Positions 1 to 64,000 of a DNA stretch of 64,000 nucleotides are shown one piece after another. The position numbers and the translations under genes are program-made. The DNA comes from Blautia luti (GTDB lineage Bacteria; Bacillota; Clostridia; Lachnospirales; Lachnospiraceae). Below the pieces are notes generated by a model that ran no database searches, was not told the origin of the DNA, and was given only the letters and a program-made list of their open reading frames with translations. The stretch covers positions 3,118,501 through 3,182,500 of the forward strand of contig NZ_AP028156.1 in the NCBI RefSeq assembly GCF_033096465.1, written 5' to 3'. Positions within the stretch are counted from its first letter, which is position 1, and the number at the start of each line of letters is the position of its first letter.

Positions 1-407
1 TTTATTCTTGTCTGCCAGTCTGTCACATTCTCTTTATTTTTCTGATACCATTCTTCCAGTTCGCCGCCTGTAAACGTCCACACATTTCCCCATTCCAGTT
101 TTACATCTGCGCCATCCGGATAACTGTCCGGATATTTATGGAATGTATAAAGAAGGATTCTGCCATCCTGATCGTAAACGGCATATGGCTGTCCCTCCTC
201 CAGACTTACTACGGGAAGGATTTCATCCTTGTCAATGATCAGTGCATCTTCAACCGCATCATCGCAGAGGATCTGCTGATCCGTTTCACTTTCTGCTGAA
301 AGCTCTGTTTCTTCTGCCTGAACGCTTACCGTTGTTTTGCCTGACAATGTAATTGCAGAAATCAGGATACTGTTCACGATCATGATTTTCCATAATTTAT
401 TTTTCAT
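1..407 (-). CDS. Secreted protein of unknown function, 3' part cut by window edge
   Basis: An open frame runs from an ATG at 407 down through base 1 without a stop, so only the first 135 or so residues are visible. It starts MKNKLWKIMIVNSILIS, a lysine-rich start followed by a hydrophobic stretch and VSVQA, a typical signal peptide cleaved near residue 31. The mature part is acidic (EETELSAESE) and contains aromatic-rich segments such as WGNVWTFTGGELEEWYQ. An AGAAAGGA site lies about 8 bases upstream. It follows the truncated alkylsulfatase by about 40 bp on the same strand. I do not recognise the family; it is probably exported. Confidence 0.6.
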   Translation of the reverse strand, partial: MKNKLWKIMIVNSILISAITLSGKTTVSVQAEETELSAESETDQQILCDDAVEDALIIDKDEILPVVSLEEGQPYAVYDQDGRILLYTFHKYPDSYPDGADVKLEWGNVWTFTGGELEEWYQKNKENVTDWQTRI

Positions 408-448
408 ATATTATTTTTCCTTTCTGTATAAATGTGAAAATATTTAGT

Positions 449-1297
449 TCACATTTGATGGATAAATCTCTGTAATGGTCGGTGCCATCCACGTCTAAGT
501 GTAGGAGAAATATAACTTGTTCTACCCTTGGACTGTCCCATACCAATACCAATGGCAAGGGATCCTGTTTCACCACCATCAAGCATTGTTCCATACTGAT
601 AACTTGCTCTTCGTCCCATAGCAGTACCTGCATAAATATTCTCGCTGACAGCATGCTTCTCAAAGCCTTCCGGTGCAATTACCTGCACATTGCCGGCTTG
701 TACCTCTTCTTCCGAAACAATTCCCTTGACTCCACCGAAATGATCAACATGAGAATGGCTGTAGATCACTGCCTTTACAGGAAAAGCGCCCAGATTCTCT
801 TCCACCAGGGCAAGAGCCGCTTGTGCACACTCTACACTCATCAATGGATCTACTACAATCCATCCTGTATCGCCTTTTATGAATGTGACATTTGACATAT
901 CATAGCCACGCACCTGATAAATTCCATCCGTTACTTCAAAAAGACCATAAATATGATTCAGCTGTGTATCTCTCCAAAGACTGGGATTCGCTGTATCCGG
1001 AGCATCCTGATCCAGAAAAGCATATGCCGTCTGACTCCATACAACCTTCCCGTTTTCATCACAAATATCCAGAGTATCCGGAGAAGCAAGCAGACCTTTG
1101 GTCGCATTCTCAAACTCCGTAGTATCTTCAAAATCCAGCAATGCATAAACTTCCTGATTTGCATCAATCGTATACTGGGTAGCCGGTTTGCTTTCCGCTG
1201 TTAATTCTGATGCTGCAATTGCGGTTGAACTGCCACAGACAGTCATGGTAAATGCCAATGCAGTGGCAATCATAGTAATTACTTTTTTTCTTTTCAT
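449..1297 (-). pseudogene. Alkylsulfatase (SdsA/BDS1-type metallo-beta-lactamase fold), C-terminally truncated
   Basis: The first 260 or so residues match the N-terminal half of secreted alkyl sulfatases: a signal peptide (residues 1-29), the strand ending IVVDPL near 150, the metal motif HSHVDH at residues 181-186, and the family-specific block VIAPEGFEKHAVSENIYAG followed by the RRASYQYG segment. Active family members are about 600-660 residues long and also need a second metal-binding part, a dimerisation domain and an SCP2-like C-terminal domain. Here the reading breaks off after SYISPT into 16 unrelated residues and a stop at 449, just before the next gene. A deletion or frame loss is the simplest explanation, so the protein is unlikely to be active. 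The start has a good GGGGGAAAATATC ribosome site. Confidence 0.8.
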
Positions 1298-1388
1298 GAT
1301 ATTTTCCCCCTTTGTTCCATTTTCATAATACTGCTTTCTGAGCCTGTTAAACAGCAGAGCTTAACTGCTCTGGTTTTAGTGTGGTGAG

Positions 1389-1832
1389 TTAGTTTTCGGT
1401 CTTTCCGAAATTGATTCCAAGTACGATCATATTGATCCCCTGCATCAAAACAGAAAAAGCGATCATATATCCTGCAGAGATCATGGTAAGTACAGGATGA
1501 GTAAATGAAATGATGCTGACAATTACGGATAAAACACCGCACACAATGCTCAGGATACCTTTTCCTTTAGATGTTTTATATACCTTTGCGCCGCCGGCAA
1601 TCTGGAAAATACCATAAATCAGAATGATTGCACCAACCAGATAAGCAGCCATTACGTCTGTGATGAACCGCCGAATGCCGCTGAATAATAAGATAATACC
1701 TGCAAGTCCTTCCAGAACACCGAGAATACATGCTCCGATTTCTTTCTTTTCTTTGGATAAAGAAAGGATTACAAGCTCAATACCATTTACAAACAGAAGG
1801 ATTCCCAGGATCCATCCGATGGCAAGAAAAAG
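1389..1832 (-). pseudogene. HdeD/DUF308-type membrane protein, N-terminus lost
   Basis: The frame from 1832 to 1389 encodes hydrophobic helices with the DUF308/HdeD pattern of paired short transmembrane segments (GWILGILLFVNGIELV, then GVLEGLAGIILLFSGI, then VGAIILIYGIFQIAGG). The first available ATG (1652) lies inside the domain, in the middle of the helix series, while coding similarity continues upstream without any start codon until a stop at 1833-1835. The gene has therefore lost its start. It is fused out of frame to the membrane protein gene upstream, which points to a deletion with its junction near 1832-1850. Translation from 1652 (87 residues) is possible but would give a partial domain. 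Confidence 0.7.
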
Positions 1833-2226
1833 CTACAAAATATGGTGACATTTTAATGGAAAACCTGTCACTGCGGTTAAAAAGATCGATCAGTGCAAAT
1901 CCGATGGCAGCCATCAGAAAACCGTTAGTAGTATGTAAAATGGTATCCCAGATAGGGATTTTTACATAAAAGGCATTGATCTCGCCAAGAATTTCTGCGG
2001 AAAAGATAAAGATCAGAATGACTGTCTCCAGTCCCGGTGGTATTGTGACGCTCAGTTTCCTGTCCAGAAACTGTGGAACCATAAAAAGGATCAATGTTAA
2101 GATTCCCAGAAACATATTGTGGTAATTTCCCAGAAAAAACTGACGTACAACGGATAAGATTACCAGGGCGGTAAGCACCATCTGGATCTTTGTTCTGTTC
2201 TTTTTCAAACCTGAATTAGCTTTCGT
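1777..2226 (-). pseudogene. Multi-pass membrane protein, C-terminally truncated by deletion
   Basis: Residues 1 to about 127 (from a TTG at 2208) form four hydrophobic helices with the conserved-looking segment IWDTILHTTNGFLMAAIGFAL and end KMSPYFVAF. This resembles YjdF/DUF2238-like membrane proteins (family by memory, not certain). After VAF the frame runs into the reading-shifted HdeD-like gene and stops at 1777. The ribosome site AGGAGG at about 2235 is 8 bases from an ACG codon (2224-2226) where ATG would be expected; translation from the downstream TTG would lack a ribosome site. The ATG-to-ACG change is inferred. Both ends suggest a dead gene. Confidence 0.6.
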
Positions 2227-2310
2227 TTTTCTTTTCCTCCTTCCTTATTTTATATCCTCATCCTCGCTGTTTTTATTTTAACATAAATACACTTAAACAA
2301 CAATATCTCT

Positions 2311-2410
2311 ATGAATTTAAAATGAATAAATACATGAAAATTTTAGATATTTTTCAATATATCAATTTAAGTCCAAAAGAATCATTCATTATCAATGAAC
2401 TTAAAATGAA
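2311..2410 (+). promoter_or_regulatory. Pair of 16-bp direct repeats upstream of the LytTR regulator
   Basis: ATGAATTTAAAATGAA at 2311-2326 and ATGAACTTAAAATGAA at 2395-2410 differ at one base and lie 84 bp apart. LytTR regulators bind direct repeats, and this pair lies just upstream of the likely promoter of a LytTR gene, so autoregulation is plausible. The half-sites do not match the textbook LytTR consensus closely. Confidence 0.45.
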
Positions 2411-2433
2411 ATTATAAAAAGTTCTATTGTATT

Positions 2434-2461
2434 TTGACGAAATTTATAGTAACATTAAAAT
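2434..2461 (+). promoter_or_regulatory. Sigma-A-type promoter of the LytTR-PAS gene
   Basis: TTGACG at 2434-2439 and TAAAAT at 2456-2461 are separated by 16 bp. The -10 box ends 38 bp before the start codon. Confidence 0.55.
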
Positions 2462-2499
2462 CAGAAAATTATTAACGAACAGAAAGCAGGTATTTTTAC

Positions 2500-3207
2500 A
2501 TGAGATATAATGTACTTCATTTTTTTGAACGTAAAAATATTGATATATCTAATATTCTTTATCTTACACGTCAAAATCCACTTACAAAAATTACATTTTT
2601 TGATGGTAAAGAGATCCTAACTGCAATTCCGGTGAAAGAGATTGCAATTTATCTTCCGGATGAAGAATTTGTGAATATTACAAAAGGTGTTCTTCTTCGA
2701 AAATCACAGATTGTAAATATTTCAGATGACGGATTATATACCATGACAGATGGAAGTGTATTTCAGGGACGAAAAAGGAATATCAGTCAACATAAACAGC
2801 TTAGACAGGCGTTAGGATTGTCCAAAGAACAGGATGAAAAAGCAGAGAAGATGATACCCCTTGAATTGTTGGAAAAATGTAGTATTCTCAATGACATGCC
2901 GCTTGCTTTTTGTGTTATTGAACTTGTATTTGATGTGAACGGCAGCGGAGTAGATTTTGTATTTCGTTATTGTAATGAAGAAATGGCTGTTGTAGAGGGA
3001 ATTCCGGTTTCAGAAATGCTGAATAATTCGTTTTATAAGGTGTTTGAAAATGGAGATAAAAAATGGCTGGTTACTTATGCCGACGTAGCTTTAAACGGTA
3101 CAAAGGTCATTTTACATGATTACAGTCCGGAAATCGGGAAAGATCTGACTATTTATTGCTTTCAGCCACATCCGGGGTATTGTGCATGTATATTGATTCC
3201 GGAATGA
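2500..3207 (+). CDS. LytTR DNA-binding transcriptional regulator with C-terminal PAS-like domain
   Basis: Residues about 5-100 form a LytTR DNA-binding domain: an N-terminal strand (ISNILYLTRQNP), the DGKEILTAIPVKEI segment, FVNITKGVLLRKSQIVNIS and a closing GRKRN block, all at the expected spacing. Unlike classical LytR/AgrA regulators there is no receiver domain in front. Residues about 123-235 look like a PAS-type sensor (LNDMPLAFCVIELVFD, FRYCNEEMAVVEGIP, a final HPGYCACILI strand). This LytTR-PAS architecture is common in Lachnospiraceae, but its ligand is unknown. It is monocistronic, on the plus strand, with its own promoter and a pair of upstream direct repeats that may be its binding site. 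It ends 13 bp from the convergent protease gene. Confidence 0.85.
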   Translation: MRYNVLHFFERKNIDISNILYLTRQNPLTKITFFDGKEILTAIPVKEIAIYLPDEEFVNITKGVLLRKSQIVNISDDGLYTMTDGSVFQGRKRNISQHKQLRQALGLSKEQDEKAEKMIPLELLEKCSILNDMPLAFCVIELVFDVNGSGVDFVFRYCNEEMAVVEGIPVSEMLNNSFYKVFENGDKKWLVTYADVALNGTKVILHDYSPEIGKDLTIYCFQPHPGYCACILIPE

Positions 3208-3220
3208 ATACATTTAGCTT

Positions 3221-4951
3221 TCACATATGAGGGAGACTTTGGGCTGTACATAAAGCGCCCCACCCCACTTCCTCATTTGGATACACCTCGTACCCCTGCA
3301 GTGGCTGCGCCCCTCTTCTGAGATATGCTTTTACTTTTTCCCCATAGAGATAGGGATCGTTTCCATTTACAATCCCCCATTGCATTAACAATGCTGCAGA
3401 TCCGCTGACAAAGGGTGCTGCAAAAGAAGTCCCTGTTACTGTTCTGTAACCGCCGCCGGGTACGGGAGCAACTATGTTTACTCCCGGTGCCACCAGATCC
3501 GGTTTCCGGTAAGGCAGTCTCCTGCTGCCCCTTCCGGAAAAGTCCGCATAGGCGTCAACCAGCGAATCATATGCTCCAACTGCAATAATCCGCCGGGCGG
3601 TAGCAGGTATGGTCAATGTCCCATATGCCCTTGGTTCATAAAACCCAGTTCCTCTGTTCAGGGTATTTCCACCTGGCAGCCACAGGTAATATTCCCCTCC
3701 TTTGACCTTTTTTCCACTTAAGATGATTTTCCAGTCTCCACTGTCCACATAAGTTTCCCCAGGAAGGAAATCTATGTAGATTTCCTGTGTCAGATGATAG
3801 GGTCCAGGTTTGCCATAATAGATTAAAAGATCTGTATTTCCCAGTCTGTACCTCTGAGGACCAAGCTTTTCATCTAAGGGACCGATCCGGTTTCCGGATG
3901 GATTTTCAATATAAATACTCATCTCATCCTCATAGGATTTCCAGAGCTGCACATTTAATGTTGGTTCCCTGCTGCTCACAGACAATTCTATTTGTCTGGT
4001 CTGTCCCTGTTTCAGGGTCCCTCCCTCATGCAGAGGCTGATTGCCATTGTTTCCTGTACCTGTACAGATGACCAGACGTCCCGTAGAAGAAACCATATCT
4101 ATATATGTTTCAAGAAGGGAATCTCCTTTGTGGGATCCATAATTATTTCCAAAACTGAGATTAATTGCCATTGGCCTTCCCATAGCCAATGCCTGCCTCA
4201 CCAGATAATCAATCCCCTGTATCAGTTCCGTAGTTCTGGGAAAGGAGTTTTCTCTGGGGATTCCCATTTTCACAACCAGCAGGTCGCTTTCATAAGCCAC
4301 TCCCTGATTCACCCCATCTGATGCCCTCCCATTTCCTGCTGCAATCCCCAGCACGGAAGTTCCATGTCCACTGTAATCTGAAGATGGAACAAGACGCCTG
4401 CCCTGGTTTTCTCCAAGTGCAAGCGCTTCATCGATCTGCTCTTTCGTATATTCAGTTCCTGTCACATATCCCTGAGGTGGATTTCCCTGTATGCTCTGAT
4501 CCCATAAACGTAAAATTCTGCTGCTCCCATCTGCATTTCGGAAATCAGGGTGAAAATAATCCACTCCTGAATCCACAACTCCTGTCAGGATTCCTTTTCC
4601 CGTCAGTCCATTCCTGCCGGTCTGCACTGTGCGGATGCAGCTCGCCCCCTTCGCCTGAAACAATTCAAAATACAAGCGTTTGGGTTTCTCCATAAATTCC
4701 ACCTGCACTCTGTGGGAATACTCATCAATCTCACTTTCCGGCAAAGTTACCACTGCATAGCCGCCTAACAATGGCACTACCTGAATTCCATTTCCAGCCA
4801 GACCACTTTCCGGTCCGCTGTACTTTATGATCACATCCCATAGCCTGGTTGCAGGATCATATCCTACACTAAGATTTCCTGACTTTCTACGCTCCTGTGG
4901 GGTTGCATCCATTGCAAGATTTAAAAGGTTATCTATTTTCTGATCTGGCAT
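3221..4951 (-). CDS. Subtilisin-like serine protease (S8 family, Csp-like)
   Basis: 576 residues with a complete catalytic triad: Asp127 in GVVDSGVDY, His197 in YSGHGTSVLG and Ser509 in GTSFAAPFVSGS, plus the oxyanion Asn in NLSFGNNYG. The long insert between His and Ser (residues about 320-450, beta-rich) and the lack of a signal peptide resemble the clostridial Csp germination proteases and related intracellular S8 peptidases of Firmicutes. The N-terminal 115 residues may be a prodomain. Csp-type enzymes process spore-cortex lytic enzymes, but that role is not shown here and no germination gene is adjacent. The gene stands alone; its stop lies 13 bp from the convergent LytTR gene. Confidence 0.88.
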   Translation of the reverse strand: MPDQKIDNLLNLAMDATPQERRKSGNLSVGYDPATRLWDVIIKYSGPESGLAGNGIQVVPLLGGYAVVTLPESEIDEYSHRVQVEFMEKPKRLYFELFQAKGASCIRTVQTGRNGLTGKGILTGVVDSGVDYFHPDFRNADGSSRILRLWDQSIQGNPPQGYVTGTEYTKEQIDEALALGENQGRRLVPSSDYSGHGTSVLGIAAGNGRASDGVNQGVAYESDLLVVKMGIPRENSFPRTTELIQGIDYLVRQALAMGRPMAINLSFGNNYGSHKGDSLLETYIDMVSSTGRLVICTGTGNNGNQPLHEGGTLKQGQTRQIELSVSSREPTLNVQLWKSYEDEMSIYIENPSGNRIGPLDEKLGPQRYRLGNTDLLIYYGKPGPYHLTQEIYIDFLPGETYVDSGDWKIILSGKKVKGGEYYLWLPGGNTLNRGTGFYEPRAYGTLTIPATARRIIAVGAYDSLVDAYADFSGRGSRRLPYRKPDLVAPGVNIVAPVPGGGYRTVTGTSFAAPFVSGSAALLMQWGIVNGNDPYLYGEKVKAYLRRGAQPLQGYEVYPNEEVGWGALCTAQSLPHM

Positions 4952-5131
4952 TTTAATCTCATTTCCAGATATTCACTTAGTCTATTATATACAAAAGTTC
5001 TGCATACGGACTCTTATTATAACAATTTTAGGAACTGATAATTCATTTCATGCTTTTCAAGCCAAAGCCACTTTCAAACTGCTTTTAAGAAACAATTTTG
5101 AATGACTCCCAACGAGTACAGACGCAAGCGG

Positions 5132-5375
5132 TCATAAAAACCATTCCATCTTCTCCCTCACATCCGCATGCTTCAAATAAATAACATTAAATTCTCTGAC
5201 TATGGGCTCACCCTTCAATGTAAAAATCCCAAGCTCCGGGTCGCTTTTGGCAAGTACTTCATATACAAATGAAATTCCATACCCGGACTTGATCAGGTCG
5301 ATGATCATCTTAAAGCTGGAAATACATATATGTCGGTGAAAACGCTCCAGGATGAGAAATTGATTGGCTGACTAT
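5132..5375 (-). pseudogene. Remnant of a LysR-type regulator (C-terminal end only)
   Basis: On the minus strand the frame reads NQFLILERFHRHICISS, then FKMIIDLIKSGYGISFVYEV and on to HADVREKMEWFL and a TGA at 5132. This is the end of the effector domain of a LysR regulator, including the GYGISFVYE segment. Nothing upstream of about 5375 continues the frame and no start codon or DNA-binding part exists. It is the only coding trace in the 636 bp between the protease and cstA. Confidence 0.7.
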
Positions 5376-5444
5376 CGACAGGTGATTGAAAATCCTACTA
5401 ACTACGGTAACTTAATTTGAACAAAATATACCGCAAAGTCAAAC

Positions 5445-5496
5445 GGATAAAATCATCCTCTCCGCTACTTGCTTGATTCGATTGAATAATCCCCCT
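5445..5496. repeat. Relic fragment of the inverted-repeat element family
   Basis: The stretch GGATAAAATCATCC followed by CTACTTGCTTGATTCGATTG closely resembles the interior of the MITE-like element at 11622-11759 (GGATAAAATCATACC, then TTACTTGCTTGATTTAGTT). Only this end part is present, so it is probably a decayed copy. Confidence 0.45.
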
Positions 5497-5499
5497 ATT

Positions 5500-5540
5500 A
5501 AAAAAGACACTTCGGAAAACTTTCCCAAAGTGTCTTTTTT
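5500..5540 (-). terminator. Rho-independent terminator of cstA
   Basis: A 12-bp stem (AAAAAGACACTT at 5501 with AAGTGTCTTTTT at 5529) with a 16-base loop and a T-run on either strand. It lies 48 bp past the cstA stop. Confidence 0.85.
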
Positions 5541-5587
5541 CAGGTTTTTATTTTTATGTAAAAATATGAACCGCTTTATTTCATAAA

Positions 5588-7282
5588 TTATGCAGTCTGT
5601 TTTTCATCATTTTTTTCAAAAAGCTTCTTCACTCCCTGGATTGCTACCAGCACACCAAGGATCAGCAGTAACACTGCGAAGATAAGCTGTAAGGTATTTC
5701 CAAGGTCCAGGCCTGTGGTAAATAATGCTTTTGTAAGCTTGCTGATGGTCATACCCAGTGCAGTAAAGGTAACTGCCATCATAAATACCATAGGAATCCA
5801 GAGCATGCAGCCCTGGCGTTTTGTTTTCTTAAGAAATACTGCGCAGGCTACAAGGGCAAGTACAGATAACAGCTGATTGGCAGAACCAAACAGTGGCCAG
5901 ATTTCTGCATATCCTACCTTTGTAAGCAGATAGGCAAGTACCAGTGTAATGATCGTCGCAAAATATTTATTGGTTACTACTTTTAAGAACGGGCTCATAT
6001 TTTCCTCGTCTGTATCAGAATCAAGGAAAAATTCCTGGAATGACAGACGTCCTACTCTGGCTACTGAGTCAAGAGATGTCAGCGCAAAAGCTGATACAGC
6101 CAGATTGATCAGTGTAAATACCAGGGAATGTGGTAAACCAATTACAGAAAGGAAGTTTGCAATAGCACCTGCAAATATCTGTGGCTGAGTGGTAAGCCCC
6201 TGTGCTGCTGCCTCACCATCTGCAAAGGATGCAACAGCGATCAGTGCAATAATTGCCAGCATACTTTCCATAAGCATTGCACCAAAGGAAACCGGAAGCA
6301 TGTTCTTTTCATTTTTGATCTGTTTTGATGCAGTACCGGAGGATACCAGTGAATGGAAGCCTGAAACTGCACCGCAGGCAATTGTCACGAAAAGAATAGG
6401 GAACATATACTGTCCGTCCACATTAAAGCTTGTAAATGCCTTAAGATTACAGGATGGGTTGGCTGCAAATACACCGATAACCGCACCAACGATCATAAAG
6501 ATCAGCAGATAACTGTTCAGATAATCACGGGGCTGGAGCAATGCCCATACAGGGGCAACACTGGCTACCAGAATATATGCAAAGATAATAATATGCCAGG
6601 TTCCAAGACTTACATATACCGGGAATTTAAGTCCCAGCGCAATTGCGAGCACTAATAATAAAATAGCCACTGCAGTATTGATCCATTTATTAAACTTGGA
6701 ATATTTAAGGAAAAATCCCAGTCCCACTGCCTCAATAATAAATAACATAGAAGTTGTTGCAACTGCTCCGTTTGCTGCTACCTTGGTAACTGTTCCTGCA
6801 TTATCTGTCACAAATCCGTTAAAGGTTCCTGCCACAACATCTGCAAATGCTGCAACAACCAGAATACAGAACAGCCAGCAGAATAAAAGGAATAATTTCT
6901 TTCCCAGTTTTCCGATATAAGCTTCAATGATATATCCGATTGTACGGCCTTTGTTCTTTACAGAGGCATACATGGATGCAAAATCCTGAACTGCTCCGAA
7001 AAATACACCGCCGATCAGGATCCAGAGCATAACCGGAAGCCAGCCGAAAATTGCTGCCTGGATCGGTCCGTTGATAGGACCTGCACCTGCTATGGATGCA
7101 AACTGATGACCAAATACCACATTGGTATCAGCCGGTACATAATCCACTCCATCCTCCATCTCATATGCCGGTGTTTTTGCTTTTGGGTCAATGCCCCATT
7201 TGTTCTGAAGATAACGGCCATACAGAAGATATGCTCCACCAAGCACTACGATAGCTATTATCATCATTACTATTCCACTCAT
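5588..7282 (-). CDS. cstA: CstA family carbon-starvation / peptide or pyruvate transporter
   Basis: 564 residues, strongly hydrophobic with about 15 or more membrane segments. The CstA signature is clear near the N-terminus: NVVFGHQFASIAGAGPINGP and the following GWLPVMLWILIGGVFFGAVQDF, then the SLDSVARVGRLSFQEF block near 420. CstA proteins are linked to uptake of peptides and, in some bacteria, pyruvate during carbon limitation. The gene is preceded by a T-box leader (7320-7610), so expression should rise when a specific tRNA is uncharged. That fits an amino-acid or peptide supply role better than pyruvate uptake. It is monocistronic, with a strong terminator downstream. Confidence 0.93.
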   Translation of the reverse strand: MSGIVMMIIAIVVLGGAYLLYGRYLQNKWGIDPKAKTPAYEMEDGVDYVPADTNVVFGHQFASIAGAGPINGPIQAAIFGWLPVMLWILIGGVFFGAVQDFASMYASVKNKGRTIGYIIEAYIGKLGKKLFLLFCWLFCILVVAAFADVVAGTFNGFVTDNAGTVTKVAANGAVATTSMLFIIEAVGLGFFLKYSKFNKWINTAVAILLLVLAIALGLKFPVYVSLGTWHIIIFAYILVASVAPVWALLQPRDYLNSYLLIFMIVGAVIGVFAANPSCNLKAFTSFNVDGQYMFPILFVTIACGAVSGFHSLVSSGTASKQIKNEKNMLPVSFGAMLMESMLAIIALIAVASFADGEAAAQGLTTQPQIFAGAIANFLSVIGLPHSLVFTLINLAVSAFALTSLDSVARVGRLSFQEFFLDSDTDEENMSPFLKVVTNKYFATIITLVLAYLLTKVGYAEIWPLFGSANQLLSVLALVACAVFLKKTKRQGCMLWIPMVFMMAVTFTALGMTISKLTKALFTTGLDLGNTLQLIFAVLLLILGVLVAIQGVKKLFEKNDEKQTA

Positions 7283-7319
7283 AATGTCTTCCCTCTTCTT
7301 TCTTTTATATTTATATATA

Positions 7320-7610
7320 AAAAAACGCCCCTGCTATCCAATTTCCGATTGGATAACAAAGGCGGAATATTCCGTGGTACCACTTTGTATTATTATACCT
7401 GTCACCAGATACAATCTCTTAACACTGTCTAAGCCAAACAGCTTCTCCTGTAACGTGAAGACCACGTCCCGGCTTACTATAGATTTCAGCGGGATGCTCC
7501 CGGGTGATATCACAAAATACCATCTGCCGCATCTCACCTGCTTGCGACTCTCTGTAATCCGGTTTCTTCTGTGACCTGTCCTGTTCTATGCATTTCTCTT
7601 TTTTATTTAT
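7320..7610 (-). promoter_or_regulatory. T-box leader controlling cstA, probably isoleucine-specific
   Basis: Read on the minus strand, the leader has the T-box landmarks in order: ACAGAGAGTCGCAAG with GGTGAGA (stem I, about 7529-7556), GTGATATCACCCGGGAGC (about 7496-7513), GTAAGCC-GGGACG, and the antiterminator bulge AAAGTGGTACCACGGA (about 7371-7386) that pairs with a tRNA acceptor end. In GA-T-ATC-ACCC the specifier reads ATC (7506-7508), an isoleucine codon; the TGGT of the bulge fits a tRNA with discriminator A, as in tRNA-Ile. Specifier assignment by eye is uncertain, but the T-box class is clear. Confidence 0.88.
7322..7365 (-). terminator. T-box regulatory terminator
   Basis: The stem TATCCAAT/ATTGGATA closed by CGCC/GGCG is followed on the minus strand by a run of seven T. 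It competes with the antiterminator just upstream and ends about 40 bases before the cstA start. Confidence 0.8.
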
Positions 7611-7756
7611 CTAAAGTTTTACTCTTTTTTTTATAAAATATCAAGAGATAATTTATATATATTTTACAATTATAGATATATATTTTTATACAATATATAT
7701 AACTGTAAAAGCAGACAGTGCTTTGCACGCACAGTCTCACCTAACCTTTCCCGAAC

Positions 7757-7877
7757 TATAGCAATCCTCGTAAATAATGCATTTAAGACAGTTCAGCAGA
7801 GTGCGAAAGATATCTGACGCAGGATTTCACACTCTGATGGGCTGGATTAAGATGCATTATTTTAGAGGATTGCTATA
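7757..7877. repeat. MITE-like element, copy 1 (121 bp, imperfect terminal inverted repeats)
   Basis: The left end TATAGCAATCCTCGTAAATA and the complement of the right end (TATAGCAATCCTCTAAAATA) form about 24-bp terminal inverted repeats, both continuing into ATGCAT. The interior has no open frame and shares GGATTTCACACTCTGATGGG with copy 2 (GGATTTCACTTTCTGATAGA). Copy 2 is at 11622-11759. The 136 bp before it (7620-7756) are AT-rich; I see nothing else there. Confidence 0.7.
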
Positions 7878-8064
7878 AAACCATTTTCAAATGCATTCAT
7901 TTGTATAATATACGTAATTGTTTTTCTGTCTTGTACTTTCTCCGTCCTCTGCATATAACAGAGAAAGAAAATTTTACAGAGATTTTTCATTAGCGAGCAT
8001 GTGTATTTTACAAACTGTTTCTATAATAGTAATCAAAGAATTGAAAGAGAAAAGAGGAATCATT

Positions 8065-8379
8065 ATGTATCAGACATTATGGAATTCTATTAATAAACAG
8101 GTAAAAGACTCACATGCTTCCGCAGCTTTTCTGGCTGTTTCACTTATGGGCTGGACAACGATCGGTCTTCTGGCAGGATTTTTGATCTGCATGATCGGCG
8201 GTATGTCCTTCGTTACAAAGATAACCGTTGTCCTTTGCAGTGGCGGATATACAGGACTGATTCTTGGTTTCTTTGGCGGTATTTTATATCTGTACAGCTC
8301 AGAACCCCGTCATTTGGCTGACGCCACCCCTTCACAGGTATTTCCACAACAGTTACAAAAAGATGGTGAACCGGACTGA
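8065..8379 (+). CDS. Small two-helix membrane protein, unknown function
   Basis: 104 residues from the ATG at 8065, chosen because AGAGGAATCATT places a ribosome site just upstream; the frame stays open further upstream (to 7918) but without a ribosome site. It has two hydrophobic helices (VSLMGWTTIGLLAGFLICMIGG and VVLCSGGYTGLILGFFGGILYLY) and a polar C-terminal tail. I do not recognise a family. It is monocistronic, and its stop codon sits inside the terminator hairpin. Confidence 0.65.
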   Translation: MYQTLWNSINKQVKDSHASAAFLAVSLMGWTTIGLLAGFLICMIGGMSFVTKITVVLCSGGYTGLILGFFGGILYLYSSEPRHLADATPSQVFPQQLQKDGEPD

Positions 8380-8395
8380 ATTCACCATCTTTTTT
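8358..8395. terminator. Bidirectional terminator between convergent genes
   Basis: AAAAAGATGGTGAA pairs with TTCACCATCTTTTT around a 10-base loop that contains the stop codon of the small membrane protein. T-runs occur on both strands, so it also ends the sigma/anti-sigma operon. Confidence 0.85.
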
Positions 8396-8397
8396 CT

Positions 8398-9192
8398 TTA
8401 TCTTCTGTTATTAATAACCTCTCTCGCCATATCTGCAAGTTCACCGGCAGATAATTTTCCATCTATTTGCAGCAAATCATACTGGATGCCATCTTTATTC
8501 CAGTTAACGCTTTGAACCTGACTGACTTCAATCTGAGAAGCGCTGTCATCGTAACTGAATACAACTTTTCCACTGGCCTGGTCTTTTTTATCCTGTTCTG
8601 TCAATTCGTAATCATCCGATACTACTTTATTTATATAATGTACATAATACAGATTTGTTCCATTTATAGTGGCAATAATATCACCTGCCGGTGTAAGCTT
8701 TGAATTGAACTTCTGCTGTTCAAACGATACAACATCTCCATTCTTCTGATAATCAAAGGACACAGATTTAAACTTCTCAATTACATTTGCATTGTCGTCC
8801 TTAAAACTGTTTTTTACAATATTGCCATCCTTGAAGCAGTACCCGTTCTCAAAGGTATCAATCAATACCGGTCTATACCCAATATCCTTTGTAACCTGTT
8901 CTGCCGTTGGAAGAGATGTATAATCAGCACGTGATGCAGATGAACCTGTCCACATTGAAATCTTTCCTGTTGCCGCCACAGCAGTAGCTCCAATTGTAAG
9001 TGTTGCAGCTATCAACAAAGGTAATATTTTCTTTTTTGATCTCATAGTCGTTTGCTTCCTTTCTGTATCTGCGAAGTCAAGTTTTGCATAAACTCTCTGT
9101 CTGACATTCTTTGTGTCAATATCAAGAGCATTGCAGGAAGTATCTGCCTGTTTTTGTATTCCCAATTCTTTAAGCAAATTTTTTCTTCTCAT
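8398..9192 (-). CDS. Single-pass membrane protein, putative anti-sigma factor
   Basis: 264 residues: a cytoplasmic N-terminal part of about 52 residues with RQRVYAKLD, one membrane helix at about 57-75 (ILPLLIAATLTIGATAVAA) and an external C-terminal domain of about 190 residues rich in beta-forming and polar segments. The start overlaps the sigma-factor stop by 4 bases (ATGA), so the two are translationally coupled. This arrangement is typical of ECF sigma/anti-sigma pairs, where the membrane protein holds the sigma factor inactive until an external signal. No known anti-sigma domain was recognised by sequence, so the role rests on context and topology. Confidence 0.7.
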   Translation of the reverse strand: MRRKNLLKELGIQKQADTSCNALDIDTKNVRQRVYAKLDFADTERKQTTMRSKKKILPLLIAATLTIGATAVAATGKISMWTGSSASRADYTSLPTAEQVTKDIGYRPVLIDTFENGYCFKDGNIVKNSFKDDNANVIEKFKSVSFDYQKNGDVVSFEQQKFNSKLTPAGDIIATINGTNLYYVHYINKVVSDDYELTEQDKKDQASGKVVFSYDDSASQIEVSQVQSVNWNKDGIQYDLLQIDGKLSAGELADMAREVINNRR

Positions 9193-9728
9193 AATCTTTC
9201 CTCCGCATTCGATAACATTTTTCTGAGTTTTCTTTTTCCTCTTGAAAGTCTGGTCTTAACTGTAGAAATATTAAGTCCCATTGCTTTTGAAATGTCCTTG
9301 ATTTTTTCATCAAATTTATACCGCCTTACAAAAATCTCGCTGTCAGGTTCGCCAAGACTCATAACTGTTTCCCATACATAATTATTGTGAAAATTCTCTT
9401 CAATGAAATCTTTGCCATCTGACAGTTCAATATCTTCAAGAAATGTATGATCCGTTTTTCTGTTTATCCGTTTCAGAACAAAATTCCGGGCAACAGTAGC
9501 AAGATATGACCGTAATGTACCTTTCTGCAAATCTATCCTTTCGGCATTCTTCCAGAGTACAACAAACACGTCTGCCACAATTTCTTCAATATCCTCTTTC
9601 GGCAGTGAATTGCCGGCCATATGATACAAAACAGTACTCAAATACGGCGTATAAATTCGGATTGCTTCATCTATTGAATTTTTTTCTCTGTTCCTGAGAC
9701 GTTGCAAAAGCTCTGCTTCATCTGTCAT
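9189..9728 (-). CDS. ECF-type RNA polymerase sigma factor
   Basis: 179 residues with the two ECF regions. Region 2 spans about 20-90 (IEEIVADVFVVLWKNAERID, then GTLRSYLATVARNFVLKRI, the -10 binding helix). Region 4 spans about 120-172 and has the helix-turn-helix KDISKAMGLNISTVKTRLSR. It is first in an operon with the downstream membrane protein (4-base overlap), the likely anti-sigma factor. ECF factors usually drive their own promoter, but no clear target motif was identified. Confidence 0.88.
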   Translation of the reverse strand: MTDEAELLQRLRNREKNSIDEAIRIYTPYLSTVLYHMAGNSLPKEDIEEIVADVFVVLWKNAERIDLQKGTLRSYLATVARNFVLKRINRKTDHTFLEDIELSDGKDFIEENFHNNYVWETVMSLGEPDSEIFVRRYKFDEKIKDISKAMGLNISTVKTRLSRGKRKLRKMLSNAEERL

Positions 9729-9827
9729 ATCAACCCTACTTTCTTTTTAATACTTTCAAAAATTAAAAGCTTTTAACCTTTACATTCTTATATATCCTGT
9801 TAAAGAGCAAAAAGTTTCATTTTTAGC

Positions 9828-9868
9828 AAAAAAAAGTATACAGAACTTGTGTTGAATTCTGTACACTC
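9828..9868 (-). terminator. Rho-independent terminator
   Basis: GTATACAGAACTT pairs with AATTCTGTACAC around a 6-base loop, followed on the minus strand by eight T. It lies about 160 bp past the PPC-domain gene and just past the hairpin repeat at 9929-9992. A very similar hairpin is used at 13622-13665. Confidence 0.8.
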
Positions 9869-9928
9869 TCAATGAACTGTTCCTTTTGCATTTTATCTTC
9901 TACCCATCCATTTACCTGTGATACCTGA

Positions 9929-9992
9929 TAAAAATAAAACCTCCAAACTGAGTAATCTTATCTTACATCAGTTTGAAGGTTTGCACAAGAAT
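9929..9992 (-). repeat. Dispersed hairpin repeat, copy 1
   Basis: ACCTCCAAACTGA and TCAGTTTGAAGGT flank a 16-base loop (GTAATCTTATCTTACA). The whole 60-odd bases recur almost unchanged at 15926-15990. On the minus strand this copy ends GGAGGTTTTATTTTTATC, like the other copy but without a start codon after it. Confidence 0.75.
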
Positions 9993-10027
9993 TCCTTGCT
10001 CAATCAAAACAAATCGTTTTCTAAAGT

Positions 10028-10465
10028 CTAGTTAAAATCCCAGAATCCAGTCCCTGTTTCAGGATCATATTTGCGGCGGATAGTTCCACCTGTTACCGGG
10101 CGAAGTTCGATTTCTGCAGTATACAGTACAGTAATTGATTTCATATGACCTGCTGCCATGCAATGTCGTTCACCATCTTTATAAGAAAATACTGCATGGG
10201 TATGATGGTAACAGGTATTATTTTCACCTGTGACCACGTTTCCGTTTAAAGATACCAACTCAAGCATTCCGGAAATGCGCTGTTCTTCGAAGCTGCCTGT
10301 CTCCGGGATAAAGGTCTGGATTTCTGCATCCTTGCATCCTCCGATTCCGGAAAAAGTGGCTGATCTGATATTTTCTTTTTTACATATTTCGAGGATTGTA
10401 CTGATAATCTCGTCATCACGATCCATTCTTATGTAATAGCATTCGCCGAATTTTCTGTAGTCCAT
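10028..10465 (-). CDS. PPC/DUF296 domain protein (PD1-like)
   Basis: 145 residues forming one PPC (plants and prokaryotes conserved) domain: an early FGECYYIRMDRDDEII strand-helix, GIGGCKDAEI near 40-50, histidines in CYHHTHAVFS and a closing AGHMKSITVLYTAEIEL. Bacterial members are small trimeric proteins whose clustered histidines bind metal; their role is mostly unknown. The start has a strong GGAGG site 7 bases upstream and lies 18 bp after the stop of the SorC-like remnant, so it was the last gene of the decayed ascorbate-type operon and may be its only intact survivor. It ends with TAG. Confidence 0.82.
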   Translation of the reverse strand: MDYRKFGECYYIRMDRDDEIISTILEICKKENIRSATFSGIGGCKDAEIQTFIPETGSFEEQRISGMLELVSLNGNVVTGENNTCYHHTHAVFSYKDGERHCMAAGHMKSITVLYTAEIELRPVTGGTIRRKYDPETGTGFWDFN

Positions 10466-10482
10466 TTTTTACCTCCATTCTG

Positions 10483-10583
10483 TTACAGCAATTTCTCTCC
10501 ACAGGCAGAATCAATAAGCAGCGTATTAATAAAACCGCCTCGCAAAGCGCCAGCAACAGCAGCTGCTTTTGCTTCTCCATGCA
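10483..10583 (-). pseudogene. Remnant of a SorC/DeoR-type sugar regulator (C-terminal end)
   Basis: The minus-strand frame reads HGEAKAAAVAGALRGGFINT followed by LLIDSACGEKLL and TAA at 10483. The pattern ALRGGFINTLLID is typical of the end of the SorC-family sugar-binding domain. It begins abruptly at the junction with the ulaG remnant, with no start and no DNA-binding part. Confidence 0.65.
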
Positions 10584-10850
10584 AATGGATCAATTACAAA
10601 CGGAACATTTCTCAGGTTTGGCTGCATGGCTCTTGCGCCACACATATTTGCCATCTGATGTCCTACTTTCATCTTTCCATCACCGTGTGTACGCTTTCCG
10701 TTTCCACACCAGAGATCGATGGTGCTGTTTGTGTCTGCCGTTGTCTTGAACCATACGCCTGTACATCCTAACTACCACATTGCTACATTTCCCGGTGCTA
10801 CTACTTCGTTCTCAATGTCTTCTACTAACCATGTACCCCATTCCGGGATC
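10581..10850 (-). pseudogene. ulaG: ulaG remnant (L-ascorbate-6-phosphate lactonase), with amber codon and deletion
   Basis: The frame reads [20 protein letters not shown], then NVAMW, a TAG (10772-10774), LGCTGVWFKTTADTNSTIDL, WCGNGKRTHGDGKMKVGHQM and QPNLRNVPFVIDPFA. This is the N-terminal part of UlaG, where the family has two tryptophans (MWW); here the second TGG has become TAG. The gene is cut after DPFA, before the catalytic metal motif, and joined to the SorC-like tail. At its start it joins directly to the ulaE remnant. UlaG opens the lactone ring of ascorbate 6-phosphate or acts on similar sugar lactones. It cannot be functional here. Confidence 0.82.
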
Positions 10851-11113
10851 TTCGTTCGGATCACCCAGTGCATATTTGGTTAAAGCACTTACGCTCATGG
10901 AACCAATTGGAAGTCCTGCCTGAAATACGGCTTCCATGATTTCTTTTTTTCTGCTGTATTCATGAAGATGCGGTTGATTTTCTCATCTGTGGCATTTATG
11001 CACATTTCCATATAATCATAGCCGCATTCTTTCGCGCATCCTAATTTCTCGCTCCATGATAATGTATTTCTCATGGCTTTCTCATATAATCCAATCTCAT
11101 ACTTTTTCATCAT
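10848..11113 (-). pseudogene. ulaE: ulaE-like remnant (L-xylulose/L-ribulose-5-phosphate 3-epimerase), frameshifted and truncated
   Basis: The start (ATGATGAAAAAGTATGAAAT at 11113) reads MMKKYEIGLYEKAMRNTLSW, then GYDYMEMCINATDEKINRIF, the N-terminus of UlaE/SgaU-type epimerases. After NTAEKK an A7 run (complement at 10944-10950) causes a frame change; removing one A restores EIMEAVFQAGLPIGSMSVSA and [11 protein letters not shown]. At that point (about 10850) it is joined to the ulaG remnant. Full-length family members are about 280 residues; only about 85 remain. The active-site residues are lost. Confidence 0.8.
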
Positions 11114-11200
11114 GCAATCTCCCTTTTGTTACCCCAATACTTGTTTACTTTTGATTTCGATTGCATGATAGCATTTCAGATTTTGGTTTTCAACGTATTT

Positions 11201-11597
11201 TCAGTTAATGCACATATGTGCAATTTTAACATCTTCCACAATTTCTGCAAGGAAAGCATCCTGCTTTTTTTATATGTGGATACCACTCATGAATCTCTGG
11301 CAGTGGTTCGCCTTTTTTCCATTCTTTTACACCATAATGGTCTTTAAAAAGCACTTTTTCCCCAATACATTCTATTTCCAGTGGATGGATTGTGATTTTT
11401 TCAGGATTCATACAGCTTTGATGGATTCTTGGAGAAAGTATCTGATTTTCGAATGATACTTCCTGATCCATAGTGACGATCCGTATATGGTTTTCGCTTA
11501 TATGTTCTATTTTCTGTTCTGCTACACATGTGTAGTTTGCAGGGATTTCTGATTTGTTGATCGTAAATGTCCCTGCGGGAGTTTCTGCTGTTTTCAT
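11201..11597 (-). pseudogene. Unknown protein, apparently broken by a homopolymer frameshift
   Basis: As read, the frame from 11597 gives 123 residues ending CFPCRNCGRC at 11226. A run of seven A (complement at 11265-11271) precedes this odd tail. Removing one A continues the protein as HIKKQDAFLAEIVEDVKIAH to a TGA at 11201, a more natural helical end, giving about 131 residues. No signal peptide or membrane helix, and no family recognised. It may have belonged to the same carbohydrate locus as ulaE, 87 bp downstream. An assembly error in the homopolymer is also possible. Confidence 0.5.
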
Positions 11598-11621
11598 TTG
11601 TCTGCCACCTTATTTTTTATT

Positions 11622-11759
11622 TACAGCGAGCTTCGGAAATAATACATTTGAAACAATTCGGCTGGATTTCACTTTCTGATAGACTGGAAATCGGATAAAA
11701 TCATACCTTTCATTACTTGCTTGATTTAGTTAAAATGTATTATTTCTGAAGATTGCTAC
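11622..11759. repeat. MITE-like element, copy 2 (138 bp)
   Basis: Left end AGCGAGCTTCGGAAATAATA and complement of right end (AGCAATCTTCAGAAATAATA) form the terminal inverted repeats, both continuing CATTT. The ends and the interior match copy 1 at 7757-7877. No open frame. Confidence 0.7.
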
Positions 11760-11960
11760 AATCTTATTAAGTACAATGCCTACTATATTACACTGTATAG
11801 ATTCTGTCCATAGTGTGTTATTATCAATAATGAAGATGATTTCAATTCGGGAGATTTTATTGTGATTTTCAAGGCCCAAAAATATATCAAAAGAACTACA
11901 TTTTGTTCTGAATTGCGATGGGTATTTTTAATATACAGTAAATAAGCTTTGTGTTATTAT
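11760..11960. other. AT-rich spacer with no recognised gene
   Basis: About 200 bp of AT-rich sequence between the MITE-like element and the IS remnant. No open frame, hairpin terminator or coding remnant is visible. Confidence 0.5.
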
Positions 11961-12543
11961 GATAACACCAGTTTACAACTTTATAAATGATAGATTTGTT
12001 GATGAATCAGCTGTTTTAAGGCCTTTGTCATGGCATTTGATTTTATATGTGTTTCGATATTTTTCACGAAAGTGGCAAAAAATATCTGACTGCGAATGCC
12101 CTGACTTAATTCAAAACGAAACTCCTGTACGCTTTTTGTACGGTACTCAGAAAAATGTTCGTTCTGATAGGGCAGAATCTTCATGGCACAGTAACTGATG
12201 TTAATCAGATTGACCAGCATTTCAATCCCTTTGCAGCTTCGCACCATATAGTTACAAAAAGACCAGAACGTTTTCTGTTCATAGTAGCTTGTTTCAATAT
12301 TCCAGCGTAACGAATATAGCAACAGTGGAATGTATTTCATACAGTCACTTCCGGTCTGGTTCAATGGTGCTTTTTCCTGCCATGCACAGAAAATCTGCAG
12401 ATCTTCCGGGAACATGGTACTGAAAAACAGTCGTTTTGTACCATGTTCTTTTCTGTGACAGTGACATAGGCAAGGACTTCCCTAATACATCAGAAAGTCC
12501 TGTACGATATTTTTTTATGAAAAAGTTGTAAAGTGGTGTTATT
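11961..12543 (-). mobile_element. Internally deleted IS4-family insertion sequence
   Basis: The left end ATAACACCAGTTTACAACTT (11962-11981) and the complement of the right end (ATAACACCACTTTACAACTT, right end at 12522-12543) are matching inverted repeats, with one mismatch. Between them lies only the C-terminal part of a transposase. IS4-family elements of this type are normally about 1.3-1.6 kb; here only about 580 bp remain, so the element is a non-autonomous deletion derivative. No certain target duplication was found. Confidence 0.72.
11981..12470 (-). pseudogene. IS4-family transposase fragment
   Basis: The frame from 12415 (and open upstream through KEHGTKRLFFST to about 12470) encodes the end of a DDE transposase. 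LRWNIETSYYEQK fits the IS4 YREK signature R-(3)-E-(6)-K, where the glutamate is the last catalytic acid. The N-terminal half, with the first two catalytic aspartates, is missing. The stop falls next to the left inverted repeat, so the 3' end of the gene is native. Confidence 0.8.
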
Positions 12544-12609
12544 ATATTTATTGTAGGGATTGTATTGAAGAGAAAGAAGAATTAGTTAATCGGAGATTCG
12601 GTCAAATTT

Positions 12610-12658
12610 TCAGGTGGATACATCAGTCATATATTGAGCTGGTGTCTCCACCTGTTTT
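12610..12658. terminator. Terminator hairpin after the ZIP transporter gene
   Basis: CAGGTGGA and TCCACCTG form the outer stem, with CATCAG/CTGGTG inside; the plus strand continues with six T. It directly abuts the stop codon of the transporter gene (12659). Confidence 0.65.
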
Positions 12659-13441
12659 TTATCCCAGTGCTACATCCAGGATCATCATCAGTGAGAATCC
12701 TACTGCGAAGAAAACAGTTCCGATATTGGAGTATTCTCCGGCAGACATTTCGGGGATGAGTTCTTCTACTACTACGTGGAGCATGGCTCCGGCGGCGAAG
12801 CTTAGAAGATAGGGAAGTGCCGGGACGATGAGTCCGGCGGCAAGGATTGTCAGGACTGCACCGATGGGTTCTACGATCCCGGACAGGACTCCGCCGACAA
12901 AGGCTTTGGTTTTTCCCATTCCTTCGGAACGCAGGGGCATGGAAATAATGGCTCCCTCCGGGAAGTTCTGGATGGCGATTCCAATGGATAGAGCCATGGC
13001 TCCCATCATGGTGATCTGAGTATGTCCGGTTAAGTAGCCGGCATATACAACACCTACTGCCATTCCCTCTGGAATATTATGCAAAGTTACTGCAAGAACC
13101 AGCATGGTAGTTCGCTGGAATTTGCTTTTTGGGCCCTCGGCTTTGTCACTGTGTTGATGAAGATGTGGAATAATGTGATCCAGTAAAAGCAGGAAAAATA
13201 CGCCGATCCAGAAGCCGACTGCTGCGGGAATAAATGAAAGTTTTCCCATTGCAGATGACTGTTCGATCGCAGGGATCAGCAGACTCCATATGGATGCAGC
13301 TACCATGACTCCAGCAGCAAATCCGGTCAAAGAGCGCTGGATCTGTTCATTCAGGTCTTTTTTCATGAAAAATACGCAGGCTGCGCCGGCAGATGTACCG
13401 ATAAATGGAATTAATATTCCATAAAATACATTTATATTCAT
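12659..13441 (-). CDS. ZIP family divalent metal transporter (ZupT/GufA-like)
   Basis: 260 residues with eight predicted membrane helices. The metal site is visible: HNIPEG in helix IV (about residues 121-126), QNFPEG in helix V (about 158-163) and VEELIPE near 225. A histidine-rich cytoplasmic loop (HIIPHLHQHSD) lies between helices III and IV. Such transporters import zinc and often iron or manganese. The start follows a GGAGG site. Upstream lies an AGTTAG-6-CTAACT palindrome (13574-13591), a candidate metalloregulator site, and a solo end of the MITE-like family (13479-13506). Confidence 0.92.
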   Translation of the reverse strand: MNINVFYGILIPFIGTSAGAACVFFMKKDLNEQIQRSLTGFAAGVMVAASIWSLLIPAIEQSSAMGKLSFIPAAVGFWIGVFFLLLLDHIIPHLHQHSDKAEGPKSKFQRTTMLVLAVTLHNIPEGMAVGVVYAGYLTGHTQITMMGAMALSIGIAIQNFPEGAIISMPLRSEGMGKTKAFVGGVLSGIVEPIGAVLTILAAGLIVPALPYLLSFAAGAMLHVVVEELIPEMSAGEYSNIGTVFFAVGFSLMMILDVALG

Positions 13442-13478
13442 CTACCTCCTTAAATAATACATGCAAAATATGAATGGT

Positions 13479-13506
13479 TTATAGCACTCCCGTAAAATAA
13501 TATATT
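13479..13506. repeat. Solo end resembling the MITE-like terminal repeat
   Basis: TTATAGCACTCCCGTAAAATAATATATT resembles TATAGCAATCCTCGTAAATAATGCATTT of copy 1. No matching opposite end was found within 300 bp. It lies about 40 bp upstream of the ZIP gene, in its probable promoter. Confidence 0.35.
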
Positions 13507-13573
13507 GGTTGAGAATCTTTTCATTTCCAATTATTTCAGCTTATGCCATAGACTCATATTTATGAAAAGATTT

Positions 13574-13591
13574 AGTTAGTTCTATCTAACT
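13574..13591. promoter_or_regulatory. Candidate metalloregulator operator upstream of the ZIP gene
   Basis: AGTTAG-TTCTAT-CTAACT is a perfect inverted repeat in an AT-rich context, about 130 bp before the transporter start. Its TTAGTTAG-like half-sites resemble DtxR/IdeR-type operators. The regulator is not in the window. Confidence 0.4.
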
Positions 13592-13621
13592 TTATTTAGT
13601 ATAACAGATTTCTTCACAAAT

Positions 13622-13665
13622 AAAAAGAGCATACAGAACTTTTTATCAAATTCTGTATGCTCTTC
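13622..13665 (-). terminator. Terminator of the esterase gene
   Basis: A 12-bp stem GAGCATACAGAA/TTCTGTATGCTC with a 12-base loop, flanked by AAAAA on the side that becomes a T-run on the minus strand. Confidence 0.85.
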
Positions 13666-13690
13666 TTTATTATTTACAGGTATTGACTTT

Positions 13691-14584
13691 TTATCTGTTC
13701 ATCATTCTGCGGAAGAAATCGCATTCATCATCATTGCACTTCTGTCCCTGTGGTTTCTGGATGGTTACATGGAATACATGATACAGAGGTTCTTCTTCGC
13801 TTCCATAAGTTACGAATTCATAATATACCCCATTTTCTTTCAACGCTTTTTCCAGCAGCGGAGCCTGCGGACGGCAGTAATCTCCTACACAGGTCATCAA
13901 ATATACCGGCGGGAAAGCAGGTGTTACGTGATCCGGTACATTGATCAGTTTCCGTTCTTTTTCAGAGCCTTTTTCCGGGAGAAAATCACTCATCAGTTCA
14001 TTGTCCTGTTCGCTTCCCAGTACTTCTGTAGTTCCAAGAGGTGCATAAACTCCACAGTTAAGTGCTACTGCTTCCGGTACAAATCCATCCGGTACTTCGA
14101 AATCATAATTGGCAGCATATGCCGGATTGGTGCAGATTGCACTGTAAAGTCCGCACAGATGACCACCTGCAGAATCTCCCGCCATGAATACATGATCCAT
14201 ATCCAGTCCATACTCATCCTGATGTTCATACATCCAGCAGATTACATTATTGGTATCTTCCAGAGGTGCCGGGAATTTCACTTCAGGTGCCAGACGATAG
14301 GTGAAATTTACCACTGCAAATTTTCTCTGTGCCAGTGTCATTCCATAAAACTGGTACAGTTCTTTATCGCCGTAAATCCAGCCGCCGCCATGAACATTTA
14401 CGATTACCGGAAGTTTCCCTTCCAGATTCTTCGGTCTGTAAACATCCAGTTTGTTCCACACAGGATCCGGTCCATATACCAGATCATCATAACGGCAGAT
14501 ATCCTCCGGTGTTGTCAGTCCTGCATCTCTCTTCGCGTCATTGATCTTCCACTCTCTTCTCATTGTGTCGCTTGCCTGTGACAT
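13691..14584 (-). CDS. Alpha/beta-hydrolase esterase, hormone-sensitive-lipase type
   Basis: 297 residues from the ATG at 14584, which has AAGGAGG eight to nine bases upstream; a further in-frame ATG at 14611 overlaps that site and is unlikely. The oxyanion motif HGGGWIYGD lies near residue 65 and the nucleophile elbow AGDSAGGHL near 135. The C-terminal histidine is probably in LYHVFHVT and the aspartate in CVGDYCRP. No signal peptide, so it acts inside the cell on short-chain esters or acetylated sugars. The substrate cannot be told. It is separated from its neighbours by terminators and is probably monocistronic. Confidence 0.87.
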   Translation of the reverse strand: MSQASDTMRREWKINDAKRDAGLTTPEDICRYDDLVYGPDPVWNKLDVYRPKNLEGKLPVIVNVHGGGWIYGDKELYQFYGMTLAQRKFAVVNFTYRLAPEVKFPAPLEDTNNVICWMYEHQDEYGLDMDHVFMAGDSAGGHLCGLYSAICTNPAYAANYDFEVPDGFVPEAVALNCGVYAPLGTTEVLGSEQDNELMSDFLPEKGSEKERKLINVPDHVTPAFPPVYLMTCVGDYCRPQAPLLEKALKENGVYYEFVTYGSEEEPLYHVFHVTIQKPQGQKCNDDECDFFRRMMNR

Positions 14585-14638
14585 AATCTTTTGTCCTCCT
14601 TTATATATCAACTGTTTTATTTACCCTTTTTTCTGGAT

Positions 14639-15058
14639 TCACTGATAGTCATACCTGTCATTTTCCTGTTTTTTCCTTCTCCACTGTCCTGCACAGGCGG
14701 CGATCACCTCCAGCTTTTCTTTGGGAATCCATTCCAGTTTACCCTCATCGCATTCTTTCTGCATGCCTGTGAATTCATCGGAAGTGTACAGGCACATGTA
14801 TTCCGTTCCGTATCCATCCTGTGTGAATGTGACAATTCCTCTGAATTTCCAGGAGAGAAGCTAGTATCCGGTTTCTTCACAAACTTCTCTGCAGAGGCAT
14901 TCTTCCGGACTTTCGCCCTCTTCGAAGTGGCCACCCACGCCGATCCATTTATCTTTATTGATGTCATTTTTCTTTGTTATTCTGTGAAGCATAAGATAGC
15001 TGCCGTCTTTTTCCAGATAGCAGTGGGTGGTTAATACACTTTTCGTTTTGTCTTGCAT
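14639..15058 (-). pseudogene. Nudix hydrolase (MutT/8-oxo-dGTPase-like) interrupted by an amber codon
   Basis: The frame from 15058 reads a Nudix fold with GGHFEEGESPEECLCREVCEE(TG), the full Nudix box, but stops at a TAG (14861-14863) right after EETGY. Beyond the TAG the same frame stays open for 73 more codons and reads natural Nudix sequence: LLSWKFRGIVTFTQDGYGTE, then EFTGMQKECDEGKLEWIPKE and KLEVIAACAGQWRR. With the TAG changed to a sense codon the protein would have 139 residues, the normal size. TAG is used as an ordinary stop elsewhere in the window (10028, 52650), so this looks like a nonsense mutation. A sequencing error is the alternative. Confidence 0.82.
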
Positions 15059-15107
15059 AGATTACCTCGTTTTTTGCTGTCAGTCTTCTGTGTAAAAGCA
15101 TTTGATT

Positions 15108-15926
15108 TTACCTGCGCCCCAGTTCCCAGAATGCTACTGCACTTGCAGCTGCTACGTTCAGTGAGTCTACTCCGTGGGCCATGGGTATTTTTACTGTATA
15201 ATCGCAGTCTGCGATGGTCTGTGATGCCAGTCCGTCTCCCTCGGTTCCGAGAATGACTGCCAGTTTTTCTTCTGACTGGAGTGCCTGGTCATCGATTCCT
15301 ACGGAGTCATCACGCAGGGCCATTGCGGCTGTTTTGAATCCGAGCTTTCTCAAAGTCTGCATTCCATCCTGCGGCCAGGCAGATTTTTTGTCAAAGTATG
15401 TCCAGGGAATCTGGAATACTGTTCCCATGCTGACTCTGGCTGCGCGGCGGTAGAGTGGGTCGCTGCATCCGCTGGTTAAGAGCACTGCATCCATATGGAG
15501 TGCTGCCGCTGAGCGGAAAATAGCTCCGATATTTGTAGGATTTACCACATTCTCAAGCACTGCTATGCGGCTGGCATTTTGGCAGATTTCTTCTACAGAT
15601 GGCAACGGATTTCTGCGCATTGCGCAGAGCATTCCGCGCGTAAGGGCAAATCCGGTAAGCTTGACCAGAAGTTCGTATTCTGCAGTGTAGACCGGAACTT
15701 CTGGAAAACGCGCTAACAGTGCTTTTGCTTCCCTCTCCAGATCTTTGTATTCTACCAGAAAAGAAATTGGCTGATATCCGGCGTTCAAGGCTCGTTCAAT
15801 TACTTTTGGGCTCTCCGCAATGAAAATTCCCGGTTTCGGTTCATAGTATCTTAAAAGCTGCACCTCGGATGTTCTGGCATATACATCCAGTTCCGGCGCA
15901 ACGAAATCTTTTATTTCGTTAAACAT
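15108..15926 (-). CDS. TrmH/SpoU-family RNA 2'-O-methyltransferase
   Basis: 272 residues. Residues about 15-95 form an L30e-like RNA-binding substrate domain. Residues about 115-270 form the trefoil-knot SPOUT domain with its three motifs: ENVVNPTNIGAIFRSA (motif 1), LAVILGTEGDGLASQT (motif 2) and IPMAHGVDSLNVAAASAV (motif 3), which bind S-adenosylmethionine. The target nucleotide in rRNA or tRNA cannot be told from sequence. The ribosome site GGAGG is the 3' arm of a hairpin (15926-15990) that recurs elsewhere in the window, so translation may be limited by that structure. Confidence 0.92.
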   Translation of the reverse strand: MFNEIKDFVAPELDVYARTSEVQLLRYYEPKPGIFIAESPKVIERALNAGYQPISFLVEYKDLEREAKALLARFPEVPVYTAEYELLVKLTGFALTRGMLCAMRRNPLPSVEEICQNASRIAVLENVVNPTNIGAIFRSAAALHMDAVLLTSGCSDPLYRRAARVSMGTVFQIPWTYFDKKSAWPQDGMQTLRKLGFKTAAMALRDDSVGIDDQALQSEEKLAVILGTEGDGLASQTIADCDYTVKIPMAHGVDSLNVAAASAVAFWELGRR

Positions 15927-15990
15927 AAAAATAAACCTCCAAACTGAGTAATCTTATCTTACATCAGTTTGGAGATTTGTACAAGAATTT
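15926..15990 (-). repeat. Dispersed hairpin repeat, copy 2, holding the ribosome site of the methyltransferase
   Basis: Nearly identical to 9929-9992. On the minus strand the 3' arm TCAGTTTGGAGG contains the GGAGG that lies 9 bases before the ATG at 15926; the 5' arm ATCTCCAAACTGA can sequester it. It also lies 85 bp after the stop of the AEC transporter gene and might serve as its weak terminator. Confidence 0.7.
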
Positions 15991-16074
15991 AAATTCCTAC
16001 CTACTGCTTATTGCTTTTCCCAATTGAAGCAGGGGACTTACTTGATTTGGTTAAAACAGTCAGAGATTTCCGTT

Positions 16075-17001
16075 TCAAATAAATTGCAAAATCCAGTATA
16101 CCAACGGAAGTGTCACAATGGAGCAGACTGTCGTCACCAGGATTCCGCCCATGGCGTAATCGCCGTCTGTGCCGTATGCGTTTGCCATCATAACCACGGA
16201 TGACATAACAGGCATTGCAGATGTGAGGGTCATGGTCATGCGGATCTCTGCAGAAATCGGAAGCAGACCCAGGAGCAGATAAAAGAGCACCGGGAAAATC
16301 AGCATTTTTATTGCTACGATTCCATAATAGTCCAGCTTGCAGATATACTTTCTCACATCCATGCAGGCAAATACTCCGCCAAGATAGATCATAGCCAGAG
16401 GAGTGGCTGTTGCTCCGATCTTCGAGAATGCAGTGTTCAGAATTTCCGGCAAACTGATTCCCGTCAGGATAAAAATTAGTGCTAATACAATGGCAACTGT
16501 GACAGGATTGATCAGTTTTTTGAAGTCAAAACTGCTATGTTCTGCTTTTGAAGTAAGTCTTACCCCAACAGTCCACAACATCAGCTGATCGATCATAGTA
16601 AATACAGAAATATAAAGCATTCCTCTTTCCGGGAAGATACTGGTTACAATAGGAATCCCCATAAATCCGATATTTCCAAATGCGCTCATGGCAGAATACA
16701 GCTGCTGATGGTCTCCCTGCAGATGAAACAGTTTCCCCGACAGGAAGCTTAATCCAAACAGACAGAGGTACATAAAGAACGCAATCCCAAGAATGGATAA
16801 GGAGTGGAAAAGCATCTCCTTATCTACTCCATTCACCGTGTTTGTAAAGATCATAACCGGCAATGCCAGCTTGATCACCAGTCTGGAAACGACTTCCATA
16901 TTCTCTCTGTTCAGCACCTTTGTGCGAATCAGAAGAATGCCTGCAAGAATATAGATCACAAACATTCCCAGCTGAGTGATCAGAATATTCAACGTATCCA
17001 T
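16075..17001 (-). CDS. AEC (auxin efflux carrier) family transporter
   Basis: 308 residues with ten predicted membrane helices in the AEC arrangement: an N-terminal GMFVIYILAGILLIRTK half, GNIGFMGIPIVTSIFPERG (the family-conserved segment near 105-125) and a C-terminal repeat with SAMPVMSSVVMMANAYGTD. Bacterial members export or exchange small organic acids such as malate. The ATG overlaps the stop of the GH3 beta-glucosidase by one base (TGATG), so the two are coupled. It may export an acid or take up a product of glucoside metabolism; the substrate is unknown. Confidence 0.87.
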   Translation of the reverse strand: MDTLNILITQLGMFVIYILAGILLIRTKVLNRENMEVVSRLVIKLALPVMIFTNTVNGVDKEMLFHSLSILGIAFFMYLCLFGLSFLSGKLFHLQGDHQQLYSAMSAFGNIGFMGIPIVTSIFPERGMLYISVFTMIDQLMLWTVGVRLTSKAEHSSFDFKKLINPVTVAIVLALIFILTGISLPEILNTAFSKIGATATPLAMIYLGGVFACMDVRKYICKLDYYGIVAIKMLIFPVLFYLLLGLLPISAEIRMTMTLTSAMPVMSSVVMMANAYGTDGDYAMGGILVTTVCSIVTLPLVYWILQFI

Positions 17002-19421
17002 CAGTCAATCTTCAGAATCACATTCAGGATCCTTCTTGCGCTGAGACGGATCTCCTCTTCTGTGATAAAGCCTTTCTCATATGCTTCTTTCACACGCTCC
17101 GGAAAACCTGCTGCCATTTTGATGTCATTTCCTGCTTTTGTCTCACGGTAATGTTCTCCGAATGTCCACCAGTCTGTGGTAACCAGTCCATCAAATCCCC
17201 ATTCATCCCGGAGAATACCTGTCAGGAGATCCTTATGCTCAGAAGTATGAACACCATTCAGCAGATTATAAGAAGACATGATGGTATATGGATGAGCCTC
17301 TTTTACGATGATCTCAAACTGTTTCAGATAGATCTCTCGGAGTGCTCTCTCGGATACTCTGGAGTCGGAATCCTTACGGTTTGTTTCTTTATTATTGGCT
17401 GCAAAATGCTTCACACTTGCTCCGATGTGCTGAGACTGGATGCCTCGTACCATAGCAGCTCCGGTCTTTCCTGCGAGATACGGATCTTCGGAATAGTACT
17501 CGAAGTTACGTCCGCAGAGCGGGCTTCTGTGGATGTTGCAGGCCGGTGTGAGCCAGATGCTGATGTTGTTTTCTTTTACTTCTTCTGCACCGGCTTTGCC
17601 CACTTTCTCTACCAGTTCTTCATCCCAGGTGCTGGCAAGAAGTGTAGCGCATGGCCATGCAGTTGTCTTTACTCCGCACCATGGACGGATACGAAGGCCT
17701 GCAGGTCCGTCGGCTGTCATAATATTCGGAACACCGTATTCCGGGATATTTCCCATGCCAAAGGTGTCTGCACATCCTGTGTTCGGCTGACCTCCCAGGA
17801 GATTGATACAGGCATCCAGACTCAGAAGATCCATGAACTCATCCAGAGTCATTTTTCCCTCTGCTACATCCTCGAAACGAACTCCTTTCGGATCAATAAA
17901 ATCAAGGAAGTCAATTCCCTTATGCATTCTTGTGTCAGGACACGGCAGACCGGACGCATATTTGTCCTGTCTGGGCAGTCCCTCTTCTTCTACATATTCA
18001 CGCTGTGGAAGTTCCTCATAGGAACCATCTGCAAGCATACGTTTCGGCAGATGATATGGTGCTGCTTTCTGACTTAACTGCTGGGTAACTGTGTCTTCTT
18101 TTACTTCATATGTAAAGTCAATCTTCGCTGCGTCTCTTACGTTTATACCGACGTAAATTACATATTCTCCTGCTTCCAGAACATAGGCAGATTTGCATAC
18201 TTTGCCCAGGTCATCGTAGGATGCCATCTGGTTTACCGGAAGTTTCAGGGTAAGGATCTGGCGTTCACCTGGCTGGAGAAGGCTTGTCTTTTTGAATGCT
18301 CCCAGTACTTTGGCTGGCTTGCCAAGTTTGCCTTGGGGTGCTCCGTAATAGAGCTGGATCACTTCTTTTCCGGCTGTTTTTCCGATGTTGGTTACTTCTG
18401 CCAGAACTGTGATCACACCGTTTTCTTCGGAAGCACCTGTTACTTTCCAATCAAAATCTGTGTAGGAAAGACCGTAACCGAAAGGATAATTTACCTTCTC
18501 TGCTGCTCCCGGAATCGTTTCGAAATAGCGGTATCCTACATAAATATCTTCTGTGTAATCTACATAAAATGCAGATTCATGGAAGTTCGCTGAGGACGGA
18601 TAATCTTCCAGATTTTTGGCATAAGTATCAGACAGTTTTCCAGATGGATTCACATCACCACACAGCACATCTGCTGTTGCAAGTCCGCCTTCCATACCAC
18701 CCTGCCATGCCATCAGGACTGACTGGATCTCGTCACAGTCTTTAAACCACTTGGTGTCTACGATACCGCCCACATTCATCACTACGATCACATGTGGGAA
18801 TGCTTTTTTTACGTTCTCCACCATGGCATTCTCTGCGTTTGTAAGGCAGAAATCGCCATCCTCGAAGATCTTCGCAGATAAGTCTGCCTGTTTCTTCTCA
18901 TCTCCATCCATGACATATCCATCCTGTGCAGCTTCACATTTTCGATCCCAGCCTTCCCCTGAGAAACGGCAGATCGTAATGACCGCAGTATCTGTGTATG
19001 CTCTTGCTTCCTGCAGAAGGTCTTCCGGAATCTCCGGTTCCACAGTCATGCCAGGTACTGCGCCTTCTGCGTACTGTTTCCGGATGTTTTCCTCATAATA
19101 TTTCGCAAGTTTATCGAAGACTTCTACTTTTCCCTCGTCCTCTTTGATCTTCATTCCTTCGTAAAGGTTACGGATATATTCCACAGTTACGTCACCGCTT
19201 CCGCCGCCACCTTTTACGTAATCTACTGTGCCCTTGCCAAAGAGTGCCACTTTCGTTCCTTTCCGGATCGGAAGCGTGTTTTTCTCGTTTTTCAGAAGGA
19301 CCATTCCTTCTCCTGCTGCCATTCTGGAAAGTGCAATGTGTTCTTTACTTCCTGTTACCTTTCTTCCATCTTCTCCCAGCGGAAGTACCGGTTGGTAAAA
19401 GCTTCTCTGCCATTTTCCCAT
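17001..19421 (-). CDS. GH3 beta-glucosidase with swapped domain order
   Basis: 806 residues. The order is unusual: the alpha/beta sandwich normally found C-terminally comes first (about 25-260, with LLKNEKNTLPI and GGVVDTKWFKD-type segments), then a fibronectin-III-like domain (about 320-420, with VTNIGKTAGKEVIQLYY), then the (beta/alpha)8 barrel at the end (about 500-806). The barrel carries KHFAANNKE and the nucleophile Asp750 in LVTTDWW. This permuted form is known from Ruminococcus and related gut enzymes. There is no signal peptide, so it acts on imported beta-glucosides. It is the middle gene of an operon, 18 bp after the Nudix gene and overlapping the AEC transporter. Confidence 0.93.
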   Translation of the reverse strand: MGKWQRSFYQPVLPLGEDGRKVTGSKEHIALSRMAAGEGMVLLKNEKNTLPIRKGTKVALFGKGTVDYVKGGGGSGDVTVEYIRNLYEGMKIKEDEGKVEVFDKLAKYYEENIRKQYAEGAVPGMTVEPEIPEDLLQEARAYTDTAVITICRFSGEGWDRKCEAAQDGYVMDGDEKKQADLSAKIFEDGDFCLTNAENAMVENVKKAFPHVIVVMNVGGIVDTKWFKDCDEIQSVLMAWQGGMEGGLATADVLCGDVNPSGKLSDTYAKNLEDYPSSANFHESAFYVDYTEDIYVGYRYFETIPGAAEKVNYPFGYGLSYTDFDWKVTGASEENGVITVLAEVTNIGKTAGKEVIQLYYGAPQGKLGKPAKVLGAFKKTSLLQPGERQILTLKLPVNQMASYDDLGKVCKSAYVLEAGEYVIYVGINVRDAAKIDFTYEVKEDTVTQQLSQKAAPYHLPKRMLADGSYEELPQREYVEEEGLPRQDKYASGLPCPDTRMHKGIDFLDFIDPKGVRFEDVAEGKMTLDEFMDLLSLDACINLLGGQPNTGCADTFGMGNIPEYGVPNIMTADGPAGLRIRPWCGVKTTAWPCATLLASTWDEELVEKVGKAGAEEVKENNISIWLTPACNIHRSPLCGRNFEYYSEDPYLAGKTGAAMVRGIQSQHIGASVKHFAANNKETNRKDSDSRVSERALREIYLKQFEIIVKEAHPYTIMSSYNLLNGVHTSEHKDLLTGILRDEWGFDGLVTTDWWTFGEHYRETKAGNDIKMAAGFPERVKEAYEKGFITEEEIRLSARRILNVILKID

Positions 19422-19439
19422 TCTATTAATCCTCCCTTA

Positions 19440-20054
19440 TCAAAGTTCTTTCTTTAAAAACGCAAATGGTTCGTCATCCTGAAGAAAATGCATCAGCTGA
19501 TAGGCACACATGATCGCAACATTTTCTTCTTTCAGGATCCTTTTTACTTCTTCTCTGTCTGCAAGCACAACCTCGATTTCCTCGGAATCTTCCTGGGCAT
19601 CTTTGCTGATCTCGCCTTCTGCATAACCGTAAACAGTGGCACAGGATTCGTCGGTCATTCCGATTGTTGTGAAATATGGTTTCTCGAATGCAGGGTTCAC
19701 CTTCAGAGGTGTGAACTTCAGCCCGGTTTCTTCGTGCATTTCCCTTACTGCGCCTTCGTGGAATTCTTCATCCGGTTCTACCAGACCAGCCGGAAATTCA
19801 TAGATATAATCCCCGATGGTATATCTGTACTGACGCACCAGTACAACCTTATCCCGTTTCTCTCCGTAGAGACTGTAAATGATCACACCGTCCGGTGTAT
19901 TTTCCCTGGTTTTAATTTTCATCTGCTCAATGCTTTTCGCACGGGATGCCACGAAATATGATACCGGAGTGTTGTGAACACTGGTGGCATTTATGTGGTA
20001 TAAATTCACGAATTTACTGTCTGTCAGTTTCTCAATGTCATGTATCTGTCCCAT
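19440..20054 (-). CDS. Nudix hydrolase, ADP-ribose pyrophosphatase type
   Basis: 204 residues with an intact Nudix box at about 91-113: GLVEPDEEFHEGAVREMHEE followed by TGL (pattern GX5EX7REUXEEXGU). The segment VRQYRYTIGDYIYEFPAGLV in front is typical of the ADP-ribose/ADP-sugar pyrophosphatase group, which clears nucleotide sugars. It is first in the operon with the GH3 beta-glucosidase and AEC transporter, which hints at a role in sugar metabolism. Ends with a helical C-terminus; no odd features. Confidence 0.88.
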   Translation of the reverse strand: MGQIHDIEKLTDSKFVNLYHINATSVHNTPVSYFVASRAKSIEQMKIKTRENTPDGVIIYSLYGEKRDKVVLVRQYRYTIGDYIYEFPAGLVEPDEEFHEGAVREMHEETGLKFTPLKVNPAFEKPYFTTIGMTDESCATVYGYAEGEISKDAQEDSEEIEVVLADREEVKRILKEENVAIMCAYQLMHFLQDDEPFAFLKKEL

Positions 20055-20155
20055 TGTTTTTGTTTCCTTTCCCTGTTTCTATTTATCACATGCTAACGTC
20101 TGTCTCATCTGTTTTATCTTATCACACTCTCATAGTTTTTTTAAGCCTGTGAGCA

Positions 20156-20192
20156 TAAAAAACGGCCGTAGATTTTAATTCTACGGCCATTT
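20156..20192 (-). terminator. Terminator of ribU
   Basis: GGCCGTAGA/TCTACGGCC stem with a short AT loop and an A-run that is a T-run on the minus strand. Confidence 0.85.
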
Positions 20193-20215
20193 CTCTAATT
20201 TCATTTTATGATCCA

Positions 20216-20851
20216 TCAGTCCCCTTTAAGAACTACACGGATTCTCTTATAAATAAGGAATACGATCAGGGATGTCAGTGCATATTTAAAAATATTGAAT
20301 GGGAAAATGATGATCGCTGCAAATGTCAGCAGATTATTTACAGAACTGTGTACTGCGCTTCCCATTTCAATGAATGCTTCGATTGGCATTCCAAAAGCTT
20401 TTCCGTAAGCCGGAAGTAAAATGAATGCATTGATAAAACATGCAACTACTGCTGTCAGAACAGTTCCTACTGCCATTCCCACTACTGCGTGCTTTCTGCT
20501 CTTAACAGATTTATAGCGGTAGATCAGTCCTGCCGGTACTGCGAATGTACATCCGAAAATGAAGTTCGCCAGGTCTCCTACACCTGCTGTCATAGTTCCC
20601 TTAGATACCAGATGCACCAGGATCTTTACCAGTTCGATCAGTACTCCGGCGATAGGTCCCATTGCGAAAGAACCGATCAGTACAGGAATTTCAGAGAAAT
20701 CCAACTGATAAAAGGATGGTGCCAGGAAAGGAATAGGAAACTCCAGATTCATCAGGATTCCGGCAATGGCGCCAAGCATGGCCACCTGCGTGATCGTCCT
20801 TGTCTTACTTCTCGCTACTACATTTCCACTTCTTAATACCTGTTCACTCAT
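20216..20851 (-). CDS. ribU: Riboflavin ECF transporter substrate-binding component RibU
   Basis: 211 residues with six membrane helices. The segment FPIPFLAPSFYQLDFSEIPV followed by LIG near residue 38-60 is the RibU signature that lines the riboflavin pocket. RibU works with the shared ECF module (EcfA, EcfA', EcfT), which is encoded elsewhere. The gene sits behind an FMN riboswitch (21033-21157), which firmly supports riboflavin as the ligand: high FMN switches uptake off. Monocistronic, ended by the hairpin at 20156-20192. Confidence 0.95.
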   Translation of the reverse strand: MSEQVLRSGNVVARSKTRTITQVAMLGAIAGILMNLEFPIPFLAPSFYQLDFSEIPVLIGSFAMGPIAGVLIELVKILVHLVSKGTMTAGVGDLANFIFGCTFAVPAGLIYRYKSVKSRKHAVVGMAVGTVLTAVVACFINAFILLPAYGKAFGMPIEAFIEMGSAVHSSVNNLLTFAAIIIFPFNIFKYALTSLIVFLIYKRIRVVLKGD

Positions 20852-20974
20852 ACTGTTTCTCTCCTTTGAAATTTTTCTTTATGGATCTGCTTTCTGCACA
20901 TCCTGTTTAAAAGAAAATTCCACAAGCTTCTTATATAATGAAGCTATTTTATTTCGAAAGTAATCTCCATCATA

Positions 20975-21003
20975 TAAAAAACCCCGGATCACTGATCCGG
21001 GGT
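20975..21003 (-). terminator. FMN riboswitch expression-platform terminator
   Basis: CCCCGGATCAGTGATCCGGGG forms a near-perfect 9-bp stem followed by TTTTTT on the minus strand, between the aptamer and ribU. Confidence 0.9.
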
Positions 21004-21032
21004 ACTGAGCACGTATGGTAAATATCTCGTGT

Positions 21033-21157
21033 TCTTCTCTCATCCAGACTATACTGTCGGTTTTGGAATTTCACCAAATCAGCCGCCGAAGCGGGTCGCG
21101 GACTATAACCGCCGGTAGGGAATCTCAGCTATGCTGATCACCACAACCCCGAAGAAT
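21033..21157 (-). promoter_or_regulatory. FMN riboswitch (RFN element)
   Basis: On the minus strand the conserved RFN blocks appear in order: TTCGGGGTTGTGGTGA, GAGATTCCCTACCGGCGGT, AGTCCGCGACC, GCTGATTTGGTGAAATTCC, AAAACCGACAGTATAGTCTG and GATGAGAGAAGA. It controls ribU by transcription termination. Confidence 0.95.
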
Positions 21158-21222
21158 TTTCTTTTAACTGAAACCGATTATACTATATACGCATACTCAT
21201 TTCAAGAGATTTTATTGATTTT

Positions 21223-22896
21223 TCAGTCTTTTTTATAAAGCACAAATGCTTCATATGGATTCAGGACAATTTTCCTGTCAAACGCTGTTCTGCCCATATT
21301 TGTGATCAGGCACTGAGTTCCCTCTGCGAATGTTTCCGGAAGTTCCATTTCCGCTTCCTGTGCACTGAAATTGCATACTGTAAGCAGCTTCTCTGATCCA
21401 AGCTTCCTTATGTAAGCAAAGATCTGGTCATGGTCACGGTACAGAGCCTCAAATTCTCCGTATACGATGATATCCATTTCCTTACGCAGGCGGATCAGCT
21501 TCTGATAATAATGGAAAACAGAGTCTGGATCTTTTAACTGGTCTGCTGCATTGATCTGCTGGTAGTTTGGATTCACTTTGATCCATGGTTCCCCTGTAGT
21601 GAAACCTGCACTTGCGGAAGTATCCCACTGCATTGGTGTTCTGGCATTATCACGGCTTCTGAGCATCAGACATTTCATCATATACTCCGGTGTCAGTCTG
21701 CCTGTTTCTGTCAGCTCAGTGAAATAATGAAGGCTTTCGATATCCCTGTAGTCCTCCAGCTTGTCGAAATAGACGTTAGTCATTCCAAGCTCTTCGCCCT
21801 GATATACATACGGGGTTCCCTGCATCATATGAAGACAGGTTGCCAGCATCTTGGCTGAAATGTCGCGGTAAGCAGGATTATCATTTCCGAATCTGGATAC
21901 ACTTCTTGGCTGGTCATGGTTGCCAAGGAAAAGGCTGTTCCATGCTTTTCCTGCCAGTTCTTCCTGCCATTTGATCATGATCTTCTTGAACTCTTTGAAA
22001 TCATACCGTTCTGTCGTCCATTTGCCATTATCGCCATCATTTTCCACATGCTCGAACTGGAATACCATATTCAGCTCTTCTCGATCATCACCTGCATATT
22101 TCTGTGCTTCCTCAATAGTAACTCCTGAAGTCTCTCCCACAGTCATTACATCATATTTGGAAAGCACCTCCCGGTTCATTTCCTGAAGATATTCATGTAC
22201 TCTTGGTCCATGGACACTGTATGGTCCAAAATCTCCATAAAGTCCTCCGTGAGTCTCTCCGTCCGGAAATGTCTGATCCTTGGAGATCATACTGATCACG
22301 TCCATACGGAAACCATCGATTCCTTTTTCACACCAGAAGTTCATCATATCATAAACTTCCCGGCGAACCTTGTCGTTCTCCCAGTTCAGATCCGGCTGCT
22401 TCTTGGAAAACAGGTGAAGATAGTACATATCTGTCTGTGCATCATATTCCCAGGCTGAACCGCCGAATACTCCGCCCCAGTTATTTGGTTCCTTCCCATT
22501 CACCGGATTTCTCCAGATATAATAGTCACGGTACGGGTTATCTTTAGATTTACGGCTTTCGATGAACCAGGAATGCTCATCAGAAGTATGGTTTACAACC
22601 AGATCCATAAGGATCTTAATTCCTCTTTTATGCGCCTCTGCAAGGAGAGTTTCATAATCTTCCATGGTTCCGTAATCTTTATAGATCTTTCTGTAATCAG
22701 AAATATCATAGCCGTTATCATCCTGAGGAGACTCAAGCATAGGTGAGATCCAAAGTACATTTACACCCAGCTCCTTCAGATAATCAAGCTTTTCTATAAT
22801 TCCTCTGATATCCCCGACTCCGTCTCCGTTACTGTCCTTGAAACTTTTGGGATAAATCTGATATACAATACTTTCTTTCCACCAGGTTTTTTTCAT
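21223..22896 (-). CDS. GH13 oligo-1,6-glucosidase (alpha-glucosidase)
   Basis: 557 residues, the usual length. Conserved regions: DLVVNHTSDEHSWF (region I, about 98), GFRMDVI with nucleophile Asp199 (region II), VGETSG with acid/base Glu255 (region III) and FLGNHDQPR with Asp328 (region IV). Val200, directly after the nucleophile, is the residue found in alpha-1,6-specific enzymes of this group; alpha-1,4 enzymes usually have Ala or Thr. No signal peptide, so it splits imported isomalto-oligosaccharides or panose. It is followed upstream by a LacI gene on the same strand, and a palindrome GTTTCTCGTGAAAC (22974-22987) lies before its start. A trehalose-6-phosphate hydrolase is a less likely alternative. 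Confidence 0.92.
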   Translation of the reverse strand: MKKTWWKESIVYQIYPKSFKDSNGDGVGDIRGIIEKLDYLKELGVNVLWISPMLESPQDDNGYDISDYRKIYKDYGTMEDYETLLAEAHKRGIKILMDLVVNHTSDEHSWFIESRKSKDNPYRDYYIWRNPVNGKEPNNWGGVFGGSAWEYDAQTDMYYLHLFSKKQPDLNWENDKVRREVYDMMNFWCEKGIDGFRMDVISMISKDQTFPDGETHGGLYGDFGPYSVHGPRVHEYLQEMNREVLSKYDVMTVGETSGVTIEEAQKYAGDDREELNMVFQFEHVENDGDNGKWTTERYDFKEFKKIMIKWQEELAGKAWNSLFLGNHDQPRSVSRFGNDNPAYRDISAKMLATCLHMMQGTPYVYQGEELGMTNVYFDKLEDYRDIESLHYFTELTETGRLTPEYMMKCLMLRSRDNARTPMQWDTSASAGFTTGEPWIKVNPNYQQINAADQLKDPDSVFHYYQKLIRLRKEMDIIVYGEFEALYRDHDQIFAYIRKLGSEKLLTVCNFSAQEAEMELPETFAEGTQCLITNMGRTAFDRKIVLNPYEAFVLYKKD

Positions 22897-22973
22897 AACT
22901 TAAGCCTCCTGTTTTCATTTCTCAATCTTACTGTTGTGTTATTATATACCACGGAACAGTATGAAATCAATAG

Positions 22974-22987
22974 GTTTCTCGTGAAAC
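22974..22987. promoter_or_regulatory. Candidate LacI-family operator
   Basis: GTTTCTCGTGAAAC is a 14-bp inverted repeat with the central CG typical of LacI-family operators. It lies 78 bp upstream of the GH13 start and 75 bp downstream of the LacI stop. Confidence 0.55.
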
Positions 22988-23061
22988 TTAAAATATCTCT
23001 AAACTTTCCATTTATATTTTGTGCAAAACCTCCAATAATAAACCATAAAAAAGAGACCCTG

Positions 23062-24069
23062 CTACTCTTTCACAGAATCTCTCTTGATCAGCCGCACAGG
23101 GCTTTTGATATTCAGTTCTTTCATAGATTCCCCGGCAATCATTTTTATCAGACGCCGGTATGCCAGAACCCCCTTCTGATGTATATCCTGATGTACAGTG
23201 GTAAGCCTGGGCCTGACAAACTCTGCATAAATACTGTCATCATAGCCTACTATCGATATCTGATCAGGAATCCGGATTCCCTGGTCAAAGAAATAGTTCA
23301 TAGCTTCAATCGCATCATAATCAGAGGAAAAGGCCAGTGCCCTTACTCTCAGGAACTGAGGCAGAAGCTCATCATATTTTTTCAGACGTCCTGTTTTCTC
23401 ACCAGGCACAATAATCAGGCGGGAACGACTGCAGAACTCACCATTTTTCTCCATAGCCTGCTTAAATCCCATCCACCGTCTGGCATCACTGTCTCTGTCT
23501 GTCTCTGCAACAAATAAAGCCTTGCGATAACCGCAGGAATACAGATATTCTCCAACCTGATAACCACCGGAATAATCATCTACTCCCACATTCTGAAAAG
23601 TGTACTCTCCTTCCGGATAAGCATCTATCAACACCATTTTTTTGTTCAGCTTCCGTGACAATTGATAGTATCTTTTCTCATCATATCCCAGAATGATCAG
23701 TCCCTCCACATTCCATCTGGATGCCATATCTACTACATTATCAATCTTCTCACCACCAATAAGCATGACAAAATAGCCGTTTCTTTCCGCCTCTGTCTGT
23801 ATAGTGCCCACAAGCTCCCCCACAAAGGAGTCCTGCAGAGCCTGCATACCATGAGTCACAGCAAATCCCAATACTACGCCGATGATCCTCGAACCATGGC
23901 CCGACAGCATTACGGAACCCATATGTGGAACATAATTCTGTTCTTTCAGGATGCGGGTGATCTTATCTATTGTTTCCTGGGAAACCCTTTTGGTATTCCC
24001 GTTTATCACATTGGAAACCGTAGTCCGGCTCACACCCGCCATATCTGCAATGTCCTGAAGCCGGATCAT
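23062..24069 (-). CDS. LacI-family transcriptional repressor
   Basis: 335 residues. The N-terminal helix-turn-helix and hinge are textbook (DIADMAGVSRTTVSNVINGN, then VSQETIDKITRILKEQNY), followed by a periplasmic-binding-protein-like effector domain (about 62-335) with GLIILGYDEK and ISIVGYDDSIYAEFVRPRLT near the end. The effector is unknown but is probably an alpha-glucoside, because the gene lies directly before the GH13 glucosidase on the same strand, with a LacI-type palindrome between them. The start has AGGAGG eight bases upstream. Confidence 0.92.
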   Translation of the reverse strand: MIRLQDIADMAGVSRTTVSNVINGNTKRVSQETIDKITRILKEQNYVPHMGSVMLSGHGSRIIGVVLGFAVTHGMQALQDSFVGELVGTIQTEAERNGYFVMLIGGEKIDNVVDMASRWNVEGLIILGYDEKRYYQLSRKLNKKMVLIDAYPEGEYTFQNVGVDDYSGGYQVGEYLYSCGYRKALFVAETDRDSDARRWMGFKQAMEKNGEFCSRSRLIIVPGEKTGRLKKYDELLPQFLRVRALAFSSDYDAIEAMNYFFDQGIRIPDQISIVGYDDSIYAEFVRPRLTTVHQDIHQKGVLAYRRLIKMIAGESMKELNIKSPVRLIKRDSVKE

Positions 24070-24096
24070 TTTAACCGCCTCCTGTTTTATAATATT

Positions 24097-24828
24097 TTAT
24101 AAATTCTTTTTCTTATAAATAAACCATGATGCAGCCACGGTAAATGCCAGCAGATAAATCAGAAGGATCACGATCCCTCTATAATTAACCGCTTCTCCGG
24201 CTGAAATGCTACGGATCAGATGGCTGGTCTGGGACAGCGGAAGTGCTGCCACAAATTTGCCTACAGCTCCCGGCAGTTTCTCAGTGGAGAAAAATGTGTT
24301 GCACAGATATGCCATAGGCATAATGATGTAATTGGAAAATCTGGGCACATCTGCGTGATTTTTTGCCAGAAAAGACACCACCACACCGATGGCCGAAAAT
24401 ACCGCACCGTTTAAGAACATTACCAGAAAGGACCATCCGTTAAAGATCAGTCCTGTCTCGATAGGTGCTGTAAGAAGCAGGATGATCCCCCCTGCATACA
24501 GACCGCGGAGACTTCCTCCTATGATCTGTCCTGCAATGAACTGCCACAGTGGAGTAGGTGAAATCATTACCTGGTCAAAAGCCTTCTCATACAGCCTCTG
24601 GACATTCAGATTCTGCGCAATGGCATTAAAGCTTCCATTCATGGTTGTCAGTGAAACCACACCCGGGATCAGGAAATTCAGGTATGGCTGTCCGTGGGAA
24701 GTGGTCTGGATCCCCATTCCGAATACGATGAGGTACATTAACGGCGCGATCATGGCCGCCAGGGTGATCTTATAGAAATCACGTCTGAATTCCACCCATT
24801 TCTCCCATAATATTGTGATAATTCCCAT
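24097..24828 (-). CDS. ABC-2 type exporter permease
   Basis: 243 residues with six membrane helices and the ABC-2 membrane pattern: YLNFLIPGVVSLTTMNGSFN after the first helix pair and AKNHADVPRFSNYIIMPMAY then LCNTFFS before helix five. It pairs with the ATPase encoded 28 bp upstream. Such exporters move drugs, lipids or polysaccharides outward. It is the last gene of the cobI operon; the substrate is unknown. Confidence 0.88.
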   Translation of the reverse strand: MGIITILWEKWVEFRRDFYKITLAAMIAPLMYLIVFGMGIQTTSHGQPYLNFLIPGVVSLTTMNGSFNAIAQNLNVQRLYEKAFDQVMISPTPLWQFIAGQIIGGSLRGLYAGGIILLLTAPIETGLIFNGWSFLVMFLNGAVFSAIGVVVSFLAKNHADVPRFSNYIIMPMAYLCNTFFSTEKLPGAVGKFVAALPLSQTSHLIRSISAGEAVNYRGIVILLIYLLAFTVAASWFIYKKKNL

Positions 24829-24856
24829 ACTTTTTTCTCTCCAGATTACTTTATTT

Positions 24857-25699
24857 CTACTTGGAAGTCAGGTTCCGTCCTGCTCTTTCCACGAAAACAT
24901 CTTCCAGCGTTGTCTCACGCAGAGAAGCCTGTCCGGTAAGCCCTTCCAGATACCGTATCGCATCCTGACGGGTATGGAAATAGTAGTTCTTTGTTCCCTC
25001 TTCAGTCATTTCATCTATGGTATAAGCCCCAAGACTCTCGATCATAGCTGCCGGAGTGCTGACTTCTTCCAGTTTCCCGTGATCCATCAATGCCACACGG
25101 TTGCAGAGGCTCTGGGCTTCTTCCATATAATGAGTGGTCAGAAGAATGGTCAGATTTTTCTCATTCAGTTTACGCAGAAGATTCCACATCTGTCTTCTGG
25201 ACAGGGCATCCATTCCTGCTGTGGGTTCATCCAGAAGCAGGATCTCCGGATCTGTCAGAAGTGCCCGACAAACCATCAGTTTTCGTTTCATTCCTCCGGA
25301 CAGCTTACGGACTGTACGTTTGCGGAATTTCAGCAGATCGCAGAATTCCAGAAGTTCTTCTGTTCTGGCCTTGATCTCTTTTCGCGGCATGAAATAAAGA
25401 CGTCCCTGATATTCCATGATCTCATCCATATTCATATCCTGACGCATGGAATATTCCTGGGTGATCACGCTGATCTTCCGTTTCAGATCCGGGCGCTTTC
25501 TGGTCAGCTGCTGTCCGTCTATGATGATTTCTCCTTTCGTAGGCAGCAGCAACGTTGACAGAAGACTGATTGTCGTGGTTTTCCCTGCTCCGTTTGGGCC
25601 GAGTAATCCGAAGAATTCTCCTTTTTCAATTTTCAGGTTCAGGGAATCCACTGCTGTAAAATTGTCAAAAGTTTTCGTCAGATCTCTGGTTTCTATCAT
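24857..25699 (-). CDS. ABC exporter ATP-binding protein
   Basis: 280 residues: Walker A GPNGAGKTT (about 34-42), Q-loop ISVITQEYSM, signature LSGGMKRKL (about 138-146), Walker B ILLLDEPTAGMD and the switch histidine in LTTHYMEEAQSL. The arrangement is that of DrrA/NatA-type exporters with a C-terminal tail. Its start overlaps the cobI stop by 4 bases, so cobI, ATPase and permease are one operon. Confidence 0.92.
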   Translation of the reverse strand: MIETRDLTKTFDNFTAVDSLNLKIEKGEFFGLLGPNGAGKTTTISLLSTLLLPTKGEIIIDGQQLTRKRPDLKRKISVITQEYSMRQDMNMDEIMEYQGRLYFMPRKEIKARTEELLEFCDLLKFRKRTVRKLSGGMKRKLMVCRALLTDPEILLLDEPTAGMDALSRRQMWNLLRKLNEKNLTILLTTHYMEEAQSLCNRVALMDHGKLEEVSTPAAMIESLGAYTIDEMTEEGTKNYYFHTRQDAIRYLEGLTGQASLRETTLEDVFVERAGRNLTSK

Positions 25700-26391
25700 T
25701 TCTTTTCAGCCTTCTCCTTGGCAATGATCAGAGAATAATAACCTGCATCATCCGGGATTTCTTCTACACTGTTGTAAATATGCTCATCCGGCATTCCACA
25801 GTTCTCCACCATACGGATATTGCGTCCGCTTTTTGCCAGAATTTCCTTTACCTGATTCATCTTTTTGCCGGATTTCATCAGCACATAGGTACCCGGCTGA
25901 TCCAGTTCACTGTCAAGGCGGTGAACTGCAGGCTGTACATGAAGAGGCTGGTTCCACTCTGTAAGCGGAATATTCAGGCGTGCTGCTGTTGCACAGAAGG
26001 AAGTGATACCGCTTACCAGTCTTGTCTCATATCCATCCTCTTCTACTCTCTTCTGCACATATGAAAATGTTGAATAGATAGTCGGATCTCCAAGTGTCAG
26101 AAATACTACATTCTTACCTGTATCAAGTGCTGCTTCCAGCGCCTTGGCTCCTTTTTCATGGTTCAGTTCCAGTTCTGCCTTATCGTGTGTCATTGGCATA
26201 TAGATTGGCAGGAGTTCTTTGTCTGCAAGCTCAGGTACTGCCTGTACTGCGATCTTATATGCAACTGTTTCACGCACCTCTGCGCCCGGTACTGCAATAA
26301 TATCATTCTCTTTGATCAGGCGCACTGCCTTTAATGTCATAAGTTCCGGATCTCCGGGGCCAACTCCTACTCCGTATAAAATTCCTCTCAT
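25696..26391 (-). CDS. cobI: Precorrin-2 / cobalt-factor-2 C20-methyltransferase
   Basis: 231 residues from the ATG at 26391, which has AGGAGG eight bases upstream; an ATG six bases earlier is too close to that site. The tetrapyrrole methyltransferase fold is clear: GVGVGPGDPELMTLKAV (glycine-rich loop), FLTLGDPTIYSTF and VSGITSFCATAARLNIPL. It adds the C20 methyl group in corrin-ring synthesis. No other cobalamin gene is in the window, so it is displaced from the main cluster or has a special role. It leads an operon with an ABC exporter and is transcribed divergently from a secreted anchored protein. Confidence 0.9.
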   Translation of the reverse strand: MRGILYGVGVGPGDPELMTLKAVRLIKENDIIAVPGAEVRETVAYKIAVQAVPELADKELLPIYMPMTHDKAELELNHEKGAKALEAALDTGKNVVFLTLGDPTIYSTFSYVQKRVEEDGYETRLVSGITSFCATAARLNIPLTEWNQPLHVQPAVHRLDSELDQPGTYVLMKSGKKMNQVKEILAKSGRNIRMVENCGMPDEHIYNSVEEIPDDAGYYSLIIAKEKAEKK

Positions 26392-26412
26392 TACCATATC
26401 CTCCTGTGATTT

Positions 26413-26476
26413 GCATATACATTTTTATGATATCAGAATTGCAGGAGCTGCTTCGCAGCAAAGCAATTCACAGATA
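26413..26476 (-). promoter_or_regulatory. Structured leader of cobI with a possible 18-codon upstream frame
   Basis: The minus-strand leader folds as ATATC, GAATTGC, GCTGC, loop, GCAGC, GCAATTC, GATAT. An ATG near 26479 opens an 18-codon frame (MNICELLCCEAAPAILIS) that spans the hairpin. No known riboswitch was recognised, and the upstream frame lacks a strong ribosome site. Confidence 0.4.
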
Positions 26477-26539
26477 TTCATTTATTGTACTCACTGTTCA
26501 CTACGTTCTCAATGATGTTGCGTGCGGACAGTATCTTTC

Positions 26540-26568
26540 ATTATACTAAAACAGGATAACTTTTTCAA
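26540..26568 (-). promoter_or_regulatory. Promoter of the cobI operon
   Basis: TTGAAA (26563-26568) and TATAAT (26540-26545) on the minus strand with a 17-bp spacer. Confidence 0.7.
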
Positions 26569-26575
26569 CGAAGTA

Positions 26576-26604
26576 TTGACAATTAATTTCAATTGTGGGA
26601 TGAT
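26576..26604 (+). promoter_or_regulatory. Promoter of the secreted protein gene
   Basis: TTGACA (26576-26581) and GATGAT (26599-26604) with a 17-bp spacer. Its -35 box lies only 7 bp from that of the divergent cobI promoter. Confidence 0.65.
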
Positions 26605-26636
26605 GAAAATTATCGAATTTAAGTGAGGAAAGAAAT

Positions 26637-27155
26637 ATGAGAAAGATTTTTGCAGTTCTGGCAGCTTTGATCTGCTGTCTGTCAGTATGGACTTCTGTTC
26701 CTGCTGCACAGGCTTTCACTCTTGATAAAGAAGATGGGGAGTATTCCATCCAGGTAGAGCTGGAAGGCGGAAGCGGCAAAGCCAGTGTCACTTCACCGAC
26801 TTTGATCACTGCGAAAAACGGCGAAGTAACTGCCGATATCCAGTGGAGCAGTTCTAATTATGACTACATGATCGTTGACGGTAAAAAATATCTCCCTGTC
26901 AATGAGGAAGGAACGAATTCTGAATTCCAGATCCCGGTTACCATTATGGATGAGAGCATGCCGGTAATCGCAGACACTACCGCCATGGGTACCCCTCATG
27001 AGATCAATTATACCCTGACTTTCTATTCCGATTCCATCGGTTCCAAAAGCCAGATGCCGCAGGAAGCAGCGAAACGTGTTGTTGCTGTTGCACTTGTTAT
27101 TATCGTAGGCGGTGGGATTCTGAATTATTTCGTAAACAAGAGAAACCGATGCTGA
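26637..27155 (+). CDS. Secreted, membrane-anchored protein, possible metal or heme/tetrapyrrole-binding domain
   Basis: 172 residues: a signal peptide (1-26, ending PAAQA), a beta-rich external domain (about 27-140) and a C-terminal membrane helix (VVAVALVIIVGGGILNYFV) with a basic tail. The external domain holds VELEGGSGKASVTSP, SSSNYDYMIVDGKKYLPVN and IADTTAMGTPHEINYTLTF. From memory, similar domains occur in gut Firmicutes beside iron or cobalamin transporters and recall NEAT/Shp-type heme-binding folds, with tyrosine and methionines as possible ligands. This is tentative. It shares a divergent promoter region with the cobI-ABC operon, which supports a tetrapyrrole or metal link. Confidence 0.7.
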   Translation: MRKIFAVLAALICCLSVWTSVPAAQAFTLDKEDGEYSIQVELEGGSGKASVTSPTLITAKNGEVTADIQWSSSNYDYMIVDGKKYLPVNEEGTNSEFQIPVTIMDESMPVIADTTAMGTPHEINYTLTFYSDSIGSKSQMPQEAAKRVVAVALVIIVGGGILNYFVNKRNRC

Positions 27156-27194
27156 ACCAGGCAGACACCTGCATCTCAGTTCGGTTAAGAAATA

Positions 27195-27225
27195 CAAAAA
27201 AGCTGCCATACGGCAGCTTTTTTTG
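27195..27225. terminator. Bidirectional terminator
   Basis: AAAAAAGCTGCC-ATAC-GGCAGCTTTTTTT, a strong short hairpin with T-runs on both strands, between two convergent genes. Confidence 0.92.
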
Positions 27226-27237
27226 TATTCTATATCT

Positions 27238-28548
27238 TTATTCAGCCATCTCCACTTCCAGCACATAGTCTACAGGATCCGGCAGTACAGGATCCGGACC
27301 AAGGTCAACAAATGCGATATCCGGATAATCGCTGTGTACCCATAAAGTAGAAATTGGCACTTCATGTCCGTCATCCAGGGCACGTACTTTCACAATCTTA
27401 TTCTTGTCAAATCCGATCAGCGGCAGTGGTCCTAATGTATTCTCATAAATATGGACATAATACTTGTTTCCATTTCTGGTGATACGTCCGTAATCCGGTT
27501 TCGGGATATCTGCTGCCGGAGCGCATCCATAGATACTGTCATGGTTCTTATCCATCCAGCGTCCGATTTCCGCCAGGATCGCGGAGGATTCTTTCGGGAA
27601 TTTGCCCTTTGCATCCGGACCTACGTTCAGGATCATGTTTCCGCCCTTGGAGACACATTCTACCAGCTTCTTGATCAGCATGGAAGCCGGTTTGTAGTAG
27701 TGGTCATTTGCACAGTATCCCCAGTTGTTGTTCATGGTGAAGCATGCTTCCCATACCATCGGATTCCCTTCTTTGTCACAGATTCCTTCCGGCGGGATAA
27801 TCTGTTCCGGGCTTATAAAATCGCCATGATACGGTGTCGGATCGCATTCATACAGAGATCCTCTTCCCTCACCACTGACTTCCAGACGGTTATCAATGAT
27901 GATTCCCGGCTGTAATCTGCGGACCATATCTATCAGTCTGGTTGCTCCCCATTTCTCGCCTCGCATATCGTCATAGGAAAAGTCAAACCACATAATATCG
28001 ATTTTTCCATAATTTGTGCAGACCTCTTCCACCTGATTGTACATATACTCTATATAACGAGAAAAATCTCTGTTTTCATTACTGCATTCCGGATGGTTTC
28101 TCATAGGATGGATGCGGTCTCCGTAATGAGGATAGTCCGGATGATGCCAGTCAAGTAAGGTGAAATACAGACCGACTTTCAGACCTTCTTCGCGAAGAGC
28201 TTCCACATATTCTTTGATTAGATCTCTTCCTGCAGGTGTATTGGTAACTTTATAATCTGTGTATTTACTGTCAAATAAGCAGAAACCATCATGGTGTTTC
28301 GCAGTCAGCACCACGTATTTCATACCTGCTGCCTTCGCCTCTTTTGCCCACTGTTTCGGGTCATAGTCTCTGGCATCAAACTCTTTCATAAACGGAAGAT
28401 ATTCTTCTTCCGGCATCTCTTCTGTACTGCGCACCCATTCTCCTCTTGCAGGTATGGAATATAATCCCCAATGGATAAACATTCCGAAACGGGCATCCTG
28501 ATACCATTTCATACGCTCTTCGTATTCTTTTCTGTTAAACTGATACAT
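27238..28548 (-). CDS. GH29 alpha-L-fucosidase, cytoplasmic
   Basis: 436 residues. GH29 motifs: RFGMFIHWGLYSIPARGEW (about 20-38), TAKHHDGFCLFDSKYTDY (82-99) and the nucleophile Asp189 in IMWFDFSYDD. The C-terminal third is a beta-sandwich (from about 345). No signal peptide and no carbohydrate-binding module, so it acts on imported fucosylated substrates. The acid/base residue of GH29 varies and was not assigned. It is the last gene of a co-directional run with a transglutaminase-like protein (18 bp upstream), cutC, a DeoR regulator and an ABC importer. Confidence 0.93.
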   Translation of the reverse strand: MYQFNRKEYEERMKWYQDARFGMFIHWGLYSIPARGEWVRSTEEMPEEEYLPFMKEFDARDYDPKQWAKEAKAAGMKYVVLTAKHHDGFCLFDSKYTDYKVTNTPAGRDLIKEYVEALREEGLKVGLYFTLLDWHHPDYPHYGDRIHPMRNHPECSNENRDFSRYIEYMYNQVEEVCTNYGKIDIMWFDFSYDDMRGEKWGATRLIDMVRRLQPGIIIDNRLEVSGEGRGSLYECDPTPYHGDFISPEQIIPPEGICDKEGNPMVWEACFTMNNNWGYCANDHYYKPASMLIKKLVECVSKGGNMILNVGPDAKGKFPKESSAILAEIGRWMDKNHDSIYGCAPAADIPKPDYGRITRNGNKYYVHIYENTLGPLPLIGFDKNKIVKVRALDDGHEVPISTLWVHSDYPDIAFVDLGPDPVLPDPVDYVLEVEMAE

Positions 28549-28566
28549 AGTCTCTATCTCCTGTAT

Positions 28567-31065
28567 TTACATCAATCTCAGCAGCATATCTCCGGTTCCT
28601 ACATTATAACCGCTTGTTGCATAAATTCCATTCAGGCTACCGCTTGTCACAATGATCAGCGGAAGTTTGTCCGGGTCTACATACATACGTCTTCCCAGAG
28701 TATTGGTAATCTCTGAGAAATCATCATAATAAATCTGTACATTTTTCATCTTTGCAAGGGTCTTCGCAAGAGTAGGTGTACCCAGTGCCTCCCTGCTTCT
28801 CACTACAAAGATGATTCTGTCTGCATATCCTGCGAAAGCTTCTTCCTGCTCCATCATCTCGTTTAAGATGTGCTCTGTCGGCTCTTCCTCTTCTTCCAGG
28901 AACATAAGAATATGTTTGCCATCTGCCGTTATTTCAGAAGCGTTGATTTCACTTCCATCCTCTTTTTTCAGAGAAAATTCCGGCATGGATATATTTTCCA
29001 GCATATCTTCCAGCTTCGCTTCTCTCAACTTCATTTCAACATCTTTCATCTCTCCGGCAGCGATTTCCATATGATACTCATACGCAAAAATATTTCCGTT
29101 TGGAAGTCTGTTGGATGTAATGATCCTGTATTCTCCCGATATCAACTGCAGTTTTAATAAACCATCCTCAAACAGCATATCACCCAGCTTCAATGATACA
29201 TATCTTCCATTTTCCAGTCTGGCAATACTCCAGTTCTGGAAATATTTCCAGACTGTATCATCTTCTGCGTGCAGAACCAGAGAACAATTCTTCTCTGTCT
29301 TTGCAAGAACAGATACAAACTTTCCATTGTCCATATATTCCATGGAACGGTCATTCGGATTTAAACGTGCCGGTATTCCCAGGGTTCTGGCAATTGCCAC
29401 AAATAAGATCTTCTTTGACAGGAAACTGCCGGTTTCTGTTTTCAGACATCCGGCCGGAGTAGTAATTACACTTGCACGCTCCTTATCCGGTACAGACATA
29501 ATGCCTGCATTGATCAACTCCCATATTTTCACCGGATTTTCTCTTAATTCTTTTTTCTCTTCTTTGGAGAAACGTTCTTTTATTTCTTTTCTGTATTTCT
29601 GCAGCACCTCATCATCCACTCTGGGATTCAGCACATAGGAAACAAATGTATCTTCTTTCATCATTCCATGATATGGAACTGCATATTCCAGATGTTCTTC
29701 CAGCACTTCTGCAGTACAGTCTATTCTGTCCTTTTCAGACAGAACATTCAGCAATTTTTCGCGGAAAGAAAATGCAGCAGCTTCTTCAATCCCCTGCACT
29801 TTCTTATTCAGAAATGCAGCACATTCCGGATTTGACCAGTTCTGAAGTTTTCTCTCTCTGTAGGCATTCGCCTCTGCCAGACGTTTATTTCCTATCTTTT
29901 TCTGTTCTGCTGTGGGCATATCTGTATTAACAGGAGCATCATGAGGTGCGATCATATCTACCGCATTCCAGGTTTCCTTTACAGTTTCGCCCTGATCCTG
30001 TGTTTTCAGGCAGATTTCACACACATCTTCGCCGGATGTATCCATTAATCTGTCAGCACTAAGCCACTGGCCGTCTCGACAGATACTTACAGAAATATGA
30101 AGACTGCCCAGACCCGTTGTCAGAACCGCCATTCCATTTTCATCGGTTTTCATTTCCGCTACAGGCGCATATTCTGAATAATTCATCACCTCAAAAGAAA
30201 CGGCTGCTCCGCTGACTGCTTTTCCCTCTTCATCTTTAACCTGAACTGAAATTTGTTTTGTAATGGCATATCTTTTCAGTTCATTCATCATGGTTACCAT
30301 ACCATCTTTTCCAATGATCTCTCCATCCGGTACCTTCGTATCAAATACCCTCGAGTGAACCATCATGGCCCTTGAAGAAGCATTGGTAAACCATCCCTTA
30401 TTCAAAATCTGTTCCGGTTCCCCTCCGCCGATAAAATACCACTGGCCGTCACTCCAGATTTCCACCCATGCATGATTATCATCACAATGAGACCATTTCG
30501 GCGCATATACCTGGCGTGAAGGTACTCCTGCACTTCTCAGCGCATTTACAGTAAGCACTGACTTCTCACCGCATCTCCCAATTCCTCTTCTGTACACAGA
30601 AATTGCTGATAAAGTACGGTCATCTGTACAGTGATAAGCAGACTCCTGTGCACACCAGTAGTTTATCTCCAGTGCTGCAGCCTTAATGTCCATCCCCCTG
30701 GTTCTCTCTGCAAGTTCACTGTAAAAGAATGTTCTGCAAGGTGCTATTTCCTCTTCATTAACTCTGTGAAACAGCACATAGTTCAAAAAAATATCCTCCG
30801 GCATATTCGCGATCCTTGGATTTTCTTTCCACAGATTCACTCCATTCACCGCATAATCCAGAAACACTTCAAATGGATAATTTCCGATATCACTGTATGG
30901 CATAAATGCATAAAGATATTTGCATGCCAAAGCCACTTCCTCATTGCACTCTGCCAGTTTCCGGTCTATGGCTTCAAAAACCCGGGGCAGGGATTTCGCC
31001 TGCTCCAGGTAACTTCTCTCAATTCGCTGTTTGTTTTCCTGTAAGAAAATTTTCGACTCTGCCAT
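28567..31065 (-). CDS. Large cytoplasmic transglutaminase-like protein with Ig-like and thioredoxin-like parts
   Basis: 832 residues. A transglutaminase-like core lies at about 90-240 with GRCGEKSVLTVNALRSAGVP (Cys165) and NHAWVEIW (His198). The usual third-residue segment (VDPT) is replaced by IGGGEPE, so an acidic residue such as Glu216 may substitute. A carboxypeptidase-regulatory-like beta domain follows at about 255-330 (VKDEEGKAVSGAAVSFEV). The C-terminal 120 residues (from about 705) look thioredoxin-like (HILMFLEEEEEP, QIYYDDFSEI, LPLIIVTSGS) but lack a CxxC. No signal peptide. Such proteins may act as amidases or peptidases. Its start overlaps the cutC stop (TAATG). Confidence 0.75.
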   Translation of the reverse strand: MAESKIFLQENKQRIERSYLEQAKSLPRVFEAIDRKLAECNEEVALACKYLYAFMPYSDIGNYPFEVFLDYAVNGVNLWKENPRIANMPEDIFLNYVLFHRVNEEEIAPCRTFFYSELAERTRGMDIKAAALEINYWCAQESAYHCTDDRTLSAISVYRRGIGRCGEKSVLTVNALRSAGVPSRQVYAPKWSHCDDNHAWVEIWSDGQWYFIGGGEPEQILNKGWFTNASSRAMMVHSRVFDTKVPDGEIIGKDGMVTMMNELKRYAITKQISVQVKDEEGKAVSGAAVSFEVMNYSEYAPVAEMKTDENGMAVLTTGLGSLHISVSICRDGQWLSADRLMDTSGEDVCEICLKTQDQGETVKETWNAVDMIAPHDAPVNTDMPTAEQKKIGNKRLAEANAYRERKLQNWSNPECAAFLNKKVQGIEEAAAFSFREKLLNVLSEKDRIDCTAEVLEEHLEYAVPYHGMMKEDTFVSYVLNPRVDDEVLQKYRKEIKERFSKEEKKELRENPVKIWELINAGIMSVPDKERASVITTPAGCLKTETGSFLSKKILFVAIARTLGIPARLNPNDRSMEYMDNGKFVSVLAKTEKNCSLVLHAEDDTVWKYFQNWSIARLENGRYVSLKLGDMLFEDGLLKLQLISGEYRIITSNRLPNGNIFAYEYHMEIAAGEMKDVEMKLREAKLEDMLENISMPEFSLKKEDGSEINASEITADGKHILMFLEEEEEPTEHILNEMMEQEEAFAGYADRIIFVVRSREALGTPTLAKTLAKMKNVQIYYDDFSEITNTLGRRMYVDPDKLPLIIVTSGSLNGIYATSGYNVGTGDMLLRLM

Positions 31066-31811
31066 TATAATTCCTCCAGAACTTTCTTCGCAGCACGGAT
31101 ATTCTCTTCATCCGTTCTCCACACTTCATATTCGCTCAGTAACGGAAGGCCCATATTTACGCCTTCTTTTCTGTATTTCATCTCACTGTCAATGGTTCTT
31201 TTGCCTGACATATGATAGGCTTTGACTCCTGTCATCGGATATAACTGGCGGATCACTTCCGCATTGACACCGCTTCCTGCCTGAATAGTAACACGTCCCC
31301 GGCTTCTTTCCTGAAGCTCTTTCAGAAGTTCTGCGCCCTGCAGACATACATTTCTCTGGCCTGAAGTAAGAATCGTATTGATTCCCAGCGAAATGGCCTG
31401 TTCCATTGTTTCTATCGGATCCACACAGACATCGAAAGCTCTGTGAAGGGTTACGGACATATCCCCAGCTGCCTCCATCAGTTCTTTCATCTGTTCCATA
31501 TGTAAGGTGCCGTCCGGTTTCAGGATTCCGATCACAACTCCTTCTGCTCCCATTTTCCTGAAATCCTGCACTGCACTTTTTATCATGGCAAATTCTGCAT
31601 CTGTATAGCAGAAATCCCCGAACCTGGGACGTATCAGTGCATGGATACGGATATCTGATCTTTTTCGTATTTCATCAAAAAGCCACGGTCCCGGAGTAGT
31701 ACCGCCGATGATCAGATTGCTGCAAAGTTCCAGCCGGCTCGCACCTCCCTGAACTGCTGCCATTGCAGATTCCACAGAATCCACACAAGTCTCCAATATG
31801 TACTCTTTCAC
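31065..31811 (-). CDS. cutC: CutC family protein
   Basis: 248 residues with the TIM-barrel CutC pattern: LETCVDSVESAMAAVQGGAS then RLELCSNLIIGGTTPG, IHALIRPRFGDFCYTD, LHRAFDVCVDP and LTSGQRNVCLQGAELL. CutC was first linked to copper tolerance, but its biochemical role is unsettled; in gut bacteria it often sits in sugar loci. Here it lies between a DeoR regulator and the transglutaminase-like gene, which favours a carbohydrate-related job over copper. Confidence 0.92.
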   Translation of the reverse strand: MKEYILETCVDSVESAMAAVQGGASRLELCSNLIIGGTTPGPWLFDEIRKRSDIRIHALIRPRFGDFCYTDAEFAMIKSAVQDFRKMGAEGVVIGILKPDGTLHMEQMKELMEAAGDMSVTLHRAFDVCVDPIETMEQAISLGINTILTSGQRNVCLQGAELLKELQERSRGRVTIQAGSGVNAEVIRQLYPMTGVKAYHMSGKRTIDSEMKYRKEGVNMGLPLLSEYEVWRTDEENIRAAKKVLEEL

Positions 31812-31883
31812 GTACTTTCCTCCATCTTTCGTCTGCTGCCATGCAGCTTTATTTCCAGCGGATATTCACAGTCCGCTTTTTAT

Positions 31884-32645
31884 TTATATCAGTCTTACCC
31901 CTGCGATCTCCAGTGCATGGACGATCGTTTCATCAGGGAACTCATCTGTCACGATTCCACTGATATCATCAAAATGTGCAAACTTATAAGAATCGTTAAA
32001 ATAAAATTTATCCCTCTCCATCACAACATATTTATGTCTGCTGCTCTGCAGGACAGACTTCTTCGTCAGTCCATCCTCTACCCCCAGAGTCGTCACTGTA
32101 CAGTCTGTCATATCCACACCGCAGCTTCCCATAAACGCCCGGTCAAAACTGTACTGCTTGATCACATCAATGGCAGCTACCCCCATAAATCCGTTAACTG
32201 TCCGATACATGGTACCCCCCGTACCAATAGCTGTGATCGCAGTGTTGGTTGCCAGGATCTGCAGGATATCGATCATGTTGCTCACTACCACCACGCGCAT
32301 ATCAGATGCCGCAAGCAGTTTCGCAAGTTCAATATTGGTCGTGGAAATATCCAGAAAGATCGTTTCATTGTTCTTTATCAATTTGAAGGCTTTGGCGGCA
32401 ATGGTCTTCTTTTTGTCCAGATGGTAATTTCTTCTGTCCACCACATCTCTTTCCAGGGGATAATCCTGAGAAAGGATGGCTCCACCGTAGGTTCGCTTCA
32501 GTTTCCCTGCATTTTCAAGAGTTTTCAGATCCTTGCGGATACAGTCCTCAGTAACCTGGAACTTCTCGCTCAGTTCCTTTACGCGGACTTTTCCCTTTTC
32601 CCGCAGGCATTTCTCGATTGCTCCTTGTCTCTCTTCTGTAAACAT
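31884..32645 (-). CDS. DeoR-family transcriptional regulator
   Basis: 253 residues. The N-terminal winged helix is typical of DeoR (VRVKELSEKFQVTEDCIRKD, then GKLKRTYGGAIL); the C-terminal domain is the DeoR sugar-phosphate sensor (NNETIFLDISTTNIELAKLL, DRAFMGSCGVDMTDCTVTT). It lies 50 bp after the ATPase genes of the ABC importer and 72 bp before cutC, on the same strand, so it probably controls the whole cluster in response to a phosphorylated sugar such as a fucose or N-acetylhexosamine derivative. Confidence 0.9.
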   Translation of the reverse strand: MFTEERQGAIEKCLREKGKVRVKELSEKFQVTEDCIRKDLKTLENAGKLKRTYGGAILSQDYPLERDVVDRRNYHLDKKKTIAAKAFKLIKNNETIFLDISTTNIELAKLLAASDMRVVVVSNMIDILQILATNTAITAIGTGGTMYRTVNGFMGVAAIDVIKQYSFDRAFMGSCGVDMTDCTVTTLGVEDGLTKKSVLQSSRHKYVVMERDKFYFNDSYKFAHFDDISGIVTDEFPDETIVHALEIAGVRLI

Positions 32646-32694
32646 GGAACCCCCTCTTTCCTCATCCTTTGGTAAAAATTTTCTGTACTATGTC

Positions 32695-33669
32695 TTATTC
32701 CGTAAATTCCGGATAATGACATTTTACAACATGACCCGATGCGATTTCAACAGGTGTCGGCACCTGTGTCTTACATTTCTCTGTGCAGTGTGGGCAGCGT
32801 GTATGGAACAGACAGCCGCTTGGCGGATTACTCGGGCTCGGAAGATCACCTTTCAGAGTGATACGCTCTTTCTTCACATCCGGATCCGGGATCGGAACTG
32901 CGGAGAGAAGTGCTCTTGTATATGGATGTCTCGGGTTTGCATACAGTTCTTTCTTCGGAGCTGTCTCCACGATCGTACCGAGATACATAACACCAATCCT
33001 GTCAGAAATCATCTCAACGACACTCAGGTCATGAGAAATGAACAGATAAGTAAGATTGAAATCTTTCTGTAACTGCTGCAGAAGATTTAATACCTGCGCC
33101 TGAATGGAAACATCAAGAGCGGATACCGGCTCATCTGCGATGATCAGCTTCGGCTGTACAGTCAGTGCTCTGGCGATTCCGATACGCTGACGCTGGCCGC
33201 CGGAGAATTCATGGGGATAACGTTCTCCGTGAGACGGGCTTAAACCTACGGTACCAAGAAGTTCATGTACTTTCTTAAGGCGCTCTCCTGCGCTCATATT
33301 TGTATGGATCAGAAGGGGCTCACCGATCAGATCCTGGACTTTCATTCTCGGGTTCAGGGAACCGTACGGATCCTGGAAAACCATCTGAATGTCAGAACGC
33401 AACGGACGCATTTCTTTCTCGGAAAGTTTGGAGATCTCTTTTCCCTCAAACCAGATCTCGCCGGAATCCGGTGTGATCAGATGATCAATCAGTTTACCTG
33501 TGGTGGATTTACCACATCCGGATTCTCCTACTAGAGAGAAAGTCTCGCCTGGATAGATGTCAAATGATACATCATTTACCGCATGGACAAATTTCTTCTT
33601 GCTGAACATTCCTCCGTTTGCCTGGAATGTTTTCTTCATATTCTTTACTGATAATAACGGCTCGCTCAC
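32695..33669 (-). CDS. Oligopeptide/dipeptide-type ABC transporter ATP-binding protein (OppF/DppF)
   Basis: 324 residues: Walker [12 protein letters not shown], signature FSGGQRQRIG, Walker B LIIADEPVSALD and the C-terminal oligopeptide-transporter extension with clustered cysteines (GCLFHTRCPHCTEKC), which in this family can hold a metal cluster. It is the second of two ATPases, 3 bp after OppD, and forms the heterodimer that powers the importer. Confidence 0.92.
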   Translation of the reverse strand: MSEPLLSVKNMKKTFQANGGMFSKKKFVHAVNDVSFDIYPGETFSLVGESGCGKSTTGKLIDHLITPDSGEIWFEGKEISKLSEKEMRPLRSDIQMVFQDPYGSLNPRMKVQDLIGEPLLIHTNMSAGERLKKVHELLGTVGLSPSHGERYPHEFSGGQRQRIGIARALTVQPKLIIADEPVSALDVSIQAQVLNLLQQLQKDFNLTYLFISHDLSVVEMISDRIGVMYLGTIVETAPKKELYANPRHPYTRALLSAVPIPDPDVKKERITLKGDLPSPSNPPSGCLFHTRCPHCTEKCKTQVPTPVEIASGHVVKCHYPEFTE

Positions 33670-33672
33670 AGG

Positions 33673-34662
33673 TTACGCCTCCTTTCCGGTTTTGTGCAGC
33701 AGATGACATCTGCATTTTCTGGTGCCTGCTTCGTTGATGTTCTCAAGCTCCGGCTCCTGCTGGTGGCAGATGTCCATCGCATATTTACATCTCGGTGCGA
33801 ATTTACATCCTTTTGGCATTACGGACAGATCCGGTACGCTTCCAGGAATGGATGGCAGGGATTCTACGCCGCTTCCAAGCTTCGGTACAGAACCTATCAG
33901 ACCCTGGGTATATGGATGCTTCGGGTCTGCGAACAGCTCATGTACAGGTGCTTCTTCTACGATTCGGCCTGCATACATAACAACGACTCTGGAACACATT
34001 TCCGCAACAACACCAAGGTCATGTGTGATCATCAGAATACCTGTGTTTTTCTTAGCTCTGATGTCCTCCATCAATTCCAGGATCTGTGCCTGAATAGTAA
34101 CGTCAAGGGCTGTAGTCGGCTCATCTGCGATGAGAAGTTCCGGCTCGCAGGACATTGCCATCGCGATCATAACACGCTGGCACATACCGCCGGAGAGCTG
34201 ATGGGGATAGCTCTTTAATGTCATATCCGGTTCAGGAATACCTACGGATTTCAGAACTTCAAATGCTCTGTTGTGTGCTTCTTCTTTTGAGAAATTATTG
34301 TGAAGCAGGATTGCTTCTGTCAGCTGTTTCTCAATTCTCATACATGGATTCAGAGAGTTCATAGGCTCCTGGAAGATCATGGCAACCTCACGGCCTCTGA
34401 TCTTTCTCATGCCTTTCTTGTCCTCTTTCAGGAGGTCCTTGCCGTTAAGCAGGATCTCACCGTTGGAAATCTTACTGTTACGTGCCAGAAGTTTCATAAT
34501 GGAAAGGGATGTTACTGATTTACCACATCCGGACTCTCCTACCAGACCAAGGATCTCACCCGGCTTAATTGAGAAGCTTACATTATTGACTGCTGTCACC
34601 CATGTTTTATCTCTTTTAAACTCCGTGCGGAGGTTCTTTACTTCTAATAATTTTTCTGCCAT
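33673..34662 (-). CDS. Oligopeptide/dipeptide-type ABC transporter ATP-binding protein (OppD/DppD)
   Basis: 329 residues: Walker [12 protein letters not shown], signature [10 protein letters not shown] (one unusual Cys in the usual MRQR), Walker [13 protein letters not shown], and the C-terminal cysteine-containing extension [15 protein letters not shown]. It pairs with the OppF-type ATPase and is coupled to it by a 3-bp gap. Confidence 0.92.
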
Positions 34663-34674
34663 GGTTTCTTCCTC

Positions 34675-35574
34675 CTAGTTCATCTTTGGATCCAGGGTAT
34701 CTCTGAGACCATCGCCCAGCAAGTTGAATGCCAGAACTGTAAGGAAGATCAGAATACCAGGGAACAGTACCATGTGAGGAGCTGTGTTCAGATAGTTACG
34801 TCCTGTGGAAAGCATGGCACCCCAGTCAGGCTCTGTAACATTTGCACCAAATCCCAGGAAACTTAAGGATGATGCTGCAAGGATCGCAGTACCTACACGC
34901 ATGGTAAAGTTAACGATCATAGACTGAATGGTACCAGGGAAAATGTGTACAAACAGGATTCGCATATTGGAACATCCCAGGGAGCGGGCAACCTCTACAT
35001 AAGGAGCCTGTTTTACGGAAATGGTCGCGCTTCGTATGATTCGTGCGAAAGACGGCACAGTAAATACCGCAACCGCGATCATAACGTTTACCATACCCTG
35101 TCCGATGATGGCAACGACTGCGATAGCCAGCAGGATATCAGGGAAAGCGAAAAGTACGTCACAGCATCTCATGATCAGGGAATCAATAATTCCGCCGTAG
35201 AAACCTGCGATCAGTCCAAGTACAACACCGATGGCTGTACCAATGATAGTAGCTGTCAGCGCACATGTCAGGGAAAGTCTGGTACCAACCATCAGACGGG
35301 AGAAAACGTCCTGTCCGTATTCATTGGTTCCCCAGATGTGGGCTGCGCTTGGTCCCTGCATCATAGCTGTGTAATCCGGTGCCTGTGGATCATACGGGAC
35401 TACATACGGTCCGATGATCGCCATCAGGATAATAAAAAGTATAAAGATCAGAGAAACCACTGCTGTTTTTCTCTTCATGAATTTCTTGACAAATTCTTTG
35501 AACTTGCTCTGTGCCTTAGGGAGTTCTTCGGCAGCAGCAAGGTTGATGTTTGATGTTGTGTTCTTATCTGCCAT
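34675..35574 (-). CDS. Oligopeptide/dipeptide-type ABC permease (OppC/DppC)
   Basis: 299 residues from the ATG at 35574, preferred because AAGGAGG lies nine bases before it and it leaves a 13-bp gap after the OppB-type gene; an ATG 30 bases upstream would overlap that gene. Five to six membrane helices and the cytoplasmic EAA loop (APYVEVARSLGCSNMRILFVH) that contacts the ATPase. The N-terminal helix is preceded by a lysine-rich segment, as usual in OppC. Confidence 0.92.
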   Translation of the reverse strand: MADKNTTSNINLAAAEELPKAQSKFKEFVKKFMKRKTAVVSLIFILFIILMAIIGPYVVPYDPQAPDYTAMMQGPSAAHIWGTNEYGQDVFSRLMVGTRLSLTCALTATIIGTAIGVVLGLIAGFYGGIIDSLIMRCCDVLFAFPDILLAIAVVAIIGQGMVNVMIAVAVFTVPSFARIIRSATISVKQAPYVEVARSLGCSNMRILFVHIFPGTIQSMIVNFTMRVGTAILAASSLSFLGFGANVTEPDWGAMLSTGRNYLNTAPHMVLFPGILIFLTVLAFNLLGDGLRDTLDPKMN

Positions 35575-35587
35575 CTTCTCTCCTCCT

Positions 35588-36508
35588 TTACTCATAACGT
35601 ACACGTGGGTTAATTACACCATAAAGAATATCTACGATCAGGTTGATCAGGATGTACTCTGTAGCAAAGAATAGAAGCAGTGCCTGTACAACCTTGTAAT
35701 CTCTGAACTGAATGGAATCTACCAGAAGACGTCCAAGTCCAGGAATAGAGAATACGGTCTCTGCCATAACTGATCCGGAAAGAAGACCACCGATCTGAAG
35801 TCCGGCTACTGTTACGATCTCGATCAGAGAATTCTTGAATGCATGGCGCATAACTACCAGTGATTCAGAGAGACCTTTGGCACGTGCTGTACGCACATAG
35901 TCCTCACGCATGGTCTCAAGCATGGAAGATCTGGAGAATCGGGCAAGGATCGCCATGATTCCGGCTCCCATTGTAAGTGATGGAAGAATATAGCTCTTCC
36001 AGGTCTCCAGACCACTGGTCGGAAGCCATCCCAGGCTTACTGAAAAAAGCTGGATCAATTCCAGACCTAACCAGAAACTTGGAACAGATATACCTGCAAT
36101 TGCTATGAGCATGCCTACATAGTCAAGAATCCTGCCATGGAATACGGCTGCAATGATACCGATGGCGATACCGATGATCGCTGCCCAGATCATAGATGAA
36201 AATGTCAGCATAATCGTTGGTTTCAGTCTTGGTGCGATTGTTTCTACTACTGTTTTACCGTTTTTGATTGAGTCTCCCAGATCTCCTGTGAAAAGACCTT
36301 TCATGTATTTACCATACTGCACCAGTAATGGTTCATCCAGTCCCAGCTGTTCACGTACAACTGCTACATCTTCCTTTGTTGCATCCTGACCGGCAATCAT
36401 TCGTGCCGGATCACCAGGAATCATATGGATAAACATAAATACTACGAATGAGATAACCAGAAGCAGCGGAATTGTGCTTACTAAACGTTTACCTAAATAA
36501 CGTCCCAT
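35588..36508 (-). CDS. Oligopeptide/dipeptide-type ABC permease (OppB/DppB)
   Basis: 306 residues, six membrane helices: N-terminal RLVSTIPLLLVISFVVFMFI, the MIPGDPARMIAG loop typical of OppB/DppB, and the EAA loop DYVRTARAKGLSESLVVMRH. It forms the membrane channel with the OppC-type protein. It is 206 bp after the substrate-binding gene, with a strong hairpin in between. Confidence 0.92.
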   Translation of the reverse strand: MGRYLGKRLVSTIPLLLVISFVVFMFIHMIPGDPARMIAGQDATKEDVAVVREQLGLDEPLLVQYGKYMKGLFTGDLGDSIKNGKTVVETIAPRLKPTIMLTFSSMIWAAIIGIAIGIIAAVFHGRILDYVGMLIAIAGISVPSFWLGLELIQLFSVSLGWLPTSGLETWKSYILPSLTMGAGIMAILARFSRSSMLETMREDYVRTARAKGLSESLVVMRHAFKNSLIEIVTVAGLQIGGLLSGSVMAETVFSIPGLGRLLVDSIQFRDYKVVQALLLFFATEYILINLIVDILYGVINPRVRYE

Positions 36509-36619
36509 ATTTTTCCTCCTTAATTAATGATTCGTAACTGTTCCGTCCCTTCACAGTGGAATCCTGGACTGCTGAATAGTTACTGTTTTCTAAAAATTCA
36601 ATTGATTTTGCTTTATATT

Positions 36620-36657
36620 CAGAGAACTGCCATAATAATGCTTATGGCAGTTCTCCG
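36620..36657 (-). promoter_or_regulatory. Intercistronic hairpin between binding-protein and permease genes
   Basis: GAGAACTGCCATAA pairs with TTATGGCAGTTCTC (14 bp, 6-base loop) without a following T-run on the minus strand. Such hairpins protect the upstream message or partly terminate, giving more binding protein than permease. Confidence 0.7.
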
Positions 36658-36714
36658 TTTTGAACATCATTGTTATTATTGCTCTATATTATAAATATAC
36701 ACTTGACTTCAGAC

Positions 36715-38325
36715 TTACTGTGCTAAAGTTGCATTTTCGAAGTTGAATGCTCCGTCCGGAGATACATATACGCCAGACAGATAAGATTTTGTAGAGTAGA
36801 TGATCTGGTCATTGCCAAGGAACAGCCATGGGCAAGCTTCCCATGCGATCTTCTGAGCATCGCCATAGTATTTAGCCTGTTCTTCTTCGTTAGCTGTTGC
36901 AAGACCTTCATCCATATCTTTATCAAAGTCAGCATCGTTGAAGTATGCTGTGTTTGCACTTGTTGGAGGGCACATTGTGCTGTAAAGCAGGGAACGTAAA
37001 GAACCATCCATTGTAAAGTCAGATGCAGACCAGTTTACATACCACATGTTGATCTCAGCTTCTTCTTTGTCAACATAAATCTTATCGCTTACAGTTGCAG
37101 GCTCCATCGGCTGAACGTCAACTTCGATACCAATCTGAGCAAGCTGCTGCTGGATAAATGTCATACCTTTGATTTCCTGTGTTGTGTTATCGCCCCACAG
37201 AGTAAGTTTGAATCCGTCTTCATATCCGGCTTCTTTCATAAGTTCTTTTGCTTTATCTACATCATAGGTATAAGCTTCCTGCTCTTCGTATCCGCCGATG
37301 ATAGATGGAACTACAGATGTAGCAGGTTTTCCGTATCCGGAATACATTAACTGGATGTATGCATCTTTATCGATCGCATAGTTCATAGCCTGACGTACTT
37401 TTACGTCAGAAAGCTGCTCCAGATCCATGTTCAGAGTTACATATCTCATGATGTTGGAATCTGTTGTAAGGATATTTACATCGTCAGTTCCTTTGATCGC
37501 TTCGATCTGGTCAGATGGTGTAGGATAGATGAAATCAGCCTCACCTGTCTGAAGCATAGCTGTACGTGCACCTGCTTCCGGAACTTCTTTGATCGTTACA
37601 GTGTCAACGCCCGGTTTCTCTCCCCAGTAATCTTCGTTGCGTTCGAAGCTTGTATGGTCGCCTTCTTCCCATTCTGTACATACATATGGGCCAGTTCCGC
37701 ATGGATGGTTCATGATGTCATTGCCATACTCTTCAAGAGCTGCAGGGCTGATGATACAGAACTGTGTCAGACGGTTGATAAATGGTGCCCATGCCTGTGT
37801 CAGTTTGATCACCAGTGTGTAATCATCAGGAGTCTCAATGCTGTCTACACGAGGAGTTTCAGATCCATCTGCATTGGATACAATAAATGTTCTTCTCTGA
37901 CGAAGGTTATTGTCTTTGTCAACTACACGATCGTAGTTTGCTTTAACTGCTGCTGCATTGAAGTCTGTTCCGTCCTGGAACTTAACACCCTGACGAAGTT
38001 TGAAAGTGTATGTAAGGGAGTCATCAGAAACTTCCCATGATTCAGCAAGTTTGCCAACCAGTGTCTGGTTCTCATCAAAAGAAACCAGTGTCTCATATAC
38101 ACCACGTGTAGCAGAGATAGCACTTGTATCCGGAATGTTTGCCGGGTCCATGGAGCTTACGCTTCCTTCGATGGCGATTACCAGATCATTGTCGGATGAT
38201 TTGGCATCTTCATTTGTGGCTTTGAGGATGTAGCCGTCATCATCTGCTGCAAATGCTGTAGCTGACATGGAAACTGTCATTGCGCCAGCAAGTACTGCTG
38301 CCAGAACTTTTTTGTACATTTTCAT
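36715..38325 (-). CDS. Peptide-type extracellular solute-binding protein (SBP family 5), without lipobox
   Basis: 536 residues. Family-5 landmarks: AESWEVSDDSLTYTFKLRQG then VKFQDGTDF, PCGTGPYVCTEWEEGDH and QAMNYAIDKDAY. Features such as RVDSIETPDDYTLVIKL recall GsiB/DppA-type proteins, but family 5 also binds oligosaccharides and nickel. The signal peptide ends MSATAFA/ADDD, a signal-peptidase-I site, and LAGAM stands where a lipobox LAGC would be. A Gram-positive binding protein without a lipid anchor is unusual. Strong promoter at 38520-38548; first gene of the importer operon. Confidence 0.92.
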   Translation of the reverse strand: MKMYKKVLAAVLAGAMTVSMSATAFAADDDGYILKATNEDAKSSDNDLVIAIEGSVSSMDPANIPDTSAISATRGVYETLVSFDENQTLVGKLAESWEVSDDSLTYTFKLRQGVKFQDGTDFNAAAVKANYDRVVDKDNNLRQRRTFIVSNADGSETPRVDSIETPDDYTLVIKLTQAWAPFINRLTQFCIISPAALEEYGNDIMNHPCGTGPYVCTEWEEGDHTSFERNEDYWGEKPGVDTVTIKEVPEAGARTAMLQTGEADFIYPTPSDQIEAIKGTDDVNILTTDSNIMRYVTLNMDLEQLSDVKVRQAMNYAIDKDAYIQLMYSGYGKPATSVVPSIIGGYEEQEAYTYDVDKAKELMKEAGYEDGFKLTLWGDNTTQEIKGMTFIQQQLAQIGIEVDVQPMEPATVSDKIYVDKEEAEINMWYVNWSASDFTMDGSLRSLLYSTMCPPTSANTAYFNDADFDKDMDEGLATANEEEQAKYYGDAQKIAWEACPWLFLGNDQIIYSTKSYLSGVYVSPDGAFNFENATLAQ

Positions 38326-38519
38326 AGTTTTCTCTCCTTTTCTTTTTGTACGTTGTTGATTAGTTACAATATTGCAGTTAATTTTGGGTACAAAAAAAGC
38401 GTTTTTATTTTTTGCTCCTTTGCAATGTGTTCGATCGGATGTTATGATCCGTTCAGAGTTACGTTTACTTACATGCCCCTTTGCATATTCATAAAAACAC
38501 TTCGTCTTAACTTGACTTC

Positions 38520-38548
38520 AGTATAGCAGTATGCTGTCCTGTTGTCAA
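38520..38548 (-). promoter_or_regulatory. Promoter of the ABC importer operon
   Basis: TTGACA (38543-38548) and TATACT (38520-38525) on the minus strand with a 17-bp spacer, about 195 bp before the binding-protein start. The long leader between them (38326-38519) shows no recognised riboswitch. Confidence 0.75.
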
Positions 38549-38589
38549 TTGTTTTATCGTATTTTGTCTTATTTTGTAGGTAATTGACC

Positions 38590-38637
38590 AAAATTCCCCA
38601 CGAAAATTAGTATTAATCACTAATTTCTGTGGGGAAT
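38590..38637 (-). terminator. Hairpin terminator after mscS
   Basis: ATTCCCCAC/GTGGGGAAT with ATTAGT/ACTAAT inside; the minus strand continues TTTTGG. The T-run is short, so termination may be partial. Confidence 0.65.
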
Positions 38638-38680
38638 CCAGGAAAATTTAAGATAATTTGGTATTGTTTTGTATTGTTTC

Positions 38681-39580
38681 TTACTTTACAGCATGTTTCT
38701 TGACATGAATCTGAAGCTGATTATATGGAATTTCGATTCCATTCGCATCGAAAGCTTCTTTGATCAGTTCATTCAACCTCCATTTCGCAGCCCAGTATTT
38801 CTCAGTTGCCACCCATACACGCAGTCCCATGACCACTGAGCTCTCGCCAAGCTCATCCACGAAGACCACCATTCCCTGATCATCCTTGGTATCCTCATCA
38901 TTATGGAGGATTTCCTCCAGAACTGCCTTGGCTTTCTGAATATCTGAGTCATAGGAGATGCCAACTTTGATCTCCAGCTTCCGCAGATCTCTGGCAGTAA
39001 CATTCGTGATAATACTGTTTGACAGTGTACCGTTGGGTATCACGATATGCTTATTATCAATAGAAATCAATGTAGTATAACAGATCTCAATTTTATATAC
39101 CGTTCCCTCACACTCATTCTGCTGGGCTATGATCACATAATCGCCTACCTGAAATGGCTTAAATGTCAGCAGCATGATCCCGCCGGCGATATTCGCCAGA
39201 CCGCCCTGCAACGCCAGACCTACCGTTACACCGGCAGTTCCAAGTAAAGCTGCCACTGAAGACTCTTTCACCCCGAAATGAGTGGCAATGGTAAATACCA
39301 GCAATACATAAAGCCCAACTCTGAGAAGAGACCCTACGAACTGTATAACACCTTTATCTATAGAAGTCTTCTGCATGGACGTCTTGATCAGATAGACGAT
39401 CCACTGGATCACTTTTCTTCCACCTACGAAGACCAGAAGAGCGATCACCACTTTTATACCGAATCCTGCCAAACCCGGCAGAAAATTCTCAAAATACTGC
39501 TGGTAAGTATCCACCATACTCTCCAGCGTATTTCCCACATTCTGTATTTCCTGTTCCAAATATCTGTGCTCCTTTTCCAA
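38681..39580 (-). CDS. mscS: Small-conductance mechanosensitive channel, MscS family
   Basis: 299 residues with three membrane helices; the pore-lining third helix has the MscS pattern SSVAALLGTAGVTVGLALQG followed by GLANIAGGIMLL (about 112-143). A beta domain (GDYVIIAQQNECEGTVYKIE, IDNKHIVIPNGTLSNS) and the cytoplasmic vestibule follow. The frame begins at a TTG (39580) without a clear ribosome site; starts further in (39517) are possible. The channel releases solutes during osmotic downshock. It lies downstream of DUF1294 on the same strand. Confidence 0.9.
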   Translation of the reverse strand: MEKEHRYLEQEIQNVGNTLESMVDTYQQYFENFLPGLAGFGIKVVIALLVFVGGRKVIQWIVYLIKTSMQKTSIDKGVIQFVGSLLRVGLYVLLVFTIATHFGVKESSVAALLGTAGVTVGLALQGGLANIAGGIMLLTFKPFQVGDYVIIAQQNECEGTVYKIEICYTTLISIDNKHIVIPNGTLSNSIITNVTARDLRKLEIKVGISYDSDIQKAKAVLEEILHNDEDTKDDQGMVVFVDELGESSVVMGLRVWVATEKYWAAKWRLNELIKEAFDANGIEIPYNQLQIHVKKHAVK

Positions 39581-39704
39581 GATTCAGACAGACTGCAGCC
39601 TCGCAGTCTCTGTCCGTAAAAGTCTTTCGACCTGAATATTCCTTATATAAAGTAACACAATCTCCGTCACAGGCTGTAACACGGATTTTCGCAATCCGCT
39701 TCAC
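39489..39704 (-). CDS. Questionable small open frame overlapping mscS
   Basis: A 71-codon frame starting with GTG 12 bp after the DUF1294 stop (MKRIAKIRVTACDGDCVTLY...). Its last 30 codons overlap the mscS N-terminus in another frame. No ribosome site and no family. It may be real as a short leader gene or simply chance. Confidence 0.2.
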   Translation of the reverse strand: MKRIAKIRVTACDGDCVTLYKEYSGRKTFTDRDCEAAVCLNLGKGAQIFGTGNTECGKYAGEYGGYLPAVF

Positions 39705-39716
39705 TGCCTGATCCGG

Positions 39717-39995
39717 TCAGATAAAAATATTGGTTTGTAAAAAATATAGCAGCATTAACTGTGCTGCCAGAATGGCAGGACATCCAATACAGAATTTCAG
39801 CTTTCGGGTCTTATGATGAAAAGTATACATCCCAAGCAGTGCTCCCACTGAGCCCCCTGCTGCTGCCAGAAGGAGCAGGCGCGCCTCCGGAATCCGCCAC
39901 ATACGACGTTTCGCCCTTCGTTTATCTTCCCCGAATGCACAGAATGTGATGATATTGATAATAAGTAGATACAGATAACTATACTGATTTCCCAT
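39717..39995 (-). CDS. DUF1294 family small membrane protein
   Basis: 92 residues with the DUF1294 pattern: YLLIINIITFCAFGEDKRRA then RRMWRIPEARLLLLAAAGGS and GMYTFHHKTRKLKF, giving three membrane helices. Function unknown. The start overlaps the stop of the HPr-like gene (TGATG), so they are coupled. Confidence 0.88.
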   Translation of the reverse strand: MGNQYSYLYLLIINIITFCAFGEDKRRAKRRMWRIPEARLLLLAAAGGSVGALLGMYTFHHKTRKLKFCIGCPAILAAQLMLLYFLQTNIFI

Positions 39996-40228
39996 CAGCT
40001 TAACATACTGGAAACAATGGATTCGAAGTTCTCATCGTAGCCTTCGTATTTGAGCTCCAGGGGCTCTTCGATGCCCAGACTTAATACTCCAAGAATGGAT
40101 TTGGCATCAATAAAAATTTTTCCTTTGGATACGATATCGATATCAAAGGGGCATCTGACTGCTGCACTGACCAATTTCTTGGCTGCCTCTATATCATTGA
40201 TCTTAATTGTCTTATTTGCTGTTGTCAT
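39995..40228 (-). CDS. HPr-like protein lacking the phosphorylatable histidine
   Basis: 77 residues with the HPr fold pattern. The serine helix is kept (IDAKSILGVLSLG, Ser44 equals Ser46 of HPr), but the His15 segment (normally GLHARPA) reads AVRCPFDIDI, so it cannot pass phosphate in the PTS. This resembles Crh, the Bacillus HPr paralogue that works only through Ser46 phosphorylation in catabolite control. Whether HPr kinase acts on this one is unknown. First gene of a two-gene operon with DUF1294; divergent from a LysR gene. Confidence 0.85.
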   Translation of the reverse strand: MTTANKTIKINDIEAAKKLVSAAVRCPFDIDIVSKGKIFIDAKSILGVLSLGIEEPLELKYEGYDENFESIVSSMLS

Positions 40229-40327
40229 ATTCGGTAATCTCCCTTCCTTTTAGTCTCCACAAATACTGTCTGCTGCATGATTGCAGCCAAGCAGGTAAAA
40301 TACCCCAGCGTCCCATTGTCAGGACTT

Positions 40328-40402
40328 TAGAGTGTGTTTGAAAAATCATTCCCACAAATTTTGACGCACATCTTGCAGAAATCCTTTTTCAAACACGCTC
40401 TA
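40328..40402. repeat. 75-bp palindromic MITE-like element
   Basis: TAGAGTGTGTTTGAAAAA (40328-40345) and the complement of 40385-40402 (TAGAGCGTGTTTGAAAAA) match in 17 of 18 bases and flank 39 bp of non-coding sequence. I recall similar sequences as dispersed repeats in Lachnospiraceae. It lies in the divergent region between the HPr-like and LysR genes. Confidence 0.65.
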
Positions 40403-40514
40403 GTGTTGATTTTTTGACCAAGAGGTATTATACTTGTTCACACATTGATATACAAACGTATATTTTCTATATCTGATATCACATTTTTATATACTACAAG
40501 GAGCCGACTGATTT

Positions 40515-41408
40515 ATGATTCTGGATTATTATCGTATTTTTTATTATGTAGCTCAGTATAAGAGCTTTTCCAAAGCAGCCGACGTTATGGGGAATAACCA
40601 GCCAAATATTACGCGCTGTATGAATATCCTGGAGAACGACTTAGGCTGTAAGCTTTTTATCCGTTCTAACCGTGGTGTCCAGCTGACCCTGGAAGGTGAG
40701 AAACTTTTTGAACATGTTTCTATTGCAATCGAACAGCTTGTGTCCGGCGAAAATGAACTTCTCAAGGATAAAGGTCTGGAGAGCGGACTGATCAATATCG
40801 GAGCCAGTGAGACCGCGCTGCGTCTCTTCTTATTAAATGAGCTGGAGGTATTCCATCATCATTATCCACATGTGAAGCTGAGAATCTCCAATCATTCCAC
40901 ACCACAGGCAGTTCAGGCACTGGAAAACGGCCTGGTAGACTTCGCAGTAGTCACCACTCCCGTTGCATTGAAGAAACCTCTTCAGAGAATTCCCCTGTAT
41001 TCCTTCCGCGAGATTCTCATCGGCGGTCCGGAATATGCGGATATTGCATCTGAAACACATAGCCTGCAGGATCTGCAGGATCTTCCACTGATCGGCATTG
41101 CACCAGGGAGCAGTACACGGGAATTGTATACTCAGTATTATATGAGACATAATCTTCCTTTTTCACCAGATATGGAAGTTGCCACCACAGACCAGATCTT
41201 CCCTATGGTAGAACATAATCTGGGAATTAGTTTCTTCCCTGAAGACCTTACCAAAGAACATCTGGCATCTGGAAAGATCATTCAGATTCCTATTAAAGAG
41301 GCGCTCCCTGAGCGAAAGATCTGTCTGATCCGCAATGTAAAAAGACCCCAGAGTATCGCTGCACGCAGTCTTGAAGAACATCTTACTTCACATCGTGAAA
41401 CAGAATGA
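40515..41408 (+). CDS. LysR-family transcriptional regulator
   Basis: 297 residues: N-terminal winged helix (YKSFSKAADVMGNNQPNITR, then LGCKLFIRSNRGVQLTLEGE) and the effector-binding domain (GLINIGASETALRLFLLNEL onward, ending LTSHRETE). The ligand is unknown. It is divergent from the HPr-like operon and may control it. Its terminator is shared with the convergent tex gene. Confidence 0.9.
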   Translation: MILDYYRIFYYVAQYKSFSKAADVMGNNQPNITRCMNILENDLGCKLFIRSNRGVQLTLEGEKLFEHVSIAIEQLVSGENELLKDKGLESGLINIGASETALRLFLLNELEVFHHHYPHVKLRISNHSTPQAVQALENGLVDFAVVTTPVALKKPLQRIPLYSFREILIGGPEYADIASETHSLQDLQDLPLIGIAPGSSTRELYTQYYMRHNLPFSPDMEVATTDQIFPMVEHNLGISFFPEDLTKEHLASGKIIQIPIKEALPERKICLIRNVKRPQSIAARSLEEHLTSHRETE

Positions 41409-41423
41409 TCGGTCTTTATAAAC

Positions 41424-41481
41424 CAACAGGGATTACACCAGCAGATCCTCTGATATCTGCCAAGAGTAATCCCTGTTTTAT
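41424..41481. terminator. Bidirectional terminator between the LysR gene and tex
   Basis: AACAGGGATTAC pairs with GTAATCCCTGTTT around a loop of about 30 bases; T-rich on the plus side. Confidence 0.75.
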
Positions 41482-41490
41482 TATTTTCTG

Positions 41491-43650
41491 TTATTTATTC
41501 AGACCTTTCATAGATAAGCTGATACGTTTCTTCTTCATATCAACTCCGATCACGCGTACATCTACGATATCCCCTACACTTACTGCTTCCAGAGGATGTT
41601 TGATAAATCTCTCTGTCATCTCGGAAATGTGTACCAGACCATCCTGGTGTACTCCGATATCTACGAATGCACCGAAGTCAATGACATTACGGACAGTTCC
41701 TTTCAGAACCATTCCTTCTTTTAAGTCTTTCATCTCCAGAACATCAGAGCGAAGGATCGGTTTCGGCATGTCATCACGCGGATCACGGGCCGGTTTCTCC
41801 AGTTCTTTCACGATATCGCGAAGTGTGATCTCACCGATTCCCAGTTCTGCTGCCATCTTTTTGTAGTCTTTTACCTGCAGGGAAAGTCCCAGAAGATTTC
41901 CTGCTATCACATCTTTTGGTTTATATCCAAGTTTGGCAAGAAGAGCAGATGCTGCTTCGTAGCTCTCAGGATGTACACTTGTTGCATCCAGAGGATTCTT
42001 TCCACCGGAGATACGCATGAAACCTGCGCACTGCTCGAATGCTTTCGGGCCTAATTTCGCTACTTTGAGAAGTTCTTTTCTGTCAGTGAACTGACCGTTC
42101 TCTTCTCTGTAAGCTACGATATTCTTGGCGATCACTTTGCTGATACCGGAAATATACTCTAACAGAGATGCAGATGCTGTATTTAAGTCTACGCCGACTT
42201 TATTTACACTGTCTTCTACAACGCCGCTTAACGCTTCATCCAGTTTCTTCTGGTTCATATCATGCTGATACTGGCCTACACCGATGGACTTCGGATCGAT
42301 CTTAACCAGTTCTGCAAGGGGATCCTGTACACGTCTTGCGATAGAAGCCGCACTTCTCTGTCCTACATCAAAATTAGGAAATTCTTCTGTAGCCAGCTTA
42401 CTTGCAGAATAAACAGATGCTCCGGCCTCATTTGTGATCAGATACTGTACTTTCTTCTCCGGGATCTCTTTGAGCATATCTACGATGACCTGCTCTGATT
42501 CACGACATGCAGTACCGTTTCCTACAGAGATCAAGGATACGCCGTATTTCTCGATCATTGCTTCTACTGTATCTTTGGCAGCACGGATCTTCTTTTCTGT
42601 AGTCGGTGCTGTCGGGTAAACAACTGTAGTATCCAGTACTTTACCTGTAGCATCTACAACTGCAAGCTTACATCCTGTACGGAACGCAGGATCCCATCCA
42701 AGTACCACTTTGCCTGCGATTGGAGGCTGCATCAGAAGCTGCTCCAGGTTCTTGCCGAACACACGGATCGCGCCGTCTTCTGCCTTGTCTGTAAGGTCGC
42801 TGCGAATCTCACGCTCGATAGCCGGTCCGATGAGACGTTTGTAGCTGTCTTCTACAACTGCTTTCAGGATTGGAGTTGTGTTCGGGTTATCTTTCTTGAT
42901 GACTCTCTTATTTAAATAACGAAGAATATCTTCTTCCGGTGCATTTACCTTTACAGTGATAAATTTCTCTTTCTCACCACGGTTTAATGCAAGAACACGG
43001 TGTCCTGCCAGTTTCTTGATCGGCTCTTCGAATTCATAATACATCTCGTATACAGACTGTGTCTCTGCATTCTTTGCAGCAGAAGAAATACTTCCGTTCT
43101 TTGTGGTCAGGTTACGAATATAGATACGATAGTCTGCTTCATCGGAAATACGCTCTGCGATAATGTCTTTGGCGCCGTTTAATGCCTCTGTGACATTCTT
43201 AACGCCTTTTTCTTCAGAAACGTATGCTTTGGCTTCCTCTTCTACCGGCTTGTCTGTCATCTGCAGAAGAATGATATCTGCCAGCGGCTCCAGACCTTTT
43301 TCCTTGGCGATGGTCGCACGGGTGCGGCGCTTCGGGCGATATGGTCTGTATAAGTCCTCTACCACTACCAAAGTCTGGGCATCCAGGATCTGTTTCTTCA
43401 GTTCCTCTGTCAGTTTGCCCTGGTCCTCAATGCTCTTTAATACCTGGTTCTTCTTATCTTCCAGATTTCTTAAATAAGTCAGTCTCTCAAAGAGTGCACG
43501 GAGCTGCTCATCATTGAGGGAACCGGTTGCTTCTTTTCTGTATCGGGAAATGAATGGGATGGTGTTACCTTCGTCAATTAATTTGACTGCAGCTTCTACC
43601 TGCCATTTTTCCACCTTTAATTCCTGTGTGATTACCTGAATAATATCCAT
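41491..43650 (-). CDS. tex: Tex-type RNA-binding protein
   Basis: 719 residues, the full Tex layout: an N-terminal helical domain with NTIPFISRYRKEATGSL, a YqgF-like nuclease-fold domain (about 320-450, LGWDPAFRTGCKLAVVDATG), helix-hairpin-helix motifs (LLEYISGISKVIAKNIVAYR) and a C-terminal S1 domain (GTVRNVIDFGAFVDIGVHQD then GLVHIS). Tex binds nucleic acids and influences transcription and RNA turnover; it is essential or beneficial in several Gram-positives. Monocistronic. Confidence 0.94.
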   Translation of the reverse strand: MDIIQVITQELKVEKWQVEAAVKLIDEGNTIPFISRYRKEATGSLNDEQLRALFERLTYLRNLEDKKNQVLKSIEDQGKLTEELKKQILDAQTLVVVEDLYRPYRPKRRTRATIAKEKGLEPLADIILLQMTDKPVEEEAKAYVSEEKGVKNVTEALNGAKDIIAERISDEADYRIYIRNLTTKNGSISSAAKNAETQSVYEMYYEFEEPIKKLAGHRVLALNRGEKEKFITVKVNAPEEDILRYLNKRVIKKDNPNTTPILKAVVEDSYKRLIGPAIEREIRSDLTDKAEDGAIRVFGKNLEQLLMQPPIAGKVVLGWDPAFRTGCKLAVVDATGKVLDTTVVYPTAPTTEKKIRAAKDTVEAMIEKYGVSLISVGNGTACRESEQVIVDMLKEIPEKKVQYLITNEAGASVYSASKLATEEFPNFDVGQRSAASIARRVQDPLAELVKIDPKSIGVGQYQHDMNQKKLDEALSGVVEDSVNKVGVDLNTASASLLEYISGISKVIAKNIVAYREENGQFTDRKELLKVAKLGPKAFEQCAGFMRISGGKNPLDATSVHPESYEAASALLAKLGYKPKDVIAGNLLGLSLQVKDYKKMAAELGIGEITLRDIVKELEKPARDPRDDMPKPILRSDVLEMKDLKEGMVLKGTVRNVIDFGAFVDIGVHQDGLVHISEMTERFIKHPLEAVSVGDIVDVRVIGVDMKKKRISLSMKGLNK

Positions 43651-43771
43651 TATTTCTTTATCTCCTCTTGTTGCTTATCAGAATCGTTGTACCGGTTCTG
43701 CAAAAAACGCTCTTGTGATAGGTTATCAATCCGGCGTTCATTTGTCAAGTACCGGATTTTCCCGTCGGGAA

Positions 43772-45058
43772 TCAGCCGAAATATTCATCCAGCTGAGTAA
43801 TAAATTCTTCCGGTACTTTCCGTTCAAATGGAAAACTGTCGATATTTCCCAGTCTGTCTGCAATGTATCCAAGCAGGATGGCACTTCTCTCCAGTGACCA
43901 GTCTGACAGCAGTGCAATGGTATCGTGGCGGGTGTGCATGCCGAAACCATCTCTGTTCAGAGTCATTGCAGGAATTCCTTTCCATGCGAAAGTATTGGAA
44001 TCGCTTCCCCAGATCTGATTCTTGGTTGACATTCCGATTCCGATCTCATGAGCCATATAAGTGATCATATTACAAACAGAAGCATCTCCTGTAACACCAA
44101 CTACCGTTCCGCCCACAAGCTGTCCTGCAAGGTCTACATTCATATTGAAACGGTGTGCAGGAAGCTCTGTTTCATGGACTTTGATATAACTCTGGCTTCC
44201 CAGCAGACCCTTTTCCTCTGCACCAAACCATACGAATTCCATTGTTCTACGTGGTCTGTGCACCTGGAAATATCTGCACAGTTCCATAATGATGGCACCG
44301 CCGGACATGTTATCATATGCCCCAGGTCCTTCAGGAACAGAATCATAATGTGCAGTCAGAGTCAGGATTTCTTCTGCTCGATCGGTTCCTTCGATCCGTG
44401 CCACTACATTGCGTGATGTACGTGTTACAGTCTTCTGTTCTACAGACAAACATGCCTGAGATGCTCCGTTGGTCACCAGTTCGATGGCATCTTTATAATG
44501 AATGCTTACGCCAGGAATTCTGTTATGATAATTCTGTGCTTCTTTTCCTGCCTCTTTTTTCTCTTCTCCCGGCAGATTTTTCGGCAGACCATATGCGCGC
44601 GGAACCAGATCCTCTCCCTCATCTAACGGAGAACCTGCAATACTGATAAAGCCAACAGCACCTGCCTTCACCAGCTTCTGGTACATGTCTTTTCTAATCG
44701 GATCATTTACCATAACGATCTTTCCGCTGACATGTGCAAGGCTGATCTCATCACCATTCTCTGCATAGACAAACGGCGCCTGCAGTCCATCCTCTGCCGT
44801 GTTGCCGCATCTGCCGTATCCAGTCACTGTGTATTCCTTTTTGTACGGTTTTGTAATTGTCAGCTTTGCCTTCTTTATCTGGAAAGTATCGAAACCGAAC
44901 TCTTCCAGACGGCTTTCCACACCTAAGCTGCTCAATGTTTCCAGAAGCAGTGCTGCCGCTTTTTCCTCGCCTGCAGTACCTGCCTCTCTGATATAGTCAA
45001 ATCCTGCCAGAAATTCCATCTGGCGCTTTCCGCTGATCTCGTTTGTATTCATAGTCAT
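43772..45058 (-). CDS. M28 family zinc aminopeptidase with PA domain
   Basis: 428 residues from the ATG at 45058, which follows GGGAAGG; the ATG at 45073 overlaps that site. A protease-associated (PA) domain lies at about 85-180, inside an M28 fold. The two-zinc ligands are visible: HYDS, GAYDNMSGG, GAEEKGLLGS (Glu-Glu), NVDLAG and HTRHDT. No signal peptide, so it is probably a cytoplasmic dipeptide or amino-acid-releasing enzyme. Stands alone. Confidence 0.9.
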   Translation of the reverse strand: MTMNTNEISGKRQMEFLAGFDYIREAGTAGEEKAAALLLETLSSLGVESRLEEFGFDTFQIKKAKLTITKPYKKEYTVTGYGRCGNTAEDGLQAPFVYAENGDEISLAHVSGKIVMVNDPIRKDMYQKLVKAGAVGFISIAGSPLDEGEDLVPRAYGLPKNLPGEEKKEAGKEAQNYHNRIPGVSIHYKDAIELVTNGASQACLSVEQKTVTRTSRNVVARIEGTDRAEEILTLTAHYDSVPEGPGAYDNMSGGAIIMELCRYFQVHRPRRTMEFVWFGAEEKGLLGSQSYIKVHETELPAHRFNMNVDLAGQLVGGTVVGVTGDASVCNMITYMAHEIGIGMSTKNQIWGSDSNTFAWKGIPAMTLNRDGFGMHTRHDTIALLSDWSLERSAILLGYIADRLGNIDSFPFERKVPEEFITQLDEYFG

Positions 45059-45171
45059 TAAAAACCTTCCCATACTGTTTTTTCATATTAACAACAATTG
45101 TTTCTATTATAGCATTCATGCACCGGTTTTTTCCACAATTTTCTTTCAGATCATTTTTCCTTATCCGGAGC

Positions 45172-45232
45172 CAAAAAAGAAAGCCCTTTTCTGCCGATTA
45201 TCTTTATCACATCAAAAAAGGACTTTTTCTAT
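45172..45232 (-). terminator. Terminator of the DUF975 gene
   Basis: On the minus strand AAAGTCCTTTT pairs with AAAAGGGCTTT (one G-T pair) around a loop of about 25 bases, followed by CTTTTTTGG. Confidence 0.65.
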
Positions 45233-45237
45233 ATTCT

Positions 45238-46284
45238 TTATTTCAGACTGTTGAAATACTCATCCCATGGTTTCGGTTCGTTGTCTTCTTCCTCTTCCTG
45301 GGCTGGCGGGGTTCTCTGTTCTTTTGGGCTTGCAGTATCTTCCTGATCATTCCGTTTTTCTGTACTGTTTGTGCTCTGCACATTACTCTGCATTTCTTCG
45401 TTATCTGCGGTATTTTGTTCTTCCCTGTTGTCATAAGAATCTGCTGCCGGTTCTTCCGGTGCACGCCAGAACTGCTGCGGATGCGGCTGTTCTTCCTGGA
45501 TCCGTCCACCGAATATCGGGTTCACATAATCCTGTGCCGCACGTTCTTCTTCCTCTTTCTCTGCAGTAAGTTCTCCCATCAGATCACGATAGAACATCGC
45601 TTCTGTCATAACCATATACGGAAGGATCCATAAAAGTGCAATATAGAAGGTAAACACAGACAAAAACATCAACGGAATAAAGCTTGCCTTCAGCATCAGG
45701 TATCTGCCACAGCTTCCTCTCATAAGATTGATGCTCTCTTTCAACGCATCTCTTCCTTTCATCTCCGGATGGTCAGAAAGGATAAAATACGCCATCTCCA
45801 TAGGGATCACCAACACCTCATAAACCAGAAGCCCGATGATCAGCATAGAAGCACTTATCACCACAGAATCTGCCAGAGCATTAATATCATTTACATCCAC
45901 CTGTGCTGTATAACTGTAGATCGTGGACGGAAGCATAGTCAGCAGATTGATCACTGCAAACACGAAGGAAGCCGTGATCACGCGATCCGGATGATTTCTG
46001 TAAAAATACAGCAGATCATTCAGTGAATATTGTTTCCCTCTGGCAATATTCAGATACATATAGATCATTCCCGCTGACATCACATTCACGATCAGTGACA
46101 GGATAAAAGAAAAAACATTTGCCAGCACAATATCCAGAACGGAGTCTCCCGGAAACAGTTCTCCGGATACCAGGCTGCTGACTAACAGCAGTCCCTGGAC
46201 GATCACAAATGCCAGGATCAGTGTTCCGTACTTTCCAGACATCCGCTCTCTCGCCCGGGCTTTTAATTCACTTCTCTGTGTCAT
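45238..46284 (-). CDS. DUF975 family membrane protein with acidic tail
   Basis: 348 residues. Residues 1-215 are the DUF975 domain with six helices and the start RSELKARARERMSGKYG, characteristic of this Firmicutes family. Residues about 228-348 form a highly charged, glutamate- and glutamine-rich tail (EEEERAAQDY..., EEEEDNEPKPWDEYF), likely disordered and cytoplasmic. Function unknown. It follows lysC by 11 bp on the same strand, so it may be co-transcribed with it. Confidence 0.88.
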   Translation of the reverse strand: MTQRSELKARARERMSGKYGTLILAFVIVQGLLLVSSLVSGELFPGDSVLDIVLANVFSFILSLIVNVMSAGMIYMYLNIARGKQYSLNDLLYFYRNHPDRVITASFVFAVINLLTMLPSTIYSYTAQVDVNDINALADSVVISASMLIIGLLVYEVLVIPMEMAYFILSDHPEMKGRDALKESINLMRGSCGRYLMLKASFIPLMFLSVFTFYIALLWILPYMVMTEAMFYRDLMGELTAEKEEEERAAQDYVNPIFGGRIQEEQPHPQQFWRAPEEPAADSYDNREEQNTADNEEMQSNVQSTNSTEKRNDQEDTASPKEQRTPPAQEEEEDNEPKPWDEYFNSLK

Positions 46285-46295
46285 AAATTCACCTG

Positions 46296-47504
46296 TCAGT
46301 CTGCCAGATTGAATGCATCATGTACTGCATTCATGGCACGTACTCCGTCTTTCTCGTTGATCAGTACAGTCACACGGATCTCAGATGTGGAGATCATGTT
46401 GATATTTACGCCCTCATTATAAAGGCTCTCGAACATCTTCGCTGCTACTCCAGGGTTGCTCATCATTCCTGCACCTACGATAGAAAGCTTCGCAATGTTT
46501 CTCTCAGAATGAAGTTCTGCATATCCAAGTCTTGCCTGGTTTGCTTCCAGAGCTGCCACTGCGTCATCCAGATCATTACCGTCTACTGTAAAGGAAATAT
46601 CCTTCTTTCCGGCACGTCCGATAGACTGCAGGATCACATCTACATTAATATTCTTCTTTGCAAGTGTATCAAATACTTTAAAAGCCACACCCGGCTCATC
46701 TTTTAATCCGATTATCGCGATCCTTACTGCATCTGTATCCAGAGCAACACCGCTGATCAACATTCTCTCCACTGTTACTTCCTCCTTTACCACAGTTCCT
46801 TCGCTGTTGTTTAAACTTGAACGTACCACAAGAGGCACGCCATATTTCTTCGCCATCTCTACAGAACGGTTGTGAAGTACGCCAGCTCCCAGAGTTGCCA
46901 GATCCAACATCTCATCGTAGGTGATCTCTTTCAGTTTTCTTGCATTCGGAACCTTACGCGGATCTGCTGTGTAAACGCCGTCTACGTCTGTATAGATCTC
47001 GCAGGCATCTGCATGAAGCGCTGCTGCCAGAGCTACTGCTGTTGTATCAGAACCGCCTCGTCCCAGAGTTGTATAATCATCATATTTGTCAACTCCCTGG
47101 AATCCGGTAACAACTACGATCTTCTTGTTCTCCAGTTCTCTCTTGATACGCTCTGTGTCAATTCTCTTTAATCGTGCATTTCCATGGCTGCTTGTGGTAT
47201 GCATGGAAACCTGAAAAGCATTCAGGGATACTGCAGGCACGCCCATTTCATCCATTGCCATCGCCATCAGTGCAACAGACATCTGTTCCCCGATGGTAAA
47301 GAGCATATCCATCTCTCTTTTCGGAGGTTTCTCGTTGATATCCTTTGCCATGGTGATCAGTTCGTCTGTATATTTGCCCATCGCAGACAGAACCACAACC
47401 ACGTCATTTCCCTTCCGGTATTCCTCGATACAGCGTTTCGCAACATTAAAGATACGCTCTTTATTTGCAACTGATGTACCGCCAAATTTCTTAACAATTA
47501 ACAT
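46296..47504 (-). CDS. lysC: Aspartate kinase
   Basis: 402 residues: kinase start VKKFGGTSVANKERI, FTIGEQMSVALMAMAM, GRGGSDTTAVALAAAL, then two ACT domains from about 262 (IIGLKDEPGVAFKVFDTLAK, LSIVGAGMMSNPGVAAKMFE) for feedback control by lysine and/or threonine. It catalyses the first step of the aspartate pathway. It has its own promoter (47585-47613) inside the end of hom. Confidence 0.95.
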   Translation of the reverse strand: MLIVKKFGGTSVANKERIFNVAKRCIEEYRKGNDVVVVLSAMGKYTDELITMAKDINEKPPKREMDMLFTIGEQMSVALMAMAMDEMGVPAVSLNAFQVSMHTTSSHGNARLKRIDTERIKRELENKKIVVVTGFQGVDKYDDYTTLGRGGSDTTAVALAAALHADACEIYTDVDGVYTADPRKVPNARKLKEITYDEMLDLATLGAGVLHNRSVEMAKKYGVPLVVRSSLNNSEGTVVKEEVTVERMLISGVALDTDAVRIAIIGLKDEPGVAFKVFDTLAKKNINVDVILQSIGRAGKKDISFTVDGNDLDDAVAALEANQARLGYAELHSERNIAKLSIVGAGMMSNPGVAAKMFESLYNEGVNINMISTSEIRVTVLINEKDGVRAMNAVHDAFNLAD

Positions 47505-47529
47505 TGTTTTTTGCTTCCTCCATAATAAG

Positions 47530-47570
47530 TTTACAGGAAAGAAAAGACTTAATGCCTTCCCTTTCCTGTT
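47530..47570 (-). promoter_or_regulatory. Leader hairpin of lysC
   Basis: CAGGAAAG and CTTTCCTG form an 8-bp stem with a loop of about 19 bases in the short leader between the internal promoter and the lysC ribosome site. No known riboswitch is recognised. Confidence 0.35.
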
Positions 47571-47584
47571 GTTCAGTAACCTAT

Positions 47585-47613
47585 ATCATACACGAAATCC
47601 GTCAATTTATCAA
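47585..47613 (-). promoter_or_regulatory. Internal promoter for lysC
   Basis: TTGATA (47608-47613) and TATGAT (47585-47590) on the minus strand with a 17-bp spacer; it overlaps the hom stop codon. Confidence 0.6.
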
Positions 47614-48824
47614 TCTTTTACGCGGATTTTTGCAAGTACCTGGCTCTCGATCTTTGTCAGTTTCTCTTTGAACTCACCCTGTGTCATTTCAGCAGTAATA
47701 AATGCACATTCTTCCGGAAGCTGTTTCAGGCAGATCACTTCGATCTCACCGAATACCTTCTTCGCTTCCTTTGCTGCATCTTTCTTAATTCTTACGAAAA
47801 ATCTTCCTGTCACATCATCCAGTGGTTTCAGGACTGCAGGAGTGCCGTTCCAGTTTGTTGAAATATTTGTGTGAAGGTGTTTGGCAGCATCTACGATATC
47901 ACCAACTACAGCACTTGCAGTAGGAAGTTTACCTGCGCCGCTTCCATAGAACATAGCATCTCCAAGCATGTTTCCATGTACAAAAACTGCGTTAAACACA
48001 TCATTGACATTATAAAGAGGGCTGTCCTTGCCAAGCAGGAACGGTGCAACCAGTGCATAGCAGGTTCCATCTGCTTCTCTGCGGCTTGTTCCCAGAAGTT
48101 TGATGGTTCTGCCAAGCTTCGCAGCATATTCCATGTCTTCCGGTGTGATCTTTGTGATTCCCTCTGTGTAAATATCTTCAAAGTCAAAATATCTCTCATA
48201 GGCAAGAGAGGAAAGAATTGCGATCTTACGGCATGCATCGTAGCCTTCTACGTCTGCAGTCGGATCTGCTTCTGCATATCCTTTCTGCTGAGCCTCTTTT
48301 AACACGGTGTCGAACTCGCATCCTTCTGTGCTCATCTTATACAGCATGTAGTTGGTTGTTCCGTTGAGGATACCTGTCACTTCATCGATCTCATCTCCTG
48401 TAAGGGAAGAGTTGATCACACGGATGATCGGGATTCCGCCGCCACAGCTTGCTTCAAATAAGAAGTTAATGCTCTTTTCCTTTGCAATATCCATGAGCTC
48501 ACGGCCATGTTTGGCAACCAGTGCCTTGTTGGATGTACATACATTCTTTCCTGCAAGAAGTGCTTTCTTTACAAAAGTATACGCCGGTTCTACACCGCCC
48601 ATTACTTCTACTACGATATCTACTTCCGGATCATTGACGATCTGCTCATAATCATGAACCAGAACTTTCTCTACAGGCTGTCCCGGAAAATCACGAAGAT
48701 CCAGAACATATTTTACATTGAGTTCCTGTCTGGCACGTCTTGCAATACTCTCTTTGTTTGTGTTTAATACTTCAAATACACCGCTTCCTACTGTGCCATA
48801 TCCCAAAATTGCTACATTGATCAT
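47610..48824 (-). CDS. hom: Homoserine dehydrogenase
   Basis: 404 residues: NAD(P)-binding GYGTVGSGVFEVL, the catalytic domain with LFEASCGGGIPIIRVINSSL, GILNGTTNYML and YAEADPTADVEGYDA. A short ACT-like region lies at the end (about 340-404). It reduces aspartate semialdehyde to homoserine for threonine and methionine. It sits 7 bp after the ACT-domain gene, so they form an operon. Confidence 0.95.
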   Translation of the reverse strand: MINVAILGYGTVGSGVFEVLNTNKESIARRARQELNVKYVLDLRDFPGQPVEKVLVHDYEQIVNDPEVDIVVEVMGGVEPAYTFVKKALLAGKNVCTSNKALVAKHGRELMDIAKEKSINFLFEASCGGGIPIIRVINSSLTGDEIDEVTGILNGTTNYMLYKMSTEGCEFDTVLKEAQQKGYAEADPTADVEGYDACRKIAILSSLAYERYFDFEDIYTEGITKITPEDMEYAAKLGRTIKLLGTSRREADGTCYALVAPFLLGKDSPLYNVNDVFNAVFVHGNMLGDAMFYGSGAGKLPTASAVVGDIVDAAKHLHTNISTNWNGTPAVLKPLDDVTGRFFVRIKKDAAKEAKKVFGEIEVICLKQLPEECAFITAEMTQGEFKEKLTKIESQVLAKIRVKD

Positions 48825-48831
48825 TTTTCTT

Positions 48832-49287
48832 TTACTCCCTGCCTAAAATTTTCAGATAGTGAATTCCTTCACTCTGTTCAATCATCTCTACCATTGCTTC
48901 TGCATCTCCCTCACCCGGAAGAATATCTACACTCAAAGTGAGTGTGGCAACTCCATTGATGGGAATACTCTGGTGAATGGTAAGTATGTTTCCGTGAAAC
49001 CGTGCGATCGTCTGCAGGACAACCGACAAAAGCCCCGGTTCGTCATCCATCTGAATGATAAAAGTGATGGTTTTTCCCCTAGTTTCTTCATGAAATGGGA
49101 AAATATCATCTTTATATTTGTAGAAAGAACTCCTGCTGATCCCTGTCCGCTCTGCCGCATCCTGTACAGTGTCTACCTTGCCGGAATCCAGAAGTTTCTT
49201 GGCTTCTACGACTTTCAACAGGACTACCGGAACTGCACGTTCTCTCACTACAAAATATTTCTTTTTTTCTGATATTGGTTTCTGCAT
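48832..49287 (-). CDS. ACT-domain protein, PheB-like
   Basis: 151 residues: an N-terminal helix-turn-helix-like part (VVEAKKLLDSGKVDTVQDAA, ERTGISRSSFYKYKDD) and a C-terminal ACT domain (about 72-147, TFIIQMDDEPGLLSVVLQTI). This matches the Bacillus PheB family, located upstream of homoserine or aromatic genes; it probably senses an amino acid and may regulate transcription. It is the first gene of the threonine operon, 7 bp before hom. Confidence 0.88.
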   Translation of the reverse strand: MQKPISEKKKYFVVRERAVPVVLLKVVEAKKLLDSGKVDTVQDAAERTGISRSSFYKYKDDIFPFHEETRGKTITFIIQMDDEPGLLSVVLQTIARFHGNILTIHQSIPINGVATLTLSVDILPGEGDAEAMVEMIEQSEGIHYLKILGRE

Positions 49288-49385
49288 CTCTATTTACCTG
49301 TCCGTTTCTTAAAGACATTTGTATTTATACAATGGATATATTAACACAACAGATAGAAATACGCAAGAATTAAGTTATTACATAC

Positions 49386-49426
49386 AACACAAAAAGACTG
49401 CCATATTTCAGACAGCCTTTTCTATT
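49386..49426 (-). terminator. Terminator of prfB
   Basis: On the minus strand AAGGCTGTC pairs with GGCAGTCTT (two G-T pairs), followed by TTTTTG. Confidence 0.75.
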
Positions 49427-49428
49427 CA

Positions 49429-50539
49429 TTATTTCTTCAATGCGATCCATTTCAAATATGCGTTGATAAAGATATCAATTCCACCGTCTAATACTGCATC
49501 CACGTTTCCGGTCTCTTCGTTTGTACGATGATCCTTGACCATGGTATATGGCTGCATTACATAGGAACGGATCTGATTTCCCCATCCGATATCAGTTACT
49601 TCACCACGGATACCGGAAAGTTTTGCCTCTGCTTCCTGCTGTTTGAGAAGATACAGCTTTGCTTTCAGCATCTGCATAGCCTTGTCTTTATTCATATGCT
49701 GAGAACGTTCATTCTGACACTGTACCACGATTCCTGTCGGGAAATGTGTGATACGGATGGCAGATGATGTCTTGTTGATATGCTGACCGCCGGCACCACT
49801 GCTTCGGTAAGTATCGATACGGATATCGTCATCATTGATCTCCACATCCAGATCCTTCTTGATATCCGGCATGACATCGCAGGATACGAAAGAAGTCTGA
49901 CGTTTACCTGCTGCATTAAAAGGAGAAATACGCACCAGACGGTGAACTCCTTTCTCCGATTTCAGATATCCATATGCATTGGTTCCGTTTACCTGGAATG
50001 TAACAGACTTAATACCTGCTTCATCACCATCCAGATAATCCAGCACTTCAAGGCTGAATCCCTTCTTATCTGCCCAGCGGCTGTACATACGGTAAAGCAT
50101 ACCGCACCAGTCACAGGCCTCTGTTCCGCCTGCACCTGCATTCAGTTTGATAATGGCATTCTCACTGTCATACTCACCTGAAAGCAGTGTCTTGATACGG
50201 ATATTGTCAAAGTCCTTCTGGAATTCATCCAGCATCTCCTGGATTTCAGGGATCAGTGCCGGATCATTCTCCTCATAACCCATCTCGATCATGGTTTCCA
50301 TATCTTCCATCTGGGTCACCAGATTCTGATACGTCTCCATGTCATCTTTCATATCTTTTAATTCTTTCATTTTCTTCTGGGAAACTTCTGCATCATCCCA
50401 GAAATCAGGCGCTTCCATTTCGCGCTCTAATTCTTCGACCTTCTGCTCTTTGTTAGCGAGGTCAAAGTGAATCCCTCACTTCCACTAATGGTTCTGTGTA
50501 AGTTGCAAGAATACTCTTGAACTGATCTAATTCAACCAC
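49429..50539 (-). CDS. prfB: Peptide chain release factor 2, programmed +1 frameshift
   Basis: Encoded in two frames. The first runs from a GTG (50537-50539) for 25 codons (VVELDQFKSILATYTEPLVE, VRDSL) to an in-frame TGA (50462-50464). The slippery site CTT-TGA-C (50467-50461) is preceded by GTGAGGG, a Shine-Dalgarno-like stimulator. After +1 slippage the frame continues DLANKEQKVEELERE into the 329-codon main part, total 369 residues. The stop-recognition motif SPF (in RISPFNAAGK) and the catalytic GGQ (GAGGQHINKTS) are present. Low RF2 favours the shift, so the gene is autoregulated. The usual ORF callers see only the part from 50418. Confidence 0.95.
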
Positions 50540-50644
50540 AGCTTCACCCACTTTCTTATTTTAATTACTTTCACTTTCAGACCACGCCCGCACTGCGGCG
50601 GGGTAACTCTTTCAAGATAATAGCATATCCCACAGAAAAATACA

Positions 50645-50684
50645 AATAAAAGATTCCCGGAAACATTTTCAGCTCCCGGGAATT
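50645..50684 (-). terminator. Terminator of the dapF-like gene
   Basis: On the minus strand AATTCCCGGG pairs with CCGGGAAT around a 14-base loop, followed by CTTTTATTT. Confidence 0.8.
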
Positions 50685-50717
50685 GTTAGGCGGATAAGAT
50701 CATCCACTCTATTTATT

Positions 50718-51572
50718 TTATGAGAAAAAGCTCTCTGCTATACTCATATCCGCAATGTATCCTACTGTTCCTGTCATATAAATCGTTCCGTCTTCCTCAA
50801 TATCGATCTGGATCATTCCTCCAGGCTGATTCACATTAATGCGTGATTCCACCAGTCCCAGCTTATATGCTGCTGCCGCTGCCGCACAGCTTCCGGTTCC
50901 TGATGCCTTGGTATATCCGGAGCCCCGCTCCCAGATTTCAATATCCAGATTTCCTTTGTCAATCTGGCGGCAGATCTGCAGGTTCATTCTCTCCGGAAAT
51001 TCGTCTGCGTTTTCCACATAAGGTCCCAGATTTTTCACTGCTTCTGCACTTACATTGTCAGTAAAAATAATACAGTGTGGATTTCCCACTGTCAGACAGG
51101 TAGCTTTGTATTCTTTTCCATGGAATACGAAGCTTTCACGGATTACTTCACGCACTTCACCGGAAACAGGAATATCGCTGGAAATAAAGGATGGTTTTCC
51201 CATATTTACCTTAAACTCCGTAGCCCGGCTGTTCAGGCACTCTACGTGAATGGTGCCCGCCATGGTTTCGATGTCAAATTTTTTCTCAGTAATATATCCC
51301 TGATCCATGAGATACTTGGCAAAAATACGCACACCATTTCCACTGATAGCAGATTCGCTTCCGTCTGCATTAAAAATACGCACACCCAGCTTGCCTTCAA
51401 TCTCTACCGGCCCGTATAAAACTCCGTCTGCACCCAGTCCAAATCCTCTCTGGCAAAGCAGTGCCACTTTTTTCCCCTGAAGCTGCACTTCATTCTTCTT
51501 CGGATCCAGAATAAGATAATCATTTCCAAGTCCCTGATATTTACTCATAATAATTGTCTGATTCATAGCCAT
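50718..51572 (-). CDS. dapF: DapF-like epimerase with serine at both catalytic-cysteine positions
   Basis: 284 residues with the two-lobed diaminopimelate epimerase fold: YQGLGNDYLILD at the start, FNADGSESAISGNGVRIFAK, TVGNPHCIIFTDN and SGYTKASGTGSCAAAAAA. In active DapF the motifs are CGNG and ACGTG, whose cysteines (73 and 217 in E. coli) are the two acid/base residues. Here both are serine (Ser77 and Ser224). I read this directly from the DNA (AGT and TCA). The protein may be a divergent epimerase with another substrate or a weak DapF. Divergent from an AraC regulator. Confidence 0.85.
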   Translation of the reverse strand: MAMNQTIIMSKYQGLGNDYLILDPKKNEVQLQGKKVALLCQRGFGLGADGVLYGPVEIEGKLGVRIFNADGSESAISGNGVRIFAKYLMDQGYITEKKFDIETMAGTIHVECLNSRATEFKVNMGKPSFISSDIPVSGEVREVIRESFVFHGKEYKATCLTVGNPHCIIFTDNVSAEAVKNLGPYVENADEFPERMNLQICRQIDKGNLDIEIWERGSGYTKASGTGSCAAAAAAYKLGLVESRINVNQPGGMIQIDIEEDGTIYMTGTVGYIADMSIAESFFS

Positions 51573-51813
51573 ACCCTCTCTTTATACCCCAATCTATTGA
51601 CTGTTTACAGCGCTTCCCAGCAATCTGCAATTGTTTTTGCTCTCTTATATTCCTCATTATATATTGATATTTTTACCATGTATATAGATTAAAATGCGGA
51701 TTATATTGCAAAAAATGCTCTGCAAATTTATAATAATATCAGCTTACATCTGCAGACCACTTCGCGCGAAACCACTTATATCATTCTTATGATCCGATGA
51801 TCAGGGAGGTTTT

Positions 51814-52650
51814 ATGATTTTCTCAGAACAGTTCTACCAGAGTGAAAAAAAAGGATATTTAAATGAAGAATTCCGTCTTTTCCACATTAAGGATCAGACC
51901 GGGCAGGAGTTTTCATATCATTATCATGATTTCCACAAAGTAGTGATCTTTCTTTCCGGAAAAGTCACCTACCATATTGAAGGAAAAGCTTACCACCTGA
52001 AGCCCTGGGATATTCTTCTGGTAAGCAGGCACGCCATTCACAAATCCGAGATTGATGCATCCGTGCCCTATGAGCGCTTTATCCTCTGGATCAAAAACGA
52101 TATTCCCAATAAGCAGCTTCTGCAATGTTTCCAGAAAGCCAGTGACAGAAGTTATAATCTGGTGCGTCTGAATTCCAGCCTTCAGGAGAAATTAAAGGAT
52201 GTTCTCTTCGAGCTGGAAGCCTCTGCCAGATCAGAAGCTTTCGGCAAAGACATTCTGACTCAGGCTCTGTTTCAGGAATTTATGGTCTACTTAAACCGCA
52301 TCTTCCTGGAGAAGCAGTACATCTTCGATAAAAAATCCTACAGCTATGATTCACAGATCGCCAATATCCTTAAATACATCAATCACCACCTGGGTGAAGA
52401 TCTGTCCGTAGACGCCCTGGCCTCCAGGCATTACATCAGCAAATACCACCTGATGCGTAAATTCAAAGAAGAAACCGGCTATACCCTGCATAATTACGTC
52501 ATAAACAAAAGGCTCCTTCAGGCCAGAACTCTGATCTCTGAAGGAACCCCCATACTAAAAGCCGCCCATGAGAGCGGCTTTGCAGAATACAGCACTTTCT
52601 CCAGAGCTTACCGCAAACAATTCGGCAAAGCCCCCAGCGAAGAGCAGTAG
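51814..52650 (+). CDS. AraC-family regulator with cupin sensor domain
   Basis: 278 residues. Residues about 15-110 form a cupin-like sensor (FSYHYHDFHKVVIFLSGKVT, LKPWDILLVSRHAIHKSEI); residues about 185-278 hold two helix-turn-helix motifs (LSVDALASRHYISKYHLMRK, ILKAAHESGFAEYSTFSRAY). Such proteins sense sugars or amino acids. It is divergent from the dapF-like gene (240 bp apart) and convergent with the symporter gene, ending 2 bp from its stop. Stop is TAG. Confidence 0.9.
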   Translation: MIFSEQFYQSEKKGYLNEEFRLFHIKDQTGQEFSYHYHDFHKVVIFLSGKVTYHIEGKAYHLKPWDILLVSRHAIHKSEIDASVPYERFILWIKNDIPNKQLLQCFQKASDRSYNLVRLNSSLQEKLKDVLFELEASARSEAFGKDILTQALFQEFMVYLNRIFLEKQYIFDKKSYSYDSQIANILKYINHHLGEDLSVDALASRHYISKYHLMRKFKEETGYTLHNYVINKRLLQARTLISEGTPILKAAHESGFAEYSTFSRAYRKQFGKAPSEEQ

Positions 52651-52652
52651 TT

Positions 52653-54116
52653 TTATTTATTTTTCTTTTTCGCCATTGCACAGTAGAATACAAATCCCAG
52701 AAGCAGGAATGCTACGATCATCCAGCCGATTAGTGTTCCTGTTCCCAGACCTGCGAATTTATCATAGTATCCTTTCAGATAGATGATGATAATAATAGCA
52801 GGAATTCCATAGGAAACATATCCTTTCAGGGATTTCGGGAATTTCATTCCTGTACCGGCATTTGTTTCTGCAATGAAGTTATCCCAGCCCCATCCATTCT
52901 TTCTGGTACAGAACAGAAGGTAACCCAGGCTTCCCAGAGGCAGAAGGTTATTGGAAACAATAAAGTCTTCCAGATCCATGATACTACTTCCATCTCCAAA
53001 TGGCTGGAAGCCGGAAAGGACATTAAAGCCCAGTACACATGGAATGCTTAAGATCACTACCAGAACCGCGCACACGATCACACTCTTCTTACGATCCCAG
53101 TGAAACAGTTCCATATTAAATACGATCAGGTTCTCAAATACAGCAATGATCGTAGAGATTGCTGCGAAAGTCAGAAACAGGAAGAACAGGCTTCCCCATA
53201 ATGCGCCGCCGCTCATCTTGGCAAAAATATTAGGCAGTGTAATAAAGATCAGGCTCGGACCTGCATCCGGCTGGATTCCATAGGAAAAACATGCAGGGAT
53301 AATGATAAATCCAGCTGTCAGTGCTACGAAAGTGTCCAGTACAGTAATGCTTACCGCTTCACCTGTCAGGCTTCTGGACTTGTCCAGATAGCTTCCGAAG
53401 ATCAGCATGGCACCAATACCGATAGACAATGTAAAGAAGGACTGGCTTAATGCCGCAAATACTACATTGCCCAGACCTGCGTCTTTGATCTTCTGGAAAT
53501 CAGGAACCAGATAAAAACGGATTCCTTCTCCGGCTCCCTCCATCATAACAGAATGTACAGCCAGAATTACCATAATGATCAGCAGAGCACTCATCATTAC
53601 TTTGGAAATCTTTTCGATTCCATTCTGCAGACCCATGAAACAGACTGCAAATCCGATGATACAGATGATCACCATCCATAACATCATAACAGGTGCATTT
53701 CCAAGCATATCAGAGAATGCCTGTGTTACTGCTTCCGGAGTTGCCCCCACGAAATCTCCCCGCAGACTCTTTACACAGTAATAAAGCATCCATCCGCCTA
53801 CTGTTGTGTAAAACATCATTAACATGTAACATCCAATGATACCAATAGATTTCAGTGGCTTCCAGCAGGTTCCTGCAGGTGCCAGCTTGTCGAAGCATTT
53901 CGCAACGCTTGTGTGGCTTCCACGTCCTACTGCAAACTCAGATACCAGAACCGGAATACCCAGGATTACGAGGAAACATAAGTAGATCAAAATGAAAGCT
54001 GCGCCTCCATATGCCCCGCAGATATACGGGAACTTCCATACATTTCCAATACCGATGGCACATCCTGCTGATACCAGGATAAAACCAAGCCGTGAGCCAA
54101 ACGACTCTCTCTTCAT
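52653..54116 (-). CDS. Neurotransmitter:sodium symporter (NSS) family transporter
   Basis: 487 residues with eleven to twelve membrane helices. The sodium and substrate site in helix 1 is clear (GCAIGIGNVWKFPYICGAYG then GAAF), as is helix 8 with FFLFLTFAAISTIIAVFENL. Bacterial members (LeuT, MhsT, TnaT) import amino acids with sodium. The substrate is unknown. The upstream region (54160-54240) has repeats of GCATTAAC that may be regulator sites. Confidence 0.92.
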   Translation of the reverse strand: MKRESFGSRLGFILVSAGCAIGIGNVWKFPYICGAYGGAAFILIYLCFLVILGIPVLVSEFAVGRGSHTSVAKCFDKLAPAGTCWKPLKSIGIIGCYMLMMFYTTVGGWMLYYCVKSLRGDFVGATPEAVTQAFSDMLGNAPVMMLWMVIICIIGFAVCFMGLQNGIEKISKVMMSALLIIMVILAVHSVMMEGAGEGIRFYLVPDFQKIKDAGLGNVVFAALSQSFFTLSIGIGAMLIFGSYLDKSRSLTGEAVSITVLDTFVALTAGFIIIPACFSYGIQPDAGPSLIFITLPNIFAKMSGGALWGSLFFLFLTFAAISTIIAVFENLIVFNMELFHWDRKKSVIVCAVLVVILSIPCVLGFNVLSGFQPFGDGSSIMDLEDFIVSNNLLPLGSLGYLLFCTRKNGWGWDNFIAETNAGTGMKFPKSLKGYVSYGIPAIIIIIYLKGYYDKFAGLGTGTLIGWMIVAFLLLGFVFYCAMAKKKNK

Positions 54117-54245
54117 ACTGTTTTCCCCCTTTTAGGTTTCTATCATGAGCTAAACTAATGCATTAACACTTTGCTAGAAGAGTATGCCTGTACATCATTT
54201 TCGAAACGATGCACCAGTTCAACGCATTAACGTATTAACGTGCAC

Positions 54246-54279
54246 GATAAAAGGGCCTCTTGAATTCAGCCCTTTTATC
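54246..54279 (-). terminator. Terminator of secA
   Basis: GATAAAAGGGC pairs with GCCCTTTTATC around a 12-base loop, 46 bp past the secA stop. Confidence 0.85.
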
Positions 54280-54324
54280 CTTGTCATTTATTTAATTATC
54301 TACCTGGCTTTTCGCCAGATATCA

Positions 54325-56901
54325 TCATGCTTTGTTCTTACGTCCGCAGCACTGTTTGTATTTTTTACCGCTTCCGCAAGGACACGGATCATTCGGATAT
54401 ACCTTGATCTCTTTTCTCTGAACAGGTTTCTTCGGACCTGCACTGTCGTCCTTATTGGTTCCTGTCACCTTCGCTACCTGCTCACGCTCGATCTTCTGCT
54501 CTACATGAACATGGTACAGCATACGAAGTGTATCCTCCTGAATAGAAGTGATCATGCTGTTAAACATCTCAAATGCGTTCATCTTATATTCAACAACCGG
54601 ATCACGCTGGCCATATGCTGCCAGACCGATACCCTGACGAAGGATCTCCATATCATCAATGTGATCCATCCACTTGCTGTCGATACATTTCAGAAGAACC
54701 ACTCGCTCCAGTTCACGAAGCTGTTCCGGTTCCGGGAACTCGGATTCTTTTGCTTCATAAAGCTTCACAGCTTCTTCTTTCAGCTCATGCCTGATCTCAT
54801 CTCTCTTCTTGCCTTTCACAGTTTCTACTGTAAGCGGCTGCAGCGGGATGATCGAAAGAAGTACTCCGTTGAATTCATTCAGATCCCATTCTTCGGAACC
54901 TACATCATCAGAGAAGCACATATCCACATAGCTGTCCACTGTATCCTGGATCATGTTATAGATCGCATCGCGCATGTTCTCACCGTCCAGAACCTGACGA
55001 CGTTCTTTGTAGATGATCTCACGCTGTTCATTGTTAACCTGGTCATAATCGAGAAGATTTTTACGGATACCGAAGTTATTGAACTCAATCTTCTCCTGTG
55101 CCTTCTCAATGGCATTGGAAAGCATCTTATGTTCGATCTGCTCATTCTCTGCAACACCCAGGGAAGTAAAGATCTTCATCAGTCTTTCGGAACCGAACAG
55201 ACGCATCAGGTCATCTTCCAGGGAAATGTAGAAACGGGATTCACCCGGATCACCCTGACGTCCGGAACGTCCACGGAGCTGATTATCAATACGTCTGGAT
55301 TCATGACGCTCTGTACCGATGATAAACAGACCGCCTGCCTCTCTGGCTATCTCATCAAGTTTGATATCCGTACCACGGCCGGCCATGTTGGTGGCGATGG
55401 TAACTGCACCTGCCTGTCCTGCCTGTGCTACGATCTCAGCCTCAAGTTCATGGAACTTGGCATTCAGCACGTTATGCTTGATGCCCTGTCTCTTCAGCAT
55501 ACGGCTGATCAGTTCAGATGTTTCGATAGTAATGGTACCAACCAGTACTGGCTGCTGTTTCGCATGTGCCTCCATAACTGCGTTGACTACCGCATTGAAT
55601 TTCTCTTTCTTGGTCATATAAACCGCATCTTCATGATCCACACGGATTACCGGTTTATTGGTCGGAATCTCTACAACGTCCATGGCATAGATATCACGGA
55701 ACTCTTTCTCCTCTGTGATAGCTGTACCGGTCATACCGCCCTTCTTATCATATTTGTTAAAGAAGTTCTGGAATGTAATGGTTGCCAGAGTCTTGCTCTC
55801 ACGTTTGATCTTAACATGCTCTTTCGCTTCAATGGCCTGATGCAGACCGTCGGAATAACGACGTCCCGGCATGATACGTCCGGTAAACTCATCAACGATC
55901 AGGATCTCATCATCCTTTACAACATAATCCTGATCCTTATGCATCAAGTTATGTGCACGAAGTGCAAGAATAATGTTATGCTGGATCTCCAGATTCTCCG
56001 GATCAGCCAGGTTCTCAATATGGAAGAAGTTCTCTACCTTATGAACACCTTGCTCAGTAAGGTTTACGATCTTATCTTTCTCATTTACAACGAAGTCACC
56101 TGTCTCAATAACTTCCTCGCCCATGATAGCTGCCATCTTGGTCATCTCATGGCTGGCTTCACCACGCTCTAACTGCTGAGCCAGGATATCGCAGGCTTCA
56201 TACAGTTTCGTGGATTTGCCGCTCTGACCGGAAATGATCAGCGGGGTACGGGCCTCATCGATCAGGATGGAGTCAACCTCATCTATGATACAGTAGTGCA
56301 GATCTCTCTGTACCAGCTGTTCTTTATAAATAACCATGTTGTCACGCAGATAATCGAAACCAAGTTCGTTATTGGTAACATAAGTAATATCACAGTTGTA
56401 TGCAGCACGACGTTCATCCTGCTTCATATCATTTAAAACAACACCGACTGTCAGCCCCAGGAAACGATGGATCTGTCCCATCTCATCTGCATCTCGTTTC
56501 GCCAGATAATCGTTGACTGTTACGATATGCACGCCCTTGCCTTCCAGTGCGTTTAAGTATGCCGGAAGTGTGGCAACAAGTGTTTTACCTTCACCTGTTC
56601 TCATCTCTGCGATACGTCCCTGGTGGAGAATGATACCACCGATGAGCTGTACCTGGAAATGTTCCATTCCCAGTACACGTTTACCTGCCTCACGTACAAC
56701 AGCAAATGCCTCAGGAAGCAGGTCATCCAGTGTTTCTCCCTCTTCCAGACGTTTCTTGAATTCTCTTGTCTTGTTTTTCAGTTCTTCGTCACTTAATTTC
56801 TGCATCTCCGGGCGCAGACTCTCAATCTTCTCAACCAGAGGCATGATACGCCTAACCTCTCGCTGGCTGCGGGTCCCGAATACTTTCGCAAACATATTCA
56901 T
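54325..56901 (-). CDS. secA: Preprotein translocase ATPase SecA
   Basis: 858 residues with all SecA parts: Walker A in [20 protein letters not shown] (about 100), [18 protein letters not shown], Walker [36 protein letters not shown] and [20 protein letters not shown]. The C-terminus carries the zinc-binding SecB/ribosome motif [14 protein letters not shown]. It drives protein export through SecYEG. Monocistronic. Confidence 0.97.
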
Positions 56902-57011
56902 AGGTTTAACTCCTGTTTATCTCTCATTTTACATAAAGCAAAAAACTATTATATTTAATACATCATGTTTAACTATTTTATCACTTTCCAGTACGGAAAA
57001 CAATAAATATT

Positions 57012-57056
57012 TCATGAACAAACCAATAACTAAATGTGATTATTGGTTATTTTGTT
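57012..57056 (-). terminator. Probable terminator of malQ
   Basis: ACCAATAA pairs with TTATTGGT around an 11-base loop; the stem overlaps the malQ stop region. T-run is weak. Confidence 0.4.
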
Positions 57057-58531
57057 CAAAACCTGTGGGTTTTGCAAATCAGATTTCCAAATTTCCACAG
57101 TTCTTTCTCTGCCTGTGCGAAATCCGGCAGATGCCATTCCCAGTTAGGGGAACCGATGGTTCCAGGAGTGTTCATGTGGCCTTCTCCTCCAAGTCCCAGA
57201 ATATCAGCCATAGGAATAATGGCATATTCCGCCTGGTTGCTTAACGTATATTCCAGAAATCTGTCTTTCACAGATCCCTGTTTCACCCCGTGTGATTTCA
57301 GCAGATGACGAAGTTTTCTTCGGGATGCACAGGTCATTTTCCCATACCATTCCATCACTGTGTCATTATCATGGGTTCCTGTGTAAAAAATCATATTTTC
57401 CACATCATGGAAGGTATCTCTGGCATATTTTCCACCTGTTTCTATGGAAAATACCAGGATCTTCATTCCTTTCAGATGATAATGGTCTTTCAGCACCAGC
57501 ACTTCCGGACGAAGCTCACCCAGATCCTCTGCTACCAGGTTCAATCCCGGAAGTTTCTCCTGCAGCGTGTCGATCACCTCATAACCAGGGGCCTCGATCC
57601 ATTCTCCATCAATAGCTGTAGGGCATGTGGACGGGATCTTCCAGTAAGTATCAAAGGCACGGAAATGGTCGATCCTGATAATATCAAAGAGCTTATTGCT
57701 GTATCCGATCCTGTCTACCCAGAACTGATAATTCTTTTCTTTCATGTGATCCCAGTCATAGATAGGATTTCCCCATCTCTGTCCTGTGGCACTGAAATAA
57801 TCCGGCGGAACTCCTGCAATAAAGATCGGTCTTCCGTCTGTATCCAGAAGGAAATTATCCTTGCCTCCCCAGACATCCACAGAATCCTGTCCTACATAGA
57901 AAGGAACATCTCCCATGATCTCAATGCCGGCCTCATTTGCAGCTGTTTTTACAGCCATCCACTGTGTATAAAAGAGATACTGCAGGAACATCTGATACTG
58001 CGCTTCTGCTTCCACTTCTGCGGATAATGCATGTCTGTTCTCAGGCCAGGTTCTGTCTTCTTCCGGCCAGTCATTCCAGCAGTTCCCATTATTTGCCATC
58101 TTTAATGCTCGGAATACTCCATATTCATAAACCCAGGACTGTTCTGCGAATTCCTTATAGGCAGCTTCCTCCTGTCCTTTTTTCCTAGAAAACTCTGCAA
58201 ATGCTTCTCTCAGATATGGTTCCCTGAATCTGCGTACTGCATCATAATCTACTTTCTTTACATCAGGCTGAAACTCTTCCGGCTTTTCCTTAAGAAGTCC
58301 CTCTTCAGCCAGCAGCTCCAGACTGATATACAGTTCATCTCCTGCGCAGGATGAATAGGGCTGATACGGGGAATTTCCGTATCCTACAGGGTTTAACGGC
58401 AGGATCTGCCAGATCTTTACGTGGTTTTTCTTTAACAGATTTATAAAGTGAAATGCTACTTTTCCAAGCTCCCCGGCTCCTGTACGGGAAGGCAGTGCGG
58501 AAACAGGCATCAGTACTCCGGCTTTTCTCAT
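57056..58531 (-). CDS. malQ: 4-alpha-glucanotransferase (amylomaltase, GH77)
   Basis: 491 residues from the ATG at 58531, chosen for the AAGGAG site ten bases upstream and because GH77 proteins start near RKAGVLMPVSALPSRTGAGE; the longer frame to 58594 lacks a ribosome site. Catalytic regions: IIRIDHFRAFDTYWKIP (nucleophile Asp), LVAEDLGELRPEVLVL (acid/base Glu) and FYTGTHDNDTVMEWY. It transfers maltosyl units in glycogen or maltodextrin metabolism. Monocistronic. Confidence 0.95.
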   Translation of the reverse strand: MRKAGVLMPVSALPSRTGAGELGKVAFHFINLLKKNHVKIWQILPLNPVGYGNSPYQPYSSCAGDELYISLELLAEEGLLKEKPEEFQPDVKKVDYDAVRRFREPYLREAFAEFSRKKGQEEAAYKEFAEQSWVYEYGVFRALKMANNGNCWNDWPEEDRTWPENRHALSAEVEAEAQYQMFLQYLFYTQWMAVKTAANEAGIEIMGDVPFYVGQDSVDVWGGKDNFLLDTDGRPIFIAGVPPDYFSATGQRWGNPIYDWDHMKEKNYQFWVDRIGYSNKLFDIIRIDHFRAFDTYWKIPSTCPTAIDGEWIEAPGYEVIDTLQEKLPGLNLVAEDLGELRPEVLVLKDHYHLKGMKILVFSIETGGKYARDTFHDVENMIFYTGTHDNDTVMEWYGKMTCASRRKLRHLLKSHGVKQGSVKDRFLEYTLSNQAEYAIIPMADILGLGGEGHMNTPGTIGSPNWEWHLPDFAQAEKELWKFGNLICKTHRF

Positions 58532-58627
58532 AGCAATATACTCCTTTTTTCGTGATTTGTTGTTTATTTTAACATACTTCTCCTTTAACGTCAAAAAAGG
58601 TTACTGTTCCTTCCGTGCACAGTAACA

Positions 58628-58667
58628 CGCAAAAGCCCCTGTACAGAAAATCCTGCACAGGGGCTTC
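58628..58667 (-). terminator. Terminator of hpf
   Basis: AAGCCCCTGT/ACAGGGGCTT stem with a 14-base loop followed by TTTGC on the minus strand. Confidence 0.85.
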
Positions 58668-58680
58668 ATGATTATTCAAT

Positions 58681-59208
58681 TTAGAATTCAGGCTCGATCA
58701 GGCCGTATGTGTTTCCTTTACGTTTGTACACTACATTTACCTGCTCGGTTTCTGCATTATAGAATACGAAGAAATTATGTCCCAGAAGTTCCATCTGTAC
58801 ACATGCATCTTCCGGATACATTGGTTTGATACCGAATTTCTTGGTACGGATGATCTTAACTTCTTCATCCTCTTCGTAGTCCTTATCCAGATATGCTTTC
58901 TGGAAGCTGGCTGCTGCCTGCTGTTTGTCTACGATTTTGTTTTTGTATTTGCGAAGCTGACGTTCGATTACCTCTTCAACCAGGTCGATTGATACATACA
59001 TATCATTGCTTACCTGCTCGGAACGGATGATGTTACCTTTTACAGGAATTGTCACTTCAATTTTCTGTCTTTCTTTTTCCACACTTAAAGTTACTACAAC
59101 TTCGGTGTCAGGAGTGAAATACCTTTCCAGTTTGCCGAGCTTGTCTTCGACTGCTGTTTTAAGCCCTTCTGTAACTGCTATATTTTTTCCGCTGATGATA
59201 AATTTCAT
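58681..59208 (-). CDS. hpf: Ribosome hibernation promoting factor, long form
   Basis: 175 residues: N-terminal S30AE domain (about 1-100, FIISGKNIAVTEGLKTAVED) and the C-terminal dimerisation domain of the long form (about 120-175, KKFGIKPMYPEDACVQMELL then GHNFFVFYNAET). Long HPF joins two 70S ribosomes into inactive 100S particles in stationary phase. Monocistronic. Confidence 0.96.
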   Translation of the reverse strand: MKFIISGKNIAVTEGLKTAVEDKLGKLERYFTPDTEVVVTLSVEKERQKIEVTIPVKGNIIRSEQVSNDMYVSIDLVEEVIERQLRKYKNKIVDKQQAAASFQKAYLDKDYEEDEEVKIIRTKKFGIKPMYPEDACVQMELLGHNFFVFYNAETEQVNVVYKRKGNTYGLIEPEF

Positions 59209-59333
59209 TCTTCCATCCCCTTTGCTGTTTGATGAACCTATTATAACACACCTTTTTGAATTTTAACACTATTTTATTAAAATTTCACATTTTTTCTGTT
59301 TTCTTTAAAAGTATAGTGTAAGTTCCTGCAAAA

Positions 59334-60104
59334 TCACTTTAATCTGACAAGTTCTGTAAAGGGAATACTTCCGCCAAAGAGATCCAAAGCGCTTCCTACC
59401 GTTACATCCAGGCGGTTTCCGCCATAGGTTCTGAGATCTTCGATATCTTTCATGGAACCTACCCCTCCTGCGTAAGTAACCGGACGTCCGGTATAGCCAC
59501 TGAGAAGTTCTGCCAGTTCTGTTTCTACGCCGTGCGCTTTCCCTTCTACATCTACAGCATGAACCAGAAATTCATCGCAGTACTCCCCAAGTTTCTCCAT
59601 GATCTCCAGTGTCACTGGAACATCCGTGAATTTCTGCCATCTGTCTGTGACAATGAAATACTGGTCATCCTTTTTTCTGCAGCTGAGATCCAGCACCAGA
59701 TGCTCTTTTCCAGCTGCCTGTTCCATCTCTTCCAGCTTCTCCCAGGAAATTTTTCCATCTTTAAATACATAGGATGTAACGATCACATGGCTCGCCCCTG
59801 CTTCCAGATATTCCTGGGCATTCCCGGGATTCACACCTCCACCGATCTGCAGTCCTCCCGGATAGGTGCGAAGCGCCAGCAGTGCCTGCTGCTTCGTTGC
59901 CTCATAATTAGGAGAATCCTGACTGTTCAGCAAGATTACATGACCGCCAACAATCCCGGCCTTTTTATACAGTTCTGCATAAAAGGCAGCATCCTGCTCA
60001 GACACGAAGTTCTCCTTCGCCTGATCCTGTACATCTGTCAGGCTGCCGCCGACGATCTGTTTTACTTTTCCATTATGTATATCAATGCATGGGCGAAATC
60101 TCAT
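59334..60104 (-). CDS. hisA: HisA-type ProFAR isomerase, eukaryote-like form
   Basis: 256 residues, a TIM barrel starting FRPCIDIHNGKVKQIVGGSL, with GGHVILLNSQ, LQIGGGVNPGNAQEYLEAGA and TYAGGVGSMKDIEDL. These features match the yeast HIS6-type branch more than the usual bacterial HisA. It isomerises ProFAR in histidine synthesis. No other his gene is in the window; it lies 26 bp after the LRR protein gene on the same strand, with its own GGAGG site. Confidence 0.88.
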   Translation of the reverse strand: MRFRPCIDIHNGKVKQIVGGSLTDVQDQAKENFVSEQDAAFYAELYKKAGIVGGHVILLNSQDSPNYEATKQQALLALRTYPGGLQIGGGVNPGNAQEYLEAGASHVIVTSYVFKDGKISWEKLEEMEQAAGKEHLVLDLSCRKKDDQYFIVTDRWQKFTDVPVTLEIMEKLGEYCDEFLVHAVDVEGKAHGVETELAELLSGYTGRPVTYAGGVGSMKDIEDLRTYGGNRLDVTVGSALDLFGGSIPFTELVRLK

Positions 60105-60130
60105 ATGTTTAAACCTCCGTATTCTGTCTT

Positions 60131-63100
60131 CTATTTCGTCACTTTGATTTTACTTCCTGCTCCTCTGGATATCAATAATTTCTGATATGTTTTCACTTTT
60201 GATGCCGGAACTTTGAATTTACATGTGCTCTTTATATTTTTGAACGCATCACTTCCTGTTTTTGAACTGGTAAGCTTAGTTGTTTTTAAAGTTACAGAAG
60301 ATAATTTCTTATCCCCGTAGAACGCCTTCTTTCCGATGTAATTCAATGAAGTACAGCTGCAACTCACTGTGGTCAGTGCTGTATTTCCGGAAAATGCTTC
60401 CTGACCAATGTAGGTAACATATTTTCCGATTACCACCTTTTTCAGTTTCTTTGCTCCGCTGAATGCTTTCTTTCCAATGGCTGTTACTTTAAATGATTTT
60501 CCACCGATCTTTACTGTAGATGGTACGGTAAGGCTTGTGACTGTTGTTTTGTTTGTTGCTGCTGTAAGTGTTACAGTGCCTTTTCCTGTTGTATCTGCAT
60601 TAGTGATGGTGTATTTCAGTTTTCCTGCTGTATAAGTGCTGTTATTTTTTATCCGTATTGTGAAATTTCTGGAAATACTTCCTGTGTATTTTCCTATTCC
60701 GGTAATGGTAACTATTGCCTGGCCTATATTGGTATTATTTTTGTAAGTTACTTTATAGTCTTTGTTAAGAACCAGTTTCTTTCGCTTCAGAGTTACTGTT
60801 ACTGACGGTTTCAGACTCTTTCCTGTATAATATTTCGCAGACAGTCCGGACACAGTTGCTGTTTTCAGAGATTTTTTGCTGTTTCCATCCAGATCTACAA
60901 ATGTAATTCCAGGAGTATCTTCTGCATAACGCTCTGCCTCCGTACCACCGTAGCCGATGATGGTGAAGCCTTCCTCATATGGTTCGTATGCAGTGTAAGG
61001 TTTTTCGTTTCCCACCTGCGCAGTATATGCTCTGATTCCAAACGCATAGTCCCCGATACTTTCTACACTTTTCGGGATACTTGCTTCCCTTAGATACGGA
61101 CAGGTAGCAAATGCAGCCTTTCCAATTCTTTTTAAGCCTTCTTTAAAGGAAACACTCTTTATTCCTGTATCAGAGAAAGCCATTTCACCGATTTCTTTTA
61201 CGCATGCGGGAATATCCACTTTTGTCAAAGATGTGCAATGCACAAATGCGCCGTCACCAATTGTTTCAAGTTTTCCTTCTTCGAATTCTACAGATACCAG
61301 TTGTTTGCATTCAAAAAATGCTCTTCTTCCGATTGAGGTTACATTGGGTCCTATTTTTAATTTCAGATCTTTCTCAAATCTTTCACATTCAAACAGACTT
61401 TCTGAAATTTCCCCTGAAAGAATCTGAAGTTCCTGCAGATCTGTAAAATCGACTCCATTAAATGTCATGGAATCATATGTAACATCTGCCCCCAGCACAA
61501 GTTTCTCAGGTTTCGTTTCGAAAATAAACGAGTCTCCCAGTTCTGTTACACTCTCCGGAATCTCCAGTTCCGTTAAACCAGTGCCTGCAAATGCCCATGC
61601 ACCAATCCTAGACACTTCTCCAGTTATGGTTACAGAAGTAAGGTTCTCGCAGTTTTCAAACATCGCCTCCGTAATCTCTACAGATCCTGAAATAACAACC
61701 TTTTCCAGAGATTTTATATCACTGAAACCTGCCCATTCCATATTTGTATCTTTATTTCCACCAAGTTGCAGACTTTTCAGATTTTCAGCCTCAATCCTTC
61801 CAATAACACTGACCTTCTCACCGATCACCAGTGTTTCCAAATTGGGAAATGATCCTTCCACAACTCCGGCCTCCGCCACGATTTCTTTTAATTTTACTTC
61901 CCCATCGAAGCATTCTGTACTCATCAGTTCATTTTTTATAACAACTCTCTCAGCACCGCAGTTTTCGAAAGGACTGTCCTCATATTCATACTGAATCTCT
62001 TCAACGGTTTCCGGAATGATCACCTCTTTCAGGTTTTCGCAGTCTCTGAAACTTCCTCTGCCGATTGATTTTATGTTATCAAAAGAAAATGACGTTAAAT
62101 TTTTACATCCTGCAAATGCTGCACTCGGAATCTCTGTAACTCCTTCCATCGTAACTTTAGCTATACCTGAATCAGCGAAGATTCCTCCACCAATAGAAGT
62201 AATTTTCGCCGGAAGCACTATTTCTTTTAAGGATTTACATCCTCTGAAGGCAGCCTCTCCAATACGTTCCACCTTTCCCTCTTCTATATTCACCTCAGAA
62301 AGATTTTCACAGCCATCAAAAACTTCCTGTCCGATCAGTGTTACCTCTGAACCAATTGTAACTTTTTCCAGCTCTTTCATTTCCACGAAATCACTTCCGA
62401 TCATAGAATATCCTTCTTTGATCTCACCAAAATCACCTTTGGTCACAATAAGTTCCTTCGTAGTTCCTCCTTCAAACATTCCTTTCTTATATTCACAGAG
62501 AAAAGTCAGTTTCTGAACTGCCGCATCTTCAAATACAACAGTTCCAATTTCCTGAAGTGATTCGGGAAATACAATATTTTCAAGACTCTTACAACCAGCA
62601 AATGCGTCATCCCTTAAAGTCAGAAGATTCTCTGTAAAAACAAACCCTTTAAAAGCAGTACATCCAGAAAAAGCAGCATACCCTATGTACCTGATCGTTT
62701 CTGTTCCTTCTATACTTTCCAATGCACTGCAGCCTTCAAATGCCTGACTTTCAATGCTTGTAATATTTCCTGTTCCTTCTATTGTTTTCAGTCCGGAGCA
62801 ATCTCGAAAGGCTTCACTTTCAATTTCCACTGTACATCCATTCAGGACTACTTTTTGTAATTCTGTATGATTTTTAAACACATCATAATTTATCTTCGTA
62901 ACATTCTGTGGAATTGTAACCTCTGATGCTGTTCCATTATATTCCACCAGAACTCCATTGTTTATAACAAAATCTTCCAGATTCGTAGCACCGACAGCTT
63001 CTTCTCCATTTTCATCCTGAACATCCGGTACATTCTCATTGTCGGAAATTATTTCCTTCTCTTCATCCACATTCCCCTGTATTGCATCCGTAAATTTCTC

Positions 63101-63217
63101 TCCAGCTGCAAATTCATTACCGTCTGAGAATTCTCCTGCATGTGCAGGGACTGTGGCGATTACTGCGGCCATTACCAAGCCGGCCATTAATCCTGGTATT
63201 TTCAAATTCTTTTTCAT
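60131..63217 (-). CDS. Large secreted BspA-type leucine-rich-repeat protein
   Basis: 1028 residues. A signal peptide (1-27, ending ATVPAHA) is followed by an acidic linker (28-80), then about 20 repeats of the LRR_5/BspA type (for example VTKINYDVFKNHTELQKVVL, LTTVSCSCTSLNYIGKKAFY near the end) in two blocks, about 85-790 and 925-1028. Between them, at about 800-885, is an Ig-like beta domain (YYTGKSLKPSVTVTLKRKKL). There is no LPXTG, membrane helix or SLH domain. BspA-like proteins bind host surface proteins and aid attachment. A tyrosine-poor C-terminus with KVKTYQKLLISRGAGSKIKV closes it. Confidence 0.92.
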   Translation of the reverse strand: MKKNLKIPGLMAGLVMAAVIATVPAHAGEFSDGNEFAAGEKFTDAIQGNVDEEKEIISDNENVPDVQDENGEEAVGATNLEDFVINNGVLVEYNGTASEVTIPQNVTKINYDVFKNHTELQKVVLNGCTVEIESEAFRDCSGLKTIEGTGNITSIESQAFEGCSALESIEGTETIRYIGYAAFSGCTAFKGFVFTENLLTLRDDAFAGCKSLENIVFPESLQEIGTVVFEDAAVQKLTFLCEYKKGMFEGGTTKELIVTKGDFGEIKEGYSMIGSDFVEMKELEKVTIGSEVTLIGQEVFDGCENLSEVNIEEGKVERIGEAAFRGCKSLKEIVLPAKITSIGGGIFADSGIAKVTMEGVTEIPSAAFAGCKNLTSFSFDNIKSIGRGSFRDCENLKEVIIPETVEEIQYEYEDSPFENCGAERVVIKNELMSTECFDGEVKLKEIVAEAGVVEGSFPNLETLVIGEKVSVIGRIEAENLKSLQLGGNKDTNMEWAGFSDIKSLEKVVISGSVEITEAMFENCENLTSVTITGEVSRIGAWAFAGTGLTELEIPESVTELGDSFIFETKPEKLVLGADVTYDSMTFNGVDFTDLQELQILSGEISESLFECERFEKDLKLKIGPNVTSIGRRAFFECKQLVSVEFEEGKLETIGDGAFVHCTSLTKVDIPACVKEIGEMAFSDTGIKSVSFKEGLKRIGKAAFATCPYLREASIPKSVESIGDYAFGIRAYTAQVGNEKPYTAYEPYEEGFTIIGYGGTEAERYAEDTPGITFVDLDGNSKKSLKTATVSGLSAKYYTGKSLKPSVTVTLKRKKLVLNKDYKVTYKNNTNIGQAIVTITGIGKYTGSISRNFTIRIKNNSTYTAGKLKYTITNADTTGKGTVTLTAATNKTTVTSLTVPSTVKIGGKSFKVTAIGKKAFSGAKKLKKVVIGKYVTYIGQEAFSGNTALTTVSCSCTSLNYIGKKAFYGDKKLSSVTLKTTKLTSSKTGSDAFKNIKSTCKFKVPASKVKTYQKLLISRGAGSKIKVTK

Positions 63218-63372
63218 GCCGTTTCCTCCTGAATATGTATATTTTTGTAACTATTCAGCATTCTGCTATCCTGAAACATACAGGTCAGCTTCCACAACTA
63301 ACAGTTACTATTGATTTTATTTTATCATAGGATATCTTCTGCTGTCATTAGCATTTTCCTGCAAAAACAGGC

Positions 63373-63412
63373 CAAAAACAGGTGCGAAAGCCACAGCTGT
63401 CCGCACCTGTTT
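63373..63412 (-). terminator. Terminator of the lipoprotein gene
   Basis: AAACAGGTGCG/CGCACCTGTTT stem with a 15-base loop and T-runs on both strands. Confidence 0.85.
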
Positions 63413-63414
63413 TC

Positions 63415-63855
63415 CTATCTTCCTTCTGCTGCATTCCCCACAGCATCGCCCACATCTTCTACTGCATTGCCGACTCCGTCACCCAGATCCCGAACGCTGT
63501 TTCCCAGTTCTCCGGATACCGTGCCGTCGCCGTTGTTGTTTTCGTCGATTCCTGTGTCGTCCACAGCATTGTTGTCAGCAGCATTATCGTCTACAACTTC
63601 ATCATCAGTCATAGTTCCGTCGTCTGTTACCGCTTCATTGTTTGTGGCGTTATTATTTGTGCTGTCTGTCTTTTTATCTTTGGTCGTCTGATCCTCTGTT
63701 GTATCGTTGTCTGGTTCATTTTCGTCCGTCATAGTATTATCTTCTGTTTCCACTTCGTCTGCTGCGTTATTGTTATTATTTCCACAGGCAGTGAACATGC
63801 ATAATGTAACAACCAGGGCAGCACTCATGAAAAATCTTTTTGCATTTTTTCTCAT
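63415..63855 (-). CDS. Low-complexity lipoprotein, unknown function
   Basis: 146 residues: a lipoprotein signal peptide with lipobox FTAC at residue 24, then a tail of about 110 residues made mainly of Asp, Asn, Glu and Thr (ADEVETEDNTMTDENEPDND and so on), and a regular C-terminal end with valine-glycine-aspartate repeats (GDGVGNAVEDVGDAVGNAAE). Probably disordered and attached to the membrane. No known domain. A ribosome site GGAG lies upstream. Confidence 0.8.
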   Translation of the reverse strand: MRKNAKRFFMSAALVVTLCMFTACGNNNNNAADEVETEDNTMTDENEPDNDTTEDQTTKDKKTDSTNNNATNNEAVTDDGTMTDDEVVDDNAADNNAVDDTGIDENNNGDGTVSGELGNSVRDLGDGVGNAVEDVGDAVGNAAEGR

Positions 63856-64000
63856 ATTTGTCTCCTTTTCTCCGGATCTGCTTCAGATATTCAGCTCATC
63901 TGTTTCTCCGGGATTTATATTGTATTATTAATATGTGCATAAAAAATAATACTATTCTGGAAAAAAGTGTAAAAAAAGAATCCTGCCATTTTCAGACAGA

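Follow-up and report, generated by a model that had tools for sequence, protein, structure and literature searches.

The alf-2 cluster of Lacticaseibacillus casei reportedly comprises a permease, a GH29 protein, a glycosylasparaginase, a peptidase and a ROK kinase and constitutes a pathway for Fuc-alpha-1,6-GlcNAc-Asn in which AsnA2 performs the amide chemistry (PMC6960285). The importers GsiABCD (glutathione) and DppABCDF (dipeptide) resemble the one described below in combining a family-5 solute-binding protein with a set of the OppBCDF type, and the eukaryotic cytosolic PNGase (Png1/NGLY1) shares a transglutaminase (TG) fold and a Cys-His pair with another of the proteins. CutC proteins are widespread, with a copy in humans, and have long been annotated under copper. 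According to a 2024 review, the mode of involvement of CutC in copper is still to be defined (PMC11083455).

In Blautia luti, nine open reading frames on the minus strand encode a binding protein, OppBCDF, a DeoR-family regulator, CutC, a TG-fold protein (hereafter TG) and a GH29 fucosidase (Table 1; positions refer to the window, the whole analysed stretch of 64,000 nucleotides). All nine products were assigned by Pfam, each well above the cut-off (SBP_bac_5, BPD_transp_1 twice, ABC_tran with oligo_HPY twice, DeoR, CutC, Transglut_core and Alpha_L_fucos), in agreement with the place, direction and identities given by a first-pass annotation. Similar to alf-2, as far as described, the locus combines a cytoplasmic GH29, a candidate GlcNAc-Asn amidase and a dedicated transporter and regulator, and peptidase and ROK genes are present in its sister clusters (PMC6960285). 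In contrast to the alf-2 cluster so described, it has an Opp-type ABC importer in place of the MFS protein AlfH, TG in place of the autoprocessed AsnA2 (PF01112, glycosylasparaginase) and DeoR in place of GntR, contains CutC in addition, and itself carries neither a peptidase nor a kinase. A search of the B. luti genome returned neither PF01112 nor PF06089. The first-pass annotation knew of no described system with such content; on the available description, alf-2 is a functional counterpart (PMC6960285).

Organization of the locus

The nine genes likely represent one transcription unit, as predicted from their arrangement. The gaps from the binding-protein gene to the GH29 gene are 206, -17, 12, 3, 49, 72, -1 and 18 bp, the stop of cutC sharing one base with the start of the TG gene; these recomputed values reproduce the earlier description of gaps mostly below 75 bp or overlaps, except after the binding-protein gene. 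At the two ends, where a strong promoter and a terminator had been placed, a promoter-like site and a terminator-like stem were likewise recovered. Promoter-like sites as a class were not above chance in the region (29 found, 24.6 expected from shuffles), and the upstream site is one of the two best-scoring among them; terminator-like sites numbered 18 versus 9.3 expected. The 206-bp gap holds a perfect inverted repeat, and the surrounding 221 nt fold better than shuffled sequences do (z -3.4). Since a hairpin recurs at the equivalent place in B. wexlerae L026 and no U-run follows the repeat, it resembles an element for mRNA stability more than a terminator.

Table 1 Features of the B. luti locus
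Feature	Position	Strand	Evidence
Sigma-70-type promoter-like site	38520..38548	-	11/12 consensus matches, 17-nt spacer, TG before second hexamer
Solute-binding protein, family 5, GsiB-like	36715..38325	-	PF00496, E 4.8e-102
Perfect 14-bp inverted repeat	36622..36655	-	Between binding-protein and OppB genes; without U-run
OppB-type permease	35588..36508	-	PF00528, PF19300
OppC-type permease	34675..35604	-	PF00528, PF12911
OppD-type ATPase	33673..34662	-	PF00005, PF08352
OppF-type ATPase	32695..33669	-	PF00005, PF08352; over NCBIfam NF008453 cut-off
DeoR-family regulator	31884..32645	-	Best NCBIfam models GlpR and AgaR, all below cut-off
CutC	31065..31811	-	PF03932, E 1.9e-66, 223.8 bits (cut-off 23.3)
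TG-fold protein, 832 aa	28567..31065	-	PF01841, E 1.6e-21; model pLDDT 91.7
GH29 alpha-L-fucosidase	27238..28548	-	PF01120, E 6e-93, 312.5 bits (cut-off 25.2)
Bidirectional intrinsic terminator-like stem	27196..27223	.	12-pair stem, U-run on both strands

Importer, regulator and fucosidase

The binding protein matched YliB best in the PDB (1uqw, E 1e-103) and GsiB best among the NCBIfam models, below the cut-off; its N-terminus, judged by eye, resembles a Sec signal without a lipobox cysteine. In contrast to GsiABCD, the B. luti importer does not reach the NCBIfam equivalog cut-offs for GsiB, GsiC and GsiD (406/594, 404.5/463 and 373.9/484 bits). A search for DeoR operator repeats returned short repeats only. 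GH29, with 6gn6 as best PDB match (E 5e-170), showed no N-terminal signal peptide when the translation was inspected by eye, as previously annotated. Its grouping with TG appears to be more than chance, because the genome (3.74 Mb) has no other PF01120 match and the GH29 gene lies 18 bp from that for TG.

The TG-fold protein

The TG domain, which carries Cys165 and His198, is followed by an Ig-like domain (about 270-355), a second TG-like domain without Cys and His and a cysteine-free thioredoxin-like end (about 690-832). Cys165 and His198 are invariant in 50 aligned TG proteins and align with the catalytic Cys and His of PNGase. The PNGases 2f4m (E 0.0014) and 1x3w (E 0.011) are among the PDB matches of the TG-domain profile and share with it the motifs GRCGE, HxWxE and CE. 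Unlike Png1/NGLY1, the B. luti protein contains the degenerate second TG, Ig-like and thioredoxin-like domains, is encoded in a putative bacterial operon and has Gly213, conserved in all 50 aligned proteins, at what we take to be the position of the triad Asp of cytosolic PNGase. The thioredoxin-like C-terminus dominated a fold search with the whole protein. A separate model of the TG domain (pLDDT 88.1) was therefore searched and returned the TG superfamily, with PNGase not singled out. Relatives of TG are encoded in at least 589 stretches in a scan of species genomes. Among the matches listed from the open-access literature, no paper dealt with a TG-fold PNGase from bacteria of the gut.

Genomic company of CutC

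A full-length profile match (302.9 bits) places the B. luti CutC in the same family as human CUTC (3iwp). Comparison of 28 CutC proteins revealed 16 invariant residues; E, R and H are represented in this set, whereas Cys is absent. In 200 genomes of the family Lachnospiraceae, to which B. luti belongs, sampled at one per genus, CutC was matched in all 22 genomes with TG (apparently broken in two) versus 29 of the 178 without (Fisher p 1.4e-15). The two genes lie less than 5 kb apart in 11 of the 22 pairs, and in one genome they form a single reading frame of 1050 aa.

The surroundings of TG were counted at 47 named loci with flanking sequence, within 10 kb and on the same strand. CutC was present at 33, an M17/M28 peptidase at 24 and any importer at 28 (peptide importer 17, sugar importer 12), and GH29 at 17, DeoR at 19, ROK at six and NagA at four. 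The comparison shows CutC and TG as the conserved core of the cluster. Conservation of gene order, by which the first-pass annotation proposed to judge a single system, gave a mixed outcome: it extends to this core, whereas the importer and GH29 are found repeatedly but can be replaced by others. The two most telling points were out of sight of the first-pass annotation, namely that related clusters contain genes for peptidases and amino-sugar enzymes and that TG co-occurs with CutC.

Other amidases are also encoded beside CutC proteins that fall in different parts of the family tree. A plasmid of A. pseudofirmus carries the order asparaginase_II-SBP-OppBCDF-M17-CutC-GH29-ROK, followed by a divergent DeoR gene and fucose catabolism genes, and genome G080 has an operon asparaginase_II-SBP-OppBCDF-M17-CutC-ROK-GH29, its GH29 being 57% identical to that of B. 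luti. Five of the six CutC genomes having PF01112 (glycosylasparaginase type) encode it within 5 kb of CutC, four on the same strand. On Hymenobacter plasmids PF01112 overlaps CutC in 3/3 cases, near GH92, a family of N-glycan mannosidases, and two further genomes show the order AGA-M20-CutC. PF06089 was rejected as a general partner because it lies near CutC in only one of the 13 genomes carrying it (61 screened), and TG and PF01112 are not strict alternatives, since three genomes have both. In L. sakei, cutC (LSA1440) is far from asnA2 (LSA1693), judged by locus tag. In a Xanthomonas study, a predicted VirK network includes CutC and an asparaginase, the latter tied to N-glycan breakdown (PMC5700972). 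No paper among the listed open-access matches linked CutC with N-glycan or glycosylamine chemistry.

The company of CutC is not limited to such clusters and includes further amino-sugar settings as well as unrelated ones. Amino-sugar genes were nearby in 11 of 18 plasmid regions, chosen for annotation and variety from 66 matching records, only a BadF-type ATPase in two and neither in five; no copper-named gene besides cutC was among the annotated neighbours in the regions viewed. Neighbours were mixed in the 19 of 29 family CutC genomes without TG that were viewed, and 55 of 59 neighbours scanned at such loci included two PF01112, two M20 and two MupG. Across the phylum (20 of 24 CutC loci, 56 of 64 neighbours scanned), five amidohydrolase, four ROK, four PF01112 and two NamZ genes were found. 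The strong form of the idea, CutC as dedicated to N-glycan chemistry, is rejected; plasmid and genome neighbourhoods are mixed. Unlike E. coli or human CutC, that of B. luti is genetically tied to a glycopeptide-type cluster.

Proposed pathway and alternatives

We give a probability of roughly 55% to the reading that the cluster is an operon for the uptake and cytoplasmic salvage of small alpha-L-fucosylated N-glycopeptide remnants. The reading builds on gene content and common direction, conservation, the co-occurrence and fusion of CutC and TG, and the other amidases beside CutC. Fuc-GlcNAc-Asn with a few residues, left in the gut once glycans are trimmed and proteins digested, would enter through the GsiB-like binding protein and OppBCDF. 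Inside the cell, peptidases such as the M17 or M28 types of sister clusters would shorten the peptide and GH29 would remove the fucose. TG, acting like PNGase as a Cys-His amidase, would cut the GlcNAc-Asn amide into an aspartyl product and 1-amino-GlcNAc. CutC would then act on the amino-sugar product, most likely the glycosylamine, and DeoR may respond to a derived sugar phosphate. The first-pass annotation had already proposed one system for taking up and degrading a fucosylated glycopeptide or oligosaccharide, with the TG-like enzyme on the peptide or amide part. Of these possibilities, a glycopeptide that is imported and degraded intracellularly, TG attacking its amide, fits best.

For CutC, the gene company suggests a role in sugar salvage; as its partners would release GlcNAc-glycosylamine, an activity on glycosylamines or amino sugars can be tested. 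A doubtful generalization would make CutC, in humans too, a TIM-barrel enzyme instead of a copper protein, one that processes the 1-amino-GlcNAc from N-glycan/Asn cleavage. Bacteria would pair it with any of several amidases of unrelated kinds (TG-fold PNGase-like, glycosylasparaginase, asparaginase II, amidase) in operons devoted to glycopeptide salvage. Such an enzyme would fill a gap, since the L. casei authors take the breakdown of 1-amino-GlcNAc as non-enzymatic (PMC6960285).

TG might instead trim the peptide, as a peptidase or an enzyme that modifies peptides, with GlcNAc-Asn cut by an unrecognised enzyme elsewhere. The Gly at the triad position and the lack of a fold or sequence match specific to PNGase would fit this role, yet M17/M28 peptidases already accompany TG at about half of the loci, and an asparaginase or glycosylasparaginase stands in where clusters are without TG; we regard it as unlikely. 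That the importer takes up peptide-free fucosylated oligosaccharides from milk or mucin, TG and CutC serving something else, is quite unlikely: some family-5 binding proteins take sugars and a sugar-type importer lies near TG at several loci, but the B. luti importer is GsiB/Opp-like and peptidases recur at TG loci. In addition, 2'-FL hardly supports growth of two B. wexlerae strains that do grow with fucose (PMC9201481); the operon is present in L026, a strain other than these two.

Muropeptide recycling, with GlcNAc/MurNAc-peptides imported and TG acting as a muropeptide peptidase or amidase, would account for the NamZ, MupG or MurQ genes near CutC in some genomes. Murein peptides can be substrates of TG-fold as well as Opp proteins. 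Muropeptides, however, are not known to carry fucose, in conflict with the GH29 genes at TG loci and in both asparaginase_II clusters, and the Hymenobacter AGA-CutC pairs lie near GH92, which makes recycling of this kind quite unlikely as the function of the cluster. That CutC is a copper protein placed here incidentally is highly improbable: the historical annotation and the copper-sensitivity phenotypes favour it (PMC11083455), against its presence in every TG genome, the fusion, the amidase linkage of CutC proteins from different branches of the tree and the absence of an invariant Cys.

The proposed salvage of N-glycopeptides points to a possible family of bacterial PNGase-like amidases, and the cluster provides a concrete biochemical lead for CutC. 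If the proposal is true, an enzyme for 1-amino-GlcNAc is possibly relevant in human cells too, and gut Firmicutes may feed on remnants of host N-glycoproteins to an extent that has been under-described.

Cluster organization and regulatory elements

The nine genes that the first-pass annotation had placed in one co-directional cluster were all recovered by ORF calls and Pfam searches (9/9), and the cluster as first reported is real. The intergenic gaps, in gene order, are 206, -17, 12, 3, 49, 72, -1 and 18 bp, the stop codon of CutC and the start codon of the transglutaminase-fold protein (TG) having one base in common. The sole large gap, 3' of the binding-protein gene, contains a perfect 14-bp inverted repeat. 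The stretch around this repeat folds better than its shuffles (z -3.4), the hairpin is also present in Blautia wexlerae (locus L026), and no U-run was found after it. The hairpin would act as an mRNA-stability element allowing excess binding protein.

Coordinates of the cluster and of other features of the window
Feature	Position	Strand	Remark
Nine-gene cluster	38325 to 27238	-	
Promoter-like site	38548-38520	-	11/12 positions matched
Terminator-like stem, bidirectional	27196-27223		U-run on both strands
Inverted repeat, 30 nt	38582-38648		77% complementary; between upstream MscS gene and operon promoter
Binding protein	36715-38325	-	Sec-like signal ending AFA, without lipobox Cys
DeoR-CutC-TG core	28567-32645	-	
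TG C-terminus (residues 690-832)	28567-28998	-	thioredoxin-like, without cysteines
GH3 protein	17001-19421		C-terminal GH3 domain placed before N-terminal one

The binding protein is GsiB-like (match to 1uqw, E 1e-103) and scored under the cut-off of the GsiB equivalog model. The missing lipobox cysteine is unusual in a Gram-positive importer; among relatives the residue is present in some and absent in others. GH29 is the sole PF01120 match in the genome, which also has two fucose-isomerase-type matches, and its best PDB match is 6gn6, isoenzyme 1 (aLfuk1) of P. thiaminolyticus. The importer and GH29 mostly share 90-97% DNA identity with L026, whereas the DeoR-CutC-TG core shares just 69-81%; the locus looks like a mosaic, as if the core had been swapped as one block. 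Judging by its named relatives, the window genome is probably that of a Blautia.

The TG protein

TG consists of a transglutaminase domain; an Ig-like domain, for which the match is 3e8v (B. fragilis); another transglutaminase-like domain, recognized by profile comparison (probability 97.9%), in which Cys and His are missing; and a thioredoxin-like end. The whole-protein model has a mean pLDDT of 91.7. Cys165, His198, R164, G166, E167, D195, D196 and N197 are invariant across 50 aligned relatives. An EPTEH..NE motif in the thioredoxin-like C-terminus is invariant or near-invariant. TG genes lie in tandem at loci L013 and L024 of genome G020, and one of them is interrupted by an internal stop.

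Association of CutC with TG and other amidases

Among 200 genomes of the family, each from its own genus, TG (profile match, E up to 1e-30) was found in 22 and CutC in 51 (50 above the CutC cut-off); three of the 51 matches are weak, all in genomes without TG. Every TG genome has a CutC match (22/22; Fisher p 1.4e-15, a value that ignores relatedness and genome size). In two of the 22 the CutC match seems disrupted: it is split into two pieces in G434 and carries a stop in G444, where the TG match is itself a fragment. The paired genes lie less than 5 kb apart in 11 genomes, on different contigs in nine and far apart on one contig in two; in G365 they form a single 1050-aa reading frame. This fusion gene (locus L159) lies shortly downstream of genes for a BrxC/BrxD-type ATPase and a DEAD helicase.

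The species-genome scan confirmed at least 589 TG stretches, the best 80 of which were analysed. A TG ORF was called in 79, and 47 loci had enough flank (TG start beyond 9 kb, over 3 kb of sequence downstream); the remaining 33 were left out. Neighbours, counted on the same strand within 10 kb of TG, were assigned with family profiles built from ORFs of the same loci and named via Pfam scans of representatives. In these 47 flanked loci from the best 80 of at least 589, CutC is near TG in 33 and not nearby in 14, an importer in 28 (of the peptide type in 17 and of the sugar type in 12), an M17 or M28 peptidase in 24, DeoR in 19, GH29 in 17, ROK in six, NagA in four and NagB-like in three; peptide importer, GH29, CutC and TG are all present in eight. 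Genes for YitT-family membrane proteins, unexpected in a glycopeptide pathway, adjoin TG, M17 or CutC in L046, L083, L088, L095, L100, L102 and L210 (clustering of loci; Pfam on L088 and L210).

Amidases of the glycosylasparaginase type (AGA, PF01112) occur in 4/200 family genomes, all four also with CutC (p 0.0039). G409 and G487 have the order AGA-M20 peptidase-CutC, with PF01112 about 1.2 kb from CutC; in G332 and G477 the two are on different contigs, and G477 has both PF01112 and TG. The phylum genomes include 26 with a CutC match, and the 24 above the cut-off were screened for PF01112. It was present in six; in five of these its distance to CutC is 0.14-4.6 kb, with both genes on one strand in four and on opposite strands in G243. 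In three Hymenobacter plasmids AGA overlaps CutC, with GH92 nearby and, varying among the plasmids, ROK, GH18, NagB and GH2; in S. meliloti an amidase-ROK-CutC run adjoins nagA. The most striking instance of another amidase with CutC is in A. pseudofirmus and genome G080, where an importer-CutC-GH29 operon with M17 and ROK has asparaginase II (PF06089) at its head. No TG gene was found in G080, and none is annotated within the A. pseudofirmus plasmid stretch examined. Their fucosidases are 57% (G080) and 38% (A. pseudofirmus plasmid) identical to the GH29 of the window, and the plasmid binding protein is 43% identical to its counterpart.

In a tree of 28 CutC proteins, the AGA-linked and asparaginase-linked sequences of Bacilli fell in one group of six, the Hymenobacter AGA-linked sequences in a separate group of three, and seven of the eight TG-linked sequences in a third, the eighth (locus L061) standing apart on a long branch. 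Because amidase-linked CutC occurs in separate groups, the amidase-CutC link is, on this tree, not a single inherited arrangement.

Possible function of CutC and of the pathway

The invariant residues of the 28 CutC proteins include E7, R26, E28, R61, H123 and H200, and no Cys is invariant among them, a pattern that would be more in keeping with an enzyme than with a copper chaperone. A 2024 review describes CUTC as neither transporter, classic chaperone nor buffer, and states that evidence still indicates copper homeostasis, the mode of involvement yet to be defined (PMC11083455). In some plasmid records CutC adjoins ROK, NagA, SIS, GH20 or MurQ genes and no amidase is evident; in those of Parabacteroides, Cetobacterium, Enterococcus (two records) and Entomospira its neighbours are unrelated. 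A wider amino-sugar role is therefore no less likely than a strict glycosylamine role.

The first-pass annotation had proposed uptake and breakdown of a fucosylated glycopeptide or oligosaccharide by a system for which it knew of no described precedent. Its outline holds, but a functional counterpart is known in alf-2 of L. casei, which acts on Fuc-alpha-1,6-GlcNAc-Asn. PF01112 and PF06089 are both absent from the window genome by profile searches. The simplest reading would be the same pathway as alf-2, differing in a TG-fold candidate amidase, an Opp importer and CutC. 2'-FL as the substrate is argued against, since two B. wexlerae strains are reported to grow little on it and well on fucose and lactose (PMC9201481), and the window-type operon is present in another strain of that species (MSK.20.46, L026). 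The aLfuk1 group is GH29 cluster 3, on which one paper gives differing accounts (PMC11189522): its results section ascribes broad alpha-1,2/6 activity to two members, its discussion states that natural fucosylated substrates were not cleaved to a significant extent, and two members are reported to form 6FN and 3FN by transfucosylation. These differing reports leave room for a glycoamino-acid substrate of the GH29. The novelty lies in the TG-fold protein as a candidate amidase and, most of all, in the genomic linkage between CutC and enzymes predicted to liberate GlcNAc-glycosylamine.
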